Of a stretch of 64,000 nt of DNA, positions 1 to 64,000 are shown piece by piece. A program made the position numbers and the translations under genes. A model generated the notes under the pieces. That model made no database searches. It was not told the origin of the DNA and was given only the letters and a program-made list of their open reading frames with translations. Position 1 is the stretch's first letter. The number at the start of each line of letters is the position of its first letter. This DNA is from Aliidongia dinghuensis (lineage in GTDB: Bacteria; Pseudomonadota; Alphaproteobacteria; ATCC43930; CGMCC-115725), in contig NZ_BMJQ01000007.1 in NCBI RefSeq assembly GCF_014643535.1, forward strand, positions 186,001 to 250,000, written 5' to 3'.

Positions 1-1176
1 GACGATCTCGATCACCGTCTGCGGCATGGGCAGGCCGATCGAGCCCGCCTTGTTGAGGCCGGAGAGCGGATTGGCGGTTGCAACCGGCGAGGTCTCGCTC
101 AAGCCGTAGCCCTCGCACACAGTGGCGCCAGTCAGCCGCTCGAACTCCGCCTTGACCTCGAGCGGCAGGGGCGCCCCGCCCGACAGGCAATAGCGGATCG
201 ACGACAGGTCGTACTTGGCGATGTCCTTGTGATGGTTGATCGCCGTGTAAAGCGTCGGTACGCCCGGGAACATCGACGGCTTCTTGCGATGGATCGTCTC
301 CAATAGCTGGTCGATGTCGAAGCGCGGCAGGAGGATGATCTCGCAGCCGCCGGCGATTGCCAGCGTCTCGGCCACGGTCAGCGCGAACACATGGAAGAAC
401 GGCAGGACGGCCAGCACTTTTTCATGGCCGAGCCGGGCCGTCGGGAACCAACTCAGGCACTGCTCGGCGTTGGCGACGATGTTGGCATGGGTCAGCATGG
501 CGCCCTTGGGCGTGCCGGTCGTGCCGCCGGTATATTGCAGCAGTGCCACGTCCTTCAGCGGGTCGACCTCGACCGGGCGCGGGGCGCCGTCGTTGGCGGC
601 AAGCGTGCGGAACGCGATATGCCGCTCGTCACGCGGGAAGCGCGCGATGTCCGACCGCTTGGCCAGCGGGTAGAGCAGGTTCTTCGGGAACGGCAGGATG
701 TCCGCCATGGCGCAGACGATGATCTTTCGGAGCCTGGTCTGGCCGAACATCCGCGCGAGCTTCGGGTATGTGGCGACATGGTCGAGCGTCACCATGATCT
801 CGGTGCCCGAGTCCTCGATCTGGTGCTTGATCTCGTGCTCGACATAGAGCGGGTTGAAATTGACGCAGGTGCCGCCGGCCTTCATCACGGCGAACAGGAA
901 GATCACCGAATAGGGCGTGTTGGGTAGGAACAGGCCGACCCGGTCACCCTTCTTCAGGCCCAGGTCCTGCAGGCCGCGCGCGGTCCGGTCGACCAGACGG
1001 CCGATCTCGGCATAGGTGAAGCGGCGGTCGAGAAAATCCAGGCACGGCCTGTCGGCATAGTGCGCGACCGATCGGTCGAGCAGGCTCCAGACCGGCCCGA
1101 TCGCAAGCGGGCCCGACCAGGACACATCCTTGGGGTAGGCGGCGGGCACGACATAATCGATCCCATTCGACTGCAT
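1..1176 (-). CDS. Long-chain fatty acid-CoA ligase (AMP-binding), 3' end beyond window
   Basis: This gene encodes an ATP-dependent acyl-CoA ligase that would activate a fatty or aromatic acid in two steps, through an acyl-adenylate and then the CoA thioester. The visible 392 residues start at an ATG at 1176 with GGGA about 10 bases upstream. They show the P-loop-like motif YTGGTTGTPKGAM, the family motif FFHVFALT, and GYGLSETSP near the cut end. The protein runs off the window before the C-terminal adenylation subdomain, so its catalytic lysine is not visible. A FadL-type porin gene lies upstream on the same strand, which fits uptake coupled to activation. The chain length of the substrate cannot be told from the sequence. 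Confidence 0.9.
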   Translation of the reverse strand, partial: MQSNGIDYVVPAAYPKDVSWSGPLAIGPVWSLLDRSVAHYADRPCLDFLDRRFTYAEIGRLVDRTARGLQDLGLKKGDRVGLFLPNTPYSVIFLFAVMKAGGTCVNFNPLYVEHEIKHQIEDSGTEIMVTLDHVATYPKLARMFGQTRLRKIIVCAMADILPFPKNLLYPLAKRSDIARFPRDERHIAFRTLAANDGAPRPVEVDPLKDVALLQYTGGTTGTPKGAMLTHANIVANAEQCLSWFPTARLGHEKVLAVLPFFHVFALTVAETLAIAGGCEIILLPRFDIDQLLETIHRKKPSMFPGVPTLYTAINHHKDIAKYDLSSIRYCLSGGAPLPLEVKAEFERLTGATVCEGYGLSETSPVATANPLSGLNKAGSIGLPMPQTVIEIV

Positions 1177-1363
1177 CAGGCGACGTCCCACAGCAAGCCG
1201 CCGCCGCTTGGGCCTCGGGCCCGTAACGGCTGCGGACCGGTTGGCCGATCCTCGGGGGGGGGCGGCAGCCCGCTCCCTGGAATCGGCCTTCCATTGAAGA
1301 TCCTCGCTCGACGCCGCGCGCCGGTCCCGTTCGGGCGGCGGCGGTCGATCGGACGATGATCGA

Positions 1364-2719
1364 TCAGAACTTCACGGTCGCCGAGAGCGAAATGAGGTCC
1401 GCTGCGACGTTCGACTGCGCCGTGACCGTGTCATGGATCGGGTTGATGTCGGTCTGGCTGACGGTCGAGCTGTCGATGAACAGGTGGGCATAGGCCCCGC
1501 TGATCGCGATGCTGCGCGTCAATTGATATGTCGCGCCGGCGGAAATCCAATAGCGGTCGCCGTCGGGCAGGCGATAGTCGCGATAATGGTCCTGGATCGG
1601 CGTCTCGTCATAGGCGACGCCGCCGCGAACCGTCAGCCGGTCGTCGACCTTATAGTTGGCGCCGATCGAGGCGAAACTCGAATCGCGGTAATGCTCCGGA
1701 TCGATCACGGGCGCCTGCCTCGGATTCTCGAAGACGACCTCGAGCGTCTGGAAGCTGCTCCACCGCGTGTACTGGTAGGACGCGTCCACGGCGAAGGCGG
1801 GCGTGAACTGGTGGGTAATGCCGAGCCAGACGTTGCCCGGCAGAACGAGATCGGCCGAAGCGTTGGTCTTTTGCAGCTGACCGGTCGCGGCAATCAGCGT
1901 GCGCAGGCTCGCCGGCACCGTGAAATCGGCGCGGCCGCTGATGCTATGGTGCACGTTCGAGCGATAGGACAGGCCGATCGTCGTGTCGTCGCCCCACGGC
2001 TTCAGCTGGACGCCGAAATCATAACCGACGCCCCAGGACGTGCCGACCACGTCGGAGCGCCCGTCGGCGGTCTGGGACAGGGCCGGGCCGAAGGTATTGG
2101 TGCCAAAGGCACTGTCGAGCGTGGCGCCGACGATGCCACCCAGATCGAGCGCGTTCGTCAGCTTCGCCTTGACCTTCTCGACCGTGAAGCCGCCGCCGAC
2201 GGAAATCCAGTCGTTGGCCTTCCACGCGATGTTCGGATTGATGTCGAGCGACTCGATTTCCGAGTTGAGCGCCTGATAGCGCACGGCCTCCGTGCCGCTG
2301 TAGCTGGTGATGAGGCCGAACGGTACGGTCAGCGCCAGGCCCAGGCGCACGTCGTTGGTCGGCGCCCAGAGCAGGTAGGCCGCGGGGATGACCTTTTCCT
2401 GAGTCGGATCGCGCTCATCGCTGTCCGTGATCGAGGCGCCGTAGATGTTGTGGCCGTGGACGTTGCTGAGATTGCCCGAGGGATCGATGAGCGTGGCGGA
2501 CGCGCCCTGCTGGATACCGTCGAAGGCCGTCATGCCGGCCGGGTTGTTGTAGATCGTCGACAGGTCGTAATTGCCCGAGACGGCGCCGGCATAGGACTCG
2601 CCCGTGCCGACCGCGGAATTCTCGCGAAGCGCAAAGCCGGAAGCCCAGCCGTCAGTCGTTGCGGCGAACGTCGTGACCGCGCCGACGGCAACAGCGAGCG
2701 CAGGCGGTACAAATCTCAT
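1364..2719 (-). CDS. FadL/OMPP1/TodX-family outer membrane transport protein
   Basis: This is an outer-membrane beta-barrel of the family that moves long-chain fatty acids or aromatic hydrocarbons across the outer membrane. It has an N-terminal signal peptide followed by the family signature at the mature N terminus, SGFALRENSAVGTGESYAG, and then NNPAGM. The 451-residue length suits the family, and the last residue is Phe, as in barrels assembled by BAM. An ATG lies 21 bases upstream at 2740, but the ATG at 2719 is preferred because GGGAGAG sits 8-14 bases before it and the signal peptide then starts cleanly. The neighbouring acyl-CoA ligase and aldehyde dehydrogenase suggest import of a hydrophobic substrate. 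The substrate itself is unknown. Confidence 0.9.
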   Translation of the reverse strand: MRFVPPALAVAVGAVTTFAATTDGWASGFALRENSAVGTGESYAGAVSGNYDLSTIYNNPAGMTAFDGIQQGASATLIDPSGNLSNVHGHNIYGASITDSDERDPTQEKVIPAAYLLWAPTNDVRLGLALTVPFGLITSYSGTEAVRYQALNSEIESLDINPNIAWKANDWISVGGGFTVEKVKAKLTNALDLGGIVGATLDSAFGTNTFGPALSQTADGRSDVVGTSWGVGYDFGVQLKPWGDDTTIGLSYRSNVHHSISGRADFTVPASLRTLIAATGQLQKTNASADLVLPGNVWLGITHQFTPAFAVDASYQYTRWSSFQTLEVVFENPRQAPVIDPEHYRDSSFASIGANYKVDDRLTVRGGVAYDETPIQDHYRDYRLPDGDRYWISAGATYQLTRSIAISGAYAHLFIDSSTVSQTDINPIHDTVTAQSNVAADLISLSATVKF

Positions 2720-3102
2720 AGCGTCGTCTCTCCCAACCATTTCTTGTGCCCGGGCGTGGCGCGGGCGCCCCCAGAACTATCTATTCTGCCGCGAGAGCCG
2801 GCTTAGGAACGCTCGGCCATGGACGGCAGTTTTACGAACTTGCTGCGGCGGCACCCTAGAGGAAGACGCCCGCACTCGCCAATAGGCAGAAGAATGTTTT
2901 TGCAGTGCGAGGCGATTCGGCAGTGCGGTAAAAGGCCATTTTACCGTTGCTTGCGATTTGTTGATCAAAACTGCGGGATCGTCGCCGCGTTTTTCTGTTC
3001 CTTCCGTGAAGTTGGACGGATGGCACCATTGCGTCTAGTCTCGCCTGCTTCAGTCCTGTGCCGCCGCCGTTCTTAAGCGCGGTCTGGAGCGAAGGGGATG
3101 AA
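2720..3102. promoter_or_regulatory. Divergent promoter region of fadL-like and aldehyde dehydrogenase genes
   Basis: This 383-base stretch separates two divergently read genes and must hold both promoters. No convincing gene is seen in it. It is locally AT-richer than the flanks and contains a perfect 8-bp inverted repeat, CGGTAAAA-GGCCA-TTTTACCG, at 2926-2946. It also holds a direct repeat of GCAGTGCG at 2902-2909 and 2920-2927, spaced by 18 bases, which suggests one or more regulator binding sites. Promoter hexamers could not be assigned with confidence. Confidence 0.5.
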
Positions 3103-4539
3103 ATGGTCGCGTCATCGACGTCACCGGTGCCGCTCGCGGCCGTGCCGAGCGAGGCGGAGCGGATCCTGACCCTGCAGAAGCAGGCGGTCGCCGAGCACGG
3201 AGTGCCGACGCACGCGGAGCGGATCGCGGCGCTCGAAGGCCTCCTGGACCTGATCAAGAAACATCGGCGCGCGCTCGTCGAGGCCGTCTCGGTGGATTTC
3301 GGCACGCGCTCCGTCGCCGAAACGGAACTGGGCGAACTTCTGCCGCTCGCGAACGGCATCGGGCATGTCCGCCGCCATCTCGCGCGCTGGATGAAGCCGC
3401 GCCGCCGCCGTGCGGGCTGGATGTTCCGGCCGGCCGGGGCGCGGGTCGTCCATCAGCCGCTGGGCGTCGTCGGCGTGCTGGCACCCTGGAACTACCCGCT
3501 GTACCTGACGCTGGGGCCGCTCATCGACGCGCTCGCCGCCGGCAACCGCGTGATGCTGAAGCCGTCCGAACTGACGCCGCGCACGGCCGAACTGCTGAAG
3601 ACCCTGCTGGCCGAGCGGTTCGACGAGGATCGGGTTGCGGTCGTGACCGGCGGGCCTGAGGTCGCGGCGCAATTTTCCGCACTGGACTTCGACCATCTGC
3701 TGTTCACCGGCTCGTCTCGGATCGGCCGGCAGGTCATGGCCGCCGCGGCCCAGCACCTGACGCCGGTGACCCTCGAATTGGGCGGCAAGTCGCCGGTCGT
3801 GCTGTGCCGCGACTATCCCTTGAAGAAGGCGGCGCGCCAGATCGCGATCGGCAAGTTCTTCAATGCCGGCCAGACCTGCGTCGCCCCCGACTATGCGCTC
3901 GTGCCGACCGACCTTGCCGACGTCTTCGCCGACGCCGTGATCGAGGCCGCGGCCGAGCTTTACCCGACCATCGCCGGCAATCCCGACTACACGGCGATCA
4001 TTTCCGACCGGCACTATCAGCGGCTCGCGGCGATGGTCGAGGGTGCCAGGGCGGGCGGCGCCCGGGTCGTGCAGCATGGCGATCCGGGGGCCGCGGCCGA
4101 GCGCAAGATCCCCCCGACGGTACTTGTGCGGACGCATGATGACGCAGCTGTGCTGCGGGAGGAGATCTTCGGGCCGATCCTGCCGATTGTGACCTACGGC
4201 GATCTCGACCAGGCGATCCGGCTGATCAATGCCCGGCCGAAGCCGCTGGCGCTCTATTGCTTCTCGACCGACCACGCCAAGATCGAGGGCGTGCTGCAGC
4301 GCACGAGCTCCGGCGGCGCCATGGCGAATGGTACGCTGCTGCATGTGGCGCAGGCGGATCTGCCGTTCGGCGGCGTCGGCGAAAGCGGCATGGGCGCCTA
4401 TCACGGGCGCGAGGGATTCGAGCGCCTGTCCCACGCCCGCGCCGTCATGGAACTCGGCCGTTTCAACATGACCGACCGGGTCGCCGCCCCCTACGGCGGG
4501 CTCGCCCGGCTCATGACCCGGTTCCTGCTCGGCAAGTGA
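3103..4539 (+). CDS. Coniferyl-aldehyde-type aldehyde dehydrogenase
   Basis: This 478-residue NAD(P)-dependent aldehyde dehydrogenase belongs to the class-3-like group that includes coniferyl aldehyde dehydrogenase (CalB) and fatty aldehyde dehydrogenases. It would oxidise an aromatic or aliphatic aldehyde to the acid. Visible motifs are the LGVVGVLAPWNYPLYL core, the general-base Glu225 in LELGGKSP and the nucleophile Cys259 in GQTCVAPDY. The start is taken at 3103 because AGGGG lies 8 bases upstream; an in-frame start at 3058 has no such site. The 3' end overlaps the convergent GlxA-type gene by 49 bases. The FadL-like porin and acyl-CoA ligases nearby suggest catabolism of a hydrophobic substrate, but the true substrate is unknown. 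Confidence 0.87.
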   Translation: MVASSTSPVPLAAVPSEAERILTLQKQAVAEHGVPTHAERIAALEGLLDLIKKHRRALVEAVSVDFGTRSVAETELGELLPLANGIGHVRRHLARWMKPRRRRAGWMFRPAGARVVHQPLGVVGVLAPWNYPLYLTLGPLIDALAAGNRVMLKPSELTPRTAELLKTLLAERFDEDRVAVVTGGPEVAAQFSALDFDHLLFTGSSRIGRQVMAAAAQHLTPVTLELGGKSPVVLCRDYPLKKAARQIAIGKFFNAGQTCVAPDYALVPTDLADVFADAVIEAAAELYPTIAGNPDYTAIISDRHYQRLAAMVEGARAGGARVVQHGDPGAAAERKIPPTVLVRTHDDAAVLREEIFGPILPIVTYGDLDQAIRLINARPKPLALYCFSTDHAKIEGVLQRTSSGGAMANGTLLHVAQADLPFGGVGESGMGAYHGREGFERLSHARAVMELGRFNMTDRVAAPYGGLARLMTRFLLGK

Positions 4540-5522
4540 TCGGCGAACCGTTCGCGATATTCTTCCGCCGTGACGCCGAGATGGCGCTTGAAGGCGCGGC
4601 GCAGCCGCTCGTCGTCGCCGAAGCCGCTCTGGCGCGCGACCGCCGCGATCGGCAGCGCCGTCGTGGTCAGCAGCCGCTGCGCCGCCTCGACGCGCAGGCA
4701 TTCGACCGCCTTGGCCGGCGTACGGCCGGTCGCGGCCGGATAGGCCCGGACGAAGCTGCGCAGGCTCATGCCGGCCGCCTCGGCCAGTCGCTCGATCCGG
4801 AGGTCGCTCGCAAGATTGTCGGCGATCCAGGCGTGCAGCCGGTCGAATCGGCCGGTGCCGCCCGCCGCCTGGGCGGCGAGCGTCGCGCTGAACTGCGCCT
4901 GGCCGCCCGGCCGCTTCAGGAACACGACGAGTCGGCGCGCCACCTCCATCGCCGTCGCATGGCCGAGGTCCGCTTCGACGAGTGCCAGCGCCAGGTCGAT
5001 GCCGGCGCTGACGCCGGCCGAGGTCCAGACCGGCCCGTCGGCGATGAAGATCGGATCGGCCTCGACGCGAATCGTGGGGTGGCGGCGGGCGAGCTCGGTG
5101 CAGTGGCGCCAGTGGGTGACCGCGCGGCGTCCGTCGAGCAGGCCGGCCGCGGCGGCGAGGAACGCGCCGACGCAGACGCAGGCGACCCGCCGGCTCTCAG
5201 GCGCCCGCTGCGCGATCCAGCGCACCAGCGGATCGTCCGGACCGAACGTCCAGAGGCCGGGGCCGCCGGGGATCAGCAGCGTATCGATCGGCGCCTCGTC
5301 GCCCGAGAGGCTCTCGGTCTCGAGGGCGAAGCCGATGTCGCTGCGGACCGGGCCGCCGGCGAGCGAGCGCAGCTCGATCCGGTAGGGTCCGGGCCGCCCC
5401 GCCTCGCGCGCGAGGTCGTTCGCCTGCTCGAACACCTGCGCCGGCCCGGCGACGTCGAGCAGCAGCACGTCCGGATAGGCCAGGATGAGCACCCGGGCGG
5501 GCGTGGCGTGAAACGAGGACAT
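4491..5522 (-). CDS. GlxA-family transcriptional regulator (DJ-1/PfpI-like plus AraC HTH)
   Basis: This 343-residue protein has the two-part layout of the GlxA family. An N-terminal DJ-1/PfpI-like amidotransferase-fold domain (about residues 8-180) has CVCVGAFLAAAAG at the nucleophile-elbow position. A C-terminal AraC-type DNA-binding domain (about 225-330) carries two helix-turn-helix motifs; the second includes AVARQSGFGDDERLRRAFKR. Such proteins usually sense a small metabolite and activate a nearby gene. It is divergent from the isochorismatase-type hydrolase with 69 bases between the two starts, so that hydrolase is its likely target. Its 3' end overlaps the aldehyde dehydrogenase gene tail to tail by 49 bases. 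Confidence 0.92.
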   Translation of the reverse strand: MSSFHATPARVLILAYPDVLLLDVAGPAQVFEQANDLAREAGRPGPYRIELRSLAGGPVRSDIGFALETESLSGDEAPIDTLLIPGGPGLWTFGPDDPLVRWIAQRAPESRRVACVCVGAFLAAAAGLLDGRRAVTHWRHCTELARRHPTIRVEADPIFIADGPVWTSAGVSAGIDLALALVEADLGHATAMEVARRLVVFLKRPGGQAQFSATLAAQAAGGTGRFDRLHAWIADNLASDLRIERLAEAAGMSLRSFVRAYPAATGRTPAKAVECLRVEAAQRLLTTTALPIAAVARQSGFGDDERLRRAFKRHLGVTAEEYRERFADHLPSRNRVMSRASPP

Positions 5523-5591
5523 GATGTCCTTTATACCAGGGGCCGCCTCGGCCGATAGTCCGGCATCGCGCCACTACGAGGATAGATCGCC

Positions 5592-6167
5592 ATGATTTCG
5601 CTCGATCCCGCCACGACCGCGCTCATCGTGATCGACGTGCAGAAGGCCTTTGACGAATGGGAGGCCGCTGGGCTCCGCCGCAACAACCCGGAGGCGGTGG
5701 TGCACATCGCCGACCTTATCGCCCATTTCAGGGGCGTGCCGGCGCCGATCTTCCACATCCGCCATGCCGGGCGGACGACGGCGAGCCGTTTCCATCCCGA
5801 TCTGCCGGGGCATGCGGTAAAGGGCGAGGCGCGCGAGCGGTCGGGCGAGCCGGTGCTGGTGAAGCGGGTCAACAGCAGCTTCATCGGTACAGACCTTGAG
5901 GCCCGGCTGCGGGATCAGGGCATCCGCACGCTCGTCATCGTCGGCGCCACCACGAACCATTGCGTCGAGACGACGACGCGCATGGCCGGCAACCTGGGCT
6001 TCGACGCGAAGCTGGTGCGCGACGGGACCTGGACGTTCGAGCGCACCGGGCCTGACGGCGACCATCACACGGCCGAGGCGATCCACGCCATGACGCTCGC
6101 GAACCTCAACGAGGAATTCGCCGAGATCGTCACGGCGGCCGACGTGGCGGCGGCTCTCCGCCGCTGA
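5592..6167 (+). CDS. Isochorismatase-family cysteine hydrolase
   Basis: This 191-residue protein is a single-domain isochorismatase-like hydrolase that would cleave an amide or related bond by way of a cysteine nucleophile. The expected triad is present: Asp15 in VIDVQKAF, Lys91 in VLVKRVNSSF and Cys124 in TNHCVETT. The cis-peptide region GATTNHC is typical. The gene is divergent from a GlxA-type regulator with a short shared promoter region, a common arrangement for inducible hydrolases of this family. The substrate cannot be named from sequence; nicotinamidase and N-carbamoylsarcosine amidase are relatives, but no specific signature of either is seen. Confidence 0.88.
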   Translation: MISLDPATTALIVIDVQKAFDEWEAAGLRRNNPEAVVHIADLIAHFRGVPAPIFHIRHAGRTTASRFHPDLPGHAVKGEARERSGEPVLVKRVNSSFIGTDLEARLRDQGIRTLVIVGATTNHCVETTTRMAGNLGFDAKLVRDGTWTFERTGPDGDHHTAEAIHAMTLANLNEEFAEIVTAADVAAALRR

Positions 6168-6173
6168 CGAAGC

Positions 6174-6725
6174 TCAGCCGGCCCGGCGGATCTCCCTTCG
6201 CAATTCGTCGAACACGGCGTGGGCGTCTTCGATGGCGATCAGCTGCGGCACCGGGTCGAGCGCGGGCATCCATGCGGCGAGGCCGATGCGCCGGGAGAGG
6301 CTCGGCGCCGGCTCGCCGAACCGGATCGTACCGCGGCCGTGCGCTTCTTCTATGAGCTGCGGGTCCGGCAATAGGTCCCGGCTTAGCAGGGTCACGCTGC
6401 CGAACGGTGCCTTGCGATGGATCAGGATACGCTTGTCGGTGACCGCGTAATGGGTCTTGCCGCGCAGCCAGGCATCGACGAGGAAACGGCCTGCGGCCAG
6501 ATAGAGGCCGACCAGCACGAACGGCGCGCCGCAGAGTGCCAGGAGCCAGGGGGTCGGATCCGCGACGGCCGACGCCTCTTCGAAGCCGGCGACACCGCAC
6601 CACAGCAGGCTGACGGGGATCCGCCAGGCATCGCCCGGGGCAAGTCGCAGGCCCGGGCCCGGCACGCCGGACCACAGCAGCCGCTCGCCTCGAAGCAGTC
6701 GGCGGTCGAAGATGATCTCGCACAT
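6174..6725 (-). CDS. PH-domain-like membrane protein of unknown function
   Basis: This 183-residue protein has two hydrophobic segments (about residues 37-52 and 61-82) followed by a region resembling bacterial PH domains, with the typical phrase THYAVTDKRILI. The N-terminal LLRGERLLWSGVPGPGLRL also matches the start of such proteins. Proteins of this kind are usually inner-membrane anchored with the PH fold facing the cytoplasm, and their roles are mostly unknown. It is the last gene of a set that starts with an acyl-CoA ligase and a short-chain dehydrogenase, only 10 bases downstream of the latter, so co-transcription is likely. No catalytic motif is visible. Confidence 0.7.
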   Translation of the reverse strand: MCEIIFDRRLLRGERLLWSGVPGPGLRLAPGDAWRIPVSLLWCGVAGFEEASAVADPTPWLLALCGAPFVLVGLYLAAGRFLVDAWLRGKTHYAVTDKRILIHRKAPFGSVTLLSRDLLPDPQLIEEAHGRGTIRFGEPAPSLSRRIGLAAWMPALDPVPQLIAIEDAHAVFDELRREIRRAG

Positions 6726-6735
6726 GGCCTAACGC

Positions 6736-7518
6736 TCACGCTGCAGTAAAGCCGCCGTCGATCGCGAACTCGGCGCCGGTGATGAACCGCGCTTCGTCGG
6801 ATGCGAGATAAACCGCCAGGGCCGCCACTTCCTCCGGCTGGCCGAACCGGCCGAGCGGCACCGTGCCGGCGAGGTTGGTGCGGAAGCGCGCGGGATCGCG
6901 CGTCGTCGCGGCCATCTGGTCGAGCATCGGCGTTTCGAAGAACACCGGATGGATCGAGTTGCAGCGGATCTGGTCGCCCTTGCGGGCGAGCTCGATCGCG
7001 ACCGTCTTGGTCAGCGCGCGCACCGCGCCCTTGCTGGCGCTATAGGCGGCCATCATCGGCGCCGCCGTAATGCCGGCGACCGACGAGAGATTGATAATGG
7101 CGCCGCCGCCCGACGCGCGCAGATGCGGAATCGCATGCTTGCAGCCGAGGAACGTGCCCTCGACATTGACCGAATTGACGAAGCGCCACTCGGCGAGCGT
7201 TGTTTCCTCGATCGGTTTCGCCGCGACCACGCCCGCATTGTTGACGAGCACGTCGAGCCGGCCCATGGCGCGCACGGCCGCGCCGAGCGCCACGGTCCAT
7301 TGCGTTTCGTCGGTCACGTCGAGCGCCACGTAGAAGCCGTTGCCGAGCGAGGCCGCCACGGCCCGGCCGGCCTCCGCGTCGCGGTCGGCGACGGCGACTT
7401 GAGCGCCTTCGCCCGCGAACGCGGTCGCCATGGCTTTGCCCAGGCCTGAGGCTGCCCCGGTGATGAAGCAGCATTTGCCGGCAAGACGGCGGTTGGTCGT
7501 CTCCATCGGGCCGCTCAT
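6736..7518 (-). CDS. Short-chain dehydrogenase/reductase (SDR)
   Basis: This 260-residue protein is a classical SDR. It has the nucleotide-binding motif TGAASGLG, NNAG, a Ser in NLSSVAG and the catalytic YSASK. An acidic residue after the second strand (VADRD) suggests NAD rather than NADP preference, which is an inference. Its ATG overlaps the stop codon of the upstream acyl-CoA ligase in an ATGA, so the two are translationally coupled. A role in oxidising a 3-hydroxyacyl-CoA or alcohol made from the ligase product is plausible but not shown. A second in-frame ATG 12 bases downstream is an alternative start. Confidence 0.9.
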   Translation of the reverse strand: MSGPMETTNRRLAGKCCFITGAASGLGKAMATAFAGEGAQVAVADRDAEAGRAVAASLGNGFYVALDVTDETQWTVALGAAVRAMGRLDVLVNNAGVVAAKPIEETTLAEWRFVNSVNVEGTFLGCKHAIPHLRASGGGAIINLSSVAGITAAPMMAAYSASKGAVRALTKTVAIELARKGDQIRCNSIHPVFFETPMLDQMAATTRDPARFRTNLAGTVPLGRFGQPEEVAALAVYLASDEARFITGAEFAIDGGFTAA

Positions 7519-9149
7519 GCCGTCGGCAGCTTATAGTCGGCGAAATCCTTGCGCAGCTGCGTCTTAAGCAGCTTGCCGGTCGCGGTATGGGGCAGTTGGT
7601 CGACCACCACGATGTCGTCCGGCAGCCACCATTTCGCAACCTTGTCGGCAAGGAAGCTCATGATCGCCGGCTTGTCGACGACATGATCGGGCTTCGGCAC
7701 GACGATCAGGAGCGGCCGCTCGTCCCAGCGCGGATGGGGCAGGCCGATGACCGCGGCCTCCGCCACGTCCGGATGGCCGACCGCGGCATTCTCGAGGTCG
7801 ATCGAGCTGATCCATTCGCCGCCGGACTTGATCACGTCCTTGCTGCGGTCGGTGATGCGGACATAGCCGTCGGGATCGATCGCACAGACGTCGCCGGTCT
7901 TGAACCAGCCTTCGGCGTCGAACGCCTCGGCGCTCGCCTCCGCGTCGTTGTAATAGCCGCGCACGACCCAAGGCCCGCGCACGTGGAGATTGCCGACCGC
8001 GACGCCGTCGTGCGGCAGGCGCCGGCCCTCGGCGTCCGTGATCTTGAGATCGACCATGAAGGACGGCCGGCCCTGGCTGCAGCGCACATGGGTGATCACG
8101 TCCGGTGCGGCGGTCGCGTGCTTTGCCTTCGAGGCGGCGACCGTGCCGAGCGGGCTCATCTCGGTCATGCCCCAGGCATGGACCGCGTGCACGCCGTGCT
8201 TCTTGTCGAACGCCTCGATCATGCTGGGCGGGGCGGCCGAGCCGCCGATGACGATGCGCTTCACGGTCGAGAAGCCCTTGCCGGTCTCCTCGGCATATTT
8301 AAGCGCGCCCAGCCACACGGTCGGCACGCCCAGCGAGAGCGTCACGCGCTCCTGATCGAACAGCGTGCACAGGCTCTCGCCGTCGAGATGCTGGCCCGGC
8401 AGCACGAGCTTGGCACCGGCGAGTGCGGAGGAATAGGGGATGCCCCAGGCGTTGACGTGGAACATCGGCACGACCGGCAGCACGCAGTCGGCGGCGCTGA
8501 CGCCCAGCATGTCGGCCGCGCACGAGCCGAAGGCGTGCAGCACGGTCGAGCGGTGGCTGTAGAGCGCGCCCTTGGGATTGCCGGTGGTGCCGGAGGTGTA
8601 GCAGAGCGACGAGGCGGTCTGCTCGTCGATGATGGGCCAGTCGAGCTCCGGCGTCTCGGCCTCGATCAGCTCCTCATAGCAGAGCGCATCCGGCAGGCTG
8701 GTTGGCGGCATCAGCGCCCGGGGCGCCATGATGACGTAGTGGCGGACGGTCGTGAGCGCCGGCGCCAGCTTCTCGACCAGGCCGACGAAGCTCGGCTCGA
8801 GGAACAGGATCCGGTCGGCCGCATGGTTGATGATGTAGCGCAGCTGCTCCGGGAACAGGCGCGGATTGATCGTGTGCAGGATCCGCGCGGTGCCGGAGAT
8901 GCCGTAATAGAGCTCGAAATGCCGGTGGCTGTTCCAGGCGAGCGTGCCGATACGGTCGCTGGGCTCGGCACCGAGCCGGGCGATCGCCTTGGCGATCTGT
9001 TTCGCCCGGGCAGCAGCCTCGGCATAGGTGTAGCGGAAAATGCTGCGATCGGCCTCGCGCGACACGATCTCGGTGTCGCCATGAAATCGCGCTGCATGCT
9101 CGATCAAGCTCGAGATCAGCAGCGGCTGGTCCATCATCATGCCCAGCAT
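7515..9149 (-). CDS. Fatty acid-CoA ligase (AMP-binding)
   Basis: This 544-residue adenylate-forming enzyme resembles the medium/long-chain acyl-CoA ligases of the AlkK/FadD3 type. Visible motifs are [16 protein letters not shown] (A3), [12 protein letters not shown] (A5), GWFKTGDV (A7), [14 protein letters not shown] (A8) and the C-terminal catalytic lysine in [10 protein letters not shown] (A10). It is full length. Several ATGs cluster at the start (residues 1, 4, 5 and 6), so the exact start is uncertain by a few codons. It leads a cluster with an SDR (4-bp overlap) and a PH-like membrane protein. The precise acyl substrate is not known. Confidence 0.92.
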
Positions 9150-9246
9150 GTTCGCCTAGGCCTCCCGTTGCGCTTCCCCGTTAGGGCCGACCGGCATGCA
9201 TGTGCCGATCTGTTCCCTTTCCTTAATCGTTATCGAAAGTGCCCAT

Positions 9247-9285
9247 GGGTGGCAATGGCGGGTGGCAATGGCGGGTGGCAATGGT
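9247..9285. repeat. 13-bp tandem repeat, three copies
   Basis: Three head-to-tail copies of GGGTGGCAATGGC occupy 9247-9259, 9260-9272 and 9273-9285; the last differs only in its final base. They lie in the 185-base space between the start of the acyl-CoA ligase gene and the end of the copD-like gene. Such arrays change copy number by slippage. No function is evident. Confidence 0.85.
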
Positions 9286-9334
9286 GGCCGGCAATAACGC
9301 CGGATTCGTCATCTGACGCCGCTACATAACGCCA

Positions 9335-10219
9335 TTACATAGCGCCATCAGGCGGCAGGGTGCCGAGCAGGCTCACGGTCGCGAGCACGGCGAGACCGAG
9401 GGCCTGTTCCAGGAGCACGATCCGGCCGATCGCGGCATAGCGCGCCGCCGGCATCAGGACGAGGCGGTTGGCGAGCGCCGCCGCGATCATGACCGCGACG
9501 AGCACGAGCTTGACCGCAAGCGTGCGGCCCCAGGCGGTCGCGAGCGAGGGGATCGGCGAGCCCGCGATCAGCGTCGCGTTGGCGATGCCGGTGATGACGA
9601 TCGCGCCCACGGTCATGATCCCGACGGTCGAGAATCGGTGCAGCGCCTCGGCGCGGATTTCGGCGGCCGCCACACCGTCTGACCAACGGTCGGCCAGGAG
9701 GCGGGCGAGCGGCACCAGGCCGCCGAGCCAAAGCCCGACAGACAGCAGGTGGATGGCGTGGCAGGCCTGGTGGAGCACGCCGCGCATCCCGGTATCCATC
9801 GCCGCATGGCCGGTGAGGCCGAGGCTGCCGGTCAGCAGGGCGGAGAGGGCGATCAGGAGCCCGTCGCGCGCGGGGCTGCGTTCCAGGGTGACGGCCGGCA
9901 GCAGGGCCGCCGCGAGCAGCAGGCGCCAGAGCCACAGCTTGCCGAAGCCGGTCGAGAAGACGACGGCGCTCAAGGTGCCGGCGTCGGCCGCGGCCGCCCA
10001 ATCGCCGCCGAAATGGGCAGCCTCGACCAGCAGCCAGGCGACGCCGGAGACGAAGACGGCGCCGCTCATGAGCGCTACCGGCCCGTCGAGCCGGGGCGCC
10101 ACGAAAGCACGGGCGGCGCGGCCGGCATAGAGGCCGAACAGCACCGTTCCGAACAGACCGAAGACCGCCCAGAAATGGACGAAGCGGACGGCCAGGAGGG
10201 CGGTCTCCGGCGACGTCAC
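9335..10219 (-). CDS. copD: CopD-family copper homeostasis membrane protein
   Basis: This 294-residue inner-membrane protein matches the CopD family (eight predicted membrane helices), which works with periplasmic CopC in copper uptake or resistance. The family phrases AMDTGMRGVLHQACHAIHLLSVGLWLGGLVPLA and the final-third VVMTVGAIVITGIAN-like helix are recognisable, though individual residues differ. Histidines in the HQACHAIH cluster are candidate metal ligands. It starts at a GTG overlapping the CopC stop codon (GTGA), so the two are translationally coupled. It is the last gene of a four-gene copper operon. Confidence 0.88.
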   Translation of the reverse strand: MTSPETALLAVRFVHFWAVFGLFGTVLFGLYAGRAARAFVAPRLDGPVALMSGAVFVSGVAWLLVEAAHFGGDWAAAADAGTLSAVVFSTGFGKLWLWRLLLAAALLPAVTLERSPARDGLLIALSALLTGSLGLTGHAAMDTGMRGVLHQACHAIHLLSVGLWLGGLVPLARLLADRWSDGVAAAEIRAEALHRFSTVGIMTVGAIVITGIANATLIAGSPIPSLATAWGRTLAVKLVLVAVMIAAALANRLVLMPAARYAAIGRIVLLEQALGLAVLATVSLLGTLPPDGAM

Positions 10220-10608
10220 GGCTGGACCGTGAAGTCGAAGCCGCCCTGGGTCCGATGCGTGTCGACCGACACGACGATCCAGGCGACGTGATAGTGGCCG
10301 GGGGCGAGCGGTGCCGCCGGCTGCAGCACCAGCACCTTGGCGTCGGCCGGGTCGGGTGCCGCCTTCGGTGCGGCCACCGGCTGGCCGTCCGGGCCGGTGA
10401 GCTTGATCGTCGAGAAGGCGGGCTCGAGCGCCTCGCTGAAGCTGAGCCGGATCGCGCTCGGGCTCACGACCGTGCTGCCGGCCGAGGGCGTAGCCGTTTC
10501 AAGCATGGCGTGGGCGAAGGCCGGGCCGGTCGAGGCGAGGAGCAGGCCCAGGACGAAGGCGCCCAGCCGAGTCGAGTGGGGGCGAGTCGAATAGGTGGAA
10601 CGGGTCAT
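10216..10608 (-). CDS. copC: CopC-family periplasmic copper-binding protein
   Basis: This 130-residue protein has a signal peptide ending at AFAHA and a mature domain of the CopC fold, starting HAMLETATPSAGSTV. The N-terminal His of the mature protein and the HRTQGGFDFTV ending, where another His lies, are the usual copper(II) site residues. The start at 10608 is chosen because GAGGAGA sits 7 bases upstream and the signal peptide follows directly. It begins 10 bases after the outer-membrane-protein gene stops and overlaps copD by 4 bases. It would carry copper in the periplasm and pass it to CopD. Confidence 0.93.
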   Translation of the reverse strand: MTRSTYSTRPHSTRLGAFVLGLLLASTGPAFAHAMLETATPSAGSTVVSPSAIRLSFSEALEPAFSTIKLTGPDGQPVAAPKAAPDPADAKVLVLQPAAPLAPGHYHVAWIVVSVDTHRTQGGFDFTVQP

Positions 10609-10618
10609 GGCCGTCTCC

Positions 10619-11560
10619 TCAGAACACAGGCTTGCCGAGCGTCGTCGGCAGCAGGTCGTCGAGATAGAAATGCAGTTGGGCGATGACGCCGGTGCGCGTG
10701 CCGCTCGCCTTGGTCGCCGGGATGAGCGCCTCGACGCCGATCTGATAGGCGCCGCCCTCGTAGAGGACGCCCGGCGCGATCGTGCCGGTCGTGGTGGCGC
10801 CATAGCCATTGGTTGCCGGCGTCGAGTAAGCGAATTCGACGAGCGGGATCAGGTGGTTGACGAATTCCGGCAGGCCATAGTCCTTCACCTGGGCCTGCAG
10901 GTAATGCATGTCGTACTGGACCGAGAACCCGATGTTCCAGAAGTTCGGACTATGGCTCACCCCACCGTCCGGCGCGTGCGCGGTCGGCACGTCGGCGAAC
11001 TGGTAGCCGAGCTCGCCGGTCAGCGCGAACGGCCGCAGCAGGCCGACGCTCGCCGGCAGGTCGCCCATGCCCTTGCCGGCATAGAGCGTCGGCTGGGTCC
11101 AGCCGGTCGCGTCCACACCTAGCCGGAGCGCGCCGGTGCCGCCCCATTCGCGTTGCACCCCGACCGAGGCCAGGATCTCGTGCGTGTCACTCTCGAAGAA
11201 CTGGTACTTGAGCGTCGTCACCAGGTCGTTCCAGCCATAGAGGCTGTTCGCACCCTGCTGGCGGATCACGGAATAGCCGTCGTTGATCGCGACGCCCAGG
11301 TTCTTCGTGATCGTCTTGTCCCACTCGAAGCCGTAGCCGTAGCGGGTGGTCTCAGGGCTGCCGTTGCTGCCGCTCTGTGGCTGATAGGTGAAGGTCGGTG
11401 CCGACAGCTCGTCGCCGACCGCCGGGTCGTCGATGCTGAGAGTGGCCGGGAACAGCCGATCGCCGGCGATGCCGTGGGCATGGGCCGCCGTCGGTCCGGC
11501 GGTAAGGATAGCAAGGCCGGCCCCGAACAGCGGGGTGGCCACGCGAGTAAGGCGCGACAT
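10619..11560 (-). CDS. Predicted outer-membrane protein of a copper cluster
   Basis: This 313-residue protein has a signal peptide ending near AAHAHG. The remainder is made of alternating polar and hydrophobic strands with a C-terminal Phe, consistent with an outer-membrane beta-barrel. The exact family is not recognised. The mature N terminus carries the His pair AHAHG, a possible metal-binding site. It sits between a DUF2946 protein and CopC-CopD on the same strand with short spacing (10 bases to copC), so a role in copper handling at the outer membrane is inferred from context. It could also be a general channel. Confidence 0.72.
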   Translation of the reverse strand: MSRLTRVATPLFGAGLAILTAGPTAAHAHGIAGDRLFPATLSIDDPAVGDELSAPTFTYQPQSGSNGSPETTRYGYGFEWDKTITKNLGVAINDGYSVIRQQGANSLYGWNDLVTTLKYQFFESDTHEILASVGVQREWGGTGALRLGVDATGWTQPTLYAGKGMGDLPASVGLLRPFALTGELGYQFADVPTAHAPDGGVSHSPNFWNIGFSVQYDMHYLQAQVKDYGLPEFVNHLIPLVEFAYSTPATNGYGATTTGTIAPGVLYEGGAYQIGVEALIPATKASGTRTGVIAQLHFYLDDLLPTTLGKPVF

Positions 11561-11615
11561 GGAAAATTCCTTCGGTCAAGGGTCGGAGACTGGCCAGGGT
11601 GGCCGGCCGGAGCAG

Positions 11616-12062
11616 TCAGAGGCTCGTGACCGAAGGCGGCGCGCGGGGCTGGTGGGCGGTGGCGGCGAGGCGGAACGGCCGATCGGCGATCGGCACGGCG
11701 ACGAACGTCGCGGCTTCGACGGTCGGCGCCGGCAGGACGGGCAGGGGCGGCGGCACCAGCCCGCCGGAAGCGTGGAACGCCTGGCACAGCAGGCAATCGC
11801 CGCAATGCTGGCAGGGTGCCTTGTCCGGGCTGGAGTCGGACGCCGGCGAGCCGTCGTCGTCCTGGCACAGGATATAGCCACCGGCGAAGAGCGCCGCATC
11901 CGCCGGCAGGGCCGTCGACGCCGGCATCGGCATCGCCATCGTCGCCTGCGGCGAGAGCGCCAAGCCCTGGCAGAGGAGTGCCAGCAAGGCAAGCAGGAAG
12001 CCGAACCGCCCGATGCGGCCCCGTCCCGTCTCTCCTCGCCGATATCCGCGCCGTCGCGCCAT
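11616..12062 (-). CDS. DUF2946 domain protein
   Basis: This protein of about 148 residues has an N-terminal membrane or signal segment (about residues 17-40) and the cysteine-rich core of DUF2946, CQHCGDCLLCQAF, with a further cysteine just upstream (YILCQDDD). DUF2946 proteins are often found with copper genes, and the cysteine cluster suggests metal binding at the periplasmic face. A GTG lies one codon upstream of the chosen ATG, which has AGGA 8 bases ahead. It is the first gene of the copper operon, and the 55 bases to the next gene leave room for an internal signal. Confidence 0.83.
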   Translation of the reverse strand: MARRRGYRRGETGRGRIGRFGFLLALLALLCQGLALSPQATMAMPMPASTALPADAALFAGGYILCQDDDGSPASDSSPDKAPCQHCGDCLLCQAFHASGGLVPPPLPVLPAPTVEAATFVAVPIADRPFRLAATAHQPRAPPSVTSL

Positions 12063-12126
12063 CACGTCCTGTTCATCCCGCGTGCCGGGTTACCCGGCGG
12101 CCGAACCTTGCCACATGGGACGCTGC

Positions 12127-12161
12127 GCGACATCCGCTTATTCCGCGAGGCGCAATGTCGC
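12127..12161. promoter_or_regulatory. Inverted repeat upstream of the copper operon
   Basis: GCGACAT at 12127-12133 and ATGTCGC at 12155-12161 form a perfect 7-bp inverted repeat with a 21-base spacer. It lies 65-100 bases upstream of the DUF2946 start, in the only sizeable space before the copper operon. It may be an operator for a copper-responsive regulator, but no regulator gene is adjacent and the match to any known metal box is not clear. Confidence 0.3.
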
Positions 12162-12206
12162 AGACCAGTGCGATGCCACTTCGTCCATCGGTGTAGCGCT
12201 TGAATT

Positions 12207-12491
12207 TTAGGCGTCGTCTATGGCGTACCTAATCAGCCGCACGCATTTGTCTTCCAGTATAGAGGATGTCGGAAAATCTTTGAGAAGATCGCAAGCGATA
12301 AATACTTCGAGAAAATAAGTGGCGTTTAATCGCTTCGCCTTGGCAGGCAAGGTACCATTATCCGGCTCGGGAAGAGCCACAGCCTTTGATTCAGTGGTCC
12401 ATGGCTCGACTGCATAAATCGTATTTGTTTCGTCGAGAGTGCCGAGATTCTGGACCATCTCCAGCAATGTCATTATGCTGCAAGACTGCAT
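12207..12491 (-). CDS. Small immunity-like protein
   Basis: This 94-residue protein has the look of a small conserved family with the phrases TIYAVEPWTTESKAV and YFLEVFIACDLLKD, ending in an acidic RYAIDDA. Homologues I recall occur as unlinked small genes next to toxins, but the function is not established, so immunity is an inference. AAGGTAG 8 bases upstream supports the ATG at 12491, although an internal ATG six codons later is possible. It is AT-rich compared with the copper operon downstream, and lies 68 bases after the first immunity-like gene, on the same strand as the toxin fusion. Confidence 0.65.
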   Translation of the reverse strand: MQSCSIMTLLEMVQNLGTLDETNTIYAVEPWTTESKAVALPEPDNGTLPAKAKRLNATYFLEVFIACDLLKDFPTSSILEDKCVRLIRYAIDDA

Positions 12492-12559
12492 GGCTACCTT
12501 TCTTGCTAATATGCGGCGTCTTTCTGGAATATATTTCAGAGATTACAGATTCTTAGCTG

Positions 12560-13054
12560 TTATCGAAGCCAGATCGGTTCTCCTTGAAGAGTATCATAGT
12601 CCGACATGGGTCGTTTTTCATCAATTACGAAACGCGGCATGTCTGAAATTATTGTGAGAACCGGTCTGTATTTCCCAAATTTTTTGTAAAACGACTCGGC
12701 GGATTTTGTTGCGTCATCGAGGGCTAGAAAGTACCTGCTGAACAGGTCGGCGAGGTTGGGTTTCGAGATATCCAATTTTGTTGCGCCATAAGGCGGCGTG
12801 ATCGAATTCCAGTCGACATTTTGCGGCGGGATGGCCGCCATGACCGCGCGAATTCGCTCGATGACGAGGGCGGTAGCTTGAAGCTCCTCAAGTCTAACGT
12901 ATCGCCGATAGAGGCGATCGATAAGCGACAAGCTGGCGGGATCGAGGTGGAGGCGCGACGCGGCTATATTTACACATGCGAAGAAGGCTTGCATATCTGC
13001 AGCTGGGCCAAGTTCATGGACCGTATGCCCGCCAAAAAACCCAACGTTTGGCAT
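12560..13054 (-). CDS. Predicted immunity protein for the adjacent nuclease toxin
   Basis: This 164-residue, largely helical protein has no family that I can name. It starts 5 bases after the stop of the portal-toxin fusion; its ribosome site AAGGA overlaps the last codons of that gene, so the two are translated together. A toxin gene followed directly by a small acidic or neutral gene is the usual toxin-immunity order, which is the only ground for the call. Base composition is clearly AT-richer than the chromosome around it. No membrane segment or signal peptide is seen, so it would act in the cytoplasm, where a nuclease toxin would also act. Confidence 0.6.
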   Translation of the reverse strand: MPNVGFFGGHTVHELGPAADMQAFFACVNIAASRLHLDPASLSLIDRLYRRYVRLEELQATALVIERIRAVMAAIPPQNVDWNSITPPYGATKLDISKPNLADLFSRYFLALDDATKSAESFYKKFGKYRPVLTIISDMPRFVIDEKRPMSDYDTLQGEPIWLR

Positions 13055-13059
13055 TGAAT

Positions 13060-14286
13060 CTATTCCTTAAAGCTGATCGATGTGGCGTCGATTATGCCTC
13101 TGGATTTTTGAACTATTTGCTCCACGAGATCGCTGCGTTGTTCTGCCGTGACGCTTTGCCCGCGTATGTCGATGACAATATTTTGGGTGAGCCGATTCGG
13201 CAGATGATTCGCGCGCTCGATCGCTTGGTTCGTGACATTCCTGATCAATGCTGCGGCGTTATTGGTGATATCATAGTTCTTAACCTCGAATGTGCCGATA
13301 TTATCCAGCACGAAATCGACCCTCATGCTACCTGGAGTGCCCCACGGTACCTCGATCCCGCCTTTGAAGCTGACCTGTGCGCGTGCGGTTGGTCCAAGAT
13401 CACGTTCCACATCTATCTCGGATTGGAGCCATGTCGGCCGGAGCAACGAGAACTGTCCGGCGCCGGCTTCGCCCGCCACTCCGACTTCACCAAGTACTCC
13501 GGCGAATTCTCCGACTGCCGCCAGCTCCGGTGAGAACGGCAGCCACGCCAAACCCCCGCCTGGTGCCATGCCGACGGGGCTTTCTGGTCCCATAAGCCAA
13601 GCCAGGTTCCGGAGATTTTGCGCGGTCTCGAAGCCGTTCAGTCCGGTGTCGAGATCGACGGCGCCCATCAATACATCCGTGCAATCGCGACTCGCGCCGG
13701 TCGTTGTCCCTCGGCCGTCTGTGTCGCGCGGCTGGTCCGGATCGAACCCGGCCTTGGCTATGGGCTCAGGTGATGGCGCTCCGGGCAACGGGCTTGCCGG
13801 GGTGGTGGTGGTGAGCGTGTCGCCGCCGGGGACGGGATCGAGGCGGAGCTCGGCCCTGACCTCGTTCCTGGTCTTGATGCCGGCCGCGACGTAAGCGGCC
13901 GCGATCGTCGCCTGCGCCTGCGGCTCGGTCGCCGTTTGGTCGGCCCAGGCGAACTCCAGATCCGGCCAGCCCAAGACCTGGCCCAGGATGCGGTCGATCA
14001 GGCCCTTGACCCAGCCGAGGAGCGGCTGCAGCCCCTCGGCCAAGGCCGCGCCCTGCGCCGTCTCGGCCGTCGCCCGGTTGGTCTGCCGGGCGAACGCGGT
14101 CGGCGGGATCGAGAACGCGAAGCACACGACGCGCGCCAGCCACTCGTCGAACTCGTCCTTCAACGGCACGTCGCGCACCGGCTGGTACTTCAAGCCGCCC
14201 GGCACGAAGCGCGTGTGGCGCCGGGCGGCGAGATTGCCCTCCAGGAGCGCGTCCCAGTATTCCTGGAACTGGCGGATCTGCGGCAT
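13060..14286 (-). CDS. Phage portal C-terminal fragment fused to a predicted PD-(D/E)XK nuclease toxin
   Basis: Residues 1 to about 165 of this 408-residue protein match the C-terminal third of HK97-type portal proteins (phrases LKDEFDEWLARVVCFAFSIP, NRATAETAQ, WPDLEFAWAD, RLDPVPGGD). About 165-300 is a linker with PRDTDGRGT, typical of phage head proteins. The last 110 residues contain Asp324 in VDF, then Glu334-Val-Lys336 in FEVKNYD, the core of a PD-(D/E)XK nuclease. The front is GC-rich and the toxin end AT-rich, with the change near 13540, as expected if the tip was acquired separately. An in-frame stop lies 18 codons upstream and the ribosome site is weak, so the portal part is truncated. 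It may be an active toxin or a decaying remnant. Confidence 0.7.
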   Translation of the reverse strand: MPQIRQFQEYWDALLEGNLAARRHTRFVPGGLKYQPVRDVPLKDEFDEWLARVVCFAFSIPPTAFARQTNRATAETAQGAALAEGLQPLLGWVKGLIDRILGQVLGWPDLEFAWADQTATEPQAQATIAAAYVAAGIKTRNEVRAELRLDPVPGGDTLTTTTPASPLPGAPSPEPIAKAGFDPDQPRDTDGRGTTTGASRDCTDVLMGAVDLDTGLNGFETAQNLRNLAWLMGPESPVGMAPGGGLAWLPFSPELAAVGEFAGVLGEVGVAGEAGAGQFSLLRPTWLQSEIDVERDLGPTARAQVSFKGGIEVPWGTPGSMRVDFVLDNIGTFEVKNYDITNNAAALIRNVTNQAIERANHLPNRLTQNIVIDIRGQSVTAEQRSDLVEQIVQKSRGIIDATSISFKE

Positions 14287-14479
14287 TAGGCAGCAAACAC
14301 GCCTCGGCTCAATCTCAGAGCGTACACTCTATCGCTATAACAATGACGAAGAGGAGTGGCCCGAACCCCAAACGGGGCCTGAGGATCTGTGACATAACGG
14401 ACCCGAAACCGACGCTTTACTGCCAGCTCGGCGAGCGCGAAACGCCAGCGTTCGGCAAGAAAGGGAGGCGATAGCGACT

Positions 14480-14674
14480 ATGTCACACCACGAGGACGAC
14501 GACCGGCGCATCGAACCGGATGAAGATCCAAATCCGTATGAGGTTCGGATCAGCGGCGAGCATGGCCCGCGCTTCAGGACTGAAGAAGAGGTGCGGTCGT
14601 GGCTCGACAAGAACCGCCGAGCGGACAAGCGCTACGAGATCTACTATCAGCGAAAGCGGCTTGAGGGACGCTGA
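14480..14674 (+). CDS. Small charged hypothetical protein
   Basis: This 64-residue, highly charged frame has GGGAGG ending 11 bases before its ATG and reads MSHHEDDDRRIEPDEDP at the start, ending in a basic tail. It matches no family I know. It lies between the phage-derived island and the phosphotransferase gene on the plus strand. The ribosome site, the start context and the absence of a competing gene support it, but a frame this short is not secure. The flanking spaces 14287-14479 and 14675-14829 hold nothing else recognised. Confidence 0.45.
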   Translation: MSHHEDDDRRIEPDEDPNPYEVRISGEHGPRFRTEEEVRSWLDKNRRADKRYEIYYQRKRLEGR

Positions 14675-14829
14675 CATGACCGACCTCTCCAAACCGATTA
14701 CGACCGGTCGCAGCATCTAACCTCCTCCAATTCCACGGCGTCGATGCGGCGCATGGACAAGCCGGCTATGATCGGCCATCGTTGCGCGCGTCGAAAAACA
14801 AACGACTGTTATCTTTGTGGGGGAGCGGC

Positions 14830-15885
14830 ATGACGGAACCGGAACGCCCGGCCGGGCAGCAGGAGACGACCGAGGTTCGTGCCGTCCATCGCCTGCCTGA
14901 GGCGGAGCTTGGCACCTATCTGGACCGGGTGCTCTCGAGCGGCCCGATCACCGAGATCCGCCAGATGTCGGTCGGCCAGTCGAACCCGACCTATCTGGTC
15001 GTGACCGGGGCCGGCGAATATGTGCTCCGCAAGCAGCCGCCCGGGCCGCTCCTGAAGTCAGCGCATGCGATCGACCGGGAATACCGGATCATGGCGGCCC
15101 TCAGCCAAACCGGTGTGCCGGTGCCGCGCATGCTGCATTACGCGACTGACGCCGCCATTATCGGCACGCCGTTCTATGTCATGGAGCGCCTCAAAGGCCG
15201 CGTGTTCCGGACCGCCGCCCTTGCCGACGTGCCGAAGCCGGAGCGGCGGACCTACTACCATGCCATGGCCGAGGCGATGGTCCAGCTGCACAAGGTCGAT
15301 CCCGCCGCGGTCGGCCTCGCCGACTTCGGCAAGCCCGGCAATTATTATGCGCGCCAGATCGGCCGCTGGACCGACCAGTGGGCCCATTCCAAGGTGCGCG
15401 AGAACCCGTCGATCGACGCGCTCTGCCAGTGGCTGCCGGCGCATATCCCGCCGGGCGACGACGAGACCGTGATCGCCCATGGCGACTTCAAGTTCGACAA
15501 CCTGATGTTCCACCCGACCGAGCCGCGGGTCATCGCCATCCTCGACTGGGAATTGTCGACGCTCGGCCATCCGCTGGCCGACCTCGCCTACAACTGCATC
15601 GCCTATCACATGCCGAGCGGCACCATGGGCGGCATCGCCGATCTCGATATTGCCGCCGAAGGCATCCCGGGCCTCGCCGAGCATGTCGCCGACTATTGCC
15701 GGCTCGCCGGCCGGTCGGACGGCATCACCGCGTTCCACCAGGCCTTCGCCATGTTCCGCCTGGCGGTGATCGCCGAGGGCGTGCTGGCGCGCGCGCGGCT
15801 CGGCAACGCCTCCAACCCTGAGGCCGAGCAGGTCGGCGCCAAGGGCCGGGTGCTGGCCGACAAGGCCTGTTCGCTGGTGCTCTAA
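14830..15885 (+). CDS. Aminoglycoside-phosphotransferase-fold protein linked to acyl-CoA dehydrogenase
   Basis: This 351-residue protein has a kinase-like APH fold. It has the nucleotide-binding lysine in YVLRKQPPG, the catalytic-loop phrase VIAHGDFKFDNLMFHP and the metal-binding ILDWELSTLGHP. Family members are related to the kinase domain of mammalian ACAD10/ACAD11, which phosphorylates 4-hydroxyacyl-CoAs so that they can enter beta-oxidation; that role here is inferred. The acyl-CoA dehydrogenase just downstream fits. The start at 14830 is preferred because GGGGGAG lies directly ahead; an upstream in-frame TTG at 14782 is less likely. The two genes are separated by a large hairpin. Confidence 0.9.
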   Translation: MTEPERPAGQQETTEVRAVHRLPEAELGTYLDRVLSSGPITEIRQMSVGQSNPTYLVVTGAGEYVLRKQPPGPLLKSAHAIDREYRIMAALSQTGVPVPRMLHYATDAAIIGTPFYVMERLKGRVFRTAALADVPKPERRTYYHAMAEAMVQLHKVDPAAVGLADFGKPGNYYARQIGRWTDQWAHSKVRENPSIDALCQWLPAHIPPGDDETVIAHGDFKFDNLMFHPTEPRVIAILDWELSTLGHPLADLAYNCIAYHMPSGTMGGIADLDIAAEGIPGLAEHVADYCRLAGRSDGITAFHQAFAMFRLAVIAEGVLARARLGNASNPEAEQVGAKGRVLADKACSLVL

Positions 15886-15908
15886 TTATTTGATTAGGGA
15901 CGGATTCA

Positions 15909-15947
15909 CGAATTGCGTGGGATTGCTGTGCAATCCCACGCAATTCG
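15909..15947. repeat. Perfect 17-bp inverted repeat with 5-base loop
   Basis: The left arm CGAATTGCGTGGGATTG (15909-15925) is exactly complementary to 15931-15947, with loop CTGTG. It lies between the phosphotransferase stop (15885) and the acyl-CoA dehydrogenase start (15973). No T-run follows, so it is not a standard terminator. It may be a regulator operator, or an RNA hairpin that adjusts expression of the second gene. Confidence 0.9.
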
Positions 15948-15972
15948 ATCCGGCCCTAGGGAGGGCGAACCG

Positions 15973-17199
15973 ATGGATTTCGAATTTTCCGAGACGTCGA
16001 AGGCCGTCCAGTCGCGGCTCCGCGACTTCATGGCCGAGCATGTGGCGCCGCGCGATCCGGAATGGCATGAGCTCGTCGAGCGCCAGGGCATCTTCCCGCC
16101 GCCGTTCATCGAGGATCTCAAAGCCAAGGCGCGCGCGGCGGGGCTCTGGAACCTGTTCCTGCCGCACTTGAAGGACGACGAGCCGGGCACGCGGCTCTCG
16201 AACCTCGACTATGCGCCCTGTGCCGAGATCATGGGCCGTTACCTGTGGTCGTCGGAGGTGTTCAACTGCAACGCCCCCGACACGGGCAACATGGAAGTGC
16301 TGCACATGTTCGGGACACCCGAGCAGAAGCGGCAATGGCTGGTACCGCTCTTGAACGGCGAGATCCGCTCGGCCTTTGCCATGACCGAGCCGGACGTGGC
16401 GTCGTCGGACGCGACCAACATCCGCACGACCATCCGGCGCGACGGCGACCAGTACGTCATCGACGGGCGCAAGTGGTTCATCACCAATGCAGCCGATCCG
16501 CGCTGCAAGATCCTGATCGTGCTGGGGCTTTCGAACCCGGAGCGGACCGAGAGCCATCGCCGGCATTCCATGGTGCTGGTGCCGATGGACACGCCCGGCG
16601 TCGAGGTCGTGCGCAACCCGACCATCATGCATCACCTGGCGCATGAGGGGCATTGCGAGATGCGCTTCACCAATGTGCGCGTGCCGGTCGCCAACCTCGT
16701 CCACGAGGAGGGTGAGGGCTTCGCGATCGCCCAGGCCCGCCTCGGGCCCGGCCGCATCCACCATTGCATGCGCTCGATCGGCCAGTGCGAACTGGCGCTC
16801 GAGCTGATGGTCGAGCGCGCCGGCAGCCGCAAGACCTTCGGCCATCTGCTGCAGGATCACGGAACGGTTGCGGAATGGATCGCGTTGTCCCGGCTGGAAA
16901 TCGAGCAGGCGCGGCTCCTGGTGCTGAAGACGGCCTGGCTCATCGACAAGTATGGCACGAGGGCGGCGCGCAAGGAGGTCGGGCTCATCAAGGTCGTGGT
17001 GCCGCGCATGCAGACGGCGATCTGCAACCGGGCGATCCAGACCTTCGGCGCCGCGGGCCTGACGCCCGATACGCCGCTCGCGTTCCTGTGGACCTGGGGC
17101 CGCGCGCTGCAGATCATCGACGGGCCGGACGAGGTGCATCTGCGCACGATCGCCCGGCTGGAGGCGAAGGAACAGGCGGCAAGGCGCCCAACGGCGTAA
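15973..17199 (+). CDS. Acyl-CoA dehydrogenase
   Basis: This 408-residue flavoenzyme of the acyl-CoA dehydrogenase family would introduce a trans-2 double bond into an acyl-CoA, passing electrons to ETF. It has the substrate/FAD signature FAMTEPDVASSDATN, the C-terminal KTFGHLLQDHG and IQTFGAAGLTPDTPLAF motifs. The sequence is of the ACAD10/11-like subgroup. The start is set at 15973 (MDFEF) rather than at an earlier in-frame ATG at 15913, since the latter begins inside the large inverted repeat. The upstream phosphotransferase gene suggests a shared role with hydroxylated or unusual fatty acids. Confidence 0.93.
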   Translation: MDFEFSETSKAVQSRLRDFMAEHVAPRDPEWHELVERQGIFPPPFIEDLKAKARAAGLWNLFLPHLKDDEPGTRLSNLDYAPCAEIMGRYLWSSEVFNCNAPDTGNMEVLHMFGTPEQKRQWLVPLLNGEIRSAFAMTEPDVASSDATNIRTTIRRDGDQYVIDGRKWFITNAADPRCKILIVLGLSNPERTESHRRHSMVLVPMDTPGVEVVRNPTIMHHLAHEGHCEMRFTNVRVPVANLVHEEGEGFAIAQARLGPGRIHHCMRSIGQCELALELMVERAGSRKTFGHLLQDHGTVAEWIALSRLEIEQARLLVLKTAWLIDKYGTRAARKEVGLIKVVVPRMQTAICNRAIQTFGAAGLTPDTPLAFLWTWGRALQIIDGPDEVHLRTIARLEAKEQAARRPTA

Positions 17200-17250
17200 C
17201 AACCGACGGCGCAGCGAGGCTTAACAGAGACGGAGGCGACGATTCGCGCG

Positions 17251-17718
17251 ATGATCCTGGGGCTGGCACTGGCGATGGGTGCCGGCGTGTTTCTGCCGTC
17301 GATGCCGGCCCGCGCGGCCGGCGACGACATCACCGGCTGGTGGTTCGATCAGACCAAGCGCGCCGGCATCCTGATCGAGCCCTGCGGCCAGCACCTGTGC
17401 GGCAAGGTCGCCTGGCTGCGCGAACCGCTCAACCCCGACGGCAAGCCCAAGGTCGACGCCAACAATCCGGACGCCAAGCTCAAGACCCGGCCGATCTGCC
17501 AATTGCCGATGATCGGCGGCTTCAACAAGACCGGCCAGGGCGAATGGGAGGACGGCTGGATCTACAATCCCGAGGACGGCGACACCTACAAGTCGCGGAT
17601 GGTCCTCCAGGACGACGGCACGCTGAAGGTCCGCGGCTTCATCGGCGTGCCGTGGCTCGGCAAGAGCCAGGTCTGGACGCGGCCGCCGACGACGCTCACC
17701 GAATGCACGCCGGCGTGA
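17251..17718 (+). CDS. DUF2147 secreted protein
   Basis: This 155-residue protein has a signal peptide (cleavage near ARAAG) and a DUF2147 domain, recognised from ITGWWFDQTKRAGILIEPCG, LCGKVAWLREPLNPDGKP and DGDTYKSRMVLQDD, ending in WTRPP. DUF2147 proteins are periplasmic lipocalin-like proteins of unknown function. Two cysteines in the EPCGQHLCGK region may form a disulfide. It follows the acyl-CoA dehydrogenase by 51 bases on the same strand, but functional linkage is unclear. GGAGG is present upstream at a rather long distance of about 14 bases. Confidence 0.88.
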   Translation: MILGLALAMGAGVFLPSMPARAAGDDITGWWFDQTKRAGILIEPCGQHLCGKVAWLREPLNPDGKPKVDANNPDAKLKTRPICQLPMIGGFNKTGQGEWEDGWIYNPEDGDTYKSRMVLQDDGTLKVRGFIGVPWLGKSQVWTRPPTTLTECTPA

Positions 17719-17902
17719 CTGGCGCTAAAACGCACCCTCCGAGAGAATTGATCGTTGAATTTCCATCTGGACGGGCCATAGACTTGTGTCGTCCGTTGAA
17801 ATTGTGACGGGTGGCCGCCCGGGTTTGGTGATCGAAATCCAACATTTCCGCCGCTGATGACCATTTCGGCCGGACGATCGATGTCCTGACGGAGGCACTA
17901 AC

Positions 17903-19207
17903 ATGCTCTCTGGGGCTCTTGATTGGCTGCTCAAGACAGACGGCTTCCTGCCACATGCGTTCTGCCTGACCGGCAACAGCGCGGTGATCGCGCTCAACAT
18001 CACATCTGATCTTGCGATTGCTGTCGCTTATTTCGCGATTCCCGCATTCCTGGTGCTTCTGGTCCTGCGCCGAAGGGACATCACGCTGCCGAGCACGTTC
18101 CTGCTGTTCTCGGCCTTCATCCTGCTGTGCGGCCTGACCCATGTGATCGAGGCCGCGACGTTCTGGGAGCCCGTCTACGTGCTGCAGGGGACGGTCAAGG
18201 CGGCGACGGCGATCATATCGCTCGTGACCGCCATGACGCTCTGGCCGCTGCTGCCTCGCTTGCTCGGGGCCGTGAGCCCGGTGCAGCTGCACCGGGTCAA
18301 CCTGCGCCTGTCCGAGGAACTGCGCAGCCACGCCCAGACCGAGAGCGAGCTGGTGCGCTTCAATGCCGAGCTCGAGCGGCACGTGATGGAACGGACGGCC
18401 GACCTCACGCGGGCCAATGCCGAGCTCGAAGCCGAGATCGCGGAGAAGCAGAAGATTGCGGCGCAGCTCGCCATCGCCCGCGATCAGGCGGAGGAGGCGA
18501 GCCGGGTGAAATCGCTGTTCCTGGCGGCGATGAGCCACGACCTGCGCACGCCGCTCAACGCGATTATCGGCTTTTCCGAAACCATCCTGTCCGAGTCGTT
18601 CGGGCCGCTCGGCCATGCCCGCTACCTGGGATATATCGAGGACATCCATCGCAGCGGCCATCTGCTGCTGAGCCTCATCAACAACATCCTCGACCTCTCC
18701 AAGATCGAGGCGGGCAAGCGCGAGATCGAGCCCGGGCCGATCGACGGGACGGACATGATCCGCTCCTGCCTCAGGCTCATGAAGTCCGAGATCGAGGAAA
18801 AGCGGATTGCGGTCGAGCTCACCGTGGATCCGGCGGTCGAGATCGAGGCCGATGACCTCGCCTTCCGGCAGGTGCTGCTCAATCTTCTGTCGAATGCCGT
18901 CAAGTTCACGCCGCCCGGCGGGCGGGTCGGCGTCCGGATCGCCGCCGCGTCCGGCGGTGCGGCCGCTGTCGAGGTGGTGGATACGGGCGTCGGCATGACT
19001 GACGAGGGCCTGCGCGGGGCACTCGAGCCGTTCGGCAAGCTCGGCGTCATGACCGCCCGGCGCGAGGGGGCGGGAACGGGGCTGGGTCTCTCGATCGTGA
19101 GGCGCCTGATGGAGCTGCACGGCGGCAGCTTCGCGATCGACAGCGTGCCCGGCCGGGGCACTACCGTCCGGCTCGTCTTCCCGCCGCCGGCCCGCCAAGT
19201 GGCGTGA
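17903..19207 (+). CDS. Histidine kinase with an ethylene-receptor-like membrane domain
   Basis: This 434-residue sensor kinase has three N-terminal membrane helices (about residues 30-120), a coiled coil (130-200), a HisKA domain with His212 in MSHDLRTPLN and an HATPase domain with DTGVGM and GTGLGLSIVRRL. The membrane part aligns without gaps to plant ETR1 over its first two helices: Asp36, Tyr43, Ile46, Pro47, Ile73, Cys76 and His80 match ETR1 Asp25, Tyr32, Ile35, Pro36, Ile62, Cys65 and His69, reported as needed for copper-dependent ethylene binding. Ethylene sensing is therefore a good inference, not a proof. No GAF domain and no adjacent response regulator are present. GGAGG 9 bases ahead supports the start. 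Confidence 0.92.
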   Translation: MLSGALDWLLKTDGFLPHAFCLTGNSAVIALNITSDLAIAVAYFAIPAFLVLLVLRRRDITLPSTFLLFSAFILLCGLTHVIEAATFWEPVYVLQGTVKAATAIISLVTAMTLWPLLPRLLGAVSPVQLHRVNLRLSEELRSHAQTESELVRFNAELERHVMERTADLTRANAELEAEIAEKQKIAAQLAIARDQAEEASRVKSLFLAAMSHDLRTPLNAIIGFSETILSESFGPLGHARYLGYIEDIHRSGHLLLSLINNILDLSKIEAGKREIEPGPIDGTDMIRSCLRLMKSEIEEKRIAVELTVDPAVEIEADDLAFRQVLLNLLSNAVKFTPPGGRVGVRIAAASGGAAAVEVVDTGVGMTDEGLRGALEPFGKLGVMTARREGAGTGLGLSIVRRLMELHGGSFAIDSVPGRGTTVRLVFPPPARQVA

Positions 19208-19252
19208 ATTTGGGTCGCGTGAAATTGGGTCGGGTGAAATTGGGTCGCGTGA
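19203..19252. repeat. 15-bp tandem repeat overlapping a stop codon
   Basis: Three near-identical 15-base units of the type CGTGAAATTGGGTCG lie at 19203-19217, 19218-19232 and 19233-19247, with a partial fourth. The first unit contains the TGA stop codon of the ethylene-receptor-like kinase gene, so copy changes would not alter the protein. No function is evident. Confidence 0.88.
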
Positions 19253-19297
19253 GGCCAGGCGTCAGGGCCGTGATCCCGCGCCCGGCCTTCGACGATG

Positions 19298-19855
19298 TTA
19301 CATCTGCTTCCAGGTGCCGTCCGGCTGGCGGCAGGCCTTGCCGACGACTTCCTGCTGCTGGCCGTCGATGACCGCGGTTGTCGTATATTCGCGGCACGGC
19401 GTGCCGCTCTTCGTCTGATAGGTGCGGGTCGGCGTCACATGATAGGTCGAGCCGTTGTCTGGATTTTGCCAGGCGACCGTCTGCCCGGTCTGGCCGTGCT
19501 CGAGCGTCTGGTTGACGCAGGCTTGGTCGACCGGCTGCATCGACCGGCCGACCGTGCCGCCGGCCAAGGCGCCACCCAGGATGCCGGCGATCGTCATGAC
19601 CGACTTGCCCGACCCCTTGCCGAACTGGCTGCCGAGCAGCCCGCCGGCAGCGGCGCCGAGCGCGCTGCCGACGATGTTGTTGGTCGAGGTGTCGAACGCG
19701 TGCGACAGCGAGGTACGGTCGCAGGTGCCGCTTTCGACGCCGTAGCTTTGCGCCCGCGCGGGGCTGACGAGTAAGGTGCTGGCGAGTGAAAGGCCGGCGA
19801 CGGCGATCAGCGAGAGAGCCGCCGTCCGCGGCGCAGAAAATGTGAACACGTACAT
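19298..19855 (-). CDS. Glycine-zipper 17-kDa surface-antigen-like protein
   Basis: This 185-residue protein has a signal peptide (cleavage near ARAQS) and the glycine-zipper segment VGSALGAAAGGLLGSQFGKGSG...ILGGALAGGTVGRSM, followed by a C-terminal domain with the family phrases YQTKSGTPCREYT and ACRQPDGTWK. This is the layout of the RT0821/Lpp0805 and rickettsial 17-kDa surface-antigen family. No lipobox cysteine is seen at the cleavage site. Glycine zippers of this kind insert into the outer envelope; the function is unknown. The start at 19855 fits the signal peptide; longer in-frame extension runs into the upstream gene. Confidence 0.88.
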   Translation of the reverse strand: MYVFTFSAPRTAALSLIAVAGLSLASTLLVSPARAQSYGVESGTCDRTSLSHAFDTSTNNIVGSALGAAAGGLLGSQFGKGSGKSVMTIAGILGGALAGGTVGRSMQPVDQACVNQTLEHGQTGQTVAWQNPDNGSTYHVTPTRTYQTKSGTPCREYTTTAVIDGQQQEVVGKACRQPDGTWKQM

Positions 19856-19992
19856 CGTCCCCGTTGTGGTGGGGCGCCAGTCGATGGCGCCCCTAACGGC
19901 AACAGGGTAGCGCACGGCGCATGCCGGTGACAGGCTTGCGCTTCGACCGTCCGTGGTTTTCGTGAGGTCGCCGTTGCGGAAACGGCGGCGGC

Positions 19993-20970
19993 TCAGCCGA
20001 CCAGGAGGATCTTGCCGGTGCGCCCCGGCCGCTCCGAATGCGCGATCGCCGCGTGCACGTCGGCGAGGTCGTATTCGGCCTCGACCGGCGGGGCGAGCCG
20101 GCCGCTCGCCAGCAGCTTGCCGACCTCGTCCAGCGTCCGCTCGCGCACCTCTCGCGTCACGGTCCGGAACCAGTCGGTGAGCCAGAAGCCCCTGACCGTC
20201 AGGCCGCGGAAGATCAGCCGGCCGGCGTCGAGCGGCAAGGGCTGCATCGAGAGCGCGCCATAGACGACGAGCGTCGCGCCGTAGCCCAGCGCATTCGCAA
20301 CCTTGGCGCCGGTCTCGCCTGCAACCGCGTCGACCGCCTTGGTGATTGGCGTCCGCCCGGCGATCTCGGCAAAGCGCTGACCGACATCCTCGTCCTCGGT
20401 CACGACGACATGTTCGGCACCGGCCGCCTTGAGCGCGTCGACGCCGCGCCGGCTGCGGATGACGTTGATGAGATTGATGCCGTTGAGCTTCGCCAGCTGG
20501 ATCATCAGCTGGCCGAGCGTTGATCCGGCGGCGGTCTGCACCACCCAATCGCCGGCCTTCGCATCCAGGAGCTCGAGCAGCAGCCAGGCGGTGAGCGGAT
20601 TGGCCAAGAGCTGGCATGCGATCTGATCGGGCAGGCCCTCGGGCGTCGCCATCACGGCGGTTGCAGGCGCGATCACCGCTTCCTGCCAGGTTCCTTCGAC
20701 GCCGAGCGGGATGACGCGCTGGCCGACCCGCCAGTGCGTGACGTCTGGTCCGACCGCATCGATCGTGCCGGCGCCCTCGTAGCCCGGCGTCGCCGGCAGC
20801 TTCGGCCTGCGGCCGTACTGGCCGCGCACGGTCAGCACGTCCGAAGGGTTGATCGAGCGCGCGCCGAGGCGCACGCGCACCTCGCCCGGGCCAGGCTCAG
20901 GCGTCGGCACCTCTTCGAGCGCCAGCACGTCGGAAGGCTCGCCGAAGCGATGAAAAATCAGGCTGCGCAT
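19993..20970 (-). CDS. Zinc-independent MDR oxidoreductase (enoyl reductase / quinone reductase type)
   Basis: This 325-residue protein is a medium-chain dehydrogenase/reductase lacking the structural-zinc cysteines. It resembles mitochondrial trans-2-enoyl-CoA reductase and quinone oxidoreductases, with INPSDVLTVRGQYG near the start and the NADPH-binding region WVVQTAAGSTLGQLMIQLAK. It would reduce an enoyl or quinone substrate using NADPH. It is read towards the surface-antigen gene and lies 46 bases downstream of the hydroxyacyl-CoA dehydrogenase on the same strand, so they may be co-transcribed. Beta-oxidation-related context supports an acyl-CoA role, which is inference. Confidence 0.87.
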   Translation of the reverse strand: MRSLIFHRFGEPSDVLALEEVPTPEPGPGEVRVRLGARSINPSDVLTVRGQYGRRPKLPATPGYEGAGTIDAVGPDVTHWRVGQRVIPLGVEGTWQEAVIAPATAVMATPEGLPDQIACQLLANPLTAWLLLELLDAKAGDWVVQTAAGSTLGQLMIQLAKLNGINLINVIRSRRGVDALKAAGAEHVVVTEDEDVGQRFAEIAGRTPITKAVDAVAGETGAKVANALGYGATLVVYGALSMQPLPLDAGRLIFRGLTVRGFWLTDWFRTVTREVRERTLDEVGKLLASGRLAPPVEAEYDLADVHAAIAHSERPGRTGKILLVG

Positions 20971-21016
20971 GAAGACTCCTTGGATGTTTTCTTTATTTTT
21001 GCGTCCGGTCGGCGGT

Positions 21017-22009
21017 TCAGTCCGCCGATGGCACGTCGCTCGGCCCCGGCTCGTCGACCGGGGGCGGGTCGACCTGGCGCCGCGCCTCGAGCACGCGGAT
21101 CAGGAATTCGTCGCGCCGCCGGGCCAGTTCCTCGACCGAGCGGCCGCGGGTCTCCTCGGTCAGCCCGTCGATGATGCGCCGCTGCAGCTCGGGCGTCAGC
21201 GTCGGGCTGCCCAGGTGCGGCCACCAGCCGGTCATGGCCGGGGCCAGATGCTCCATGTAGTGGGCCATGCCGCCGGTACCGCCGGCCAGATGGAAGGTCA
21301 GGTGCGGCCCCATCAAGGCCCAGCGCAGGCCCGGGCCCTCGCTGATCGCCGCATCCACGTCCGCGACGGTCGCGACACCTTCGGCCACCAGATGGATGGC
21401 CTCGCGCCAGAGAGCGGCCTGCAGCCGGTTGGCGAGATGGCCCGGCACCTCCTTGCGGATCTCGATCGGGTGCTTGCCGATCGCGCGATAGAAATTCATC
21501 GCCGCGTCGACCGCCCAGCGCGCCGATTTCAGGCCGCCCACGACCTCGACCAGCGGCACGATGTGCGGCGGGTTGAACGGATGGCCGATCACGCAGCGTT
21601 CGGGGTAGTTGCAAGCCTCCTGCAGGCGGCTGATGAGCAGGCCGGACGAGGACGAGGCGATGATCACATCCCGCTCCAGCGCCGCCGACAGGCGCCGCAA
21701 CAGGTCGAGCTTGATCTCGTAGCGCTCGGGCGCGCTCTCCTGCACGAAATCGACGCCGTCGGTCGCGGCCACCGGGTCGCTGTAGAAGCGCCAGCGATCC
21801 GGCGAGGCGCCGGGGGCGAGGCCCAGACGCTCGAGGGCGACCCAGGCACCATCGATGATCCGGCGTGCCGCGTCGGCGGCACCGGGGGCCGGGTCGGCGA
21901 TGGTGACGTCGAGGCCGCGCGCCATGAAGCAGGCGGCCCAGCTCGCCCCGATCGTGCCGCCGCCGATGCAGGCAACGCGCCGAATCGTGCGTTCGCTCGT
22001 GTCGACCAT
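21017..22009 (-). CDS. 3-hydroxyacyl-CoA dehydrogenase-family protein (L-carnitine dehydrogenase-like)
   Basis: This 330-residue enzyme has the N-terminal NAD-binding Rossmann motif CIGGGTIGASWA and the catalytic-region phrase VIGHPFNPPHIVPLVEVVGG. It then has the family C-terminal helical domain starting RLQAALWREA. These features match the single-domain group that includes L-carnitine dehydrogenase and lambda-crystallin (gulonate dehydrogenase) rather than the fused FadB type. The substrate is therefore a 3-hydroxy acid or 3-hydroxyacyl-CoA, not further defined. It is divergent from an SDR gene across a 238-base space. Confidence 0.87.
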   Translation of the reverse strand: MVDTSERTIRRVACIGGGTIGASWAACFMARGLDVTIADPAPGAADAARRIIDGAWVALERLGLAPGASPDRWRFYSDPVAATDGVDFVQESAPERYEIKLDLLRRLSAALERDVIIASSSSGLLISRLQEACNYPERCVIGHPFNPPHIVPLVEVVGGLKSARWAVDAAMNFYRAIGKHPIEIRKEVPGHLANRLQAALWREAIHLVAEGVATVADVDAAISEGPGLRWALMGPHLTFHLAGGTGGMAHYMEHLAPAMTGWWPHLGSPTLTPELQRRIIDGLTEETRGRSVEELARRRDEFLIRVLEARRQVDPPPVDEPGPSDVPSAD

Positions 22010-22247
22010 GGCAGGTTTTCCTCCCCCTGCAATGCGTACTTATTCCGATGATCGGGCGGCCGGCACGGCCTGTCAAACGTCGATCGGGTGAAATCTCAGC
22101 ACGGCTGAAGCCGGTGGTTCAGTCCGGGTGTTGTTGCACACGCGGCGGGCGTCAGGCTAGCATTACCAAACAAACAGGCGGTTGACCTTACGAGTCCAAT
22201 ACGTCCGCCGACCAGGTCCCAGGAAACTCCGAAGGAAGCCCCGCGCC

Positions 22248-23027
22248 ATGCCCGTTCCCTCACTTTTCGACCTCAGCGGCAAGACCGCCCTCGTCACCGG
22301 CTCGTCCCGCGGCATCGGCCGTGCCATCGCCGTCGAATTCGCCCGGCACGGCGCGCGCGTGACCGTGTCGAGCCGCAAGCTCGACGCCTGCCACGAGGTG
22401 GTCGCCGAGATCGAGGCCGAGGGGGGCACCGCGATCGCCATCGGCGCCAACGTCAACGACAAGGCGCAGCTGCAGGCGCTGGTCGACGGCACGGTCAAGG
22501 CGCATGGGGCTGTCGACATCCTGGTGTGCAACGCGGCCGTCAATCCCTACTACGGCCCGATCTCCGGCATCGGCGACGAGGCCTGGGACAAGATCATGAA
22601 CGCCAACGTGCGCTCGAACCTGTGGCTGTCGCAGATGGTGGCACCCGGCATGGCCGAGAAGGGCGAGGGCTCGATCATCTTCCTGAGCTCGATCGCGGGC
22701 CTCAGGGGCTCGCCCGTCATCGGCGCCTATGGCGTGTCCAAGGCGGCCGACATGCACTTGGCGCGCAACCTGGCGCTCGACTGGGGCAAGCAGGGCATCC
22801 GCGTCAACACGATCGCGCCCGGCCTCGTCAAGACCGACTTCGCGAAGGCCCTCTGGGACGATCCGGCGACCTTGAAGAAGGTGCTGGCGACCTCGCCCTT
22901 GGGCCGCATCGGCGACCCGCGCGACATCGCCGGCGCCGCGGTGTTCCTGGCGTCCAAGGCCGGCTATTTCATGACCGGCGAGACGATCGTCGTCGACGGC
23001 GGCGCCATGATCGGTGGCAGCCTTTAA
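22248..23027 (+). CDS. SDR-family oxidoreductase
   Basis: This 259-residue classical SDR has the cofactor motif TGSSRGIG, CNAA in place of NNAG, the catalytic Ser in FLSSIAG and YGVSK. The Ser-Arg after the second strand (VSSRK) suggests NADPH use. GAAGGAAG lies about 8-15 bases ahead of the ATG at 22248, which is preferred over an upstream in-frame start at 22182. Its stop overlaps the stop of the convergent ParE-like toxin gene by 4 bases. It is likely part of the same fatty-acid-type gene neighbourhood as the divergent hydroxyacyl-CoA dehydrogenase. Confidence 0.92.
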   Translation: MPVPSLFDLSGKTALVTGSSRGIGRAIAVEFARHGARVTVSSRKLDACHEVVAEIEAEGGTAIAIGANVNDKAQLQALVDGTVKAHGAVDILVCNAAVNPYYGPISGIGDEAWDKIMNANVRSNLWLSQMVAPGMAEKGEGSIIFLSSIAGLRGSPVIGAYGVSKAADMHLARNLALDWGKQGIRVNTIAPGLVKTDFAKALWDDPATLKKVLATSPLGRIGDPRDIAGAAVFLASKAGYFMTGETIVVDGGAMIGGSL

Positions 23028-23314
23028 AGCACGTCCGGCCACGCCTGGGCGGCGTGCAGGATGGTGAGGATCTCCACGTCATCCTGCACGATGCGATAGG
23101 CGACGATGTAGTTCGTTCCGCCGATCGACAGTTCGCGCGTTCCTGCGACGCGGCCCAGTCGGCCCGTCAGCGGGCGATCCCGAAGGCGAAGGACGCCGGC
23201 GACGATCGTCATCACGACGTGGTTGGCGGCCATCGGATTGTCTTTGCCGATGTAAGTGCCGATCTCGTCCAGTCGTCGCAGCGCCCGGCGCGTCCAACGA
23301 ATGTCGACGCTCAC
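23024..23314 (-). CDS. RelE/ParE-family toxin
   Basis: This 96-residue protein has the ParE-type fold signature: RWTRRALRRLDEIGTYIGKDNP at the front, then a middle REL and the closing YRIVQDDVEILTILHAAQAWP. ParE toxins inhibit DNA gyrase, whereas RelE toxins cleave mRNA on the ribosome; this one looks ParE-like, but activity is not shown. It is read directly after the ribbon-helix-helix antitoxin with a 4-bp ATGA overlap, the usual antitoxin-toxin order. Its 3' end overlaps the convergent SDR gene by 4 bases. Confidence 0.92.
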   Translation of the reverse strand: MSVDIRWTRRALRRLDEIGTYIGKDNPMAANHVVMTIVAGVLRLRDRPLTGRLGRVAGTRELSIGGTNYIVAYRIVQDDVEILTILHAAQAWPDVL

Positions 23315-23553
23315 TTCGAAGCGAGGGCGCCGTATTTCTCGAGGACGGTAGCGACATCATCGGTCGTGGCGAAGTCGCCGTGCCGGGCCTCGTCGAGCCC
23401 GGCTTCGATCTCCACGAGATGCGCCGCCTCACGCGCCACGAAATCGCTGATGGCCTGGGCCGCGACGTAGGAACGTGAGCGGTCGAGCTTGGCGGCGAGA
23501 GCGTCGAGCTTGGCGGTCACATCTTCCGGCAGTCGAACGGTAAAGGCGCTCAT
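23311..23553 (-). CDS. Ribbon-helix-helix (ParD/CopG-like) antitoxin
   Basis: This 80-residue protein starts with a ribbon-helix-helix motif, FTVRLPEDVTAKLDALAAKLDRSRSYVAAQAI, which binds DNA as a dimer, followed by an acidic tail that would block the toxin. It pairs with the ParE-like toxin gene with a 4-bp overlap. GAAGGCGAG just upstream supports the start at 23553 over a longer in-frame start at 23616. Three TGAACC half-sites lie 20-45 bases upstream and are the likely autoregulatory operator. Confidence 0.92.
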   Translation of the reverse strand: MSAFTVRLPEDVTAKLDALAAKLDRSRSYVAAQAISDFVAREAAHLVEIEAGLDEARHGDFATTDDVATVLEKYGALASK

Positions 23554-23571
23554 CGCTCGCCTTCTGCAATG

Positions 23572-23597
23572 TGGTTCATGTTGAACCAATATGAACC
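23572..23597 (-). promoter_or_regulatory. Operator of the ParDE-like pair
   Basis: TGGTTCA-TGT-TGAACCA at 23572-23588 is a perfect 7-bp inverted repeat, and a third TGAACC lies at 23592-23597, exactly one helical turn (10 bases) from the second. Spaced half-sites upstream of a ribbon-helix-helix antitoxin gene are the usual cooperative autoregulatory site for such systems. Confidence 0.7.
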
Positions 23598-23690
23598 TCT
23601 GCCGCCCTTTGTCCAAGGGGCGGGGCGACTGAGGCCTAACTTTGCGGGACCGGGACGCCTATATTCCGCTGACCGGACTACGAAGGACCT

Positions 23691-23987
23691 ATGATGGACG
23701 AGAAGACCAGGACCGAGCTCGAGGCGGCGGCGTTCCGCCGGCTGGTGCAGCACCTGCAGGAGCGCACCGACGTGCAGAACATCGACCTGATGAATCTGGC
23801 GGGTTTCTGCCGCAACTGCCTGTCGCGCTGGTACCGCGAGGCGGCCGAGAGCCGCGGCATCACGATCAGCGATCCGGCGGCGCGCGAGATCGTCTACGGC
23901 ATGCCCTACGAGGAATGGAAGGCGAAGCACCAGAGCCAGGCGAAGCCGGAGCAGCAGGCGGCCTTCGATAAGCAACATAAGCATTGA
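23691..23987 (+). CDS. DUF1244 protein
   Basis: This 98-residue protein carries the DUF1244 domain, recognised by AFRRLVQHLQERTDVQNIDLMNLAGFCRNCLSRWY and EIVYGMPYEEWKAKHQ. DUF1244 proteins are common small proteins in alpha- and gammaproteobacteria with a conserved CxxC (here FCRNCL); the function is unknown. Two ATG codons open the frame, so the start may be one codon later at 23694. It is divergent from the ParDE pair, about 140 bases apart. Confidence 0.93.
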   Translation: MMDEKTRTELEAAAFRRLVQHLQERTDVQNIDLMNLAGFCRNCLSRWYREAAESRGITISDPAAREIVYGMPYEEWKAKHQSQAKPEQQAAFDKQHKH

Positions 23988-24000
23988 AGCCAGTACAAGC

Positions 24001-24297
24001 ATGGATCCATTTGACTATAGGATCTTGTACGTCGCGATGATTGCCGTTCTTGTGGCAATTGACTTGACAATCTTAGGTGTCGAGAGTTCTTTTCTGTTCC
24101 TGTCATTGATGGTTTTGATGATGGGGGTTGGATTTTTCCTCTTCTTCAAAATGGGGCAAGCGGTCAGGGGCGGAGTGTCGCCTCAGGATCTAAAAAAGGT
24201 TAAACAAGATCGTCTTGGGAGTTATTTGAAACTTGTGGTGGTTGTTTTGTTTGCTGGTACGATGATGCTTTTGGCTTGCAAGCGAGAAATCTCCTAG
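24001..24297 (+). CDS. AT-rich small membrane protein
   Basis: This 98-residue protein has three hydrophobic segments (about residues 10-28, 30-50 and 73-92) with a basic loop GVSPQDLKKVKQDRLG between the second and third. No family is recognised. Its codons are far AT-richer than the DUF1244 gene before it and dapF after it, which suggests recent transfer. It starts 13 bases after DUF1244 stops, with a weak ribosome site. The composition makes a chance frame unlikely in this GC-rich genome, but expression is not certain. Confidence 0.62.
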   Translation: MDPFDYRILYVAMIAVLVAIDLTILGVESSFLFLSLMVLMMGVGFFLFFKMGQAVRGGVSPQDLKKVKQDRLGSYLKLVVVVLFAGTMMLLACKREIS

Positions 24298-24395
24298 ATC
24301 AAAGCCCGCTTTGTCGAGCGACACTGTCCTGTGTATTGAAGTAGGAGCCGCTCCGCGCCGGGCGCGGGTGGACAGCGGCTTGGGCGCGGCCCTAT

Positions 24396-25247
24396 ATGAG
24401 GGGCATGGAACCCGTACCCTTCGCCAAGATGCACGGATTGGGCAACGACTTCGTCGTGATCGACGGGCGCGTGCGGCCGATCCGTGTGTCCGAGGCGGCG
24501 GCGCAGGCGATCGGTGATCGCCATACCGGCGTCGGGTTCGACCAGCTGATCGTGCTCGAGCCGCCCCAGTCCGCGGATGCGGACGTCTTCATGCGCATCT
24601 TGAATTCCGACGGCAGCGAGGCCGGCGCCTGCGGCAACGCCACGCGCTGCGTCGTCTCCAAGGTGCTAGGCGAAAGCGGGCGCGAGCGGATCGTGATCGA
24701 GACTATCTCGGGCCTGCTGCCGGCCGAGCGCGCGGCCATGGGCGAGATCACGGTCGACATGGGCCCGGCCCGGCTCGACTGGCGCGACGTGCCCTTGGCT
24801 GAGCCGATGGACACGCTTGCCGTGCCGGTCGGCCTGCCCGAGCTGGGCGATGCCACGTGCTCGTCCATGGGCAATCCGCACGCGACCTTCTTCGTGCCCG
24901 ATCTCGACGCCGTCGACATGGCGCGGCTCGGGCCGCAGCTCGAGCATCACCGGCTGTTCCCGGCGCGCGCCAATATCGGCTTCGCCCAAGTCGTGGCGCC
25001 GGGCCGTATCCGCCTGCAGGTCTGGGAGCGCGGCGCCGGCCTGACGCTCGCCTGTGGGTCGGGCGCCTGCGCCACCCTCGTCGCCGCCGCGCGGCGGGGC
25101 TTGACCGGCCGCAAGGCCGAGATCCTGGTCAAGCACGGGCGGCTCGTCATCGAGTGGCGCGAGGACGGCCATGTGCTGATGACCGGGCCGGTCGCGACCA
25201 GCTTCACCGGCACGCTCGACCCGGCGCTGTTCGCCGGGACCAACTGA
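24396..25247 (+). CDS. dapF: Diaminopimelate epimerase
   Basis: This 283-residue enzyme interconverts LL- and meso-diaminopimelate for lysine and peptidoglycan synthesis. The two catalytic cysteines are visible in [12 protein letters not shown] and ACGSGACAT, along with [13 protein letters not shown] at the front and a conserved MGNPHATFF. It is full length. The first ATG is at 24396; a second at 24405 would give the more usual [11 protein letters not shown] start but has its purine stretch too close. It heads the dapF-mtaB-ftsY operon, a common alphaproteobacterial order, with 7 bases to mtaB. Confidence 0.97.
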
Positions 25248-25254
25248 TCCGCCC

Positions 25255-26526
25255 ATGTCTGACCGGTCCATGTCTGGCTTGCCCGGGGCCGGGCTGGAAC
25301 TGCTGACCTTCGGCTGTCGGCTCAATATCTACGAGTCCGAGGTCATGCGGCGGCTGGCCGGCGAGGCGGGCCTCGCCGATGCGGTCATCGTCAACACCTG
25401 TGCCGTGACGGCCGAGGCGGAGCGCCAGTCGCGCCAGGCGATCCGCCGCGCCCACCGGCGCCGGCCGGAGGCGCCGATCATCGTCACCGGCTGCGCCGCC
25501 CAGCTGCATCCCGACCGCTTCGCCGCCATGCCCGAGGTCGCACGCGTGCTGGGCAACGGCGAGAAGCTGACGGCCGCCGCCTGGGACCCCGGTGCCGCGC
25601 CGCTGATGGTCGGCGATGCCCAGGCGCTGAGCGAGACGGCAAGCCATCTCCTTGACGGGTTCGACGGCCATGCCCGCGCCTTCCTGCAGGTGCAGCAGGG
25701 CTGCGACCACCGCTGCACCTTCTGCATCATTCCGCTGGCGCGCGGGCCGAACCGGTCCGTGCCGGTCGGCCAGATCGTGGCCCAGGCGCAGGCGCTGGTC
25801 GAAGCCGGCTATCGCGAGCTGGTGCTGACCGGCGTCGATCTCACCGCCTATGGCGCCGACCTGCCGGGCTGCCCGACGCTGGGCCAGATGGTCCGGCGCC
25901 TGCTGGCGCTGGTGCCGGCGCTGCCGCGGCTCCGGCTCTCCTCGCTCGATCCGGTCGAGATCGACGAGGATCTGTGGCGCCTCGTCGCCGAGGAGCCGCG
26001 GCTGATGCCGCATCTGCACCTGTCGGTCCAGGCCGGCGACGATCTCGTGCTGAAGCGGATGAAGCGCCGGCATGGCCGCGCTGACGTACTCAAGGTCGCC
26101 GACCGGGCGCGTGCGTCGCGGCCGGGTGTGGCGCTCGGCGCCGACCTGATCGCGGGCTTCCCGACGGAGAGCGAGGCGGCGTTCCAGCGCACGCTCGATC
26201 TGGTCGACGAGGCGGGCCTGACCCACCTCCACGTCTTTCCGTTCAGCGCCCGCGCCGAGACGCCGGCCGCGCGCATGCCGCCGGTGCCGGGCGACCAGGT
26301 CCGTGAGCGTGCGGCCCGGCTCCGCGCCAAGGGCGCCGAGGTTCAGGCGGGTTTTCTCGCGCGTGCCGTCGGCACGGTCGCGGAGGTCTTGATGGAGCGG
26401 GGCGGGATCGGCCATACCGCCCACTACGCGCCGCTCCGGCCCGACCGGCCGGTCGCGGTGGGCCACCTGTTCCGGGCACGGGTGACGGCGGTCGATGGAG
26501 ATCAGTTGGTGGGAGAAGTCGAGTGA
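25255..26526 (+). CDS. mtaB: tRNA (t6A37) methylthiotransferase MtaB
   Basis: This 423-residue radical-SAM enzyme adds a methylthio group to N6-threonylcarbamoyladenosine at position 37 of tRNAs. It has the N-terminal MTTase domain with three iron-sulfur cysteines (FGCRLN, NTCAVT, TGCAAQ), the radical-SAM motif CDHRCTFC and family phrases LTGVDLTAYG and LSVQAGDD. The C terminus is shorter than many TRAM-bearing relatives. Its stop overlaps the ftsY start as GTGA, showing translational coupling. It lies between dapF and ftsY. Confidence 0.95.
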   Translation: MSDRSMSGLPGAGLELLTFGCRLNIYESEVMRRLAGEAGLADAVIVNTCAVTAEAERQSRQAIRRAHRRRPEAPIIVTGCAAQLHPDRFAAMPEVARVLGNGEKLTAAAWDPGAAPLMVGDAQALSETASHLLDGFDGHARAFLQVQQGCDHRCTFCIIPLARGPNRSVPVGQIVAQAQALVEAGYRELVLTGVDLTAYGADLPGCPTLGQMVRRLLALVPALPRLRLSSLDPVEIDEDLWRLVAEEPRLMPHLHLSVQAGDDLVLKRMKRRHGRADVLKVADRARASRPGVALGADLIAGFPTESEAAFQRTLDLVDEAGLTHLHVFPFSARAETPAARMPPVPGDQVRERAARLRAKGAEVQAGFLARAVGTVAEVLMERGGIGHTAHYAPLRPDRPVAVGHLFRARVTAVDGDQLVGEVE

Positions 26527-27452
26527 GCGAAGGCGGCAGCTGGCTGCAACGGTTGAAGCGCGGCCTTGGCCGGTCCTCGACGAAGCTCAGCGAGGGGATC
26601 GTCGGCATCTTCACCAAGCGGCGCCTCGATGACGAGACGCTGGACGAGCTCGAGGAACTGCTGATCCAGGCCGACATGGGCATCACGATTGCCGACGAGG
26701 TGACGACGCGCCTGCGCAAGACCCGATTCGGCCAGGAAGTGACGCCGGAGGAGATCCGGGCAGCACTCGCCGAGGTCATCGTCGAGCTGATTGACCCGAT
26801 CGCAAAGCCGCTCAAGATCGATGCCAAGCTCAAGCCGCACGTCGTGCTGGTCGTCGGCGTCAACGGCAGCGGCAAGACGACGACGATCGGCAAGTTCGCG
26901 AAGTCCTATCGCGATGCCGGCCTCAAGGTGCATCTGGCGGCCGGCGACACCTTCCGCGCCGCGGCGGTCGAGCAGCTCAAGATTTGGGCCGAGCGCACGG
27001 GTTGCCCGATCACGACCCGGCCGACCGGCGCCGACGCCGCGGGCCTGGCACTCGACGCCTACAATGCCGCGAAAGCTGAGGGCGCCGACCTGCTGCTGAT
27101 CGACACCGCCGGGCGGCTGCAGAATCGCACGGACCTCATGGCCGAGCTGCAGAAGATCGTGCGCGTCCTGAAGAAGGGCGACCCGGCGGCGCCGCACAGC
27201 GTGCTCCTGGTGCTGGACGCGACGGTCGGCCAGAACGCCCATGCCCAGGCCGAGACGTTCCGCGACATGGTCGGCGTTACCGGCATCGTCATGACCAAGC
27301 TCGACGGCACGGCGCGAGGCGGCGTGCTCGTCAGCCTCGCCGAGCGCTACGGCATCCCGGTCCACGCGATCGGCGTCGGCGAGACGGCGGAGGACCTGCG
27401 CCCGTTCGAGGCGACCGCCTTCGCGCGGAGCCTGGTGGGATTGGAAGGGTAG
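26523..27452 (+). CDS. ftsY: Signal recognition particle receptor FtsY
   Basis: This 309-residue GTPase is the membrane receptor for the signal recognition particle, guiding co-translational insertion of inner-membrane proteins. The NG domain shows GVNGSGKTTTIGK (G1), DTFRAAAVEQL, DTAGRLQNRTDLM (G3) and TKLDGTARGG (G4). The acidic N-terminal A domain is nearly absent, as often in alphaproteobacteria. It starts with a GTG inside the mtaB stop (GTGA). It is the last gene of dapF-mtaB-ftsY. A short inverted repeat with CGTCA/TGACG follows near 27480-27495, but it is too weak to call a terminator. Confidence 0.96.
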   Translation: MSEGGSWLQRLKRGLGRSSTKLSEGIVGIFTKRRLDDETLDELEELLIQADMGITIADEVTTRLRKTRFGQEVTPEEIRAALAEVIVELIDPIAKPLKIDAKLKPHVVLVVGVNGSGKTTTIGKFAKSYRDAGLKVHLAAGDTFRAAAVEQLKIWAERTGCPITTRPTGADAAGLALDAYNAAKAEGADLLLIDTAGRLQNRTDLMAELQKIVRVLKKGDPAAPHSVLLVLDATVGQNAHAQAETFRDMVGVTGIVMTKLDGTARGGVLVSLAERYGIPVHAIGVGETAEDLRPFEATAFARSLVGLEG

Positions 27453-27521
27453 CTCTCCCGCGAACGCCCCTGCATCGTCACGCCCGGGGATGACGGGTGA
27501 TTTGCTGTGCTCAGATGGGCG

Positions 27522-27743
27522 TCAGGCGTAAAGGTCGACGAGCTTGCCGCGGCGCCGGTCGTCCTGCTCCGGTTTGCTGCCGGTCTCGTTCTTCGCTTCC
27601 TTGGCGTTGCCACCCTTTTCGTTCGCGGTCACGGCGATGGCCGGAACCGGCACGGCCGAGCCCTGGGCGACCTGAACCTGCGTCGGCAGCACGGTCGGCT
27701 GTGGCGGAGGGGGCGGGATCGCATGGGCGAGGGCGACCGACAT
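27522..27743 (-). CDS. Small proline-rich hypothetical protein
   Basis: This 73-residue protein begins with an alanine-rich, then proline-rich stretch (HAIPPPPPQP) and ends in a basic RRRGKLVDLYA tail, a style of ending seen in small alphaproteobacterial proteins. It belongs to no family I can name. It is read towards ftsY, convergent with it. No signal peptide is certain: the start SVALAHA could be a weak one. The call rests on its plausible codon use and lack of a competing gene. Confidence 0.45.
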   Translation of the reverse strand: MSVALAHAIPPPPPQPTVLPTQVQVAQGSAVPVPAIAVTANEKGGNAKEAKNETGSKPEQDDRRRGKLVDLYA

Positions 27744-28022
27744 CGAACGTTCCAGGTTAGGGCTACGAGATCATAGCATCGATCGATTGCGACGAGAAGT
27801 GGCGCTCCCTACCGGGGTTTCGCGGACGGGGCGACTATGTCATTGGACGACAATTTTCGTTCGTTTAACACTTTCTCAAGCCGCTGGATCGGATATTGTA
27901 CTGATGATAGGCGCAGATGAATTGCATTGAATGCCGAATAAATTACGCGGGCCTAGTCGCCTTGGTGTTCACGTTCGTTCCAGGATTGCCGGAACCGACG
28001 GGCAATCCTTCAGGGTATCGTA
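27744..28022. other. Intergenic region with a 9-bp inverted repeat before the DUF2336 gene
   Basis: This 279-base space between divergently read genes contains no recognised gene. It is AT-richer in its middle (27840-27950), consistent with promoters. AGGATTGCC at 27982-27990 and GGCAATCCT at 28001-28009 form a perfect 9-bp inverted repeat with a 10-base spacer, ending 13 bases before the DUF2336 start codon, close to its ribosome site. Confidence 0.55.
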
Positions 28023-29159
28023 ATGTCGAAGGTTGAGCGGGACGATCTCGAATATCTTTTCGAGCTGGCGCGGGACAAAACCGTCGCAGGGCGACGGATG
28101 CTGGTCGCGACGATCGGCGATCTGTTCTTTTCCCAACATGACGTCCTGACCGACCGCGAGCGGTCGCTCATGACCGAGATCCTGCGGCAGCTGATTCACG
28201 ACGTGGAAGTCTCGGTGCGTCGGGCGCTGGCCGAGCGCCTGGCGGAGCAGCCGCTGGCGCCGTCCGATCTTGTGGTGGCGCTCGCGAACGACGAGATCGA
28301 GGTCGCCCACCCGCTGCTGGTCAACAGCGACGTGCTGCAGGATCTCGAGCTGATCGAGATCATCCGCAACCGTACGCTCGAGCATCAGCTCGCCATCGGT
28401 ATCCGCAAGTCGCTCTCGGAGGAGGTTGCCGACGCGCTGGTCGCGACGGAGAGCGTCGACGTCATCAAGACGCTGCTTGAGAATCACAACGCCCGGATCT
28501 CGCAGCGGACGATGGAATATCTGGTCGAACAGTCGCAGCGCGTCGACACGTACCAGAATCCGCTGCTGCGCCGGCCCGATCTCGAGACGACGCTCGCCAA
28601 GCGCATGTACTGGTGGGTCTCCGCGGCACTCCGTTCCTATATTCTCGAGCGGTACGAGGTCGATCCGGCCGAGCTCGACGAGACGATGGAATCGACGGTC
28701 AAGGCGCTGACCGAGAACGAGGGCGCGCAGCGGCCGAAGGCGGTGGAGCTCGCCGACGAGCTGGCGGCACGCCAGGAGATCACGCCCGCGCTGATCGTAA
28801 AGACGCTGCGCGAGGGCGAGGTGGCGTTGTTCGCCGCCCTCTTCGGCAAGTTCACCGGCATCCGCCTGCAGCTGGTCCAGCGCATGCTGTTCGAGCCGGG
28901 CGGCGAAGGGCTGGCGATCGCCTGCAAAGGCAGCGGCATCGACAAGTCGACCTTCGCCTCGATCTATGTGCTGACCCGCAAGGCGCGAGGGCGCGATTCG
29001 GTCAATCACCTGGCCGACATGGCCGGCATCCTCGGCCTCTATGACCGGATCAAGGACGATGCGGCGGGCATGCTGCTGAAGAAGTGGCAGCGCGATCCGA
29101 ACTTCCTGCGGGCCATCTGGCAGATCGAGCAGCCGCAGCGCGCGCCGACCAGGCACTGA
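28023..29159 (+). CDS. DUF2336 helical-repeat protein
   Basis: This 378-residue, all-helical protein belongs to DUF2336, a family found in alphaproteobacteria. Recognised phrases are RALAERLAEQPLAPSDLVVALANDEIEVAHPLL and RNRTLEHQLAIG. DUF2336 looks like HEAT-type repeats; its function is unknown. No signal peptide or membrane segment is visible, so it should be cytoplasmic. The gene precedes the PAS histidine kinase by 18 bases on the same strand, so the two are probably co-transcribed, which suggests a signalling role. An inverted repeat lies directly upstream. Confidence 0.93.
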   Translation: MSKVERDDLEYLFELARDKTVAGRRMLVATIGDLFFSQHDVLTDRERSLMTEILRQLIHDVEVSVRRALAERLAEQPLAPSDLVVALANDEIEVAHPLLVNSDVLQDLELIEIIRNRTLEHQLAIGIRKSLSEEVADALVATESVDVIKTLLENHNARISQRTMEYLVEQSQRVDTYQNPLLRRPDLETTLAKRMYWWVSAALRSYILERYEVDPAELDETMESTVKALTENEGAQRPKAVELADELAARQEITPALIVKTLREGEVALFAALFGKFTGIRLQLVQRMLFEPGGEGLAIACKGSGIDKSTFASIYVLTRKARGRDSVNHLADMAGILGLYDRIKDDAAGMLLKKWQRDPNFLRAIWQIEQPQRAPTRH

Positions 29160-29177
29160 CGACCGAGGGGTGCCGAT

Positions 29178-31163
29178 GTGTCGTCCTTGCCGCGCGCCGA
29201 AGAAAAGCCGCTGAGGGCACCGGCCGAGCCGGTGGCCGCCGCCGCCGAATCGCTGGACAGGCTCGATGCGGCGTGCCGGGACGTGCTCGATCTGGTCGGG
29301 CTCGATTTCCTCGCGCGCGGCGGCGCCATCCTCGTGACCGATCCCATGGGCCGCGTGCTATGGAGCAACCTCGCCTGGCGTGACCTGGCCCAGCGCCTGG
29401 TACCGCGGGCAGACGCCGCCGTGCTGCCACCCTGGCCGCTCGCCGAGGTGATCCGCGGGCTCGCGCGTGGGATCACCCATCTGCGTGAGGATGCGATCGA
29501 AACCGCGACCGGTCGCGAGACGATCTGTTCCGAGCATTGGGGTGCCTTCCGCGCCGACGGCACGCTCGTCGGCATCGCTTCCGCGGTCAGCGAATCGTCC
29601 CTGACCGGCCGGCTGAAGCAACAGCTGGCCGCGGCGGAAGACCGGCTCGACGACGTCGCCCGGCTCGTGTCCGATTGGATCTGGGAGACCGGGCCGGATC
29701 TGGTGCTGACCGCCGTCTCCTCGCGGGTCAACGAGCTCCTGGGCTTTCATCCGCGCGAACTCATCGGCCGGCATCTGCTCGATCTCGGCCGGTTCGTCGA
29801 CGACCAGGGCGAGCCGGCGCTGAGCCCGCTCGAGGCGCTGCAGCCGCGACCATTTCGCGACAAGCCGTTCCTGATGCGCCATGCGAACGGGTCCGAACGT
29901 CATTGCCGGATGGCCGGGCTGCCGGTGTTCGATCCCGAGACCGGCCGGTTCCACGGTTTCCGCGGGACGAACCGCGACGTGACGGCGGAAGCGATGGCGC
30001 TCGGCATGGTGGCACAGTCGCGCACCCAGCTGACCCAGGCGATCGACAGCATCTCGGACGGCTTCGCGCTGTTCGACAACAACGAGCGGCTGCTGCTGTG
30101 CAATCAGCGCTTTCTCGCCATGTATCCGCGGAGCGCCAAGCGCATCCATGTCGGCGAGACGTTCCGGACCATCGTCGAGACCTCGTTCGAATGCGGCGAC
30201 CTGGCCGACAGCGATGCGGCCCGCCGGCTCATGGCGATCACGCTGACCGACCGGGCCCGGGCGCTTGGCTCGATCGAGTACGAGCTGGCGGACGGGCGCT
30301 GGATCCGGGCGACCGATCGCATGACCGGCGACGGATCGATCGTCAGCATCCGCACCGACATCACGGAGCTGAAGCGGCGTGAGCACGCGCTGTTCGAGGC
30401 GAAGGAGGTGGCCGAGAGCGCCAACCGCGCCAAGTCGGAATTCCTCGCCAATATCAGCCACGAGCTCCGCACCCCGCTGAACGCGATCATCGGCTTTTCC
30501 GAGCTGATCATCGCCGAGACCATGGGGCCGATCGCCAAGCCCTATAAGGAATATCTGCAGGACGTCCTGAACAGCGGGCGCCATCTGCTCGAGGTCATCA
30601 ACGACATCCTCGATCTCGCCAAGGCCGAGGCGGGCCAGCTCGACCTCAACGAAGAAGCGCTGGACCTGAAGAGCCTCATCGACGGCGTCGTGCGCCTGAT
30701 GCGTGAGCGCGCGATGCGCAATGGCCTGCGCCTTTCCACGACCGTGGCGCCCGGCCTGCCGCCGTTCCGGGCGGATCCGCGCAAGCTCCGGCAGATCCTG
30801 CTCAACCTGATCTCGAACGCGGTCAAGTTCACGCCGGCCGGCGGCTCCGTCGATGTCGACGCCGTCTGCACGGCGGACGGCGACCTGCGCCTCAGCGTGA
30901 TCGATACCGGCATCGGCATCGCGTCCGAGGATATCGCGGTCGCCTTGAAGCCGTTCGGCCAGGTCGACGGCACTCTGAGCCGCAAGTACGAGGGCACGGG
31001 CCTGGGATTGCCGCTGACCCGCGCCATGGTCGAGCTGCACAACGGCGAGATCCGGATCGAGAGCGAGCTCGACCGCGGCACGACCGTCACAATCCTGCTG
31101 CCGGCCGAGCGTTTCGATCTGTGGGACGATGGGGCGGCCGTGGAGCCGCCCCTATCCGGTTAG
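29178..31163 (+). CDS. PAS-domain sensor histidine kinase
   Basis: This 661-residue soluble-looking kinase has about three PAS-type domains (roughly residues 45-145, 160-270 and 275-395). They are followed by HisKA with FLANISHELRTPLNAIIGFSEL and HATPase with NLISNAVKFTPAGG, DTGIGI and GTGLGLPLTRAMVE. No membrane helices are evident, so it senses a cytoplasmic signal such as redox state or a ligand. The start is a GTG preceded by GAGGGG. There is no linked response regulator. It follows the DUF2336 gene by 18 bases. The PleC/DivJ-like kinase core is typical of alphaproteobacteria. Confidence 0.93.
   Translation: MSSLPRAEEKPLRAPAEPVAAAAESLDRLDAACRDVLDLVGLDFLARGGAILVTDPMGRVLWSNLAWRDLAQRLVPRADAAVLPPWPLAEVIRGLARGITHLREDAIETATGRETICSEHWGAFRADGTLVGIASAVSESSLTGRLKQQLAAAEDRLDDVARLVSDWIWETGPDLVLTAVSSRVNELLGFHPRELIGRHLLDLGRFVDDQGEPALSPLEALQPRPFRDKPFLMRHANGSERHCRMAGLPVFDPETGRFHGFRGTNRDVTAEAMALGMVAQSRTQLTQAIDSISDGFALFDNNERLLLCNQRFLAMYPRSAKRIHVGETFRTIVETSFECGDLADSDAARRLMAITLTDRARALGSIEYELADGRWIRATDRMTGDGSIVSIRTDITELKRREHALFEAKEVAESANRAKSEFLANISHELRTPLNAIIGFSELIIAETMGPIAKPYKEYLQDVLNSGRHLLEVINDILDLAKAEAGQLDLNEEALDLKSLIDGVVRLMRERAMRNGLRLSTTVAPGLPPFRADPRKLRQILLNLISNAVKFTPAGGSVDVDAVCTADGDLRLSVIDTGIGIASEDIAVALKPFGQVDGTLSRKYEGTGLGLPLTRAMVELHNGEIRIESELDRGTTVTILLPAERFDLWDDGAAVEPPLSG
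31131..31152. terminator. Hairpin at the end of the PAS kinase gene
   Basis: GGGGCGGC (31131-31138) and GCCGCCCC (31145-31152) form a perfect 8-bp GC-rich stem with a 6-base loop, inside the last codons of the PAS kinase gene and just before the convergent pgk stop. No clear T-run follows on the plus strand, so termination is only a possibility. Confidence 0.35.
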
Positions 31164-31164
31164 T

Positions 31165-32361
<1,197 letters not shown>

Positions 32362-32564
32362 GTTGCGTCTCTCCGATGGCGATGAAGGAGGATAGGGGCC
32401 GTCCCGCGACGATACCCGCCGACCCCGTGCCATAGGCGGGGGGCTGCCCGCTGTCAACAACCGGCGGCGGGTTTCGTCACACCCGCTCTGCACGGGCCCG
32501 GCGTTGCGGGGCCGTACGCACCATCCTATTTCCTTGCGTCTGGTGTCATTTCCGGAGCGGCAGG

Positions 32565-33236
32565 ATGGCGGACGACAGCGAAGGCCCGATCGAGGGCGCG
32601 CGGCAGAAGCTGATCGAGACGAAGCAGCGCTGGGCCGACGAGGGACGGCTCCTGACCGGCCGGACCGCACGGCCGGGCGTGGAGAGGCTGCCGCCGGGCC
32701 AGCGCGAGGTCAAGAACTGGCCGGTCCTGGACCTGGGCGTCCAGCCCGACGTGCGGCTCGACCGCTGGCATCTGCGCGTCTATGGCCTGGTCGAGAACCC
32801 GGTCGTCTGGGACTGGCAGCAATTCCTGGCCCAGCCGCAGAGCGACGACGTGTCGGACATGCATTGCGTCACCGCCTGGTCGCGCTTCGACAACCGTTGG
32901 CGCGGCGTGTCGGCGAAGTACTTGCTGTCGGTGGTGCGGCCCAAGCCCGAGGCGCGCTTCGTCGTATTCCACTCGTATGACGGCTACACGACGAACCTGC
33001 CGCTCGCCGATTTCGACGATGACGATGTGTTCCTGGTCCACCAGTGGCAGGGCGAGCCGCTGACGCGCGAGCACGGCGGCCCCGTGCGGGCGCTCGTGCC
33101 GAAGCTTTACCTGTGGAAGAGCGCCAAATGGCTGAGCCGCATCGAATTCATCGCGGCGGACCGCCCCGGCTTCTGGGAGGAGCGGGGCTACCATGGCCAC
33201 GGCGATCCCTGGACCGAGGAACGCTATTCGGACTAA
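32565..33236 (+). CDS. Molybdopterin-dependent sulfite-oxidase-like oxidoreductase
   Basis: This 223-residue protein is a single-domain molybdenum oxidoreductase of the sulfite-oxidase fold, with the cofactor-ligand cysteine in [13 protein letters not shown] and the family phrases [11 protein letters not shown] and [14 protein letters not shown]-like (here [14 protein letters not shown]). Unlike MsrP it has no twin-arginine signal, so it probably acts in the cytoplasm; its physiological substrate is unknown. The glutathione peroxidase gene follows by 32 bases, suggesting a shared oxidative-stress or sulfoxide-repair role. It is divergent from pgk. Confidence 0.9.
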
Positions 33237-33268
33237 GCAGCATTCAAGCAACAAGGGAGAACCGCGCC

Positions 33269-33745
33269 ATGAGCGCCTTCGATTTCTCGTTCATCTCGAT
33301 CGACGGCCGGCCGATGCCGCTCGCAGCATATCGCGGCAAGGTGCTGCTGGTCGTGAATGTCGCGTCTTATTGTGGGCTGACGCCGCAGTACGAGGGGCTC
33401 GAGGCGCTGTCGCGCCAATATCGCGACCAGGGCCTCGTCGTGATCGGCGTGCCGGCCAACGATTTCGGCGCGCAGGAGCCGGGGACCGAGGCCGAGATCC
33501 AGGAATTCTGCACGACCCGCTTCGCGGTCGACTTCCCGATGACCGCCAAGGAGCCGGTCGTGGGCTCGGCGGCTCACCCGTTCTACCAGTGGGCGGTCAC
33601 CGAGCTCGGTGCCGATGCGGCGCCCAAGTGGAACTTCCACAAGTACCTGGTCGGCCGCGACGGCGCGATCACGAGCTTCGGCTCCCGTACGACCCCGGAC
33701 GCGCCGGAACTGGTGGGTGCGATCGAGGCGGCGCTGAGGGGGTAG
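33269..33745 (+). CDS. Glutathione peroxidase-family protein
   Basis: This 158-residue thiol peroxidase has the peroxidatic cysteine in NVASYCGLTPQY, so it is the cysteine rather than selenocysteine form. The second motif reads PANDFGAQEPG, with Ala replacing the usual Cys and Asp replacing the usual Gln; the Trp-Asn pair is kept in KWNFHKYLV. The missing second cysteine means the thioredoxin-type disulfide of some family members may not form. AGGGAGA lies upstream of the chosen ATG at 33269. It probably reduces peroxides in the cytoplasm. It follows the sulfite-oxidase-like gene. Confidence 0.92.
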   Translation: MSAFDFSFISIDGRPMPLAAYRGKVLLVVNVASYCGLTPQYEGLEALSRQYRDQGLVVIGVPANDFGAQEPGTEAEIQEFCTTRFAVDFPMTAKEPVVGSAAHPFYQWAVTELGADAAPKWNFHKYLVGRDGAITSFGSRTTPDAPELVGAIEAALRG

Positions 33746-33754
33746 AGCAGGCCC

Positions 33755-35710
33755 TCAGGGCAGACCTGCGACCCGCGGGGCATAGGGGAACAGTCGGACG
33801 TAGGTCCGTTTGGCCGTGCAGGCGCAGCCGCTGGTGTCGAACTGCAGGACGCGTACCGTCGCGTCCTGCAGATCCGCACTCGTGAGCTTGCTCGCCGGCG
33901 TGAGACGGAGGTTGACGTGGTCTGATTGCCGCGCCCCGGCCGGAAAGTCGATCTGCAGGACAGCCCGGGGCTTCCCGTCCTGCTCGAGCACGGCGGTGAA
34001 CGCGGCACCCAGGGGCACCGGTTCGGCCAGCTGCAGCGCGATGCCGACGCTGGGAGCCGCGGCCTCAACCGGCTCGAGCGTCACCGTCGGCAATGGTGCG
34101 GGGTTGCCAAGCGGCCGGCCACCCTGCTGGGCGACCGCGGCGGCCATGAAACGGGCCTGCTGGCTCGCGAAAAGCGCATCCCGCTTCGCCACCGGCCGCT
34201 CAGTCGCAATCGCCCCCGCAACGTCGCCGCGCCGATAGAGCACTGTTGCGAGCGTGTCGGTGATCCGCACGCTGTTTCCGCTGGCAGTCCCTTCGGTCTG
34301 GATGGTCCGGCCGAGCGCGCGGCGCGCCATGATCTCGGCATCGGCCAACTCGTCCGGCGTCGGGGTGGCCGAGATGGCGACGAGCCAGGCGAGGTCGTTG
34401 TCGATGTCGGGCGGGGTATGCGTCCTGGCGGCGATGGCTTTGGTCAGCAGGGCGCGGTCGGCCCTCCTGGCGGCGGTATCCGCGCTATGGACAATGGCGA
34501 GCGTGATGCCGGCGAGCCAGACGATCCCCAGCGCGGCGAGCACGCCGCTGCCGGCGAGGCTCCGCGGCGGCAGGCGGGTGATGTCGCCCTGGCCGCGCAC
34601 GAGCAGCCAGCCGACGGCGATGCCCGACAGCAGGCCGCCCACATGGGCGGAGACGTCGAGTGCCGGGATCACGAGCGGCAGGAGGACGAAATTCACGCCC
34701 AGCAGGATCCACCACACCCGCGGGGCAAACCGGTAGCCGCCCGGCAGCTGCGCGCCGAACCGGCGGTTCAGCACGGCCTGGGCACCCAGCATGCCGAACA
34801 GGACGCCGGAGAAACCGACCGACATCAGGTTGCTCGAAAGCCAGCCGAGCTCAGCCGCGAGCGCCGATGCCCCCTGGCTGACAATGCCCGTCGCGAGCAC
34901 CAGGATCATGAACCGGCGGATGCCAAGCTGCCGCTCGACGATCGTGCCCACGACCAGGGCGAAGAAGCCGTTGCTGAGGAGGTGCAGGGCGTTGGCATGC
35001 AGCAGGTTGGCGGTGATCAGGCGAAACCATTCGCCCTGCACCACGAGCGACGAGGCGTTGGCGCCCAGGTCGAGCATGCCCAGCGGGTCGGCCTGGCTCA
35101 GCCAAAGCGACTGGCCGAGGAAGACCAGGACCAGGAAGCCGACCAGGCTCCGGGTCGCCCGGGGCCTGGCGCGCCCGAACTGTACCGCCACGGCCTCGCG
35201 CGCGGCCATGCGGGCGACGAGCACCGCGCCGTCGCTCTGCCTCGAGACGTGTTCGCTCACCAGCCTCACCAGCCGAGGGACCGCGTCGGCCTCGGCAAAT
35301 TCCCGCACCGGAAAGACGTAGGTGCGCCTCCGCGTATCCAGGATCACGCTGGCGCGCCGCCCCCTGCCGACGATCACGGCCGAGAGCACGTCCGCATAGG
35401 GGATCTTGAGGCTTCGGTGCGAATTCACGTTGCGCGGGACCGACAGGCCGTCCCGCTCGAAGGAAATCGGCGGCGGCCCGCCCTTTGCCCGGTGATAGGC
35501 CTGTCGCCCGAGCATGAGCACGGTGATGGCGGCAAGGGCGATGCCCAAACTGGCCGGAACGTCCCAGCCGCGCGGCCATGACTCTGACATGGCCGACACG
35601 GCGAAGAAGGCGCCGATCACGACGCCGCCAAGCAGCGAGAGCAGGTTCGGGGGCCAGACCGGCGGCAGGCGGAACGGGATGCTCTGAAAACTCTGATCGG
35701 TTTCGATCAA
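33755..35710 (-). CDS. Rhomboid-family intramembrane serine protease with extra domains
   Basis: This 651-residue protein is a composite. Residues 21-70 hold two membrane helices, 80-160 a PH-like cytoplasmic region, and 185-375 a rhomboid protease domain. Its catalytic Ser301 lies in VGFSGVLFG, His356 in VSAHVGG, and the oxyanion-site region is NLLHANALHLLSNG. A further membrane helix (about 388-408) leads to a TPR-like helical segment and a beta-rich C terminus ending with a close cysteine pair (GCAC). It would cleave membrane proteins within the bilayer. The size is far above the usual 200-350 residues. It is convergent with the peroxidase gene, 9 bases apart. Confidence 0.9.
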   Translation of the reverse strand: MIETDQSFQSIPFRLPPVWPPNLLSLLGGVVIGAFFAVSAMSESWPRGWDVPASLGIALAAITVLMLGRQAYHRAKGGPPPISFERDGLSVPRNVNSHRSLKIPYADVLSAVIVGRGRRASVILDTRRRTYVFPVREFAEADAVPRLVRLVSEHVSRQSDGAVLVARMAAREAVAVQFGRARPRATRSLVGFLVLVFLGQSLWLSQADPLGMLDLGANASSLVVQGEWFRLITANLLHANALHLLSNGFFALVVGTIVERQLGIRRFMILVLATGIVSQGASALAAELGWLSSNLMSVGFSGVLFGMLGAQAVLNRRFGAQLPGGYRFAPRVWWILLGVNFVLLPLVIPALDVSAHVGGLLSGIAVGWLLVRGQGDITRLPPRSLAGSGVLAALGIVWLAGITLAIVHSADTAARRADRALLTKAIAARTHTPPDIDNDLAWLVAISATPTPDELADAEIMARRALGRTIQTEGTASGNSVRITDTLATVLYRRGDVAGAIATERPVAKRDALFASQQARFMAAAVAQQGGRPLGNPAPLPTVTLEPVEAAAPSVGIALQLAEPVPLGAAFTAVLEQDGKPRAVLQIDFPAGARQSDHVNLRLTPASKLTSADLQDATVRVLQFDTSGCACTAKRTYVRLFPYAPRVAGLP

Positions 35711-35804
35711 GGTACGCTCCGCCGCAATCCGGTCGCTTGCTCCGTTTCCACTGCAACCAAAGTCAGGCTAGCCGTGCGACGCACGCGGGGGCAAGGGCGA
35801 AAGC

Positions 35805-37472
35805 CTATTGGGCCAGATCGCTCCCCAAAGGAATGCTGCGGATGGTCAGCGGCTGGGCGCGGCCGCGCACCATGATCTCCAGGGCTGGGAACCGGTCGAG
35901 GTCGGTCGCCGCGTGGCGTGCCACGATCTCGGACACGATCAGTTCGACGCCAGCTTCCTTGGTCATGGCTTCGAGCCGGCTCGCGGTGTTGACCGCATCG
36001 CCGATCGCGGTCACCGACACGGTCCGGCCGAAGCCCATCTCGCCGATGATCGTAGGGCCGGCATGGATGCCGATGCCGATCCTGAGCGGGCGGGCGAGGT
36101 CGGCGCTCAGCATCTGGTTCAGGTGGACGAGCCGTTCGGACATGGCGGCCGCGGCGGCAAGGGCGGCACGGCAGCCCTCCTCGATGCTGCTCTCGACGCC
36201 GAACAGCGCCATGATGCCGTCGCCGATGAACTTGTCGACCTGGCCGCCGGCCCCCTCGATCGCGCGGCCCATCTCCTCGAAATAGCGATTGAGCAGGAAG
36301 ACGACGTCATAGGGCAGCTTGTGCTCGGCGAGCTCGGTGAAGGCGCGGATGTCGGCGAACAGGATCGCGATCTCGCGTTCGCTGCCGGTCATGTGCGTCG
36401 AGCGCACGAGCTTGTCGCTGGCCGCGATCGTCGGCGGCAGCAGCGGCGTCGCAGCGATGTCGCCCGTCGGGCGCAGCTGGCAGGCGAGTCGCACATTGGG
36501 CGGCGCCGACAGCCGATGCAGCACCTTCATCTCGGCATCGGACAGGTCCGGCAGCGCGCTCGCCGGGCCTACGACGCGGATGCGGCAGGTCGAGCAGCGG
36601 CCGCGGCCGCCGCAGACCGAGGCATGAGGGATGCGGGCGAGCCGGCTCACCTCGAGCACGCTCATGCCGTTGAGCGCCTCGATCCGCCGGCCGTCGGGAT
36701 AGGTCACGCGGAAGGTGCCGCGGCGCCGTTCCCATTGCCTGCGGATGAGACGGAGGGCCAGCACCAGCAGGATGAGCACCGTCATGGTGCCGCGCATCCA
36801 GTCGCGCAACCGGTCAAGGTGTGCCTGGGCCTGGGGCGTGATCGCATGATGGGCGAGTTGGCGCGACAGCCAGTCGGGATCCCGCGCCAGCTCGGCGATC
36901 TCGCGGCCGCCCTCGACAAAGCCCAGGATCGCCAGGATCGGAATCAGCACGGCGACTGCGAACAGGAGCGGCTTCAGCGTCGGATACCAGGACCGGAGCC
37001 GGAGCGAATAGTTGAGCCCGATCGAGCCATGAATCCAGGCGGCGACCAGCAGAATGAGCTGTAGCATGCCCCGCGACGGGGCGAGCGTGTAGAGCCGGAG
37101 CAGTTCGGCCCGATAGGTGTCGTCGCCGTCGTAGAGGCTGTAGAGCAGGCGAGTCGCGGCGAGATGCTGGGCGAGCAGGAACGGGATGAGGAAGCCCAGG
37201 CACAGCTGGGCAGCTTCGGGCCCCGGCATGCGCAGCGCACGCCGGCGATAGAGTGCGAACAGGGCAAGCGCGATATGCAGCAGGAACGCGCCGTAGAGCA
37301 CGATGGTGCCGGGAATGCTCTCCCAGATGTTCTCGACCACGTCGAGCATGGCCTGCATCGCCGCGACCGAGATCAGGCCCAGCGAATGGTTGATCAGGTG
37401 GATCGTGACGTAGGTGAACAGCACGAGCCCGCTAGAGAGCCGCGCCTTGTTAATGCGCTGCGGCGTGAGCAC
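35805..37472 (-). CDS. Membrane adenylate/guanylate cyclase with a ferredoxin domain (CyaC-like)
   Basis: This protein of about 555 residues joins three parts: six membrane helices (about 13-240), a 2Fe-2S ferredoxin domain with Cys287, Cys293 and Cys296 in SVCGGRGRCSTCRI plus a later Cys in RLACQL, and a class III cyclase domain with ILFADIRAFTELAEH and FIGDGIMALFG. Membrane histidines (His25, His29, LLHIALAL, QHLAATR, WIHGS) suit a heme-b anchor like that of Sinorhizobium CyaC, a redox-responsive cyclase. It would make cAMP in response to quinone or iron-sulfur redox state. The GTG at 37472 is preferred over an ATG 33 codons upstream because GAGGAAG precedes it. Confidence 0.9.
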   Translation of the reverse strand: MLTPQRINKARLSSGLVLFTYVTIHLINHSLGLISVAAMQAMLDVVENIWESIPGTIVLYGAFLLHIALALFALYRRRALRMPGPEAAQLCLGFLIPFLLAQHLAATRLLYSLYDGDDTYRAELLRLYTLAPSRGMLQLILLVAAWIHGSIGLNYSLRLRSWYPTLKPLLFAVAVLIPILAILGFVEGGREIAELARDPDWLSRQLAHHAITPQAQAHLDRLRDWMRGTMTVLILLVLALRLIRRQWERRRGTFRVTYPDGRRIEALNGMSVLEVSRLARIPHASVCGGRGRCSTCRIRVVGPASALPDLSDAEMKVLHRLSAPPNVRLACQLRPTGDIAATPLLPPTIAASDKLVRSTHMTGSEREIAILFADIRAFTELAEHKLPYDVVFLLNRYFEEMGRAIEGAGGQVDKFIGDGIMALFGVESSIEEGCRAALAAAAAMSERLVHLNQMLSADLARPLRIGIGIHAGPTIIGEMGFGRTVSVTAIGDAVNTASRLEAMTKEAGVELIVSEIVARHAATDLDRFPALEIMVRGRAQPLTIRSIPLGSDLAQ

Positions 37473-37720
37473 CGGTGAGCTTCCTCGCGCTGATCCAAGA
37501 GATGTCCGGAAAGGACTCGCCCCAAAAGACTCGTGCGCGGGGCATTTCATGCCGGAACCTATCATGCACATCCGGTCGCGGCCACCGGCTCGGCAGGACC
37601 CGGCCGACCGGCTGCGATCTCGCGACCTTCGGTCGCGCGGTAGCGCTTTAAGCGAGAGGTTCCCAAGCCATAAGGTTTCTGGTAACCCGGCTACCCAAGG
37701 TCGAGGGAGGTGTCGAGCCG
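37473..37720. other. Intergenic region with a 7-bp hairpin
   Basis: This 248-base space is divergent between the cyclase and the ABC-transporter genes and holds no gene I can support. CGCGACC-TTC-GGTCGCG at 37621-37637 is a perfect 7-bp hairpin, with no T-run after it. It may lie in the 5' leader of the ABC operon. No promoter is assigned. Confidence 0.4.
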
Positions 37721-38665
37721 GTGACTCATCTCATTGAAATTCATGGCCTCGTCAAAAATTTCGGACCAATCGAGGCGGTCAAAGGCATCAGTTTCACGGT
37801 CGATCGTGGCGAGGTCCTGGGTTTCCTTGGCCCGAACGGCGCCGGCAAATCGACGACCATGAAGATGGCGGCGGGCTTCCTCGCCCCCAGCGCCGGACGG
37901 GCGATCATCTGCGGCCACGACGTCGAGAAGGAGCCGCTCGCCGCCAAGCGCAAGCTCGGCTATCTGCCGGAGGGAGCACCAGCCTATCCCGACATGACGA
38001 CTGCGGGCTTCCTCTCCTTCATCGCGCAGGTGCGCGGCTACCGCGGCGCCGAGGCGCGGCGGCGGGTCGCAGAGGCGGCGGAGCGGCTGGAACTCGGCGG
38101 CGTCATGTACCAGCCGATCGAGACGCTCTCGAAGGGCTTCAAGCGCCGTGTCGGCTTGGCCCAGGCGCTGCTGCACGATCCCGAGGTGCTGATCCTCGAC
38201 GAGCCGACGGACGGGCTCGACCCGAACCAGAAGCACCAGGTTCGCGAACTGATCCACGGCATGGCGCGCGACAAGGCGATCATCATCTCGACCCATATCC
38301 TGGAAGAGGTCGACGCGGTATGCACCCGCGCCATGGTGATCGCACACGGCACGGTGCTGGCGGACGGCACGCCCGGCGAGCTCGAGGCGCGCTCACGCTA
38401 TCACAACGCGGTCTTCGTGAGGGGAGCAGCACCATTCGGCGACGGGATCGTGGGCGCGCTCGCGGCATTGCCCGGCGTCGCGGCGGTCGAGCCGGGTGGG
38501 CGATCCGATGCGGCCGGGCTCTACGTGCTGGCCCAGAACGGCGCCGATCTGTTGCCGGCCGTGCGGGAGGCGATGGCCGAGCACGGGATCCCCGTTGCCG
38601 AACTCCGGCTCGAGCGCGGTCGGCTCGACGGCGTGTTCCGCGACATCACCGCCGCCAAGAACTAG
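37721..38665 (+). CDS. ABC transporter ATP-binding protein (GldA type)
   Basis: This 314-residue ATPase has Walker A GPNGAGKSTT, a signature of the variant form SKGFKRR, Walker B VLILDEPTDGLDP and an H-loop STHILEEV. The C-terminal domain is of the long type seen in gliding-motility GldA and in NatA-like exporters. It starts with a GTG preceded by GGAGG. It heads an operon with a GldF-type permease, a GldG-type protein and a DUF4340 protein. The exported molecule is unknown, and a role in gliding is not implied in this lineage. Confidence 0.93.
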   Translation: MTHLIEIHGLVKNFGPIEAVKGISFTVDRGEVLGFLGPNGAGKSTTMKMAAGFLAPSAGRAIICGHDVEKEPLAAKRKLGYLPEGAPAYPDMTTAGFLSFIAQVRGYRGAEARRRVAEAAERLELGGVMYQPIETLSKGFKRRVGLAQALLHDPEVLILDEPTDGLDPNQKHQVRELIHGMARDKAIIISTHILEEVDAVCTRAMVIAHGTVLADGTPGELEARSRYHNAVFVRGAAPFGDGIVGALAALPGVAAVEPGGRSDAAGLYVLAQNGADLLPAVREAMAEHGIPVAELRLERGRLDGVFRDITAAKN

Positions 38666-38691
38666 AAACGCGTTCGGGGAGACTTGAACCT

Positions 38692-39426
38692 ATGGGCACT
38701 GTCGGTGTCGTGTTCCGTCGTGAGCTGGTCAGCTACTTCGCAACGCCGCTCGCCTACGTTTTCATCGTGATCTTCCTGGTGATGGCCGGTGCGCTCACCT
38801 TCTACGTCGGCGGCTTCTTCGAGCGCGGGCAGGCAGATCTCCAGGTGTTCTTCAACTTCCATCCCTGGCTCTACCTGTTCCTGATCCCGGCGCTCTCCAT
38901 GCGGCTCTGGGCGGAGGAGCGCAAGACCGGCACGATCGAGCTGTTCCTGACCCTGCCGATCACCACGGCCGAGGCGGTCGTGGGCAAGTTCCTGGCAGCC
39001 TGGGCCTTCACCGGCATCGCGCTCGCCCTGACCTTTCCGTTCTGGATCACGGTCAACTACCTGGGCCAGCCCGACAATGGCGTGATCCTGGCGAGTTACA
39101 TCGGCAGCTTCCTGATGGCCGGCGCGTTCCTCGCGATCGGCTCGGCGATCTCGGCCGTGACCAAGAACCAGGTCATCGCCTTCGTCGTGAGCGCCGTCGT
39201 CTGCTTCCTCTTCACCGCGTCCGGTTCGCCCTTGGTGCTGGGGCCGGTCACGGCCTGGGTCCCGGGCGGCGTGATCGAGACCATCGCATCGATGAGCTTC
39301 CTGTCGCATTTCGCGGCGATCACGCGCGGTGTGGTCGACTTGCGCGACGTCATCTTCTTCGGCTCGGTCATCGGCCTGTTCCTGTTTGCGAACACGGTCC
39401 TGGTCGAGCTCAAGAAAGCGGATTGA
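38692..39426 (+). CDS. ABC transporter permease (GldF type)
   Basis: This 244-residue protein has six predicted membrane helices and the ABC-2/GldF phrase FRRELVSYFATPLAYVFIVIF near the start, with AEERKTGTIELFLTLPIT in the middle. It would form the membrane channel driven by the upstream ATPase. The start at 38692 is 26 bases after that gene's stop. It is followed after 11 bases by the GldG-type gene, so the order matches gldA-gldF-gldG clusters. The substrate is unknown. Confidence 0.93.
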   Translation: MGTVGVVFRRELVSYFATPLAYVFIVIFLVMAGALTFYVGGFFERGQADLQVFFNFHPWLYLFLIPALSMRLWAEERKTGTIELFLTLPITTAEAVVGKFLAAWAFTGIALALTFPFWITVNYLGQPDNGVILASYIGSFLMAGAFLAIGSAISAVTKNQVIAFVVSAVVCFLFTASGSPLVLGPVTAWVPGGVIETIASMSFLSHFAAITRGVVDLRDVIFFGSVIGLFLFANTVLVELKKAD

Positions 39427-39437
39427 GGAGGTCTTCC

Positions 39438-41408
39438 ATGAGCCGTTCCGCTACCGGAATGACCTTGGCGGGGCTGGGCCTCGCCGCGGTCCTGCTGATC
39501 TCGATCAACGCGCTGTCGGGCAAGCTCTTCGGCGGCGACCGGTTTGATCTGACCGACCAGCATCTCTATACGCTGTCCGACGGCACCAAGGCGGTCTTGA
39601 GCAAGATCGATGAGCCGATCACGCTCAAGCTGTTCTACTCCAAGGAATTGGGCGACCAGGTGCCGAGCTTCGGCGTCTATGCCCAGCGGGTGCGCGAGCT
39701 GTTGCAGGAATATGCCGCCGATGCGCACGGCAAGATCAACCTGGAACTGCTTGATCCGCAACCCTATTCCGAGGTCGAGGACCAGGCGACCGCGGCCGGC
39801 CTCCAAGGCGTGCCGCTGGACGATGGCGGCGAGCAGGTCTATTTCGGCCTCGCCGGCTCCAACTCGACCGACGACAAGCAGACGATCGCGTTCTTTCAGC
39901 CGGATCGCGAGCGCTTCATCGAGTACGACCTGACCAAGCTGGTCCAACAGCTTGCATTCCCGAAGAAAAAGGTCGTGGGCCTGGTCTCGAGCCTGGCGCT
40001 CGACGGCGACCCGATGGCGCGCATGCAGGGCCAGCCGACCCAGAGCCAGGTCGTGCTCGACCAGCTGCGCCAGACCTTCGACGTGCGCGATATCGGAGCC
40101 GGCTTCGACAAGGTGCCGGACGACGTCGATCTTTTGATGATCGTCCAGCCGCAGAAGCTGCCGGCCAAGACCGAATACGCGATCGATCAGTTCGTGATGA
40201 AGGGCGGCCACGCACTGGTCTTCGTCGATCCCAATGCGGAATTCGCCCAGGCGCATCCGTCGATGTTCAACCCGCAGGGCGGCCCCTCGGCGGCGAACTT
40301 CGACCGGCTCTTGAAGGCCTGGGGCGTCGAGCTCGTGCCGGGCAAGGTCGTGGGCGACCGGGTCGCGGCACGCCGGGTCAACGCCGGCAGCGGCACGCAT
40401 GTCCAGGCGGCGGAATATCTCGCCTGGCTCAATCTCAAGGGCGATTCGATCAACCACGACGACCCGGTGACGGGTCAGCTGGGCCAGCTCAATTTCGCGA
40501 CCGCCGGCGACTTGCAGCCGATCAAGGACGCCAAGACCAAGTTCGAGTGGCTGGTCCGCTCCTCGCCTCAGTCGGAACTGATCGACACGGCCAAGGTCCA
40601 GGGCCTGCCCGATGTGCTGGGCCTGCTGTCGAGCTTCAAGGCGACGGGCGAGCGCTACACGCTTGCGGCCCGCATCACCGGGCCGGCCGACACCGCCTTC
40701 CCGGACGGCAAGCCGGTCGAGGAGAAGCCCGACGACGCGAAGAAGGATCCGGCCAAGCCCAACGACGCGAAGCCTGATGCCGCCAAGTCCGATGCGCCGA
40801 AGTTCACGGCCGATCCGACCCAGGTCAAGGTGGCGAAGGAGCCGATCGACATCATCGTCGTCGCCGACGCCGACATGCTCGACGACCGCTTCTGGGTCCA
40901 GGTCCAGGACTTCTTCGGCCAGCGCGCGGCGACGCCGCTCGCCAACAACGGCGACCTCGTGCAGAACGCGGTCGACAGCCTGGCCGGCACCGGCGACCTG
41001 ATCGGCCTGCGCTCGCGCGGGTCGGCCGTCCGGCCGTTCACCGTGGTCGACCAATTGCAGCGCCAGGCCGAGGACAGCTACCGCGCCAAGGAGAAGCAGC
41101 TGCAGGACAAGCTGCGCGAGACACAGTCCAAGCTCGCGGAGCTGCGTACGAACAAGGGTGCCGACGGCAAGGAAGAGCCGCTGACCGCCGAGCAGCAGCA
41201 GTCGATCAACGACCTGTCGGCGACGATCATCCAGACGCGCAGCCAGCTGCGCCAGGTCCAGCTGGCACTGCGCCAGGACATCGACCGGCTGAAGGGGCTG
41301 CTGGTCGGGCTCGACGTGGCGCTGGTGCCGCTGGCGCTCGCGGTCTTGGCACTCGTCGTCGGTCTGGTCCGCGCACAGCGGCGCAAGCGCCGCGCGCAGC
41401 AGGCCTAA
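39438..41408 (+). CDS. GldG-family auxiliary protein
   Basis: This 656-residue protein has one N-terminal membrane helix (about 9-28), a large periplasmic region of the GldG/ABC-type unknown family with DQHLYTLSDGTKAVLSKIDEP and IEYDLTKLVQQL, and a C-terminal membrane helix near residues 625-647 before a basic tail. A lysine/aspartate/proline-rich linker (about 445-460, KPVEEKPDDAKKDPAKP) and a coiled coil (about 550-620) stand out. The start at 39438 has GAGGAGG ahead. It is the usual partner of GldF-type permeases; its action is unknown. Confidence 0.92.
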   Translation: MSRSATGMTLAGLGLAAVLLISINALSGKLFGGDRFDLTDQHLYTLSDGTKAVLSKIDEPITLKLFYSKELGDQVPSFGVYAQRVRELLQEYAADAHGKINLELLDPQPYSEVEDQATAAGLQGVPLDDGGEQVYFGLAGSNSTDDKQTIAFFQPDRERFIEYDLTKLVQQLAFPKKKVVGLVSSLALDGDPMARMQGQPTQSQVVLDQLRQTFDVRDIGAGFDKVPDDVDLLMIVQPQKLPAKTEYAIDQFVMKGGHALVFVDPNAEFAQAHPSMFNPQGGPSAANFDRLLKAWGVELVPGKVVGDRVAARRVNAGSGTHVQAAEYLAWLNLKGDSINHDDPVTGQLGQLNFATAGDLQPIKDAKTKFEWLVRSSPQSELIDTAKVQGLPDVLGLLSSFKATGERYTLAARITGPADTAFPDGKPVEEKPDDAKKDPAKPNDAKPDAAKSDAPKFTADPTQVKVAKEPIDIIVVADADMLDDRFWVQVQDFFGQRAATPLANNGDLVQNAVDSLAGTGDLIGLRSRGSAVRPFTVVDQLQRQAEDSYRAKEKQLQDKLRETQSKLAELRTNKGADGKEEPLTAEQQQSINDLSATIIQTRSQLRQVQLALRQDIDRLKGLLVGLDVALVPLALAVLALVVGLVRAQRRKRRAQQA

Positions 41409-41421
41409 GGGAGAGAACGGG

Positions 41422-42483
41422 ATGCGTCGCAATACTCTGATCGCGCTCACCCTCATCACGATCCCGGTCTGCGCGGCGGCGATCTTGGTGCCGATGCCGG
41501 GCGGCACGAAGATCGCGAGCGTCGCGACCGGGCCCGTGTTCCCGGGCCTCAAGGACAAGATTGCGAACGCGGCCAAGCTGACCGTGACCGGCTCCGGCGG
41601 CACGGTCACGCTCGCGCGCAAAGGGGCGGCGCCGAAGCCGGGCGAGCTGCCGCTCGACGGCTGGACGCTGACCGACAAGGGCGGTTACCCGGTCGACGGC
41701 ACGACACTCCGCCCGATCCTGAGCGCACTCGTCGACCTCAAGACCGTCGAGCCCAAGACCGAACGGCCGAAGCTCTACGACCGGCTCGATCTCGGCAACC
41801 CGGGCGATAAGGGCTCGGAGGCCAAGGCGGTGACGCTCGGCGACGCAGGTGGCGCCGACCTTGCCAAGCTGATCGTCGGCCGCCGGCGCTACGGGCTGAC
41901 CGGGAACGACGACGGCATCTATATGCGCAAGCCCGACGTGGCCCAGACCTGGCTCGCGGCGCCGGCCTTCGACCTGCCGTCCGACACGCTGAGCTGGATC
42001 GACCGCAAGCTGGTTGACGTCGACGCCGACCAGATCAAGCTGGTCACCCTCGCGGCCACTACGGCGGGCGCCAAGCCGTTGACCTTCAGCCGCGACAAGG
42101 CGGCCGACAAGCTTGGCGTCCAGGACCTGCCCAAGGACTTCAAGCTGAAGTCGGACAACCCCGGCAGCGATGTGGCGGCGGCGTTCCGCTATCTCGACCT
42201 GACCGACGTTGAGCCGGCGGCGAAGCTCACGGCGGCGCCGGTCGCGACCGCTCATGTCGAGACGTTCGGGGGCCTGGTGCTCGACGTGATGCTCGTCGAC
42301 CAGGATGGCGCCACCTGGGTCAAATTCGCGGCGAAAGGCTCGGGCGACGCCCAGAAGCCGGCGGACGAGATTACCCAGCGGACGAGCGGTTGGGCCTATA
42401 AAATCCCCGATGCGCGCGTAAAAACGCTGGAGACGAGGCTCACAGACTTGCAGGCGCCGCCGGCCCCCGCCAAGGGGTCCTGA
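41422..42483 (+). CDS. DUF4340 protein of the GldFG-type operon
   Basis: This 353-residue protein has an N-terminal signal or membrane segment (about 5-25) followed by a DUF4340 region, recognised by ADLAKLIVGRRRYGLTGNDDGIYMRKP and DTLSWIDRKLVDVDADQIKLV. DUF4340 proteins regularly follow GldG-type proteins, and are thought to sit outside the cytoplasm. It is the fourth gene of the ABC operon, 13 bases after gldG-like, and a gap of 130 bases separates it from the next gene, mprF-like. No catalytic residues are evident. Confidence 0.92.
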   Translation: MRRNTLIALTLITIPVCAAAILVPMPGGTKIASVATGPVFPGLKDKIANAAKLTVTGSGGTVTLARKGAAPKPGELPLDGWTLTDKGGYPVDGTTLRPILSALVDLKTVEPKTERPKLYDRLDLGNPGDKGSEAKAVTLGDAGGADLAKLIVGRRRYGLTGNDDGIYMRKPDVAQTWLAAPAFDLPSDTLSWIDRKLVDVDADQIKLVTLAATTAGAKPLTFSRDKAADKLGVQDLPKDFKLKSDNPGSDVAAAFRYLDLTDVEPAAKLTAAPVATAHVETFGGLVLDVMLVDQDGATWVKFAAKGSGDAQKPADEITQRTSGWAYKIPDARVKTLETRLTDLQAPPAPAKGS

Positions 42484-42613
42484 CCCACCCGCAGCCGGTC
42501 CCGCGGCGGAACGTTCTGGCATGGCTCCGTTGTTGTTCCTCCGGGCGTCGTGAGTGGCGAGGAGGGCTCCCTATGCGCTACACCTCTCGCGAATTTCCGG
42601 CGGAGGTGATCGG

Positions 42614-45187
42614 GTGGAGGAGGTAGAGGTCCCGGCGGACGGGCCCCGGAGTGCGTCATGGCTGCGACGCCTGTTGGCGCCGACCATGGCCCTCGTCGTC
42701 TGCGGGATCGTGCTCGCCCTGCTGCATGGCCTGTCCCACGGCATCGACTATCAGGCCATGGTGCATGCGCTCAGGCACACGCCGAACCGCCTGCTCGCGT
42801 GGTCCGTCGCGGCGACGGCGCTCAGCTACCTGGCGCTCATCGCGCGCGACGTCTGCGCGCTCCATTACGTCGGCGCCCGCATCCCGGGCTCCGCACTGCT
42901 TTTGGGCTCGTTCTGCGGCTCGGCGCTCGGCAACGCCGTGGGCTTCGGTGCGCTGACCGGCGGCGCCGTGCGCTATCGTGCCTACGGGGCTGTCGGCGTG
43001 CAGCCGGACCAGATCACGCGCATCATGCTGTTCATCACGGCCGGCTTCGGCGTCGGGCTCGCGGCCTACGCTGCCGCCAGCGCCGTGCTGGCCAGCACGG
43101 CGATCGGCCGATTGCTGCACCTGCCGGCCGAGGGCCTGCGCCTCGGCGGCGTTGCGACCCTCGCCTCGGTCGCGCTCACGGTACTGCTCTGCGGCGTCCG
43201 GCGCGCGCCGGTCCAGCTCGGGCAGTGGCAGATCGATGTGCCGGGCGCGGGCTTGACCCTTGTCCAGATCGTGCTGACCGGCGTCGACCTGGTCGGCGCC
43301 GCGGCGGCGCTATGGTTCCTGCTGCCCGAGGGCCGGGTCGATTTCGCGAGCTTCTCGGCGATCTATGCCGCGGCGACAGCGCTCGGCGTCATCAGCCATG
43401 TGCCGGGCGGCCTCGGCGTGTTCGAGGCGGTCGTGGTCTTCGCCCTCGGCAACCGCGTGTCGCCCAGCCTCGCCGCGGCGGCACTCTTGGCTTATCGCGC
43501 GGTCTATTTCCTGCTGCCGCTGATTCTCGCGGGCGTATTGCTCGCGGTCTACGAGCTGGCGCGGCTCGCCGGGCGCGCGACCGGGGCGACCGAGCGCGTG
43601 CTGCGCGGTGCCGGCCTGCTGGCGCCGATCTATCTCGGCGTCTTCACCTTCGCGGTCGGCACCATGCTGATCGTCTCGGGCGCCACGCCGGCATTCGGCA
43701 AGCGTCTGGCGGCGCTCCACGACCTGCTGCCGCTCTGGGCGGTCGAGATGTCGAGCTTCTTCGGCAGCCTGGCTGGCGTGCTCATGCTGTTCGTGGCGCG
43801 CGGCCTGTTCCATCGGCTGGACGGCGCCTGGTGGCTGGCGCTGGTGCTGGCGCTCGCCAACCTGTTCCTATCCATCACCAAGGGGCTCGCCTGGGACGAG
43901 CTCGCCGTCATCAGCTTCTTCATCCTGATGCTGCTGGTGACGCGCCGGGAATTCACCCGTCCGGCATCGTTCCTGCGCCAGCCCTTCACGGTCGAATGGT
44001 TCGTCGGCATCGCGGTCGTGCTGGCCGGCTCGTCCTGGATCCTGTTCTTCGCCTTCCGCGACGTCGCCTACACCCATGATCTCTGGTGGCATTTCGAGTT
44101 CGACGAGCAGGCGCCGCGGGCGTTGCGCGCGCTGCTTGGCATGGCAGTGCTGGCGCTCGTCCTGGGCTGCGCGCAGCTGATGCGGACCGCGTCGGGCCGC
44201 GTCGAGCCGCCGACGGTGGAGGAACTCGGCCAGGCCGGGCGGATCATTGGCGAGCAGGGGCGCAGCGAGGCCATGCTCGCCATGATGGGCGACAAGAGCT
44301 TCCTGTTCTCGGGCTCCGGCCGCAGCTTCCTCATGTATGCCAAGCGCGGGCGCAGCTGGGTGGCTCTCTACGACCCCGTCGGCCCACGCGAGGAATGGCA
44401 CGAGCTCATCTGGCGCTTCGTCGAGCTGGCCGACGAGCACGGCGGCCGCGCCGCCTTCTACCAGGTCCGGGCCGACAGCCTGCCGTTCTATCTCGATGCG
44501 GGGCTCAAGATCCTGAAGCTCGGCGAGGAGGCGATCGTGCGGCTCTCGGACTTCACGCTGCAAGGTGGCCGCTGGCAGGGCCTGCGCTATGCGCTGAAGC
44601 GCGGGGAGCGGGAAGGGCTCTCGCTCGAGCTGCTGACGCCGGAGGAGGCCGAGCGCCGCATCCAGACCTTGACCCGGATCTCCGATGACTGGCTCTCCGA
44701 GCGGCGCGCCAAGGAAAAGAGCTTCTCGGTCGCGGCGTTCGATCCGAGCTTCATCGCCGCCCAGTCGGTGGCACTCTTGAGCCAGCGCGGCGATCCGGTC
44801 GCGTTTGCGAGCGTCATGACGACCGATCAGCGCCAGGAGGCGACGATCGGCATCATGCGCCACACGACGACCGCCTCGCCCTACGCCATGGAGTTCCTGT
44901 TCACGGCGCTCGCGCAGCGCCTGCGCGAGGCTGGGTTCGCACGGCTCAGCCTCGGCATGGCGCCGCTGGCAGGTATCGGCCGCACGCCGCTCTCGTCGCG
45001 CTGGCATCGCATCGCAGGACTTGTCTGGGAACACGGCGGGCGTGTGTATAATTTCCAGGGGCTCCGGACCTTCAAGAACAAGTTCCATCCGGCCTGGGAG
45101 CCCCGATACCTGGCGGCCTCGGGCGCCATCGGGCCGTTCGTGGCCTTGGCCGACGTGGTCGTGCTGGCGGGCGGCAACAAGACGTGA
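42614..45187 (+). CDS. mprF: Lysylphosphatidylglycerol synthase/flippase (MprF/LpiA)
   Basis: This 857-residue integral membrane enzyme transfers lysine from lysyl-tRNA to phosphatidylglycerol and flips the product, giving resistance to cationic peptides and acid. The N-terminal part has many helices with GNAVGFGALTGGAVRYRAYG and HVPGGLGVFE; the C-terminal half is the DUF2156 transferase with GDKSFLFSGSGRSFLMYAKRG and NFQGLRTFKNKFHP. The GTG start at 42614 has GGAGG 7 bases ahead; an in-frame GTG at 42554 is an alternative. Its stop is followed 8 bases later by the acvB-like start, the lpiA-acvB order known in rhizobia and agrobacteria. Confidence 0.95.
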   Translation: MEEVEVPADGPRSASWLRRLLAPTMALVVCGIVLALLHGLSHGIDYQAMVHALRHTPNRLLAWSVAATALSYLALIARDVCALHYVGARIPGSALLLGSFCGSALGNAVGFGALTGGAVRYRAYGAVGVQPDQITRIMLFITAGFGVGLAAYAAASAVLASTAIGRLLHLPAEGLRLGGVATLASVALTVLLCGVRRAPVQLGQWQIDVPGAGLTLVQIVLTGVDLVGAAAALWFLLPEGRVDFASFSAIYAAATALGVISHVPGGLGVFEAVVVFALGNRVSPSLAAAALLAYRAVYFLLPLILAGVLLAVYELARLAGRATGATERVLRGAGLLAPIYLGVFTFAVGTMLIVSGATPAFGKRLAALHDLLPLWAVEMSSFFGSLAGVLMLFVARGLFHRLDGAWWLALVLALANLFLSITKGLAWDELAVISFFILMLLVTRREFTRPASFLRQPFTVEWFVGIAVVLAGSSWILFFAFRDVAYTHDLWWHFEFDEQAPRALRALLGMAVLALVLGCAQLMRTASGRVEPPTVEELGQAGRIIGEQGRSEAMLAMMGDKSFLFSGSGRSFLMYAKRGRSWVALYDPVGPREEWHELIWRFVELADEHGGRAAFYQVRADSLPFYLDAGLKILKLGEEAIVRLSDFTLQGGRWQGLRYALKRGEREGLSLELLTPEEAERRIQTLTRISDDWLSERRAKEKSFSVAAFDPSFIAAQSVALLSQRGDPVAFASVMTTDQRQEATIGIMRHTTTASPYAMEFLFTALAQRLREAGFARLSLGMAPLAGIGRTPLSSRWHRIAGLVWEHGGRVYNFQGLRTFKNKFHPAWEPRYLAASGAIGPFVALADVVVLAGGNKT

Positions 45188-45195
45188 GGAACATT

Positions 45196-46584
45196 ATGGC
45201 GAGAAGCGGCCCGGCGATCAGGAATGCCCCAGTAAAGCGCCTGATCGCGCTGGGCCTCCTTGCCGTCGGTCTGATCGCGGCGGCGCCGGCCTCGGCCGAT
45301 TCGGCGCAGATCGACGGCGGCCGTTTCGGCATCATCCGGGTGACCGAGCCGGAGGGCGACATGCGCGGCCTCGTCTACCTGTTCTCGGACAATGATAGCT
45401 CGGCTGAAACCGACGATGCCGTGGCGGCTAAGCTCTCGGCCGCGGGCGCGCTGGTGGTCGAGATCGACACGCACGGCTATTTGACGGCGCTCGCCAAGCT
45501 GCCCGACAAATGTTTCAACCTGGGTGGCGACATCGAGGGGCTGAGCCGCAATCTGCAGCACGACCGTGCCTACCCGACTTATCGCTCGCCGATTCTGGCC
45601 GGCATCGGGGTCGGTGGCGCCCTCGCCGAGGCGGCGCTCAGCCAAGTGCCGTCGGCGACCTACGCCGGTGCCGTGTCGATCGATCCAACCGTCGCGATCC
45701 CGACCGGGCGGCCGCTCTGCACGAAGGCCCCGTTCAGCGCCGTCGCCGGCGGCTTCACCTATGGCCCGCATCCGGATTTGCAAGGTTTCTGGTCGGTTGG
45801 CTTCACCGCCAAAGCCGCTCAATCGCGCAATCATGTGACCGAGCTCGGTCTGGGCGGCACGCCGCTCACGACCGAGGATGTGACCGGCGCGCCGGCCGAC
45901 GCGCTCGCGGCGTTGATCGAGCCGCATCTCAAGAAGCCCGAGATGGACCTGACCGGGCTCGACGCCTTGCCGCTGGTCGAGCTGCCGGTCGACCATCCGT
46001 CACCGGTGATGGTGATCGTGGTGTCGGGCGATGGCGGCTGGCGCGATCTCGACAAGACGATCGCCGAGAATCTGCGGGAACAGGGCGTGCCGACGGTCGG
46101 TTGGGACGCCCTGCGCTATTTCTGGAGCAAGAAGACGCCGGAGGAGACGGCACTGGCGCTTGCCGCCATCATGAAGTCCTATATGGCGAAGTGGCACGCC
46201 TCCAAGGTGGCGCTCGTCGGCTATTCCTTCGGCGCCGACGTGCTGCCCTTCGCCTATAACCGCCTGCCGGCGGACTTGCGCGGCAATGTCGTGCAAATGT
46301 CGCTCCTGGGCCTCTCCAAGAGCGCCGAGTTCGAGATCTCGGTCGGCGGCTGGCTGGGGGCGGCGCCCGGTGCCGACGCACTGCCAAACCAGGCGGAGCT
46401 CGCCAAGGTGCCGCCGGCCATGATCCAGTGCTTCTACGGCGCGGACGAAACCGATACGGCCTGCCCGACACTGACCGCCCAGGGCGTCGAGCAGATCAAG
46501 ACGACCGGCGGCCATCATTTCGACGGCGACTACGCGGCGCTGGCGAAACATATCCTCGACGGCCTGCGTCGGCGCGCAGGCTGA
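45196..46584 (+). CDS. acvB: AcvB/VirJ-family lysylphosphatidylglycerol hydrolase
   Basis: This 462-residue protein has a signal peptide (cleavage near ASADS) and two related alpha/beta-hydrolase-like halves, the second with the nucleophile motif VGYSFGADVLPF. In Agrobacterium AcvB removes lysine from lysyl-phosphatidylglycerol in the periplasm; in rhizobia the orthologue AtvA supports acid tolerance. Both work with the upstream LpiA-type synthase, which lies directly before this gene here. The start at 45196 has AGGA 8 bases ahead and is preferred to a GTG overlapping the mprF stop. No frameshift or missing active-site residue is seen. Confidence 0.94.
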   Translation: MARSGPAIRNAPVKRLIALGLLAVGLIAAAPASADSAQIDGGRFGIIRVTEPEGDMRGLVYLFSDNDSSAETDDAVAAKLSAAGALVVEIDTHGYLTALAKLPDKCFNLGGDIEGLSRNLQHDRAYPTYRSPILAGIGVGGALAEAALSQVPSATYAGAVSIDPTVAIPTGRPLCTKAPFSAVAGGFTYGPHPDLQGFWSVGFTAKAAQSRNHVTELGLGGTPLTTEDVTGAPADALAALIEPHLKKPEMDLTGLDALPLVELPVDHPSPVMVIVVSGDGGWRDLDKTIAENLREQGVPTVGWDALRYFWSKKTPEETALALAAIMKSYMAKWHASKVALVGYSFGADVLPFAYNRLPADLRGNVVQMSLLGLSKSAEFEISVGGWLGAAPGADALPNQAELAKVPPAMIQCFYGADETDTACPTLTAQGVEQIKTTGGHHFDGDYAALAKHILDGLRRRAG

Positions 46585-46590
46585 CCCGCC

Positions 46591-47205
46591 ATGACGCGCC
46601 CCACGAAACTCTCGATGTTCATGGGGCTCGTATTGTGGCTGAGCTACGCGCGCGCCCAGAACGCCTGGGAGAACCCGGTGCTGGTCGGGGTTGCTCTGTT
46701 CGTGGCGCTGGCCCTGCCGTCGATCTCCGTCGTGTCGAACATCCTCGACGCGCGGGTCTCGACCCTGGCCCACCATCGCCTGCCTGGACGGCTCGCACGG
46801 TTCGTGGCCCAGCTCCTGGTCAATATCGCGATCTTCGCCGTCATGATCGTCGGCCGGGTCATCCCGCCGGGCGGCATCGACCAGGTCGGCGGCATTGCCG
46901 GTGCCGCGGCCGTCACGACGCTTGCCTCCCAGGGGCTGCAGGCCGTAGCGCTCTGGCTCGCCTGGCGCGGCATTGGCCGGGCGGACGGCAATGTGCTGCT
47001 GGCGCTCTCGGCCAACATCGTCGTGGCGGCGCTCGCGATCGCAGGCATCGGCTGGGCGCGCCAGGCGTTCCTCATCGGCGGCGCGGGGCTCGCCGTGCTC
47101 GCGGTCCTGACCGACCTGCGCGCCGGCTGGCCGCGCCGCGCGGCTCCGGCCGCGACCCCGGTACGCGACGAAGCGCCTGAGAAGGCGGCCGACTCCGCAC
47201 CGTAA
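46591..47205 (+). CDS. Hypothetical membrane protein, third gene of the mprF-acvB set
   Basis: This 204-residue protein has about five hydrophobic segments: 10-20, 33-50, 72-90, 101-125 and 138-175. It has a polar, alanine-rich C-terminal tail. No known domain is recognised. It starts 6 bases after acvB stops, so it is probably in the same operon. Its role may relate to lipid aminoacylation or acid tolerance, but that is only context. Confidence 0.7.
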   Translation: MTRPTKLSMFMGLVLWLSYARAQNAWENPVLVGVALFVALALPSISVVSNILDARVSTLAHHRLPGRLARFVAQLLVNIAIFAVMIVGRVIPPGGIDQVGGIAGAAAVTTLASQGLQAVALWLAWRGIGRADGNVLLALSANIVVAALAIAGIGWARQAFLIGGAGLAVLAVLTDLRAGWPRRAAPAATPVRDEAPEKAADSAP

Positions 47206-47369
47206 TCGAACTCTATCGACAACTGGGGTTTGCCAAGCGGCGGCCGCTCTACATTTGCGTGCTCGGTCTTTCGACCTATACGCAGGTAGTGCGCATCGGC
47301 GCCGCTGGACGACGGGGCGGCGCTCTACTACTCTCCGGCAATTTTGTCATACTTGAAACGAGGCCGGAT

Positions 47370-47585
47370 GTGATCTGCGACGCGACCGCGACGTCACCCT
47401 GCGTCGGCATATGTGAGTTGGAGCCGACGAGCGGGCTCTGCCGCGGCTGCCTGCGGACGCTTCAGGAAATCGCCCGCTGGGGCGGGCTCAGCCTCAGCGA
47501 GCGGCGGCAGATCAAGGCACACCTGGCGGAGCGGCGCTGCGCGGTCGCGACCGGCCGATCGCCGGTGCTAGTCGCCGGTTCCTAG
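47370..47585 (+). CDS. DUF1289 zinc-ribbon-like protein
   Basis: This 71-residue protein carries DUF1289, with SPCVGICELEPTSGLCRGCLRTLQEIARWGG; four cysteines in this pattern are likely a metal site. The family function is unknown. A longer in-frame start at 47259 is possible, but GAGG lies 9 bases before the GTG at 47370, which gives the usual family length. The 3' end overlaps the convergent small lipoprotein gene by 18 bases. Confidence 0.88.
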   Translation: MICDATATSPCVGICELEPTSGLCRGCLRTLQEIARWGGLSLSERRQIKAHLAERRCAVATGRSPVLVAGS

Positions 47586-47819
47586 ATAGCCGGCGCGGCC
47601 GGGCTGCGGCTCGGCATAGCAATCGACCTGACCGAGGCTGGAATAGCAATACTTGGCCTGCTTGTATGGCTGGTCGGCAGCGGCCGGCTTCGGCTTGCAA
47701 TCCTTCGGCTGCTGGCCGACCGGCGGTGCGAACTGGTCGCACGGGTCGACCGCGGCGGAGCAGCCGGCGACGGTGGCACCGATGAGCGCGAGCAGGGAAA
47801 TGCGAAGCATGGGACGCAT
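47568..47819 (-). CDS. Small predicted lipoprotein
   Basis: This 83-residue protein begins with a hydrophobic signal and a lipobox-like ATVAGC, so it is likely lipidated at that cysteine. The mature part contains further cysteines (DPCDQF, DCKP, KYCYSS, DCYAE) and a proline-rich stretch, possibly forming disulfides. No family is recognised. It is divergent from the next lipoprotein gene with only 6 bases between the two start codons, so each promoter must overlap the other gene. An internal ATG three codons in is an alternative start. Confidence 0.68.
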   Translation of the reverse strand: MRPMLRISLLALIGATVAGCSAAVDPCDQFAPPVGQQPKDCKPKPAAADQPYKQAKYCYSSLGQVDCYAEPQPGRAGYLGTGD

Positions 47820-47825
47820 CTGTCT

Positions 47826-48164
47826 ATGAAGCCTGAATATGCATTAACACTCTCTTGCCGTGTGGCGGCAATCCTTCTGCTGGCCGGCGTTGCGGCCTGC
47901 ACGACCGGCGCCAGGAATTGGGCCAGGCCCGGCGTCAGCGAGAGCCAGCGCAGCGCCGACTACAACGAATGCCGGTCCCAGATGCGGGCGGTCATGAAGC
48001 AGAGCTACGACATCGACCAGGACATCTCGTCGAGTCTCGGCAGCGATTGGCGCCGGCTCGGCCAGTACAATACCCAACAGTCCCAATTGTCGCAGGGCGA
48101 TGCCGACTCTGGCGCCCAGGTCATGCGCAACTGCATGACCGACAAGGGCTATCGGCCGCTCTGA
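47826..48164 (+). CDS. Small predicted lipoprotein
   Basis: This 112-residue protein has a short hydrophobic segment ending in a lipobox, LLLAGVAAC, then a polar, serine/glutamine-rich region and a second cysteine in MRNCMTDKGYRPL. The closing phrase resembles small alphaproteobacterial lipoproteins of unknown function that end in a CMxxKGYR-like motif. The start ATG is very close to the divergent lipoprotein gene, and no good ribosome site precedes it. It is convergent with the CBS histidine kinase, 6 bases apart. Confidence 0.72.
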   Translation: MKPEYALTLSCRVAAILLLAGVAACTTGARNWARPGVSESQRSADYNECRSQMRAVMKQSYDIDQDISSSLGSDWRRLGQYNTQQSQLSQGDADSGAQVMRNCMTDKGYRPL

Positions 48165-48170
48165 TTACGG

Positions 48171-49379
48171 TTAGACGGCTTTGCGGATCGGCTCGGCCGG
48201 CAAGACCCGGCCGGCCGGCAGCAGCACGGTTACGGTCGTGCCAGTGTTGGGCCAGCTGCGGACGCCGATCGTGCCGCCGTGCAGCTCGACGAAGCTGCGG
48301 GCGAGCGGCAGGCCCAGGCCGGTGCCGGCATGGTGGCGGGACAGCGAGTTGTCGACCTGGGTGAAGGGCTCGAAGATCCGGTCGAGATCGGTCTCGGCGA
48401 TGCCGATGCCGCTGTCCGCGACGGCCAGCTCGAGCTCACTATCGGCCTTGAGCGCCGCGGAGACGATCACCCGCCCGCCGGACGGCGTGAACTTGACCGC
48501 GTTCGAGACGAGGTTCAGCAGCACCTGCTTCAGCTTGGTCTCGTCGGCCCAAAGCTCGATATCCTCGCGGGGCAGGCGCGTCTCGAGTGCGACGCCGGCC
48601 GCACGCGCCCGCTCGCGGAAGAAGCGCTCGACGGAGATCAGCAGGGCCGTCGCCGACATCCGGTCCTCGCGCAGCTCCGTCTTGCCGGCCGACGCCTTGG
48701 TGAGGTCGAGGATGTCGTTGATGACGTCGAGCAGGAAGCGGCCGCTCGTCGCGATGTCCGCCGCGTAATCCTTGTAGCGGCGCCAGGCACCCTCGCCGGA
48801 GCCGAACATCTCGCTCTGAATGATGTCGGCGAAGCCGATCACCGCGTTGAGCGGCGTCCTGAGCTCATGGCTCATGTTGGCGAGGAACTGCGACTTGGCC
48901 GCGTCGGCCCGGACCGCCTCGGCCCGCGCCGCCTCGAGTTCGAGCCCGCGCTGCCGGCTTTCCTCGACCTGCAGGCGCAGGATCTCGAGTACCGAGCCCA
49001 TGCCGATGAAACGGCCGTTCTCGGCGATGATGAAGCCGCTCATGAGCGCCGACGGCTTGTCGCGGCCGATCCGTTCCGACAGCTCGCTGATGCTGGTGTC
49101 GGGATCGACGATCAGCGGTGCCCGATCCATCAGGAGCGCGATGGGGCGCCGCTCGTAGACGTCGCGTACGACCGGCCGGGCGAAGGTCGAGAGCAGGCTG
49201 TGGCGATCGATCGAGCCCGCGATCTGGTCGCCGTCGATGATCGCGAGGCCCGGCAGCTCGGGGTCGGCCGCAAACAGGGCATAAGCGTCGCCACAGCTCG
49301 CCGACGGCGGCAGCACGCGCGTGTGCAGCGTCAGAAGATTGGCCCGCCAAGGGGCGTTTGCGGGAGGCAGGACGGCCAT
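48171..49379 (-). CDS. CBS-domain sensor histidine kinase
   Basis: This 402-residue kinase starts with a pair of CBS-like modules (about residues 10-135) showing PIALLMDRAPLIVDPDTSISEL and FIIAENGRFIGMGSVLEIL. A short coiled coil (136-160) leads to HisKA with FLANMSHELRTPLNAVIGFADI and an HATPase domain with NAVKFTPSGG and GTGLGLPLARSFVELHGG. No membrane helix is present, so it is probably cytoplasmic. CBS pairs often bind adenosyl ligands, which suggests energy or cAMP-type sensing. No response regulator is adjacent. Confidence 0.9.
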   Translation of the reverse strand: MAVLPPANAPWRANLLTLHTRVLPPSASCGDAYALFAADPELPGLAIIDGDQIAGSIDRHSLLSTFARPVVRDVYERRPIALLMDRAPLIVDPDTSISELSERIGRDKPSALMSGFIIAENGRFIGMGSVLEILRLQVEESRQRGLELEAARAEAVRADAAKSQFLANMSHELRTPLNAVIGFADIIQSEMFGSGEGAWRRYKDYAADIATSGRFLLDVINDILDLTKASAGKTELREDRMSATALLISVERFFRERARAAGVALETRLPREDIELWADETKLKQVLLNLVSNAVKFTPSGGRVIVSAALKADSELELAVADSGIGIAETDLDRIFEPFTQVDNSLSRHHAGTGLGLPLARSFVELHGGTIGVRSWPNTGTTVTVLLPAGRVLPAEPIRKAV

Positions 49380-49685
49380 GACGATGCCGGGTTCCCAATG
49401 CTCTTATATGAACGCTTCGCTATCCTAGCGGCAAAAGATTGATGATTTGCGAAGCCGGGCGCAAGTCTGCCGACTGCCGATCTTTTTGAACTTTTGGCGT
49501 ACGCGCAGCGATCGGCGTCTGATTTACACAGCAATTGCCGCGCCGCAGCGGAGACGGACCCATCCGCGCGCCGCATATCAGTGCGGCGATATTGCTCTTT
49601 TATTAATTTTTGCGCGTCCCCATCTTTCGGCGGAGCGCGGGCGTTTGCAGTGCAAAATGCCCGCCGGTTTTCGGGAGTTCTCGTG
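49380..49685. promoter_or_regulatory. AT-richer space upstream of the CBS kinase and a small membrane protein
   Basis: This 306-base stretch between divergently read genes holds no gene I can support; candidate frames in it lack ribosome sites. It includes an AT-rich block near 49585-49610, CTCTTTTATTAATTTTTG, the likely promoter area for one or both genes. Hexamers were not assigned. Confidence 0.45.
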
Positions 49686-49952
49686 ATGCGCCAACCCAAT
49701 TTCGACGGATCGCGACGCGATCCTCGATACGGCGGGGCCCGCGCGACCGTGGCTGCCTGGGCGGTCGTCTTCGCCCTGTTCGCGTTCGTCCTCGCCTTCC
49801 CGTCGCTCGCCGGCCGATCGTCCAGCCAGCCGGTGTCGCCCGATCGGGCGATCGCCAAGCTGGTCGCGCGTGCCGTCCCGGCCGATCGCGACATCTGCCA
49901 ATGCACCGAGTTCGATCATCTCGAGATGACGGCGGCACCTTCGCTTTGTTGA
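49686..49952 (+). CDS. Small membrane-anchored hypothetical protein
   Basis: This 88-residue protein has a basic N terminus (RQPNFDGSRRDPRYGG), a single membrane segment (about 20-38, VAAWAVVFALFAFVLAFPS) and a polar C-terminal tail with CQC. No family is recognised. GGGAG 9 bases ahead supports the start at 49686. Its stop codon lies inside the first unit of a 15-bp tandem repeat. It could be a short transmembrane regulator or a decaying fragment. Confidence 0.55.
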   Translation: MRQPNFDGSRRDPRYGGARATVAAWAVVFALFAFVLAFPSLAGRSSSQPVSPDRAIAKLVARAVPADRDICQCTEFDHLEMTAAPSLC

Positions 49953-50018
49953 AGGGCGCTTTGTTGAAGGGCACTTTGTTGAAGGGCACTTTGTTGAAAG
50001 CCGCTCTGTTGACGGGGC
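49944..50018. repeat. 15-bp tandem repeat overlapping a stop codon
   Basis: Five 15-base units of the type CTTTGTTGAAGGGCA run from 49944 to 50018; the first three are nearly identical and the last two are degenerate. The first unit holds the TGA of the small membrane-protein gene. The array ends just before the COG4280-type gene start at 50046, so it may affect its ribosome site spacing. Confidence 0.85.
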
Positions 50019-50045
50019 GATCGCGGTCGACGATATGATCCGCTC

Positions 50046-50789
50046 ATGATGACCCTGCCGCTCGTCTGGAGCCACGCCGGGCCGCCCATGCTGGCGGCCT
50101 TTCTTGCGTCCCTCGTAGAATTCGTCGAGGCGCTCACCATCGTGCTCGCCGTCGGCACGGTCAGGGGCTGGCGCCCGGCGTTGAGCGGTGCTGCGCTCGG
50201 CGTCGCGGCCCTGGTGCTGCTGGTCGCGGTCCTGGGGCCGGGCCTGTCGGCGATTCCGCTCCACTATCTCCAACTCGCCGTCGGCGTGCTGCTGCTGCTG
50301 TTCGGCGCCCGCTGGCTGCGCAAGGCGATCCTGCGCGGCGCCGGGCGCATAGCACTCCACGATGAAACGCTTGCCTTCGCCAAGGAAAGCGCTGCCCTCG
50401 AAGGCGCCGCCGATTTCGCGGCACTCATGACGGCGTTCAAGGCCGTGCTGCTCGAGGGGCTCGAGGTCGTGTTCATCGTCATCGCCGTCGGTGCCGCCGG
50501 CGGGATGCTGGTACCGGCATCGATCGGCGCGGGAATTGCCGGCCTCGTCGTGCTCGTGCTGGGCGTGGTGGTACACAGACCGCTCGCCCGCGTGCCAGAG
50601 AACGCGCTCAAGTTCACCGTCGGCGCCATGATCCTGTCGTTCGGCCTGTTCTGGACCGGTGAGGGGCTGGGGCTCGACTGGCCGGGCGAGGATTGGTCGA
50701 TCCCGGTCATGATCCTGGCCTGGCTCGCGCTCGGCCTGTTGCTGGTCCAGATCGTCAAGCCGCGTGCGCGCGCCGTGGTGCGGCCATGA
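50046..50789 (+). CDS. COG4280-type membrane protein with FTR1-like motifs
   Basis: This 247-residue protein has about seven membrane helices. The first carries SLVEFVEALTIVLAVG and a later one LLEGLEVVFIVIAVG, repeating a glutamate-rich pattern like the REGLE motif of FTR1 iron permeases. This suggests metal transport, but no metal is proven. The family (COG4280) is annotated only as a predicted membrane protein. Two ATGs open the frame, the second three bases later. Its stop overlaps the next small membrane gene as ATGA. Confidence 0.8.
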   Translation: MMTLPLVWSHAGPPMLAAFLASLVEFVEALTIVLAVGTVRGWRPALSGAALGVAALVLLVAVLGPGLSAIPLHYLQLAVGVLLLLFGARWLRKAILRGAGRIALHDETLAFAKESAALEGAADFAALMTAFKAVLLEGLEVVFIVIAVGAAGGMLVPASIGAGIAGLVVLVLGVVVHRPLARVPENALKFTVGAMILSFGLFWTGEGLGLDWPGEDWSIPVMILAWLALGLLLVQIVKPRARAVVRP

Positions 50790-50977
50790 GGGCGGTGCTG
50801 AAGGAACTCATGGGCCTGTTCGTCGACGACCTGTTCCTGGCCGTCGGCCTTTTGGTCTGGGTCGCGATCGCCGGCTATCTGCTGCCGACGCTGTCAATCG
50901 GCGTTTGGGGCGGCCCCATGCTGTTCCTCGGTGTCGCCTTCGTGCTGGTGGCGAGCCTGCGCAAGGCCATCCGATAG
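50786..50977 (+). CDS. Small membrane protein coupled to the COG4280-type gene
   Basis: This 63-residue protein has two hydrophobic segments (about 12-31 and 34-55), starting MRAVLKELMGLFVDDLFLAVG. It overlaps the COG4280-type gene by ATGA, so translation is coupled. No family is recognised. It may be a small partner subunit of the putative transporter. The 179 bases after it, to 51156, hold nothing recognised except the leader of the protease gene. Confidence 0.7.
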   Translation: MRAVLKELMGLFVDDLFLAVGLLVWVAIAGYLLPTLSIGVWGGPMLFLGVAFVLVASLRKAIR

Positions 50978-51156
50978 CGCTTTTCGCCGATCGATAGCCG
51001 AAACGGCGAAAGTCAGGTGGGCGATCGCGCCACTTCATCCAGGCGTGCCCGATAAAGCTCGCAAAATCAAGAGCTTCCCGCGTCGAGTCCGCGTGGCACG
51101 GGTCATGCTTGGAGGCGTCGCGGGTGGACATGGGATTCGTCCAGAGGGGGGACGGA

Positions 51157-53025
51157 ATGGGTATCCTGAACAAGCTGTTGCCGGCCTTGATCGGTTTTGC
51201 GCTCGCCGCTGCGACGGCCTCGATGGCGGCCGACAATCCGGCGGCCAGGGCGGATCACCTGCTTGCCAAGGCGAAGCAGGCGACGGGCGGTGCCGCTTGG
51301 GATCGGCTGAAGAGTCTCAGCGAGCATGGCGCGATCGCGGCCAACGGCGTCGAGGGGACCTATGAGACCCTGACCGACTTGCGCCATGTGCTGAGCGTCC
51401 AGCGCTACGTGCTGGGGCCGCTCTCCGGTGCCGAAGGATGGGACGGCAAGACCTCCTGGAGCGCCGACTCGACCAGTCAGGTCCGGATCGAGGAAAGTCA
51501 GGCCGCGATTGCGGGCAGGATCCAGCAAGCCTATCGGGCGGCCTATGCCTTCTTCTGGCCGTCGCGTTGGCCGGCGACCCGCGTCTATGTCGGCGACCGG
51601 CAGGCCGACGGCGTCACCTACGACGCGATCAAGGTCACGCCGAAGGACGCCGATCCGTTCGAGATCTGGATCGACCGTGCGAGTCATCGGATCGCTCGGG
51701 AAGTGCAGATCGTGGGCGAGCAGCCCCATACGCAGATCCTGTCGGACTACCGCGCCGCGGCTGGCGTCCTGCTGCCGTTCGTCAATCGCGATACGATGGG
51801 CGAGGCGCAGTTCGACATGGTGGCGACGACGGCCCGTCTCGAGGCCGTCGGCACCGTCAAGGCACAGCGATTCGGAGCGCCGCCCCCGCCCGCGGAGCCG
51901 GACCCGTTCCCGCCCGGCCGGGACCAGGTGACGATCCCGTTCACGCTCGCCAACAACCATATCTATCTGAAGGCCACGATCGACGGCCAGGCGCCGCAAA
52001 CCTTCATCTTCGACACGGGCGCGCCGGCGCTGCTTGACGACGCCCATGCGGCGGCGTTTGGGATCCACCCCGAAGGTGCGTTGCCCGCCGGCGGCTTTGG
52101 CGAGAAGGCGGCCGCCATGGGTTTCGCCAAGGTCCCCTCGCTCGATGTCGGCGGCTTCACGTTGCACGACCAGGTGTTCGCCACGCTCGACAACAGCGTG
52201 CTCGCCCGGGTCGAGGGCGTCGATTTCGCCGGCCTGCTCGGCTACGAGATCCCGAAGCGGGCGGTGACAGTCATCGACTATGCCAAGGGCGAGATGACCT
52301 TGATCCGGCCTGCGGTGTTCCGGCCGCCGCCCGGCGCCGTCGCGGTGCCGTTCACCTTCAACGAGCATGTGCCGATGATCGAGGCGACGGTCGACGGTAT
52401 CGCGGGCCAGTTCGAGCTTGATACCGGCGCGCGTTCGGCGCTCACGATCATGCGCCCCTTCGCTGAGACCAATCATCTGGTCGAGCGCTATCACGCCAGC
52501 CGCTGGGCGACCGCCGGCTTCGGTGTGGGCGGGCCGGCGAAGGAACTGCTGGCCCGCGCGGATGCGCTCAAGATCGGCTCGATCACGCTCGAGCATCCGG
52601 TCACCCTTATCGCGGGCGGCGAGCGCGGCGCGGGGGCGGCGTCCCGAGTCGCCGGCAATATCGGCGGCGACCTGTTGAGACGTTTCACGCTCACGCTCGA
52701 TTACGGCCACAAGCTCGTCTATCTGCAGCCGAACGGCGGGCTCCGCACGGCCGATACCTTCGATCGGTCGGGCCTGTGGCTTATGCGCGCACCGGACGGG
52801 ACGGTCGATATCGCCGACGTCACGGCCGGCGGGCCGGGCGAGGCGGCCGGCCTTGCAATCGGCGATCGCATCGTCGCGGTCGACGGTATCAATGCTGCGG
52901 ACATCCCGCTCAGCGACCTGCGCGACCGGCTGAAGGCGGCGCCCGGGACGGCCGTGACGCTGTCGACGGTGCATGCGGACCAGGCGCCGCGCGACGTCGT
53001 CCTGAGGCTCGCCGACCTGATCTAG
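51157..53025 (+). CDS. Periplasmic aspartyl-protease-like protein with a PDZ domain
   Basis: This 622-residue protein has a signal peptide (cleavage near MAADN), an N-terminal beta-rich domain (about 50-250), two retropepsin-like units each with an aspartate motif (FIFDTGAPALL near 270 and FELDTGARSAL near 410) and a C-terminal PDZ domain (about 530-610). Two Asp-Thr-Gly-type halves in one chain resemble a single-chain aspartic protease. The start at 51157 has AGAGGGGGG ahead and gives a proper signal peptide. The substrate is unknown. Confidence 0.87.
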   Translation: MGILNKLLPALIGFALAAATASMAADNPAARADHLLAKAKQATGGAAWDRLKSLSEHGAIAANGVEGTYETLTDLRHVLSVQRYVLGPLSGAEGWDGKTSWSADSTSQVRIEESQAAIAGRIQQAYRAAYAFFWPSRWPATRVYVGDRQADGVTYDAIKVTPKDADPFEIWIDRASHRIAREVQIVGEQPHTQILSDYRAAAGVLLPFVNRDTMGEAQFDMVATTARLEAVGTVKAQRFGAPPPPAEPDPFPPGRDQVTIPFTLANNHIYLKATIDGQAPQTFIFDTGAPALLDDAHAAAFGIHPEGALPAGGFGEKAAAMGFAKVPSLDVGGFTLHDQVFATLDNSVLARVEGVDFAGLLGYEIPKRAVTVIDYAKGEMTLIRPAVFRPPPGAVAVPFTFNEHVPMIEATVDGIAGQFELDTGARSALTIMRPFAETNHLVERYHASRWATAGFGVGGPAKELLARADALKIGSITLEHPVTLIAGGERGAGAASRVAGNIGGDLLRRFTLTLDYGHKLVYLQPNGGLRTADTFDRSGLWLMRAPDGTVDIADVTAGGPGEAAGLAIGDRIVAVDGINAADIPLSDLRDRLKAAPGTAVTLSTVHADQAPRDVVLRLADLI

Positions 53026-53087
53026 CGGCGGCGATATCCCGGGGGCATGCGGGCTTGAACCCTTGGTCGGCGCCGCGCGCTCGGCTA

Positions 53088-53104
53088 GAATACCATTGGT
53101 ATTC
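53088..53104 (+). promoter_or_regulatory. Palindrome just before the NAD-regulator gene
   Basis: GAATACCATTGGTATTC is a perfect 8-bp inverted repeat with a single central base, ending 2 bases before the start codon of the Nudix-type regulator gene. Binding there would block translation or transcription initiation of that gene, so it is a likely autoregulatory operator. It differs from the palindrome upstream of nadA. Confidence 0.6.
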
Positions 53105-53106
53105 AA

Positions 53107-54057
53107 ATGAAGGGCGGGATGCCTCCGATCGATCCGGTTTCCGAGCCGTTGCGGCTCGAGCTGAGTGCCGTCGTGGTCGCGGTGACGGCGGAGGAGCCGC
53201 GCGTGCTCGTCGTCGGCGATGGCGCGGCGCTGCCGTCCGGGCCGCTCGAGCCGTACCATCGCACGCTCGAGCTGGGGCTGCGCGCCTGGGTCGAGGCGCA
53301 GACGCGCCAACCCCTGGGCTATGTCGAGCAGCTCTATACCTTCGCCGACCGCGACCGGGCGCCGGGCCATGTCGAGCGGGTGATCTCGCTCAGCTACCTC
53401 GGGCTCGCGCGCGAGGCCTGCGCCATGGAGCCTGGCAGCAGCTGGCAGAACTGGTATCGCTATTTCCCCTGGGAGGATTGGCGCGGCGGGCCCAATCGCC
53501 TCGTCGTCGACACGATCCTGCCGCGACTCGCCGCCTGGGCGGAGGAGGCGGCGGAGTCGGCACTCCGGCGCCAGCGGACGCAGCGCATCGCCGTAACCTT
53601 CGGCGCGACCGAGCGCAGCTGGAACGAGGACCTGGTGCTGCAGCGATTCGAGCTGTTGTACGAGGCGGGGCTGGTGCCCGAGGCGGCGCGCGTCCGGCCG
53701 ATTCCGGCCGACCGGCTCGTGCCGGGCGAGCCGATGCAGCACGACCACCGCCGTATCCTCGCGACCGGCATCGCCAGGCTGCGCGCCAAGATCAAGTACC
53801 GGCCCGTGGTGTTCGAACTGATGCCGGCCGCGTTCACGTTGCTGCAGCTGCAGCGAGCGGTCGAGGCGCTGGCCGGCCGCCGGCTGCACAAGCAGAACTT
53901 CCGCCGGTTCGTCGAGGCCGAGGGGCTGGTGGAGGAGACCGGCGAGATCGACGTCGGCACCGGCGGCCGCCCGGCGAAGCTCGTGCGCTTCCGCCGCGAG
54001 GTCCTGGCCGAGCGTGCGGTTTCCGGAACGAAGCTGCCGCTGTCGCGGACCGCGTAG
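53107..54057 (+). CDS. nadQ: Nudix-type NAD metabolism regulator (NadQ/NrtR-like)
   Basis: This 316-residue protein has a Nudix-like domain that lacks a clear catalytic Nudix box (about residues 20-165, with LELGLRAWVEAQT and YVEQLYTFADRDR) and a C-terminal winged-helix DNA-binding domain (about 215-300, with KIKYRPVVFELM and LHKQNFRRFVEAEGLVEETGE). This matches the alphaproteobacterial NAD repressor family. Such regulators bind NAD-related ligands through the Nudix part and repress NAD synthesis. The nadA-nadB-nadC operon 3.4 kb downstream is the likely target. A perfect palindrome lies at the start. The gene name is inferred from family and context. Confidence 0.8.
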   Translation: MKGGMPPIDPVSEPLRLELSAVVVAVTAEEPRVLVVGDGAALPSGPLEPYHRTLELGLRAWVEAQTRQPLGYVEQLYTFADRDRAPGHVERVISLSYLGLAREACAMEPGSSWQNWYRYFPWEDWRGGPNRLVVDTILPRLAAWAEEAAESALRRQRTQRIAVTFGATERSWNEDLVLQRFELLYEAGLVPEAARVRPIPADRLVPGEPMQHDHRRILATGIARLRAKIKYRPVVFELMPAAFTLLQLQRAVEALAGRRLHKQNFRRFVEAEGLVEETGEIDVGTGGRPAKLVRFRREVLAERAVSGTKLPLSRTA

Positions 54058-54068
54058 TGCGTTTCCCG

Positions 54069-54099
54069 CCTCTTTCCGCCCCATTGGGGCGGAAAGAGG
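54069..54099. terminator. Strong hairpin between convergent genes
   Basis: CCTCTTTCCGCCCC (54069-54082) and its complement at 54086-54099 form a perfect 14-bp stem with a 3-base loop, between the stop of the NAD-regulator gene and the stop of the convergent cytochrome c gene. There is no long T-run on either side, so it may act as a bidirectional terminator or an mRNA-protecting hairpin. Confidence 0.6.
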
Positions 54100-54112
54100 A
54101 AGGTTATAACCG

Positions 54113-54493
54113 CTACTTCACCGTCTTCAGGTAAGCGATAGCGTCGGCCCGGTCCTGGGCGTTCGCGACGTTGACCAGCATCTTGGTGCCCGGCACCGTG
54201 CTGGTGGGCGATGCCAGGAACTTGTCGAGCGTGGCGTCATCCCAGGTGAGGCCGGAAGACGCCATGGCCTTGGAATATTGGTAGCCTGCGACGGCGCCCG
54301 CCTTCTGGCCGACGATGCCGTTCAGGTTCGGCCCCATTAGCTTCTTGCCGGCGTCGAGCGAATGGCAGGCAGCACAGCGCCCGAAGACGACCTTGCCGTG
54401 CGCGGCATCGCCGTCGGCCAAAGCGGGGCCAGCCGAGGCGAAAATGCCGCCGGCGGCCAGCAGGGCCGCGGCGAGAAGGCGGTGTCGCATCAT
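54113..54493 (-). CDS. c-type cytochrome (cytochrome c2-like)
   Basis: This 126-residue protein has a signal peptide (cleavage near ALADG) and one heme-binding CAACH, with the axial Met in PGTKML. Length and the [14 protein letters not shown] ending fit class I cytochrome c2/c550. It would accept electrons in the periplasm from the isoquinoline-oxidoreductase-like enzyme encoded just upstream. A 10-bp GC hairpin lies in the 73-base gap between the two genes. Two ATGs open the frame, so the exact start may be one codon later. Confidence 0.92.
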
Positions 54494-54527
54494 CGTCTCA
54501 GTTTCTCCGGATGAATTTTCTCGAAAT

Positions 54528-54553
54528 CCCCCGGGGCGGCGGAGCCCCGGGGG
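54528..54553 (-). promoter_or_regulatory. 10-bp hairpin between dehydrogenase and cytochrome genes
   Basis: CCCCCGGGGC (54528-54537) and GCCCCGGGGG (54544-54553) form a perfect stem with a 6-base loop. It sits in the gap between the large molybdopterin subunit gene and the cytochrome gene, on their shared strand. No clear T-run follows, so it may protect or partly attenuate the transcript. Confidence 0.55.
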
Positions 54554-54566
54554 GTGAGGGCGACGA

Positions 54567-56750
54567 TCAGGCCATGCCGCCGGTCGCGAACGGCAGGACG
54601 CGGATGCGCTTGCCGGTCGCGGCGAATACGGCGTTGGCGACGGCCGGGCCGACCGGTGCCACGCCCGGCTCGCCGACGCCGGTCGGCGCCTCGGCCGACG
54701 GCACGATATGCACCTCAACCTTCGGCATCTCGTCGATGCGCAGCACCTGGTAGCCATCGAAGTTCGTCTGCTCGACCGCACCATCCTTCATGGTGATGGC
54801 GCCGTAGAGCACGGCGCCGAGCCCGAAGCCGATGCCGCCCTCCATCTGGGCCGCGATCACGTCCGGATTGATCGGGATGCCGCAGTCGACGGCGCAGACG
54901 ACGCGGTCGACCTTGACCTTGCCGTTGGGCGCCACCGTCACCTCGGCGACCTGCGCCACGAACGTGCCGAACGCCTCGGCGACGGCGATGCCGCGGCCCT
55001 TGCCCTTCGGCAGCGGCTTGCCCCAGTCGCCGGCCTTCGCGGCCAGCTCCAGCACCGCCTTGTGCCGTGGATGATGGGCGAGCAGCGCCTGGCGGAACGC
55101 GAACGGGTCCTTCGCGGCGGCATGCGCCACTTCGTCGATGAACACCTCCGTGGCATAGGCCGTGTGCGAGCTGCCGACGACGCGCCACCACAGCACCGGC
55201 ACGCCGGTTTCGGTCGTCATAAGCTCGACCCCGAGGTTCGGCACGGCATAGGGCAGGTTGGCCGCCCCCTCGACCGAGGTCGCGTCGATGCCGTCCTTGA
55301 CAAACGCCGCCGCGAACGGCGTGCCGGCAATGATCGACTGGCCGACGATGCGGTGCTGCCAGCCGACGAGCTGGCCCTTGGCGTCGAGGCCCGCCTCGAT
55401 CTTATGGACATAGATCGGGCGATAGCGGCCGCCCTGGATGTCGTCCTCGCGCGTCCATTGCAGCTTGATCGGCGTGCCGTTGGCGCCCATCGCCTTGGCG
55501 ATCGAAACCGCCTCGACGATATAGTCCGACGCCACGTTGGCGCGCCGGCCGAAGCTGCCGCCGGCCAAGAGCGTGTGGATCTTGACCTGCTCCGGCTTCA
55601 AGCCCGCGGTCGCTGCCGCGTTCGCCTGGTCGATCGTCTGGAACTGGTCGCCGGCCCAGATCTCGCAGCCGTTGGCGTCGAGCTTGACGACCGCGTCGAG
55701 CGGCTCCATCGGCGCGTGGGCGAGATAGGGGAACTCATAGGTCGCTGAAATCGTCTTCGCCGCCCCCTTGAGCGCCGCCGCCGGATCGCCGTCCTTGCGG
55801 GCGGTCTTGCCCGGCTCCTCCGCGAGCTTGCGGTATTCGGCCATGATCTCGGCCGAGCCGCGCTTCTCGGCCTTGCTGTCGTCCCATTCGACCTTGAGTG
55901 CGTCGCGGCCTTTCTTCGCCGCCCAGAAGCTCTTGGCGACGACGGCGACGCCGCGCGGCACCTGGACCACGTCGACCACGCCCGGCACCGCCTTCGCCTG
56001 GGTTCCGTCGAACGACTTGACCGTGGCGCCGAACAGCGGCGGGCGCTGCAGCAGCGCCACCTGCATGTCGGGGAAGCTCACGTCGATCGTGAATTGCGCC
56101 GTGCCGTTGGTCTTGGGCGGCAGGTCGACGCGCGGCAGCTTGTGGCCGATCAGTTTGAAGTCCTTGGGATGCTTCAGCGTCACGTTGGCCGGCACCGGCT
56201 GCGCCGCGGCCTTGTCGGCAAGCTCGCCGAACGTCGCCTGGCGCTTTGTCGCGGCGTGATGGACCACGCCCTTGTCGACCGTCAGGCTCGCGGCCGGCAC
56301 TTTCCATTCGGCGGCGGCGGCCTCGACCAGCATGGCGCGGGCGCTGGCGCCGGCCTGGCGCAGCTGCGTCCAGGAATTATGCATGGCGGAGCTGCCGCCG
56401 GTGCCCTGGACCGGGCCCCAGTCGAGGTTGTTGTACTTGCGGGCGTCGGCCGGCGCCGATTCGACGCGGATCTGCGACCAGTCGGCGTCCAGCTCCTCGG
56501 CGACGATGGTGGCGAGGCCGGTATAGGTGCCTTGACCGAGCTCGACATGCTTCGCGATCACCGTCACCGTGTTGTCGGGTGCGACGCGCAGGAAGGCGTT
56601 CGGCGCGAAATCCTTGGGCGTATCGGCGAGTGCCTGGCGCAGCGGCCCCGACCAGTGAAAGCCGATGGTGAGGCCCGCGGCGGTTGCGGCGGCACCCTTG
56701 AGGAAACTGCGGCGGCTTGCGGCGGAGACGGAGGCGGAAACGTCACCCAT
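54567..56750 (-). CDS. Molybdopterin-binding subunit, isoquinoline 1-oxidoreductase beta-like
   Basis: This 727-residue protein has a twin-arginine signal ([15 protein letters not shown]) and the two molybdopterin-binding halves of the xanthine-oxidase family. Recognised phrases are [38 protein letters not shown] and [21 protein letters not shown]. It resembles IorB-type subunits of isoquinoline or aldehyde oxidoreductases, which hydroxylate N-heterocycles or oxidise aldehydes in the periplasm. The small 2Fe-2S subunit gene is directly upstream (3-base gap) and a cytochrome c gene downstream. Linkage to NAD genes leaves nicotinate as a possible substrate, but this is only context. Confidence 0.9.
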
Positions 56751-56753
56751 GGC

Positions 56754-57215
56754 TCAACCCTCCATCGTATGGGCGGCCGCGTGAATCGCAGCCCGGATGC
56801 GCGGATAGGTCGAACAGCGACAGATATTGCCGCTCATGGCGCCGTCGATGTCGCTATCGGTCGGCTTCGGGTTCTGCTCGAGCAGCGCGGTCGCGGACAT
56901 GATCTGGCCGGATTGGCAGTAGCCGCACTGCGGCACCTGCAGTTGGACCCAGGCGGCCTGCACGGCCTTCGCCGCCTTGCTCTCGATGCCTTCGATCGTG
57001 GTGACATGCTGTCCCTCGACCGCGGAGAGCGGCGTCACGCAGGAGCGCGTCGCCTGCCCCTCGATATGGACCGTGCAGGCGCCGCACTGCGCCATGCCGC
57101 AGCCGAACTTGGTGCCGTGCAGGCCGGCGACTTCGCGGATCGCCCACAGGAGCGGCATGTCTGGATCGGCATCGAGCGTGGTCGCCTTGCCGTTCAGGGT
57201 GAAGGAGATGGCCAT
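56754..57215 (-). CDS. 2Fe-2S subunit, isoquinoline 1-oxidoreductase alpha-like
   Basis: This 153-residue subunit has a plant-type 2Fe-2S site with CGMAQCGACTVH plus RSC, and a second cluster site, CGYCQSGQIMSA with ICRC. This is the usual layout for the small subunit of xanthine-oxidase-type enzymes such as IorA. It would pass electrons from molybdopterin to the cytochrome. It has no signal peptide, as normal for co-export with the Tat-signal-bearing large subunit. It is the first gene of the operon and is divergent from nadA across 297 bases. Confidence 0.94.
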   Translation of the reverse strand: MAISFTLNGKATTLDADPDMPLLWAIREVAGLHGTKFGCGMAQCGACTVHIEGQATRSCVTPLSAVEGQHVTTIEGIESKAAKAVQAAWVQLQVPQCGYCQSGQIMSATALLEQNPKPTDSDIDGAMSGNICRCSTYPRIRAAIHAAAHTMEG

Positions 57216-57412
57216 GGGATTCTCGCAGAATGGAGAAGCAGAAGAGGGCAGCGCGAACGCGCCGCGTTAAAAAAATAGGGAGGGTCCCTCCGGATACAAG
57301 CCATCCCCGATTGTCTAACGAGAATCTTCACCGGATGGGGACAAGTTGACCGGGATTGCCGCGTGGATTCCGGTCGATCTCCAGTTGAGGTGCGGAGACG
57401 CTCGGCGGTCGC

Positions 57413-57443
57413 TTGACAATCTTGTTATGCTCATGTTTAGCAT
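57413..57443 (+). promoter_or_regulatory. Candidate promoter of nadABC overlapped by an operator
   Basis: TTGACA at 57413-57418 is a perfect -35 hexamer, and TAGCAT at 57438-57443 is a fair -10, 19 bases later; a shifted TTAGCA gives an 18-base spacing. The -10 lies inside the first palindrome upstream of nadA, so a bound repressor would block the polymerase. The spacing is on the long side, so the -10 is tentative. Confidence 0.4.
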
Positions 57444-57445
57444 AA
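57425..57445 (+). promoter_or_regulatory. First operator palindrome upstream of nadA
   Basis: TTATGCT and AGCATAA (57425-57431 and 57439-57445) form a perfect 7-bp inverted repeat. Its core follows the geometry ATGCTC-N5-GAGCAT with one mismatch in the right half (TAGCAT). The same core recurs at 57483-57499, 56 bases downstream. The likely binder is the Nudix-type NAD regulator. Confidence 0.65.
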
Positions 57446-57448
57446 GAG

Positions 57449-57470
57449 AGCCGGAGTGATCCGGCTTTTT
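57449..57470 (+). terminator. Terminator-like hairpin between the two operators
   Basis: AGCCGGA-GTGA-TCCGGCT forms a perfect 7-bp stem (57449-57455 with 57460-57466) followed by TTTT to 57470, giving a run of five Ts. This is an intrinsic-terminator shape on the plus strand, yet no plus-strand gene lies upstream, so it may attenuate nadABC transcription or protect its 5' end. Confidence 0.6.
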
Positions 57471-57482
57471 CTGACACCTGAA

Positions 57483-57499
57483 ATGCTCCTTATGAGCAT
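57483..57499 (+). promoter_or_regulatory. Second operator palindrome upstream of nadA
   Basis: ATGCTC-CTTAT-GAGCAT is a perfect 6-bp inverted repeat with a 5-base centre, ending 13 bases before the nadA start codon. It shares the core of the first palindrome. Its position over the leader and ribosome-site region suits repression by a dimeric regulator. Confidence 0.65.
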
Positions 57500-57512
57500 A
57501 ATGGAGTAGTCG

Positions 57513-58496
57513 ATGCCTGTTCTCTCCGCCGCGGCCCGCAGCACGCCTATGCCCGACCGGCTGGCCCGCGTCATCCCGCCGATCGAATGGCCGTTCTTCG
57601 CCGACGACATCGCCGCGATCGAGCGGCTGAAGCGCCAGCGCAACGCCATCGTGCTCGCGCACAATTACCAGACGCCGGAGATCTTCCACGGCGTCGCCGA
57701 CATCGTCGGCGATTCGCTGGCGCTGGCGCGCGAGGCCGTGCGGGTCGAGGCCGACGTGATCGTGCTGGCCGGCGTGCATTTCATGGCCGAGACGGCGAAG
57801 CTGCTCAATCCGGGCCGCACCGTGCTGATCCCCGATGCGGCGGCCGGCTGCTCGCTCGCGGCCTCGATCACCGGCGCCGATGTGCGGTTGTTGCGCGAGC
57901 GCTATCCGGGCGTGCCGGTCGTGGCCTATGTCAACACCTCGGCCGAAGTGAAGGCGGAGGCGGATATCTGCTGCACCTCCGGCAATGCTGTGAAGATCGT
58001 GGAATCGCTTGGCGTCCCGCGCGTCATCATGCTGCCGGACCAGTATCTGGCGAAGAATGTCGCGGCCGAGACGAAGGTCGAGATCATCGCCTGGGCCGGT
58101 CAGTGCGAGGTGCACGAGCGCTTCACCGCCGCCGACATCGCGACCCTGCGGCAGAGCCATCCGGGTGTCGTCGTGCTGGCCCATCCGGAATGCCCGCGCG
58201 AGGTGGTCGAGGCGGCGGACTTCGCCGGCTCGACCGCCGCCATGGTGGGCTATGTCGGCACGCGCCGGCCCGCGCGCGTGGCGATGGTCACGGAATGCTC
58301 GATGGCCGACAATGTCTCGGTCGATTATCCCGACATCGAATTCGTGCGGCCGTGCAACCTGTGCCCGCACATGAAGCGCATCACGCTCGCGAAGATCCGC
58401 CGCGCGCTCGAGACGATGGCGCCGGAAGTGACCATCCCGGAGGATCTCGCCGACCGGGCGCGCCGGTCGGTCGAACGCATGATCGAGATCGGCTAG
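57513..58496 (+). CDS. nadA: Quinolinate synthase
   Basis: This 327-residue iron-sulfur enzyme condenses iminoaspartate with dihydroxyacetone phosphate to make quinolinate, a step in NAD synthesis. The cysteines that hold the 4Fe-4S cluster are visible in AGCSLA, GQCEVHERF and CNLCPHMKR; family phrases AHNYQTPEI and HPECPREV are present. GGAG lies about 10 bases upstream of the ATG. It heads nadA-nadB-nadC and follows a regulatory region with two like palindromes and a terminator-shaped hairpin. Confidence 0.97.
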   Translation: MPVLSAAARSTPMPDRLARVIPPIEWPFFADDIAAIERLKRQRNAIVLAHNYQTPEIFHGVADIVGDSLALAREAVRVEADVIVLAGVHFMAETAKLLNPGRTVLIPDAAAGCSLAASITGADVRLLRERYPGVPVVAYVNTSAEVKAEADICCTSGNAVKIVESLGVPRVIMLPDQYLAKNVAAETKVEIIAWAGQCEVHERFTAADIATLRQSHPGVVVLAHPECPREVVEAADFAGSTAAMVGYVGTRRPARVAMVTECSMADNVSVDYPDIEFVRPCNLCPHMKRITLAKIRRALETMAPEVTIPEDLADRARRSVERMIEIG

Positions 58497-58503
58497 GCGC
58501 ATC

Positions 58504-60048
58504 ATGACGCTGAACCTGAATGAACTGGCCGGGCGGCCGGTCATCGTCGGCGCGGGGCTGGCCGGGCTCGTCGCCGCCCTGGCGCTGGCGCCGCGTCCCG
58601 TCGTGGTCGTGACCAAGGCGACGCTTGGCGCCGGTGCTGCCAGCGGCTGGGCACAGGGCGGGGTCGCCGCTGCCGTGCTGCCCGGCGATGCGCCGGCGCT
58701 GCACGCGGCCGACACGATTGCCGCCGGCGCCGGCCTGTGCGACCCGGCGATGGTCGAGCATGTGACGGGCGCCGCACCGGCAGCGATCGAGGTGCTGCTG
58801 AGATACGGCGTGCCGTTCGACCGCGACGTCGAGGGCCGGCTGCTGGCCAGCCTCGAGGCTGCGCACGGCCGGCCGCGGGTGCTGCATGTCGGCGGCGACA
58901 CCTCCGGCCGCGAGATCATGGCAGCCGTCGTGGCGGCGGTGCGTGCGACGCCGTCGATCACGGTGCTCGAGGCGACGGCGGTTCATCGGCTGATCGCCGA
59001 CGGCCGGATGCTGGGCGTGGCGCTCGCCGGTGATGGCGAGAGCGGCGTGCTGCCGACCGGGCGGGTGCTGCTCGCGACCGGTGGCCTCGGTGGGCTCTGG
59101 CGTCACACGACCAACCCGCCGGGTGCCGTCGGGCAGGGGCCGGCGCTGGCCGCGGAGGCCGGCCTGCCGCTGGTCGATCTCGAATTCATGCAGTTCCACC
59201 CGACCGCGATCGACGTCGGCGCCGATCCGATGCCGCTCGCGAGCGAGGCGCTGCGCGGCGACGGCGCCGTGCTGATCGACGAGGCGGGCCGGCGTTTCAT
59301 GGCCGGCGTGCCGCGGCAGGAGCTGGCGCCGCGCGACGTGGTGGCGCGCGCGGTCTGGGCCGAGCTCGAGGCCGGTCGCCAGGTGTTCCTCGATGGACGT
59401 CAAGCGATCGGCGCGCGCTTTCCCGATCGTTTCCCTGCGGTCACCGCGGTCTGCCGCGCTGCCGGCATCGACCCGGTCACCATGCCGATCCCGGTTCGGC
59501 CGGCGGCCCACTACCATATGGGCGGCATCCCGACCGACGTGCACGGCCGGACCGCGCTTGCAGGCCTGTGGGCCGCCGGCGAGTGCGCCTCGACCGGCCT
59601 GCACGGCGCCAACCGCCTCGCGTCCAACTCGCTGCTCGAGGCGGTCGTCATGGGTGAGGCGGCAGCACGCGACATGTCCGGATACGAGGCGGCGGACGCC
59701 GAGGGCAACTTGCCGGTCCCGTCGACGCGTCCGGCCGATCCGGACGGGCTCGCCGAAATCCGCCGTATCCTCGGCGCCCATGTCGGCGTTCGGCGTGACG
59801 CCACGGGCCTGACCCGGGCGATTGCGGCATTGGCGCCGCTTGCCGCCCGCCCGACTGCGGCCGCAGGACCGGCGCTGGTCGCGCTCATGATGGCGGTCGC
59901 GGCGCTCGACCGGCCGGAAAGCCGTGGCAGCCACTACCGGGCCGACCATCCCCATCCGGTCGCAGCCCTCGCCCTTAGCCGGCCGCTCGACGCTGCTGAA
60001 GCCCTGCGGCGGCTCCAGTCCCTCCGTGAAGAAGGATTTGCCGCATGA
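58504..60048 (+). CDS. nadB: L-aspartate oxidase
   Basis: This 514-residue flavoenzyme oxidises L-aspartate to iminoaspartate, the substrate of NadA. It has the FAD-binding motif VIVGAGLAGLVAAL, the family phrases ASGWAQGGVAA and FMQFHPTAI, and the substrate-site HYHMGGIPTDVHG. The start is 7 bases after nadA stops and the end overlaps nadC by 4 bases (ATGA). The length fits the family. No missing active-site residue is seen. Confidence 0.97.
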   Translation: MTLNLNELAGRPVIVGAGLAGLVAALALAPRPVVVVTKATLGAGAASGWAQGGVAAAVLPGDAPALHAADTIAAGAGLCDPAMVEHVTGAAPAAIEVLLRYGVPFDRDVEGRLLASLEAAHGRPRVLHVGGDTSGREIMAAVVAAVRATPSITVLEATAVHRLIADGRMLGVALAGDGESGVLPTGRVLLATGGLGGLWRHTTNPPGAVGQGPALAAEAGLPLVDLEFMQFHPTAIDVGADPMPLASEALRGDGAVLIDEAGRRFMAGVPRQELAPRDVVARAVWAELEAGRQVFLDGRQAIGARFPDRFPAVTAVCRAAGIDPVTMPIPVRPAAHYHMGGIPTDVHGRTALAGLWAAGECASTGLHGANRLASNSLLEAVVMGEAAARDMSGYEAADAEGNLPVPSTRPADPDGLAEIRRILGAHVGVRRDATGLTRAIAALAPLAARPTAAAGPALVALMMAVAALDRPESRGSHYRADHPHPVAALALSRPLDAAEALRRLQSLREEGFAA

Positions 60049-60893
60049 CCCTCTCGCCGCTGCCGACGCTGCTCGTCGAACCGCTGGTCCGCAACGCGCT
60101 CGCCGAGGACCTCGGCCGGGCCGGCGACATCACGACCGACGCCATCGTGCCGGCCGATCTCCGGGCCTGCCTTGCGCTCAATGCCCGGCAAGCGGGCGTC
60201 GTCGCCGGGCTCGACTGCGCGATCCTGGCGTTCCGGCTGATCGACCCGCGCGTCGAGGTGCGGGTCCGCCGGCCGGATGGCAGCCCGCTCGCCCCGGGCG
60301 ACATCCTCGCGGAGGTCGAGGGGCCCGCGCGCGGGCTGCTGACGGCGGAGCGGGTGGCGCTCAACTTCCTCGGCCATCTCTCCGGTATCGCGTCGGCGAC
60401 CGCCGCGATCACGGCGGCGATCCGGCCGCACAAGGCGCGCGTCACCTGCACGCGCAAAACCATGCCCGGCTTGCGGAGCCTGCAGAAATACGCCGTGCGC
60501 GTCGGCGGCGGCGCAAATCACCGCTTCGGGCTCGATGACGCGGTGCTGATCAAGGACAACCATGTCGCGGTCGCCGGCGGCATTCGCCCGGCGGTCGAGC
60601 GGGCGCGCGCCGCGGTCGGCCACCTGGTCAAGATCGAGCTCGAGGTCGACAGCCTGGCCCAGCTCGACGAAGCGCTGGCGCTCGAGGTCGACGCGGTCCT
60701 GCTCGACAACATGGACCCCGCGACCTTGCGCGAGGCGGTGCGCCGCGTCGATGGGCGCATGATCACCGAGGCGTCGGGCCGGATCACCGCCGAGACGGCG
60801 CCGGCCGTGGCGGCGAGCGGCGTCGACCTCATCTCGATCGGCTGGCTCACCCATAGTGCGGCCGTGCTCGACATCGGGCTCGATGCGGTGTGA
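60045..60893 (+). CDS. nadC: Nicotinate-nucleotide diphosphorylase (carboxylating)
   Basis: This 282-residue enzyme converts quinolinate and PRPP to nicotinate mononucleotide, the third step of the pathway. It shows ALAEDLGRAGDITTDAIVP, NFLGHLSGIA, CTRKTMPGLR and the GGGANHRFGLDDAVLIKDNH signature, with a closing SGVDLISIGWLTHS. Its ATG overlaps the nadB stop, so the whole operon is coupled. A GC hairpin with AGCCGGTTT lies 50 bases downstream. Confidence 0.97.
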   Translation: MTLSPLPTLLVEPLVRNALAEDLGRAGDITTDAIVPADLRACLALNARQAGVVAGLDCAILAFRLIDPRVEVRVRRPDGSPLAPGDILAEVEGPARGLLTAERVALNFLGHLSGIASATAAITAAIRPHKARVTCTRKTMPGLRSLQKYAVRVGGGANHRFGLDDAVLIKDNHVAVAGGIRPAVERARAAVGHLVKIELEVDSLAQLDEALALEVDAVLLDNMDPATLREAVRRVDGRMITEASGRITAETAPAVAASGVDLISIGWLTHSAAVLDIGLDAV

Positions 60894-60943
60894 CCCACCT
60901 CAACCATAACTGTTGTGATTGTAACGCTTCTCTCGCTTCCCGA

Positions 60944-60962
60944 AGCCGGTTTGAAACCGGCT
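60944..60962. terminator. 9-bp hairpin after nadC
   Basis: AGCCGGTTT (60944-60952) and AAACCGGCT (60954-60962) are perfectly complementary around a single base. It lies 50 bases after the nadC stop and 93 bases before the next gene. A T-rich stretch (AGTTTTCC) begins 8 bases further on, so termination is possible. The very small loop would open to about three bases in RNA. It could also be an operator for the next gene. Confidence 0.4.
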
Positions 60963-61054
60963 CGGACCAGTTTTCCTCTGTCGATACGTGAATGTTCCCC
61001 TGGAGCCGGTCTCGCACCAGCCACAGGTCCAATCCGAAAAGACGAGGAAATCGA

Positions 61055-62179
61055 ATGATACAGAGAAAGTCGTTCCTGGCGGCTGCGCTGACGGCCGCCA
61101 TGATGTCCGCTGCCTTGGTGCCTAGCGCCAACGCTGCCGAAGACCATTCGCTGACGCCGTTCGCCTACAAGCGGACGAATCTCGTTGCTGACACCCAGGG
61201 CGTGGCACCCACGACCGACCCGCTGCTGCTCGACCCCTGGGGGCTCGCCTTCCAGCCGGGCGGCGCCTTCTGGATCAATGATCGCGCGTCCGGCGTCTCG
61301 ACGCTTTACACCGGCACCGGGACGAAGGTGAACGCGACCTTCACGATCCCGAACCCGACCAATGCCCAGGCGCCGTCCAGCCCGACCGGCCTCGTCTGGA
61401 ACGCGACTTCGGGCTTCAAGGTGCCGGGCACCGCGCTCACCTCGGTCTTCCTGTTCGCGACGCTCCAGGGCTCGATCGCCGCCTGGGCGCCGAACCTGCC
61501 GGTGGCGCCGACCGACGCGGTCACGGCCGTCGACAATTCGAAGACGGGTGCCGTCTACACCGGCCTCGCGCAGGGCGAGAGCACCAAGGGCTCGTTCCTC
61601 TACGCCACCAACGTCAAGACCGGCCAGATCGACGTGTTCGACACGACCTTCCAGCCGGCCGGCGACAAGCTGCCGGGCCATTTCACTGATCCGGCGATCC
61701 CGGCCGGCTTCGTGCCGTTCGGCATCCATGCGCTCGACGGCAACCTCGCCGTGACCTATGCCCGGCAGAATCCCCAGAAGAACTTTATCGTGCCGGGCGC
61801 CGGTGCCGGCTTCGTCGACATCTTCGACACCAATGGCACCCTGGTGCAGCGCCTGGCGGCGGGCGGCCCGCTCAACGCGCCCTGGGCCGTCACCCGGGCA
61901 CCGGCCGGCTTCGGCGGCCCGAGCGGCGAGATCCTCGTCGGCAATTTCGGCGACGGCCACATCCTGTCCTATGACGAGGCCGGCGACAGCATCCACATCC
62001 TGGTCGACGAGCAGCGCCAGCAGATCACTATCCCGGGCCTGTGGGCGCTGCATTTCGGCGGTGGCGCGGTTTCCGATCCGCGCACCCTGTTCTTCACCGC
62101 CGGCATCGGACAGGGCCAGCACGGCCTGTTCGGCGCGCTGACGCCGGTCGATCCGTTCGACATCGCCAGCAGCAACTGA
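61055..62179 (+). CDS. TIGR03118-family secreted protein
   Basis: This 374-residue protein has a signal peptide (cleavage near ANAAE) and a beta-propeller-like body with repeated phrases (DPWGLAFQPGGAFWINDRASGVSTLY, PFGIHALDGNLAVTYA, GEILVGNFGDGHI) that match the TIGR03118 family. Function is unknown; it should be periplasmic or extracellular. GAGGAAA ahead of the ATG at 61055 supports the start, and an upstream in-frame start at 60992 is less likely. It lies after nadABC on the same strand but with a 161-base gap, so it is probably separate. Confidence 0.9.
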   Translation: MIQRKSFLAAALTAAMMSAALVPSANAAEDHSLTPFAYKRTNLVADTQGVAPTTDPLLLDPWGLAFQPGGAFWINDRASGVSTLYTGTGTKVNATFTIPNPTNAQAPSSPTGLVWNATSGFKVPGTALTSVFLFATLQGSIAAWAPNLPVAPTDAVTAVDNSKTGAVYTGLAQGESTKGSFLYATNVKTGQIDVFDTTFQPAGDKLPGHFTDPAIPAGFVPFGIHALDGNLAVTYARQNPQKNFIVPGAGAGFVDIFDTNGTLVQRLAAGGPLNAPWAVTRAPAGFGGPSGEILVGNFGDGHILSYDEAGDSIHILVDEQRQQITIPGLWALHFGGGAVSDPRTLFFTAGIGQGQHGLFGALTPVDPFDIASSN

Positions 62180-62322
62180 ACCTTGAGGCGGCCGGCGGGC
62201 GTGGTCGCCCGCCGGTCGATTTCGGCAATTACCGATGTAATCCTTTTCCAGTTGGCCGAGATCGCGCCGTAATTCCGGTGAGTGATTTTCGCTTCCCATA
62301 AGAAATGAAGGGAAGCGTTCCT

Positions 62323-62667
62323 ATGAAATCACCTGATATCCGCAGCTACTACGAACTTCTTGAAGCGCTGGCGAAGCGTCGAGAACAGAAGAGGGCTCGG
62401 ACTCTATTTCGGGTTCGGACTCAATCTTCGGGCTGGGCGTCGTTTCTCGGGGATCGTTGGCGGAAGCGCCTGGCGGTGGCGTTGATCGAAAGCTTTTGGG
62501 AGGGCTGCGTCCTCTACGCCGCGGCCCAGAATCCGGGGCTTTGGTTCGCCAACGAGGACGAAGCGCCATCAGCGCACCCACCGCAAAGCCCCGAACCACG
62601 ACGGGTCAGGCGTCGTGCTCCAGACGCGTGTCGCAGACCGCCGCGACCGCCGCGAAGGCGGCATTGA
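62323..62667 (+). CDS. Hypothetical protein, uncertain
   Basis: This 114-residue frame starts MKSPDIRSYYELLEALAKRREQKRARTLF and continues to a proline/arginine-rich tail. The first 80 residues read like a plausible helical protein with a single weakly hydrophobic segment (ALIESFWEGCVLYAAAQ), but the tail lies over the end of the convergent response-regulator gene. GGGAAG precedes the ATG; an in-frame ATG at 62305 is an alternative. No family is recognised. Confidence 0.4.
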   Translation: MKSPDIRSYYELLEALAKRREQKRARTLFRVRTQSSGWASFLGDRWRKRLAVALIESFWEGCVLYAAAQNPGLWFANEDEAPSAHPPQSPEPRRVRRRAPDACRRPPRPPRRRH

Positions 62668-63394
62668 GCTCATCGACCAGGCTGCGGAGCTCCTCGGTCC
62701 CGACGGTGCTCTTCTCCAGCTTCTGCAGGCGCGTGGCGATCTCGGTCATGCGCTCGAAGCCCAGCAACTCGGCGGAGCCCTTCAACGCATGGGCCTCGCG
62801 GGCGAGCAGCCGCGTGTCGTGGTGGGCCAAATGATCGGCAATGCGCGCGAGGCGCCCCCGGCTGTCGCTGAGAAAGACCGACGTGATTGCCTGGGCGGGC
62901 CCTGGACCCACGTCATGGAGCAGACGCTCCCAGGCCGCGGGATCGGCAATGCGCAGGTCGTCGGAGCAAGGCTCGTGGCCGCGCGCGATATGAAGGGTCA
63001 TGGCGCGGGCAAGCTCGGCCCAGCGGAACGGCTTGGTCACGACGGCCTGCATGCCGGCCTCGATGCAGCGCGCCTGATCTTCCGGAAAGGCGCTCGCCGT
63101 CACGCCGACAATCGGCACGCGGCTGGCCGGTCCCGGCAGCTGCCGGATGCGCCGGGTCGCCTCGAGCCCGTCGACCTCGGGCATCTGCACGTCCATCAGC
63201 ACCATGTCGTAGGCAACCGAGGCTACGGCCGCGATCGCGGCCGTGCCGGTCTCGACCGCGTCCGCCGTGAACCCAAGCTTGCCCAGCATGGTAACGGTGA
63301 TCACCTGGTTGGTCGGATTGTCCTCGGCCACGAGTACCCGGCCGCCGAGGGGCAGAGGCATGACCATCGCGTCGGCCGCGTCGTCGTTGATCAT
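62606..63394 (-). CDS. Response regulator with receiver and HPt domains
   Basis: This 262-residue protein has an N-terminal receiver (about 15-135) with the acidic pocket VLVAEDN, the phosphoacceptor Asp in MVLMDVQMPEVDG and a conserved Lys in VTKPF. A C-terminal HPt domain (about 165-250) carries the phospho-His in REAHALKGSAELLG. Such REC-HPt proteins act as phosphorelay shuttles. It has no DNA-binding output. It follows the sigma-54 activator gene on the same strand, separated by 13 bases because of a 17-bp duplication, so the two probably form one system. Confidence 0.92.
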   Translation of the reverse strand: MINDDAADAMVMPLPLGGRVLVAEDNPTNQVITVTMLGKLGFTADAVETGTAAIAAVASVAYDMVLMDVQMPEVDGLEATRRIRQLPGPASRVPIVGVTASAFPEDQARCIEAGMQAVVTKPFRWAELARAMTLHIARGHEPCSDDLRIADPAAWERLLHDVGPGPAQAITSVFLSDSRGRLARIADHLAHHDTRLLAREAHALKGSAELLGFERMTEIATRLQKLEKSTVGTEELRSLVDELNAAFAAVAAVCDTRLEHDA

Positions 63395-63422
63395 GGCGTT
63401 TCGGCGATCATGGCGTTTCAGC
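63389..63422. repeat. 17-bp tandem duplication at a gene junction
   Basis: Two copies of GATCATGGCGTTTCGGC lie at 63389-63405 and 63406-63422 with one mismatch. On the minus strand each holds ATGATC. The first read copy carries the sigma-54 gene stop (TGA overlapping an ATG), and the second carries the start codon of the response regulator. Confidence 0.88.
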
Positions 63423-64000
63423 CGGCTTGGCTTGCATCTTGCGGTACAGGGTCGAGGGATTGACCCCGAGCGAGGCGGCCGCGCGCGAGATATTGCCGCC
63501 CGCCGCCGCGATGGCGGCGTCGATCGCCTCGCTCTCCGCGAGCGCCAGCGGTTTCAGTTCACGGATCCGGCTGCCCGACCGATCGTGGGGTTGATCCTGG
63601 AACTGCTCGCGCTGGCGATAAAGCGTCGACGGGCTGATCTCGAGCTTGGCGGCTGCCTGCAGCACGTTGCCGTCGCTCGCCTCGAGCGCCAGCTCGATGA
63701 GGTCGCGCTTCAAGTCCGACAGCCGGAGCGAGGGAGGGGGCGTCGCGTGCCCATTGCGGCGGACGACGGACAGCGCCACGGGTTCGGACGTGGGGGCGCT
63801 GCGGCCCTGGGCGAGCGGCTCCGGCAGCATGCTCGGCAGTACCGTGTCGCCGTCGTTCATCAGCACGACCTGGCGCACGACGTTCTGCAGCTGGCGGACG
63901 TTGCCGGGCCAGCCGTATTCGCTCAGCAGCCGCTCGGTCTCCGGCGCGAAGCTCTGGAAGCTCCGGCCTTCTTCCTTGGCATATTCCTGGAGGAAGCGGC
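63408..64000 (-). CDS. Sigma-54-dependent activator, C-terminal part, with two Fis-type HTH motifs
   Basis: The visible roughly 197 residues begin inside the AAA+ domain of a sigma-54 activator, recognised by YGWPGNVRQLQN near the right edge. They end with two Fis-type helix-turn-helix motifs in tandem: LELALEASDGNVLQAAAKLEISPSTLYRQ-like (about 60-100) and DAAIAAAGGNISRAAASLGVNPSTLYRKM at the end. Most family members have only one. The N-terminal sensor domain and most of the AAA+ core, including Walker and GAFTGA motifs, lie outside the window. It is upstream of the REC-HPt gene on the same strand. Confidence 0.9.
   Translation of the reverse strand, partial: RFLQEYAKEEGRSFQSFAPETERLLSEYGWPGNVRQLQNVVRQVVLMNDGDTVLPSMLPEPLAQGRSAPTSEPVALSVVRRNGHATPPPSLRLSDLKRDLIELALEASDGNVLQAAAKLEISPSTLYRQREQFQDQPHDRSGSRIRELKPLALAESEAIDAAIAAAGGNISRAAASLGVNPSTLYRKMQAKPAETP

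Follow-up and report, generated by a model that had tools for sequence, protein, structure and literature searches.

The window analysed here, a stretch of 64,000 nucleotides from the soil-type alphaproteobacterium Aliidongia dinghuensis, contains an open reading frame of 434 amino acids at positions 17903-19207 on the forward strand that starts with the ATG at 17903. It encodes a sensor histidine kinase whose N-terminal domain belongs to the ETR1_N type found in ethylene receptors. The gene and its immediate surroundings comprise the following features.

17251..17718, + strand: gene of the DUF2147 family (Pfam), about 185 nucleotides upstream of the kinase gene
17890..17902, + strand: ribosome-binding site GGAGG (17891-17895), 7 nucleotides before the ATG, read from the sequence
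17903..19207, + strand: orphan sensor histidine kinase of the ETR1_N type, 434 amino acids (open reading frame, Pfam, syntenic ortholog L123)
17951..17965, + strand: N-terminal PHxxC (Pro17, His18, Ala19, Phe20, Cys21), proposed copper-loading or auxiliary site (family conservation; coupling of His18 with Cys76)
18008..18010, + strand: Asp36 (ETR1 D25), at the start of the predicted first membrane helix, TM1 (alignment)
18008..18241, + strand: three predicted membrane helices, residues 36-57, 64-88 and 91-113 in the model (hydropathy; low-confidence AlphaFold2 model)
18128..18142, + strand: Cys76 to His80 (ETR1 C65 and H69), putative Cu(I) ligands in predicted TM2 (alignment; PMC6586836)
18242..18508, + strand: linker, residues 114-202 approximately, partly coiled-coil-like (weak Pfam coiled-coil matches below cut-off)
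18509..19186, + strand: HisKA (residues 203-271, phospho-acceptor His212) and HATPase_c (residues 317-428) (Pfam)

Downstream, on the opposite strand, lie a gene resembling glycine-zipper outer-membrane antigens and a gene resembling quinone oxidoreductases.

The ETR1_N domain (PF25487) is matched at residues 28-121 with 114.9 bits (E 2.1e-33) against a cut-off of 27, and HisKA and HATPase_c also score over their cut-offs. The kinase output is thus intact, with His212 located in the sequence SHDLRTPL. A Pfam scan of the whole protein gave no GAF, PAS or receiver domain over cut-off, nor any signalling domain in the linker. Because nothing else exceeds its cut-off, we describe the protein as an ETR1_N domain, a linker and a kinase core; an earlier note on this DNA had likewise described an intact core with His212 and no GAF domain. 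Pfam, hydropathy and an AlphaFold2 model agree that the N-terminus forms a three-helix ETR1_N domain. The model was made from a single sequence of this domain alone and has low confidence (pLDDT 65, pTM 0.37), and for this reason it was used for helix positions only. Neither single-sequence nor profile searches matched the ETR1_N domain to any sequence of a solved structure in the PDB.

The seven residues associated with ethylene binding in ETR1 are all present. Asp36, Tyr43, Ile46, Pro47, Ile73, Cys76 and His80 correspond to ETR1 D25, Y32, I35, P36, I62, C65 and H69 at an offset of 11 throughout, and Lys99 aligns with K91 at an offset of 8. Compared without gaps over ETR1 residues 23-70, offset 11 scores 93 BLOSUM units with 20 of 48 positions identical, and the next best offset scores -1. 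This wide separation from every other offset establishes that the gapless alignment at constant offset 11 put forward in the earlier note is correct. The gapped local score against AtETR1 is 146, with 37 of 85 positions identical, compared with 33 +/- 6 and a maximum of 62 for shuffled sequences (n=1000). The numbering of the AtETR1 sequence used was checked at eight positions. A study of ETR1 (PMC6586836) names C65 and H69 as putative copper ligands and reports infrequent contacts to D25 in simulations.

This residue set is the ordinary state of the family, being complete in 114 of the 187 bacterial ETR1_N domains that we aligned, and is therefore evidence of membership and not of rarity. In surveys that are samples, not censuses, ETR1_N was found in 27 of 385 alphaproteobacterial genomes (about 7%), in 29 of 398 genomes of the phylum, and in 68 of 296 and 49 of 197 genomes of two families (23-25%); none of 14 control genomes contained it. 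These frequencies make the finding less unusual than the earlier note had implied. When the full-length window protein was compared with genome contigs, 79 loci were matched by the kinase core, none of which carries ETR1_N. The window also encodes histidine kinases at 30426-31103 (+) and 48216-48899 (-), whose cores are 46% and 44% identical, respectively, to that of the window kinase. Among the loci examined, the ETR1_N input domain is joined to at least four types of kinase core (SHDLRTPL, AHDFNN, SHDLxEPL and HWE/HisKA_2). We also observed a group of ETR1_N proteins of about 220-260 amino acids (L265, L272, L263, L269-L271, L273, L274, L280 and similar) that have no N-terminal PHGxC sequence and carry Gly, Glu or Asn at the position of ETR1 Lys91; the two members checked (among L265, L272 and similar) contain a partial HisKA_2 domain.

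A syntenic ortholog (L123) is present in a genus-mate, G001. It is 74% identical to the window kinase overall and 70% identical within the ETR1_N domain, yet retains all seven residues and the equivalent of Lys99. The downstream gene order QOR-HCDH-SDR-dapF-mtaB-ftsY is common to both species; the synteny covers this side, since the contig of L123 ends upstream of the gene. The dN/dS ratio of the ethylene-binding domain is about 0.25 (dN 0.234, dS 0.951), which places the domain under constraint, and that of the kinase part is about 0.24.

The window genome encodes a second ETR1_N protein, the 779-residue hybrid kinase L121 (L121:7797-10136, on G000:C17), with the layout ETR1_N-PAS-PAS-HisKA-HATPase-REC. 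Its copper Cys is replaced by Gly (GGC), whereas the ortholog in the sister species (L122, 84% identical) is intact and has TGC at this codon. A further, short paralog in G001 (L124) also has Gly at this position, so that two gene lineages of one genus have each lost the copper Cys in one copy. As judged from sequence, the loss in L121 probably leaves the window kinase as the sole functional ethylene receptor of its genome.

A second conserved element precedes TM1. Most family members carry PHGxC(L/F)xW at this point, and the window kinase has PHAFCLTG, in which Gly replaces the family Trp throughout the window lineage and, in the window protein, Ala19 stands in place of the motif Gly; given these two changes its ethylene affinity could differ. 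Both cyanobacterial domains examined (L205, L206) have the motif and AtETR1 does not. Its His is lost in both of the Cys-less paralogs, being Arg in L121 and Leu in L124. Among the 187 domains, which include related sequences, the copper Cys is present in all 141 that have the motif His and absent from 19 of the 28 aligned domains that do not; in some low-scoring rows of this alignment, for example L207, the N-terminus is misaligned. A tree from which the tested columns were left out has at least nine changes of the copper Cys, and in four well-supported independent pairs the motif His follows the Cys in 3.9 on average over pairings, compared with 1.6 for Cys21, 1.3 for Asp36 and 0.3 for His80. 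Four pairs are too few for significance (p 0.125), and we therefore treat the coupling of His18 and Cys76 as a lead.

Since the motif His never occurs without the copper Cys, the comparison suggests a copper-loading role for the motif. A more far-reaching proposal, which we offer tentatively and consider rather less probable than its alternatives, is that bacterial ethylene-binding domains need this N-terminal HxxC as an eighth element, either for copper loading or as the site of a third ligand, and that its His is lost along with the Cys. Under the same tentative proposal, the metal-blind L121, maintained beside an intact receptor, would be a natural counterpart of the ethylene-insensitive receptors of plants. 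The motif is not named in the portions of the literature that we searched, which is no proof that it is undescribed, and according to a 2026 review (PMC13012798) it is still unsettled which residues make contact when copper is handed over.

Bacterial receptors of the ETR1 type are already known, and the window kinase adds a member with minimal architecture from outside Azospirillum. In a report on AzoEtr1 of Azospirillum brasilense (PMC11819568), this protein bound ethylene both in yeast and in cells and controlled root colonisation as well as biofilm formation. The mutant was not rescued by versions carrying D35A or C75A, and lowered autophosphorylation was predicted for the protein. We recovered AzoEtr1 as locus L118. 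It shares with the window kinase the N-terminal ETR1_N domain, the same seven residues and Lys, a histidine kinase and the PHGxC motif (PHAFC in the window protein). However, AzoEtr1 has 525 amino acids, a PAS domain, a kinase core of the AHEMSQPL type and an adjacent single-domain response regulator, whereas the window kinase has 434 amino acids, the SHDLRTPL core, no PAS domain and no neighbouring regulator, and thus does not form a two-component pair of the AzoEtr1 kind. The two proteins are 36% identical over residues 4-157, and an uncharacterised branch is closer than AzoEtr1 to the ethylene-binding domain of the window kinase. Because ETR1_N sits on several types of kinase core, the output of AzoEtr1 cannot be transferred to the window kinase.

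Plant receptors share the seven residues, the Lys91 equivalent and the domain identity given above. In contrast to AtETR1, the window kinase has no receiver domain and no Cys4/Cys6 disulfide pair, with PHxxC occurring instead, and the GAF domain that follows the membrane helices in the ETR1 family proper is missing. SynEtr1 of Synechocystis, compared by description only (PMC11819568), is also a bacterial receptor kinase with measured ethylene binding that signals by phosphorelay; it differs in being cyanobacterial, in acting as a light receptor as well and in having a known downstream regulator. L132, an uncharacterised kinase from an alphaproteobacterium of another family (G056), matches over the full length with 38% identity and has the same minimal ETR1_N-HisKA-HATPase_c arrangement. 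Unlike the window kinase, it is followed after 151 bp by a receiver-domain gene.

From its sequence and by analogy with these proteins, we consider it likely that the window gene encodes an ethylene-responsive orphan sensor histidine kinase that is membrane-bound and belongs with the bacterial ethylene receptors. The protein would work as a membrane dimer that binds Cu(I) through Cys76 and His80, close to Asp36. Ethylene arriving from the membrane would bind this copper and alter kinase activity, the linker helices relaying the change to the kinase core. The analogy with ETR1, SynEtr1 and AzoEtr1 suggests that ethylene probably lowers autophosphorylation at His212; the recipient of the signal would be a response regulator whose gene lies elsewhere in the genome.

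It is unlikely that the fold has been kept for another small hydrophobic ligand or signal, such as another alkene, redox state or light, or as part of a ligand-independent kinase. The dual specificity of SynEtr1 for light and ethylene (PMC11819568) would fit such a change, as would the divergence of the N-terminal motif in the window lineage and the retention in this genus of L121 and L124 after loss of the Cys. Against this, the seven residues and Lys99 have been kept in both the window kinase and L123 despite the divergence of their domains.

The earlier note had also counted a copper operon about 6 kb upstream in favour of an ethylene sensor. The genes are real, and consist of:

9335-10219, - strand: CopD (Pfam)
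10216-10809, - strand: CopC (Pfam)
11616-12065, - strand: DUF2946 (Pfam)

They lie 5.8 kb from the kinase gene on the opposite strand and belong to another transcription unit; between them and the kinase are a phage-portal/toxin-like gene, an APH-type kinase, an acyl-CoA dehydrogenase and the DUF2147 gene. The region 12560-14286 (-) encodes a 408-residue protein that contains the C-terminal portion of a phage portal protein (Pfam Phage_portal, 54 bits), and by eye its unmatched C-terminus has an FEVKNY stretch resembling a PD-(D/E)xK nuclease. The adjacent gene encodes 164 amino acids with a weak match to Imm70 (E 0.012), and the pair is possibly a portal-fused toxin with its immunity gene. 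A search of 40 other ETR1_N loci found neither a CopC nor a CopD homolog in their vicinity. We therefore rejected a link between the copper operon and the window kinase, and with the opposite strand and the distance taken into account, the proximity looks like coincidence and loses its value as evidence.

These observations also bear on the proposal of a copper sensor, in which membrane or periplasmic Cu(I) would be detected at the Cys/His site and the kinase would control copper tolerance. Cys76 and His80 do correspond to the copper ligands of ETR1, and the copper genes are nearby. However, this role is improbable given the opposite strand of those genes, the unrelated genes in between and the absence of CopC and CopD from the other loci, and given that Asp36, Tyr43, Ile46, Pro47 and Ile73, which are needed for ethylene binding beyond the copper ligands, are kept as well. 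In addition, the characterised relatives respond to ethylene (PMC11819568).

The search for a cognate response regulator suggested in the earlier note yielded no recognisable candidate near the window kinase or its ortholog. The only receiver-domain gene found in the window begins at 62606 (-), 43 kb downstream, and there is none in the 10.5 kb following L123. We name no candidate, because the regulators beside other ETR1_N kinases mostly serve different kinase-core types. That the gene is degenerating, its kinase no longer signalling for want of a partner, is scarcely credible: it is an orphan in both species, but its frame and kinase domains are intact, the dN/dS of the kinase part is that given above, a ribosome-binding site is present, and orphan kinases are common in Alphaproteobacteria.

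Another gene of this bacterium is compatible with plant association. The window genome encodes one ACC deaminase (L199, G000:C1:549195-550196), which scores 562.5 bits against a curated cut-off of 392 and has YEGKS and HLGG residues that we take to be those of true AcdS. The sister species G001 encodes this enzyme as well. Across the sample, ACC deaminase occurs in 4 of 27 genomes with ETR1_N and 18 of 358 others (one-sided Fisher p 0.06, or 0.38 without the genus of the window), and we rejected a pairing of receptor and enzyme as a rule in the class. Nitrogen fixation by the host was similarly rejected, as no nifH scored over cut-off in the window genome. Because the host encodes ACC deaminase, the likely source of the ligand would be plant or soil ethylene, and an association of the host with plants is plausible. 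The plant-associated ethylene sensor envisaged in the earlier note thus stands as a probable sensor by analogy with AzoEtr1 and SynEtr1, and its plant association as compatible with the ACC deaminase, without the copper operon.

The coupling of His and Cys makes the copper route to the receptor accessible to mutagenesis of the N-terminal motif. With a receptor kinase and an ACC deaminase encoded in the same genome, a single bacterium may be able to detect ethylene and also to reduce the level of its precursor in plants.
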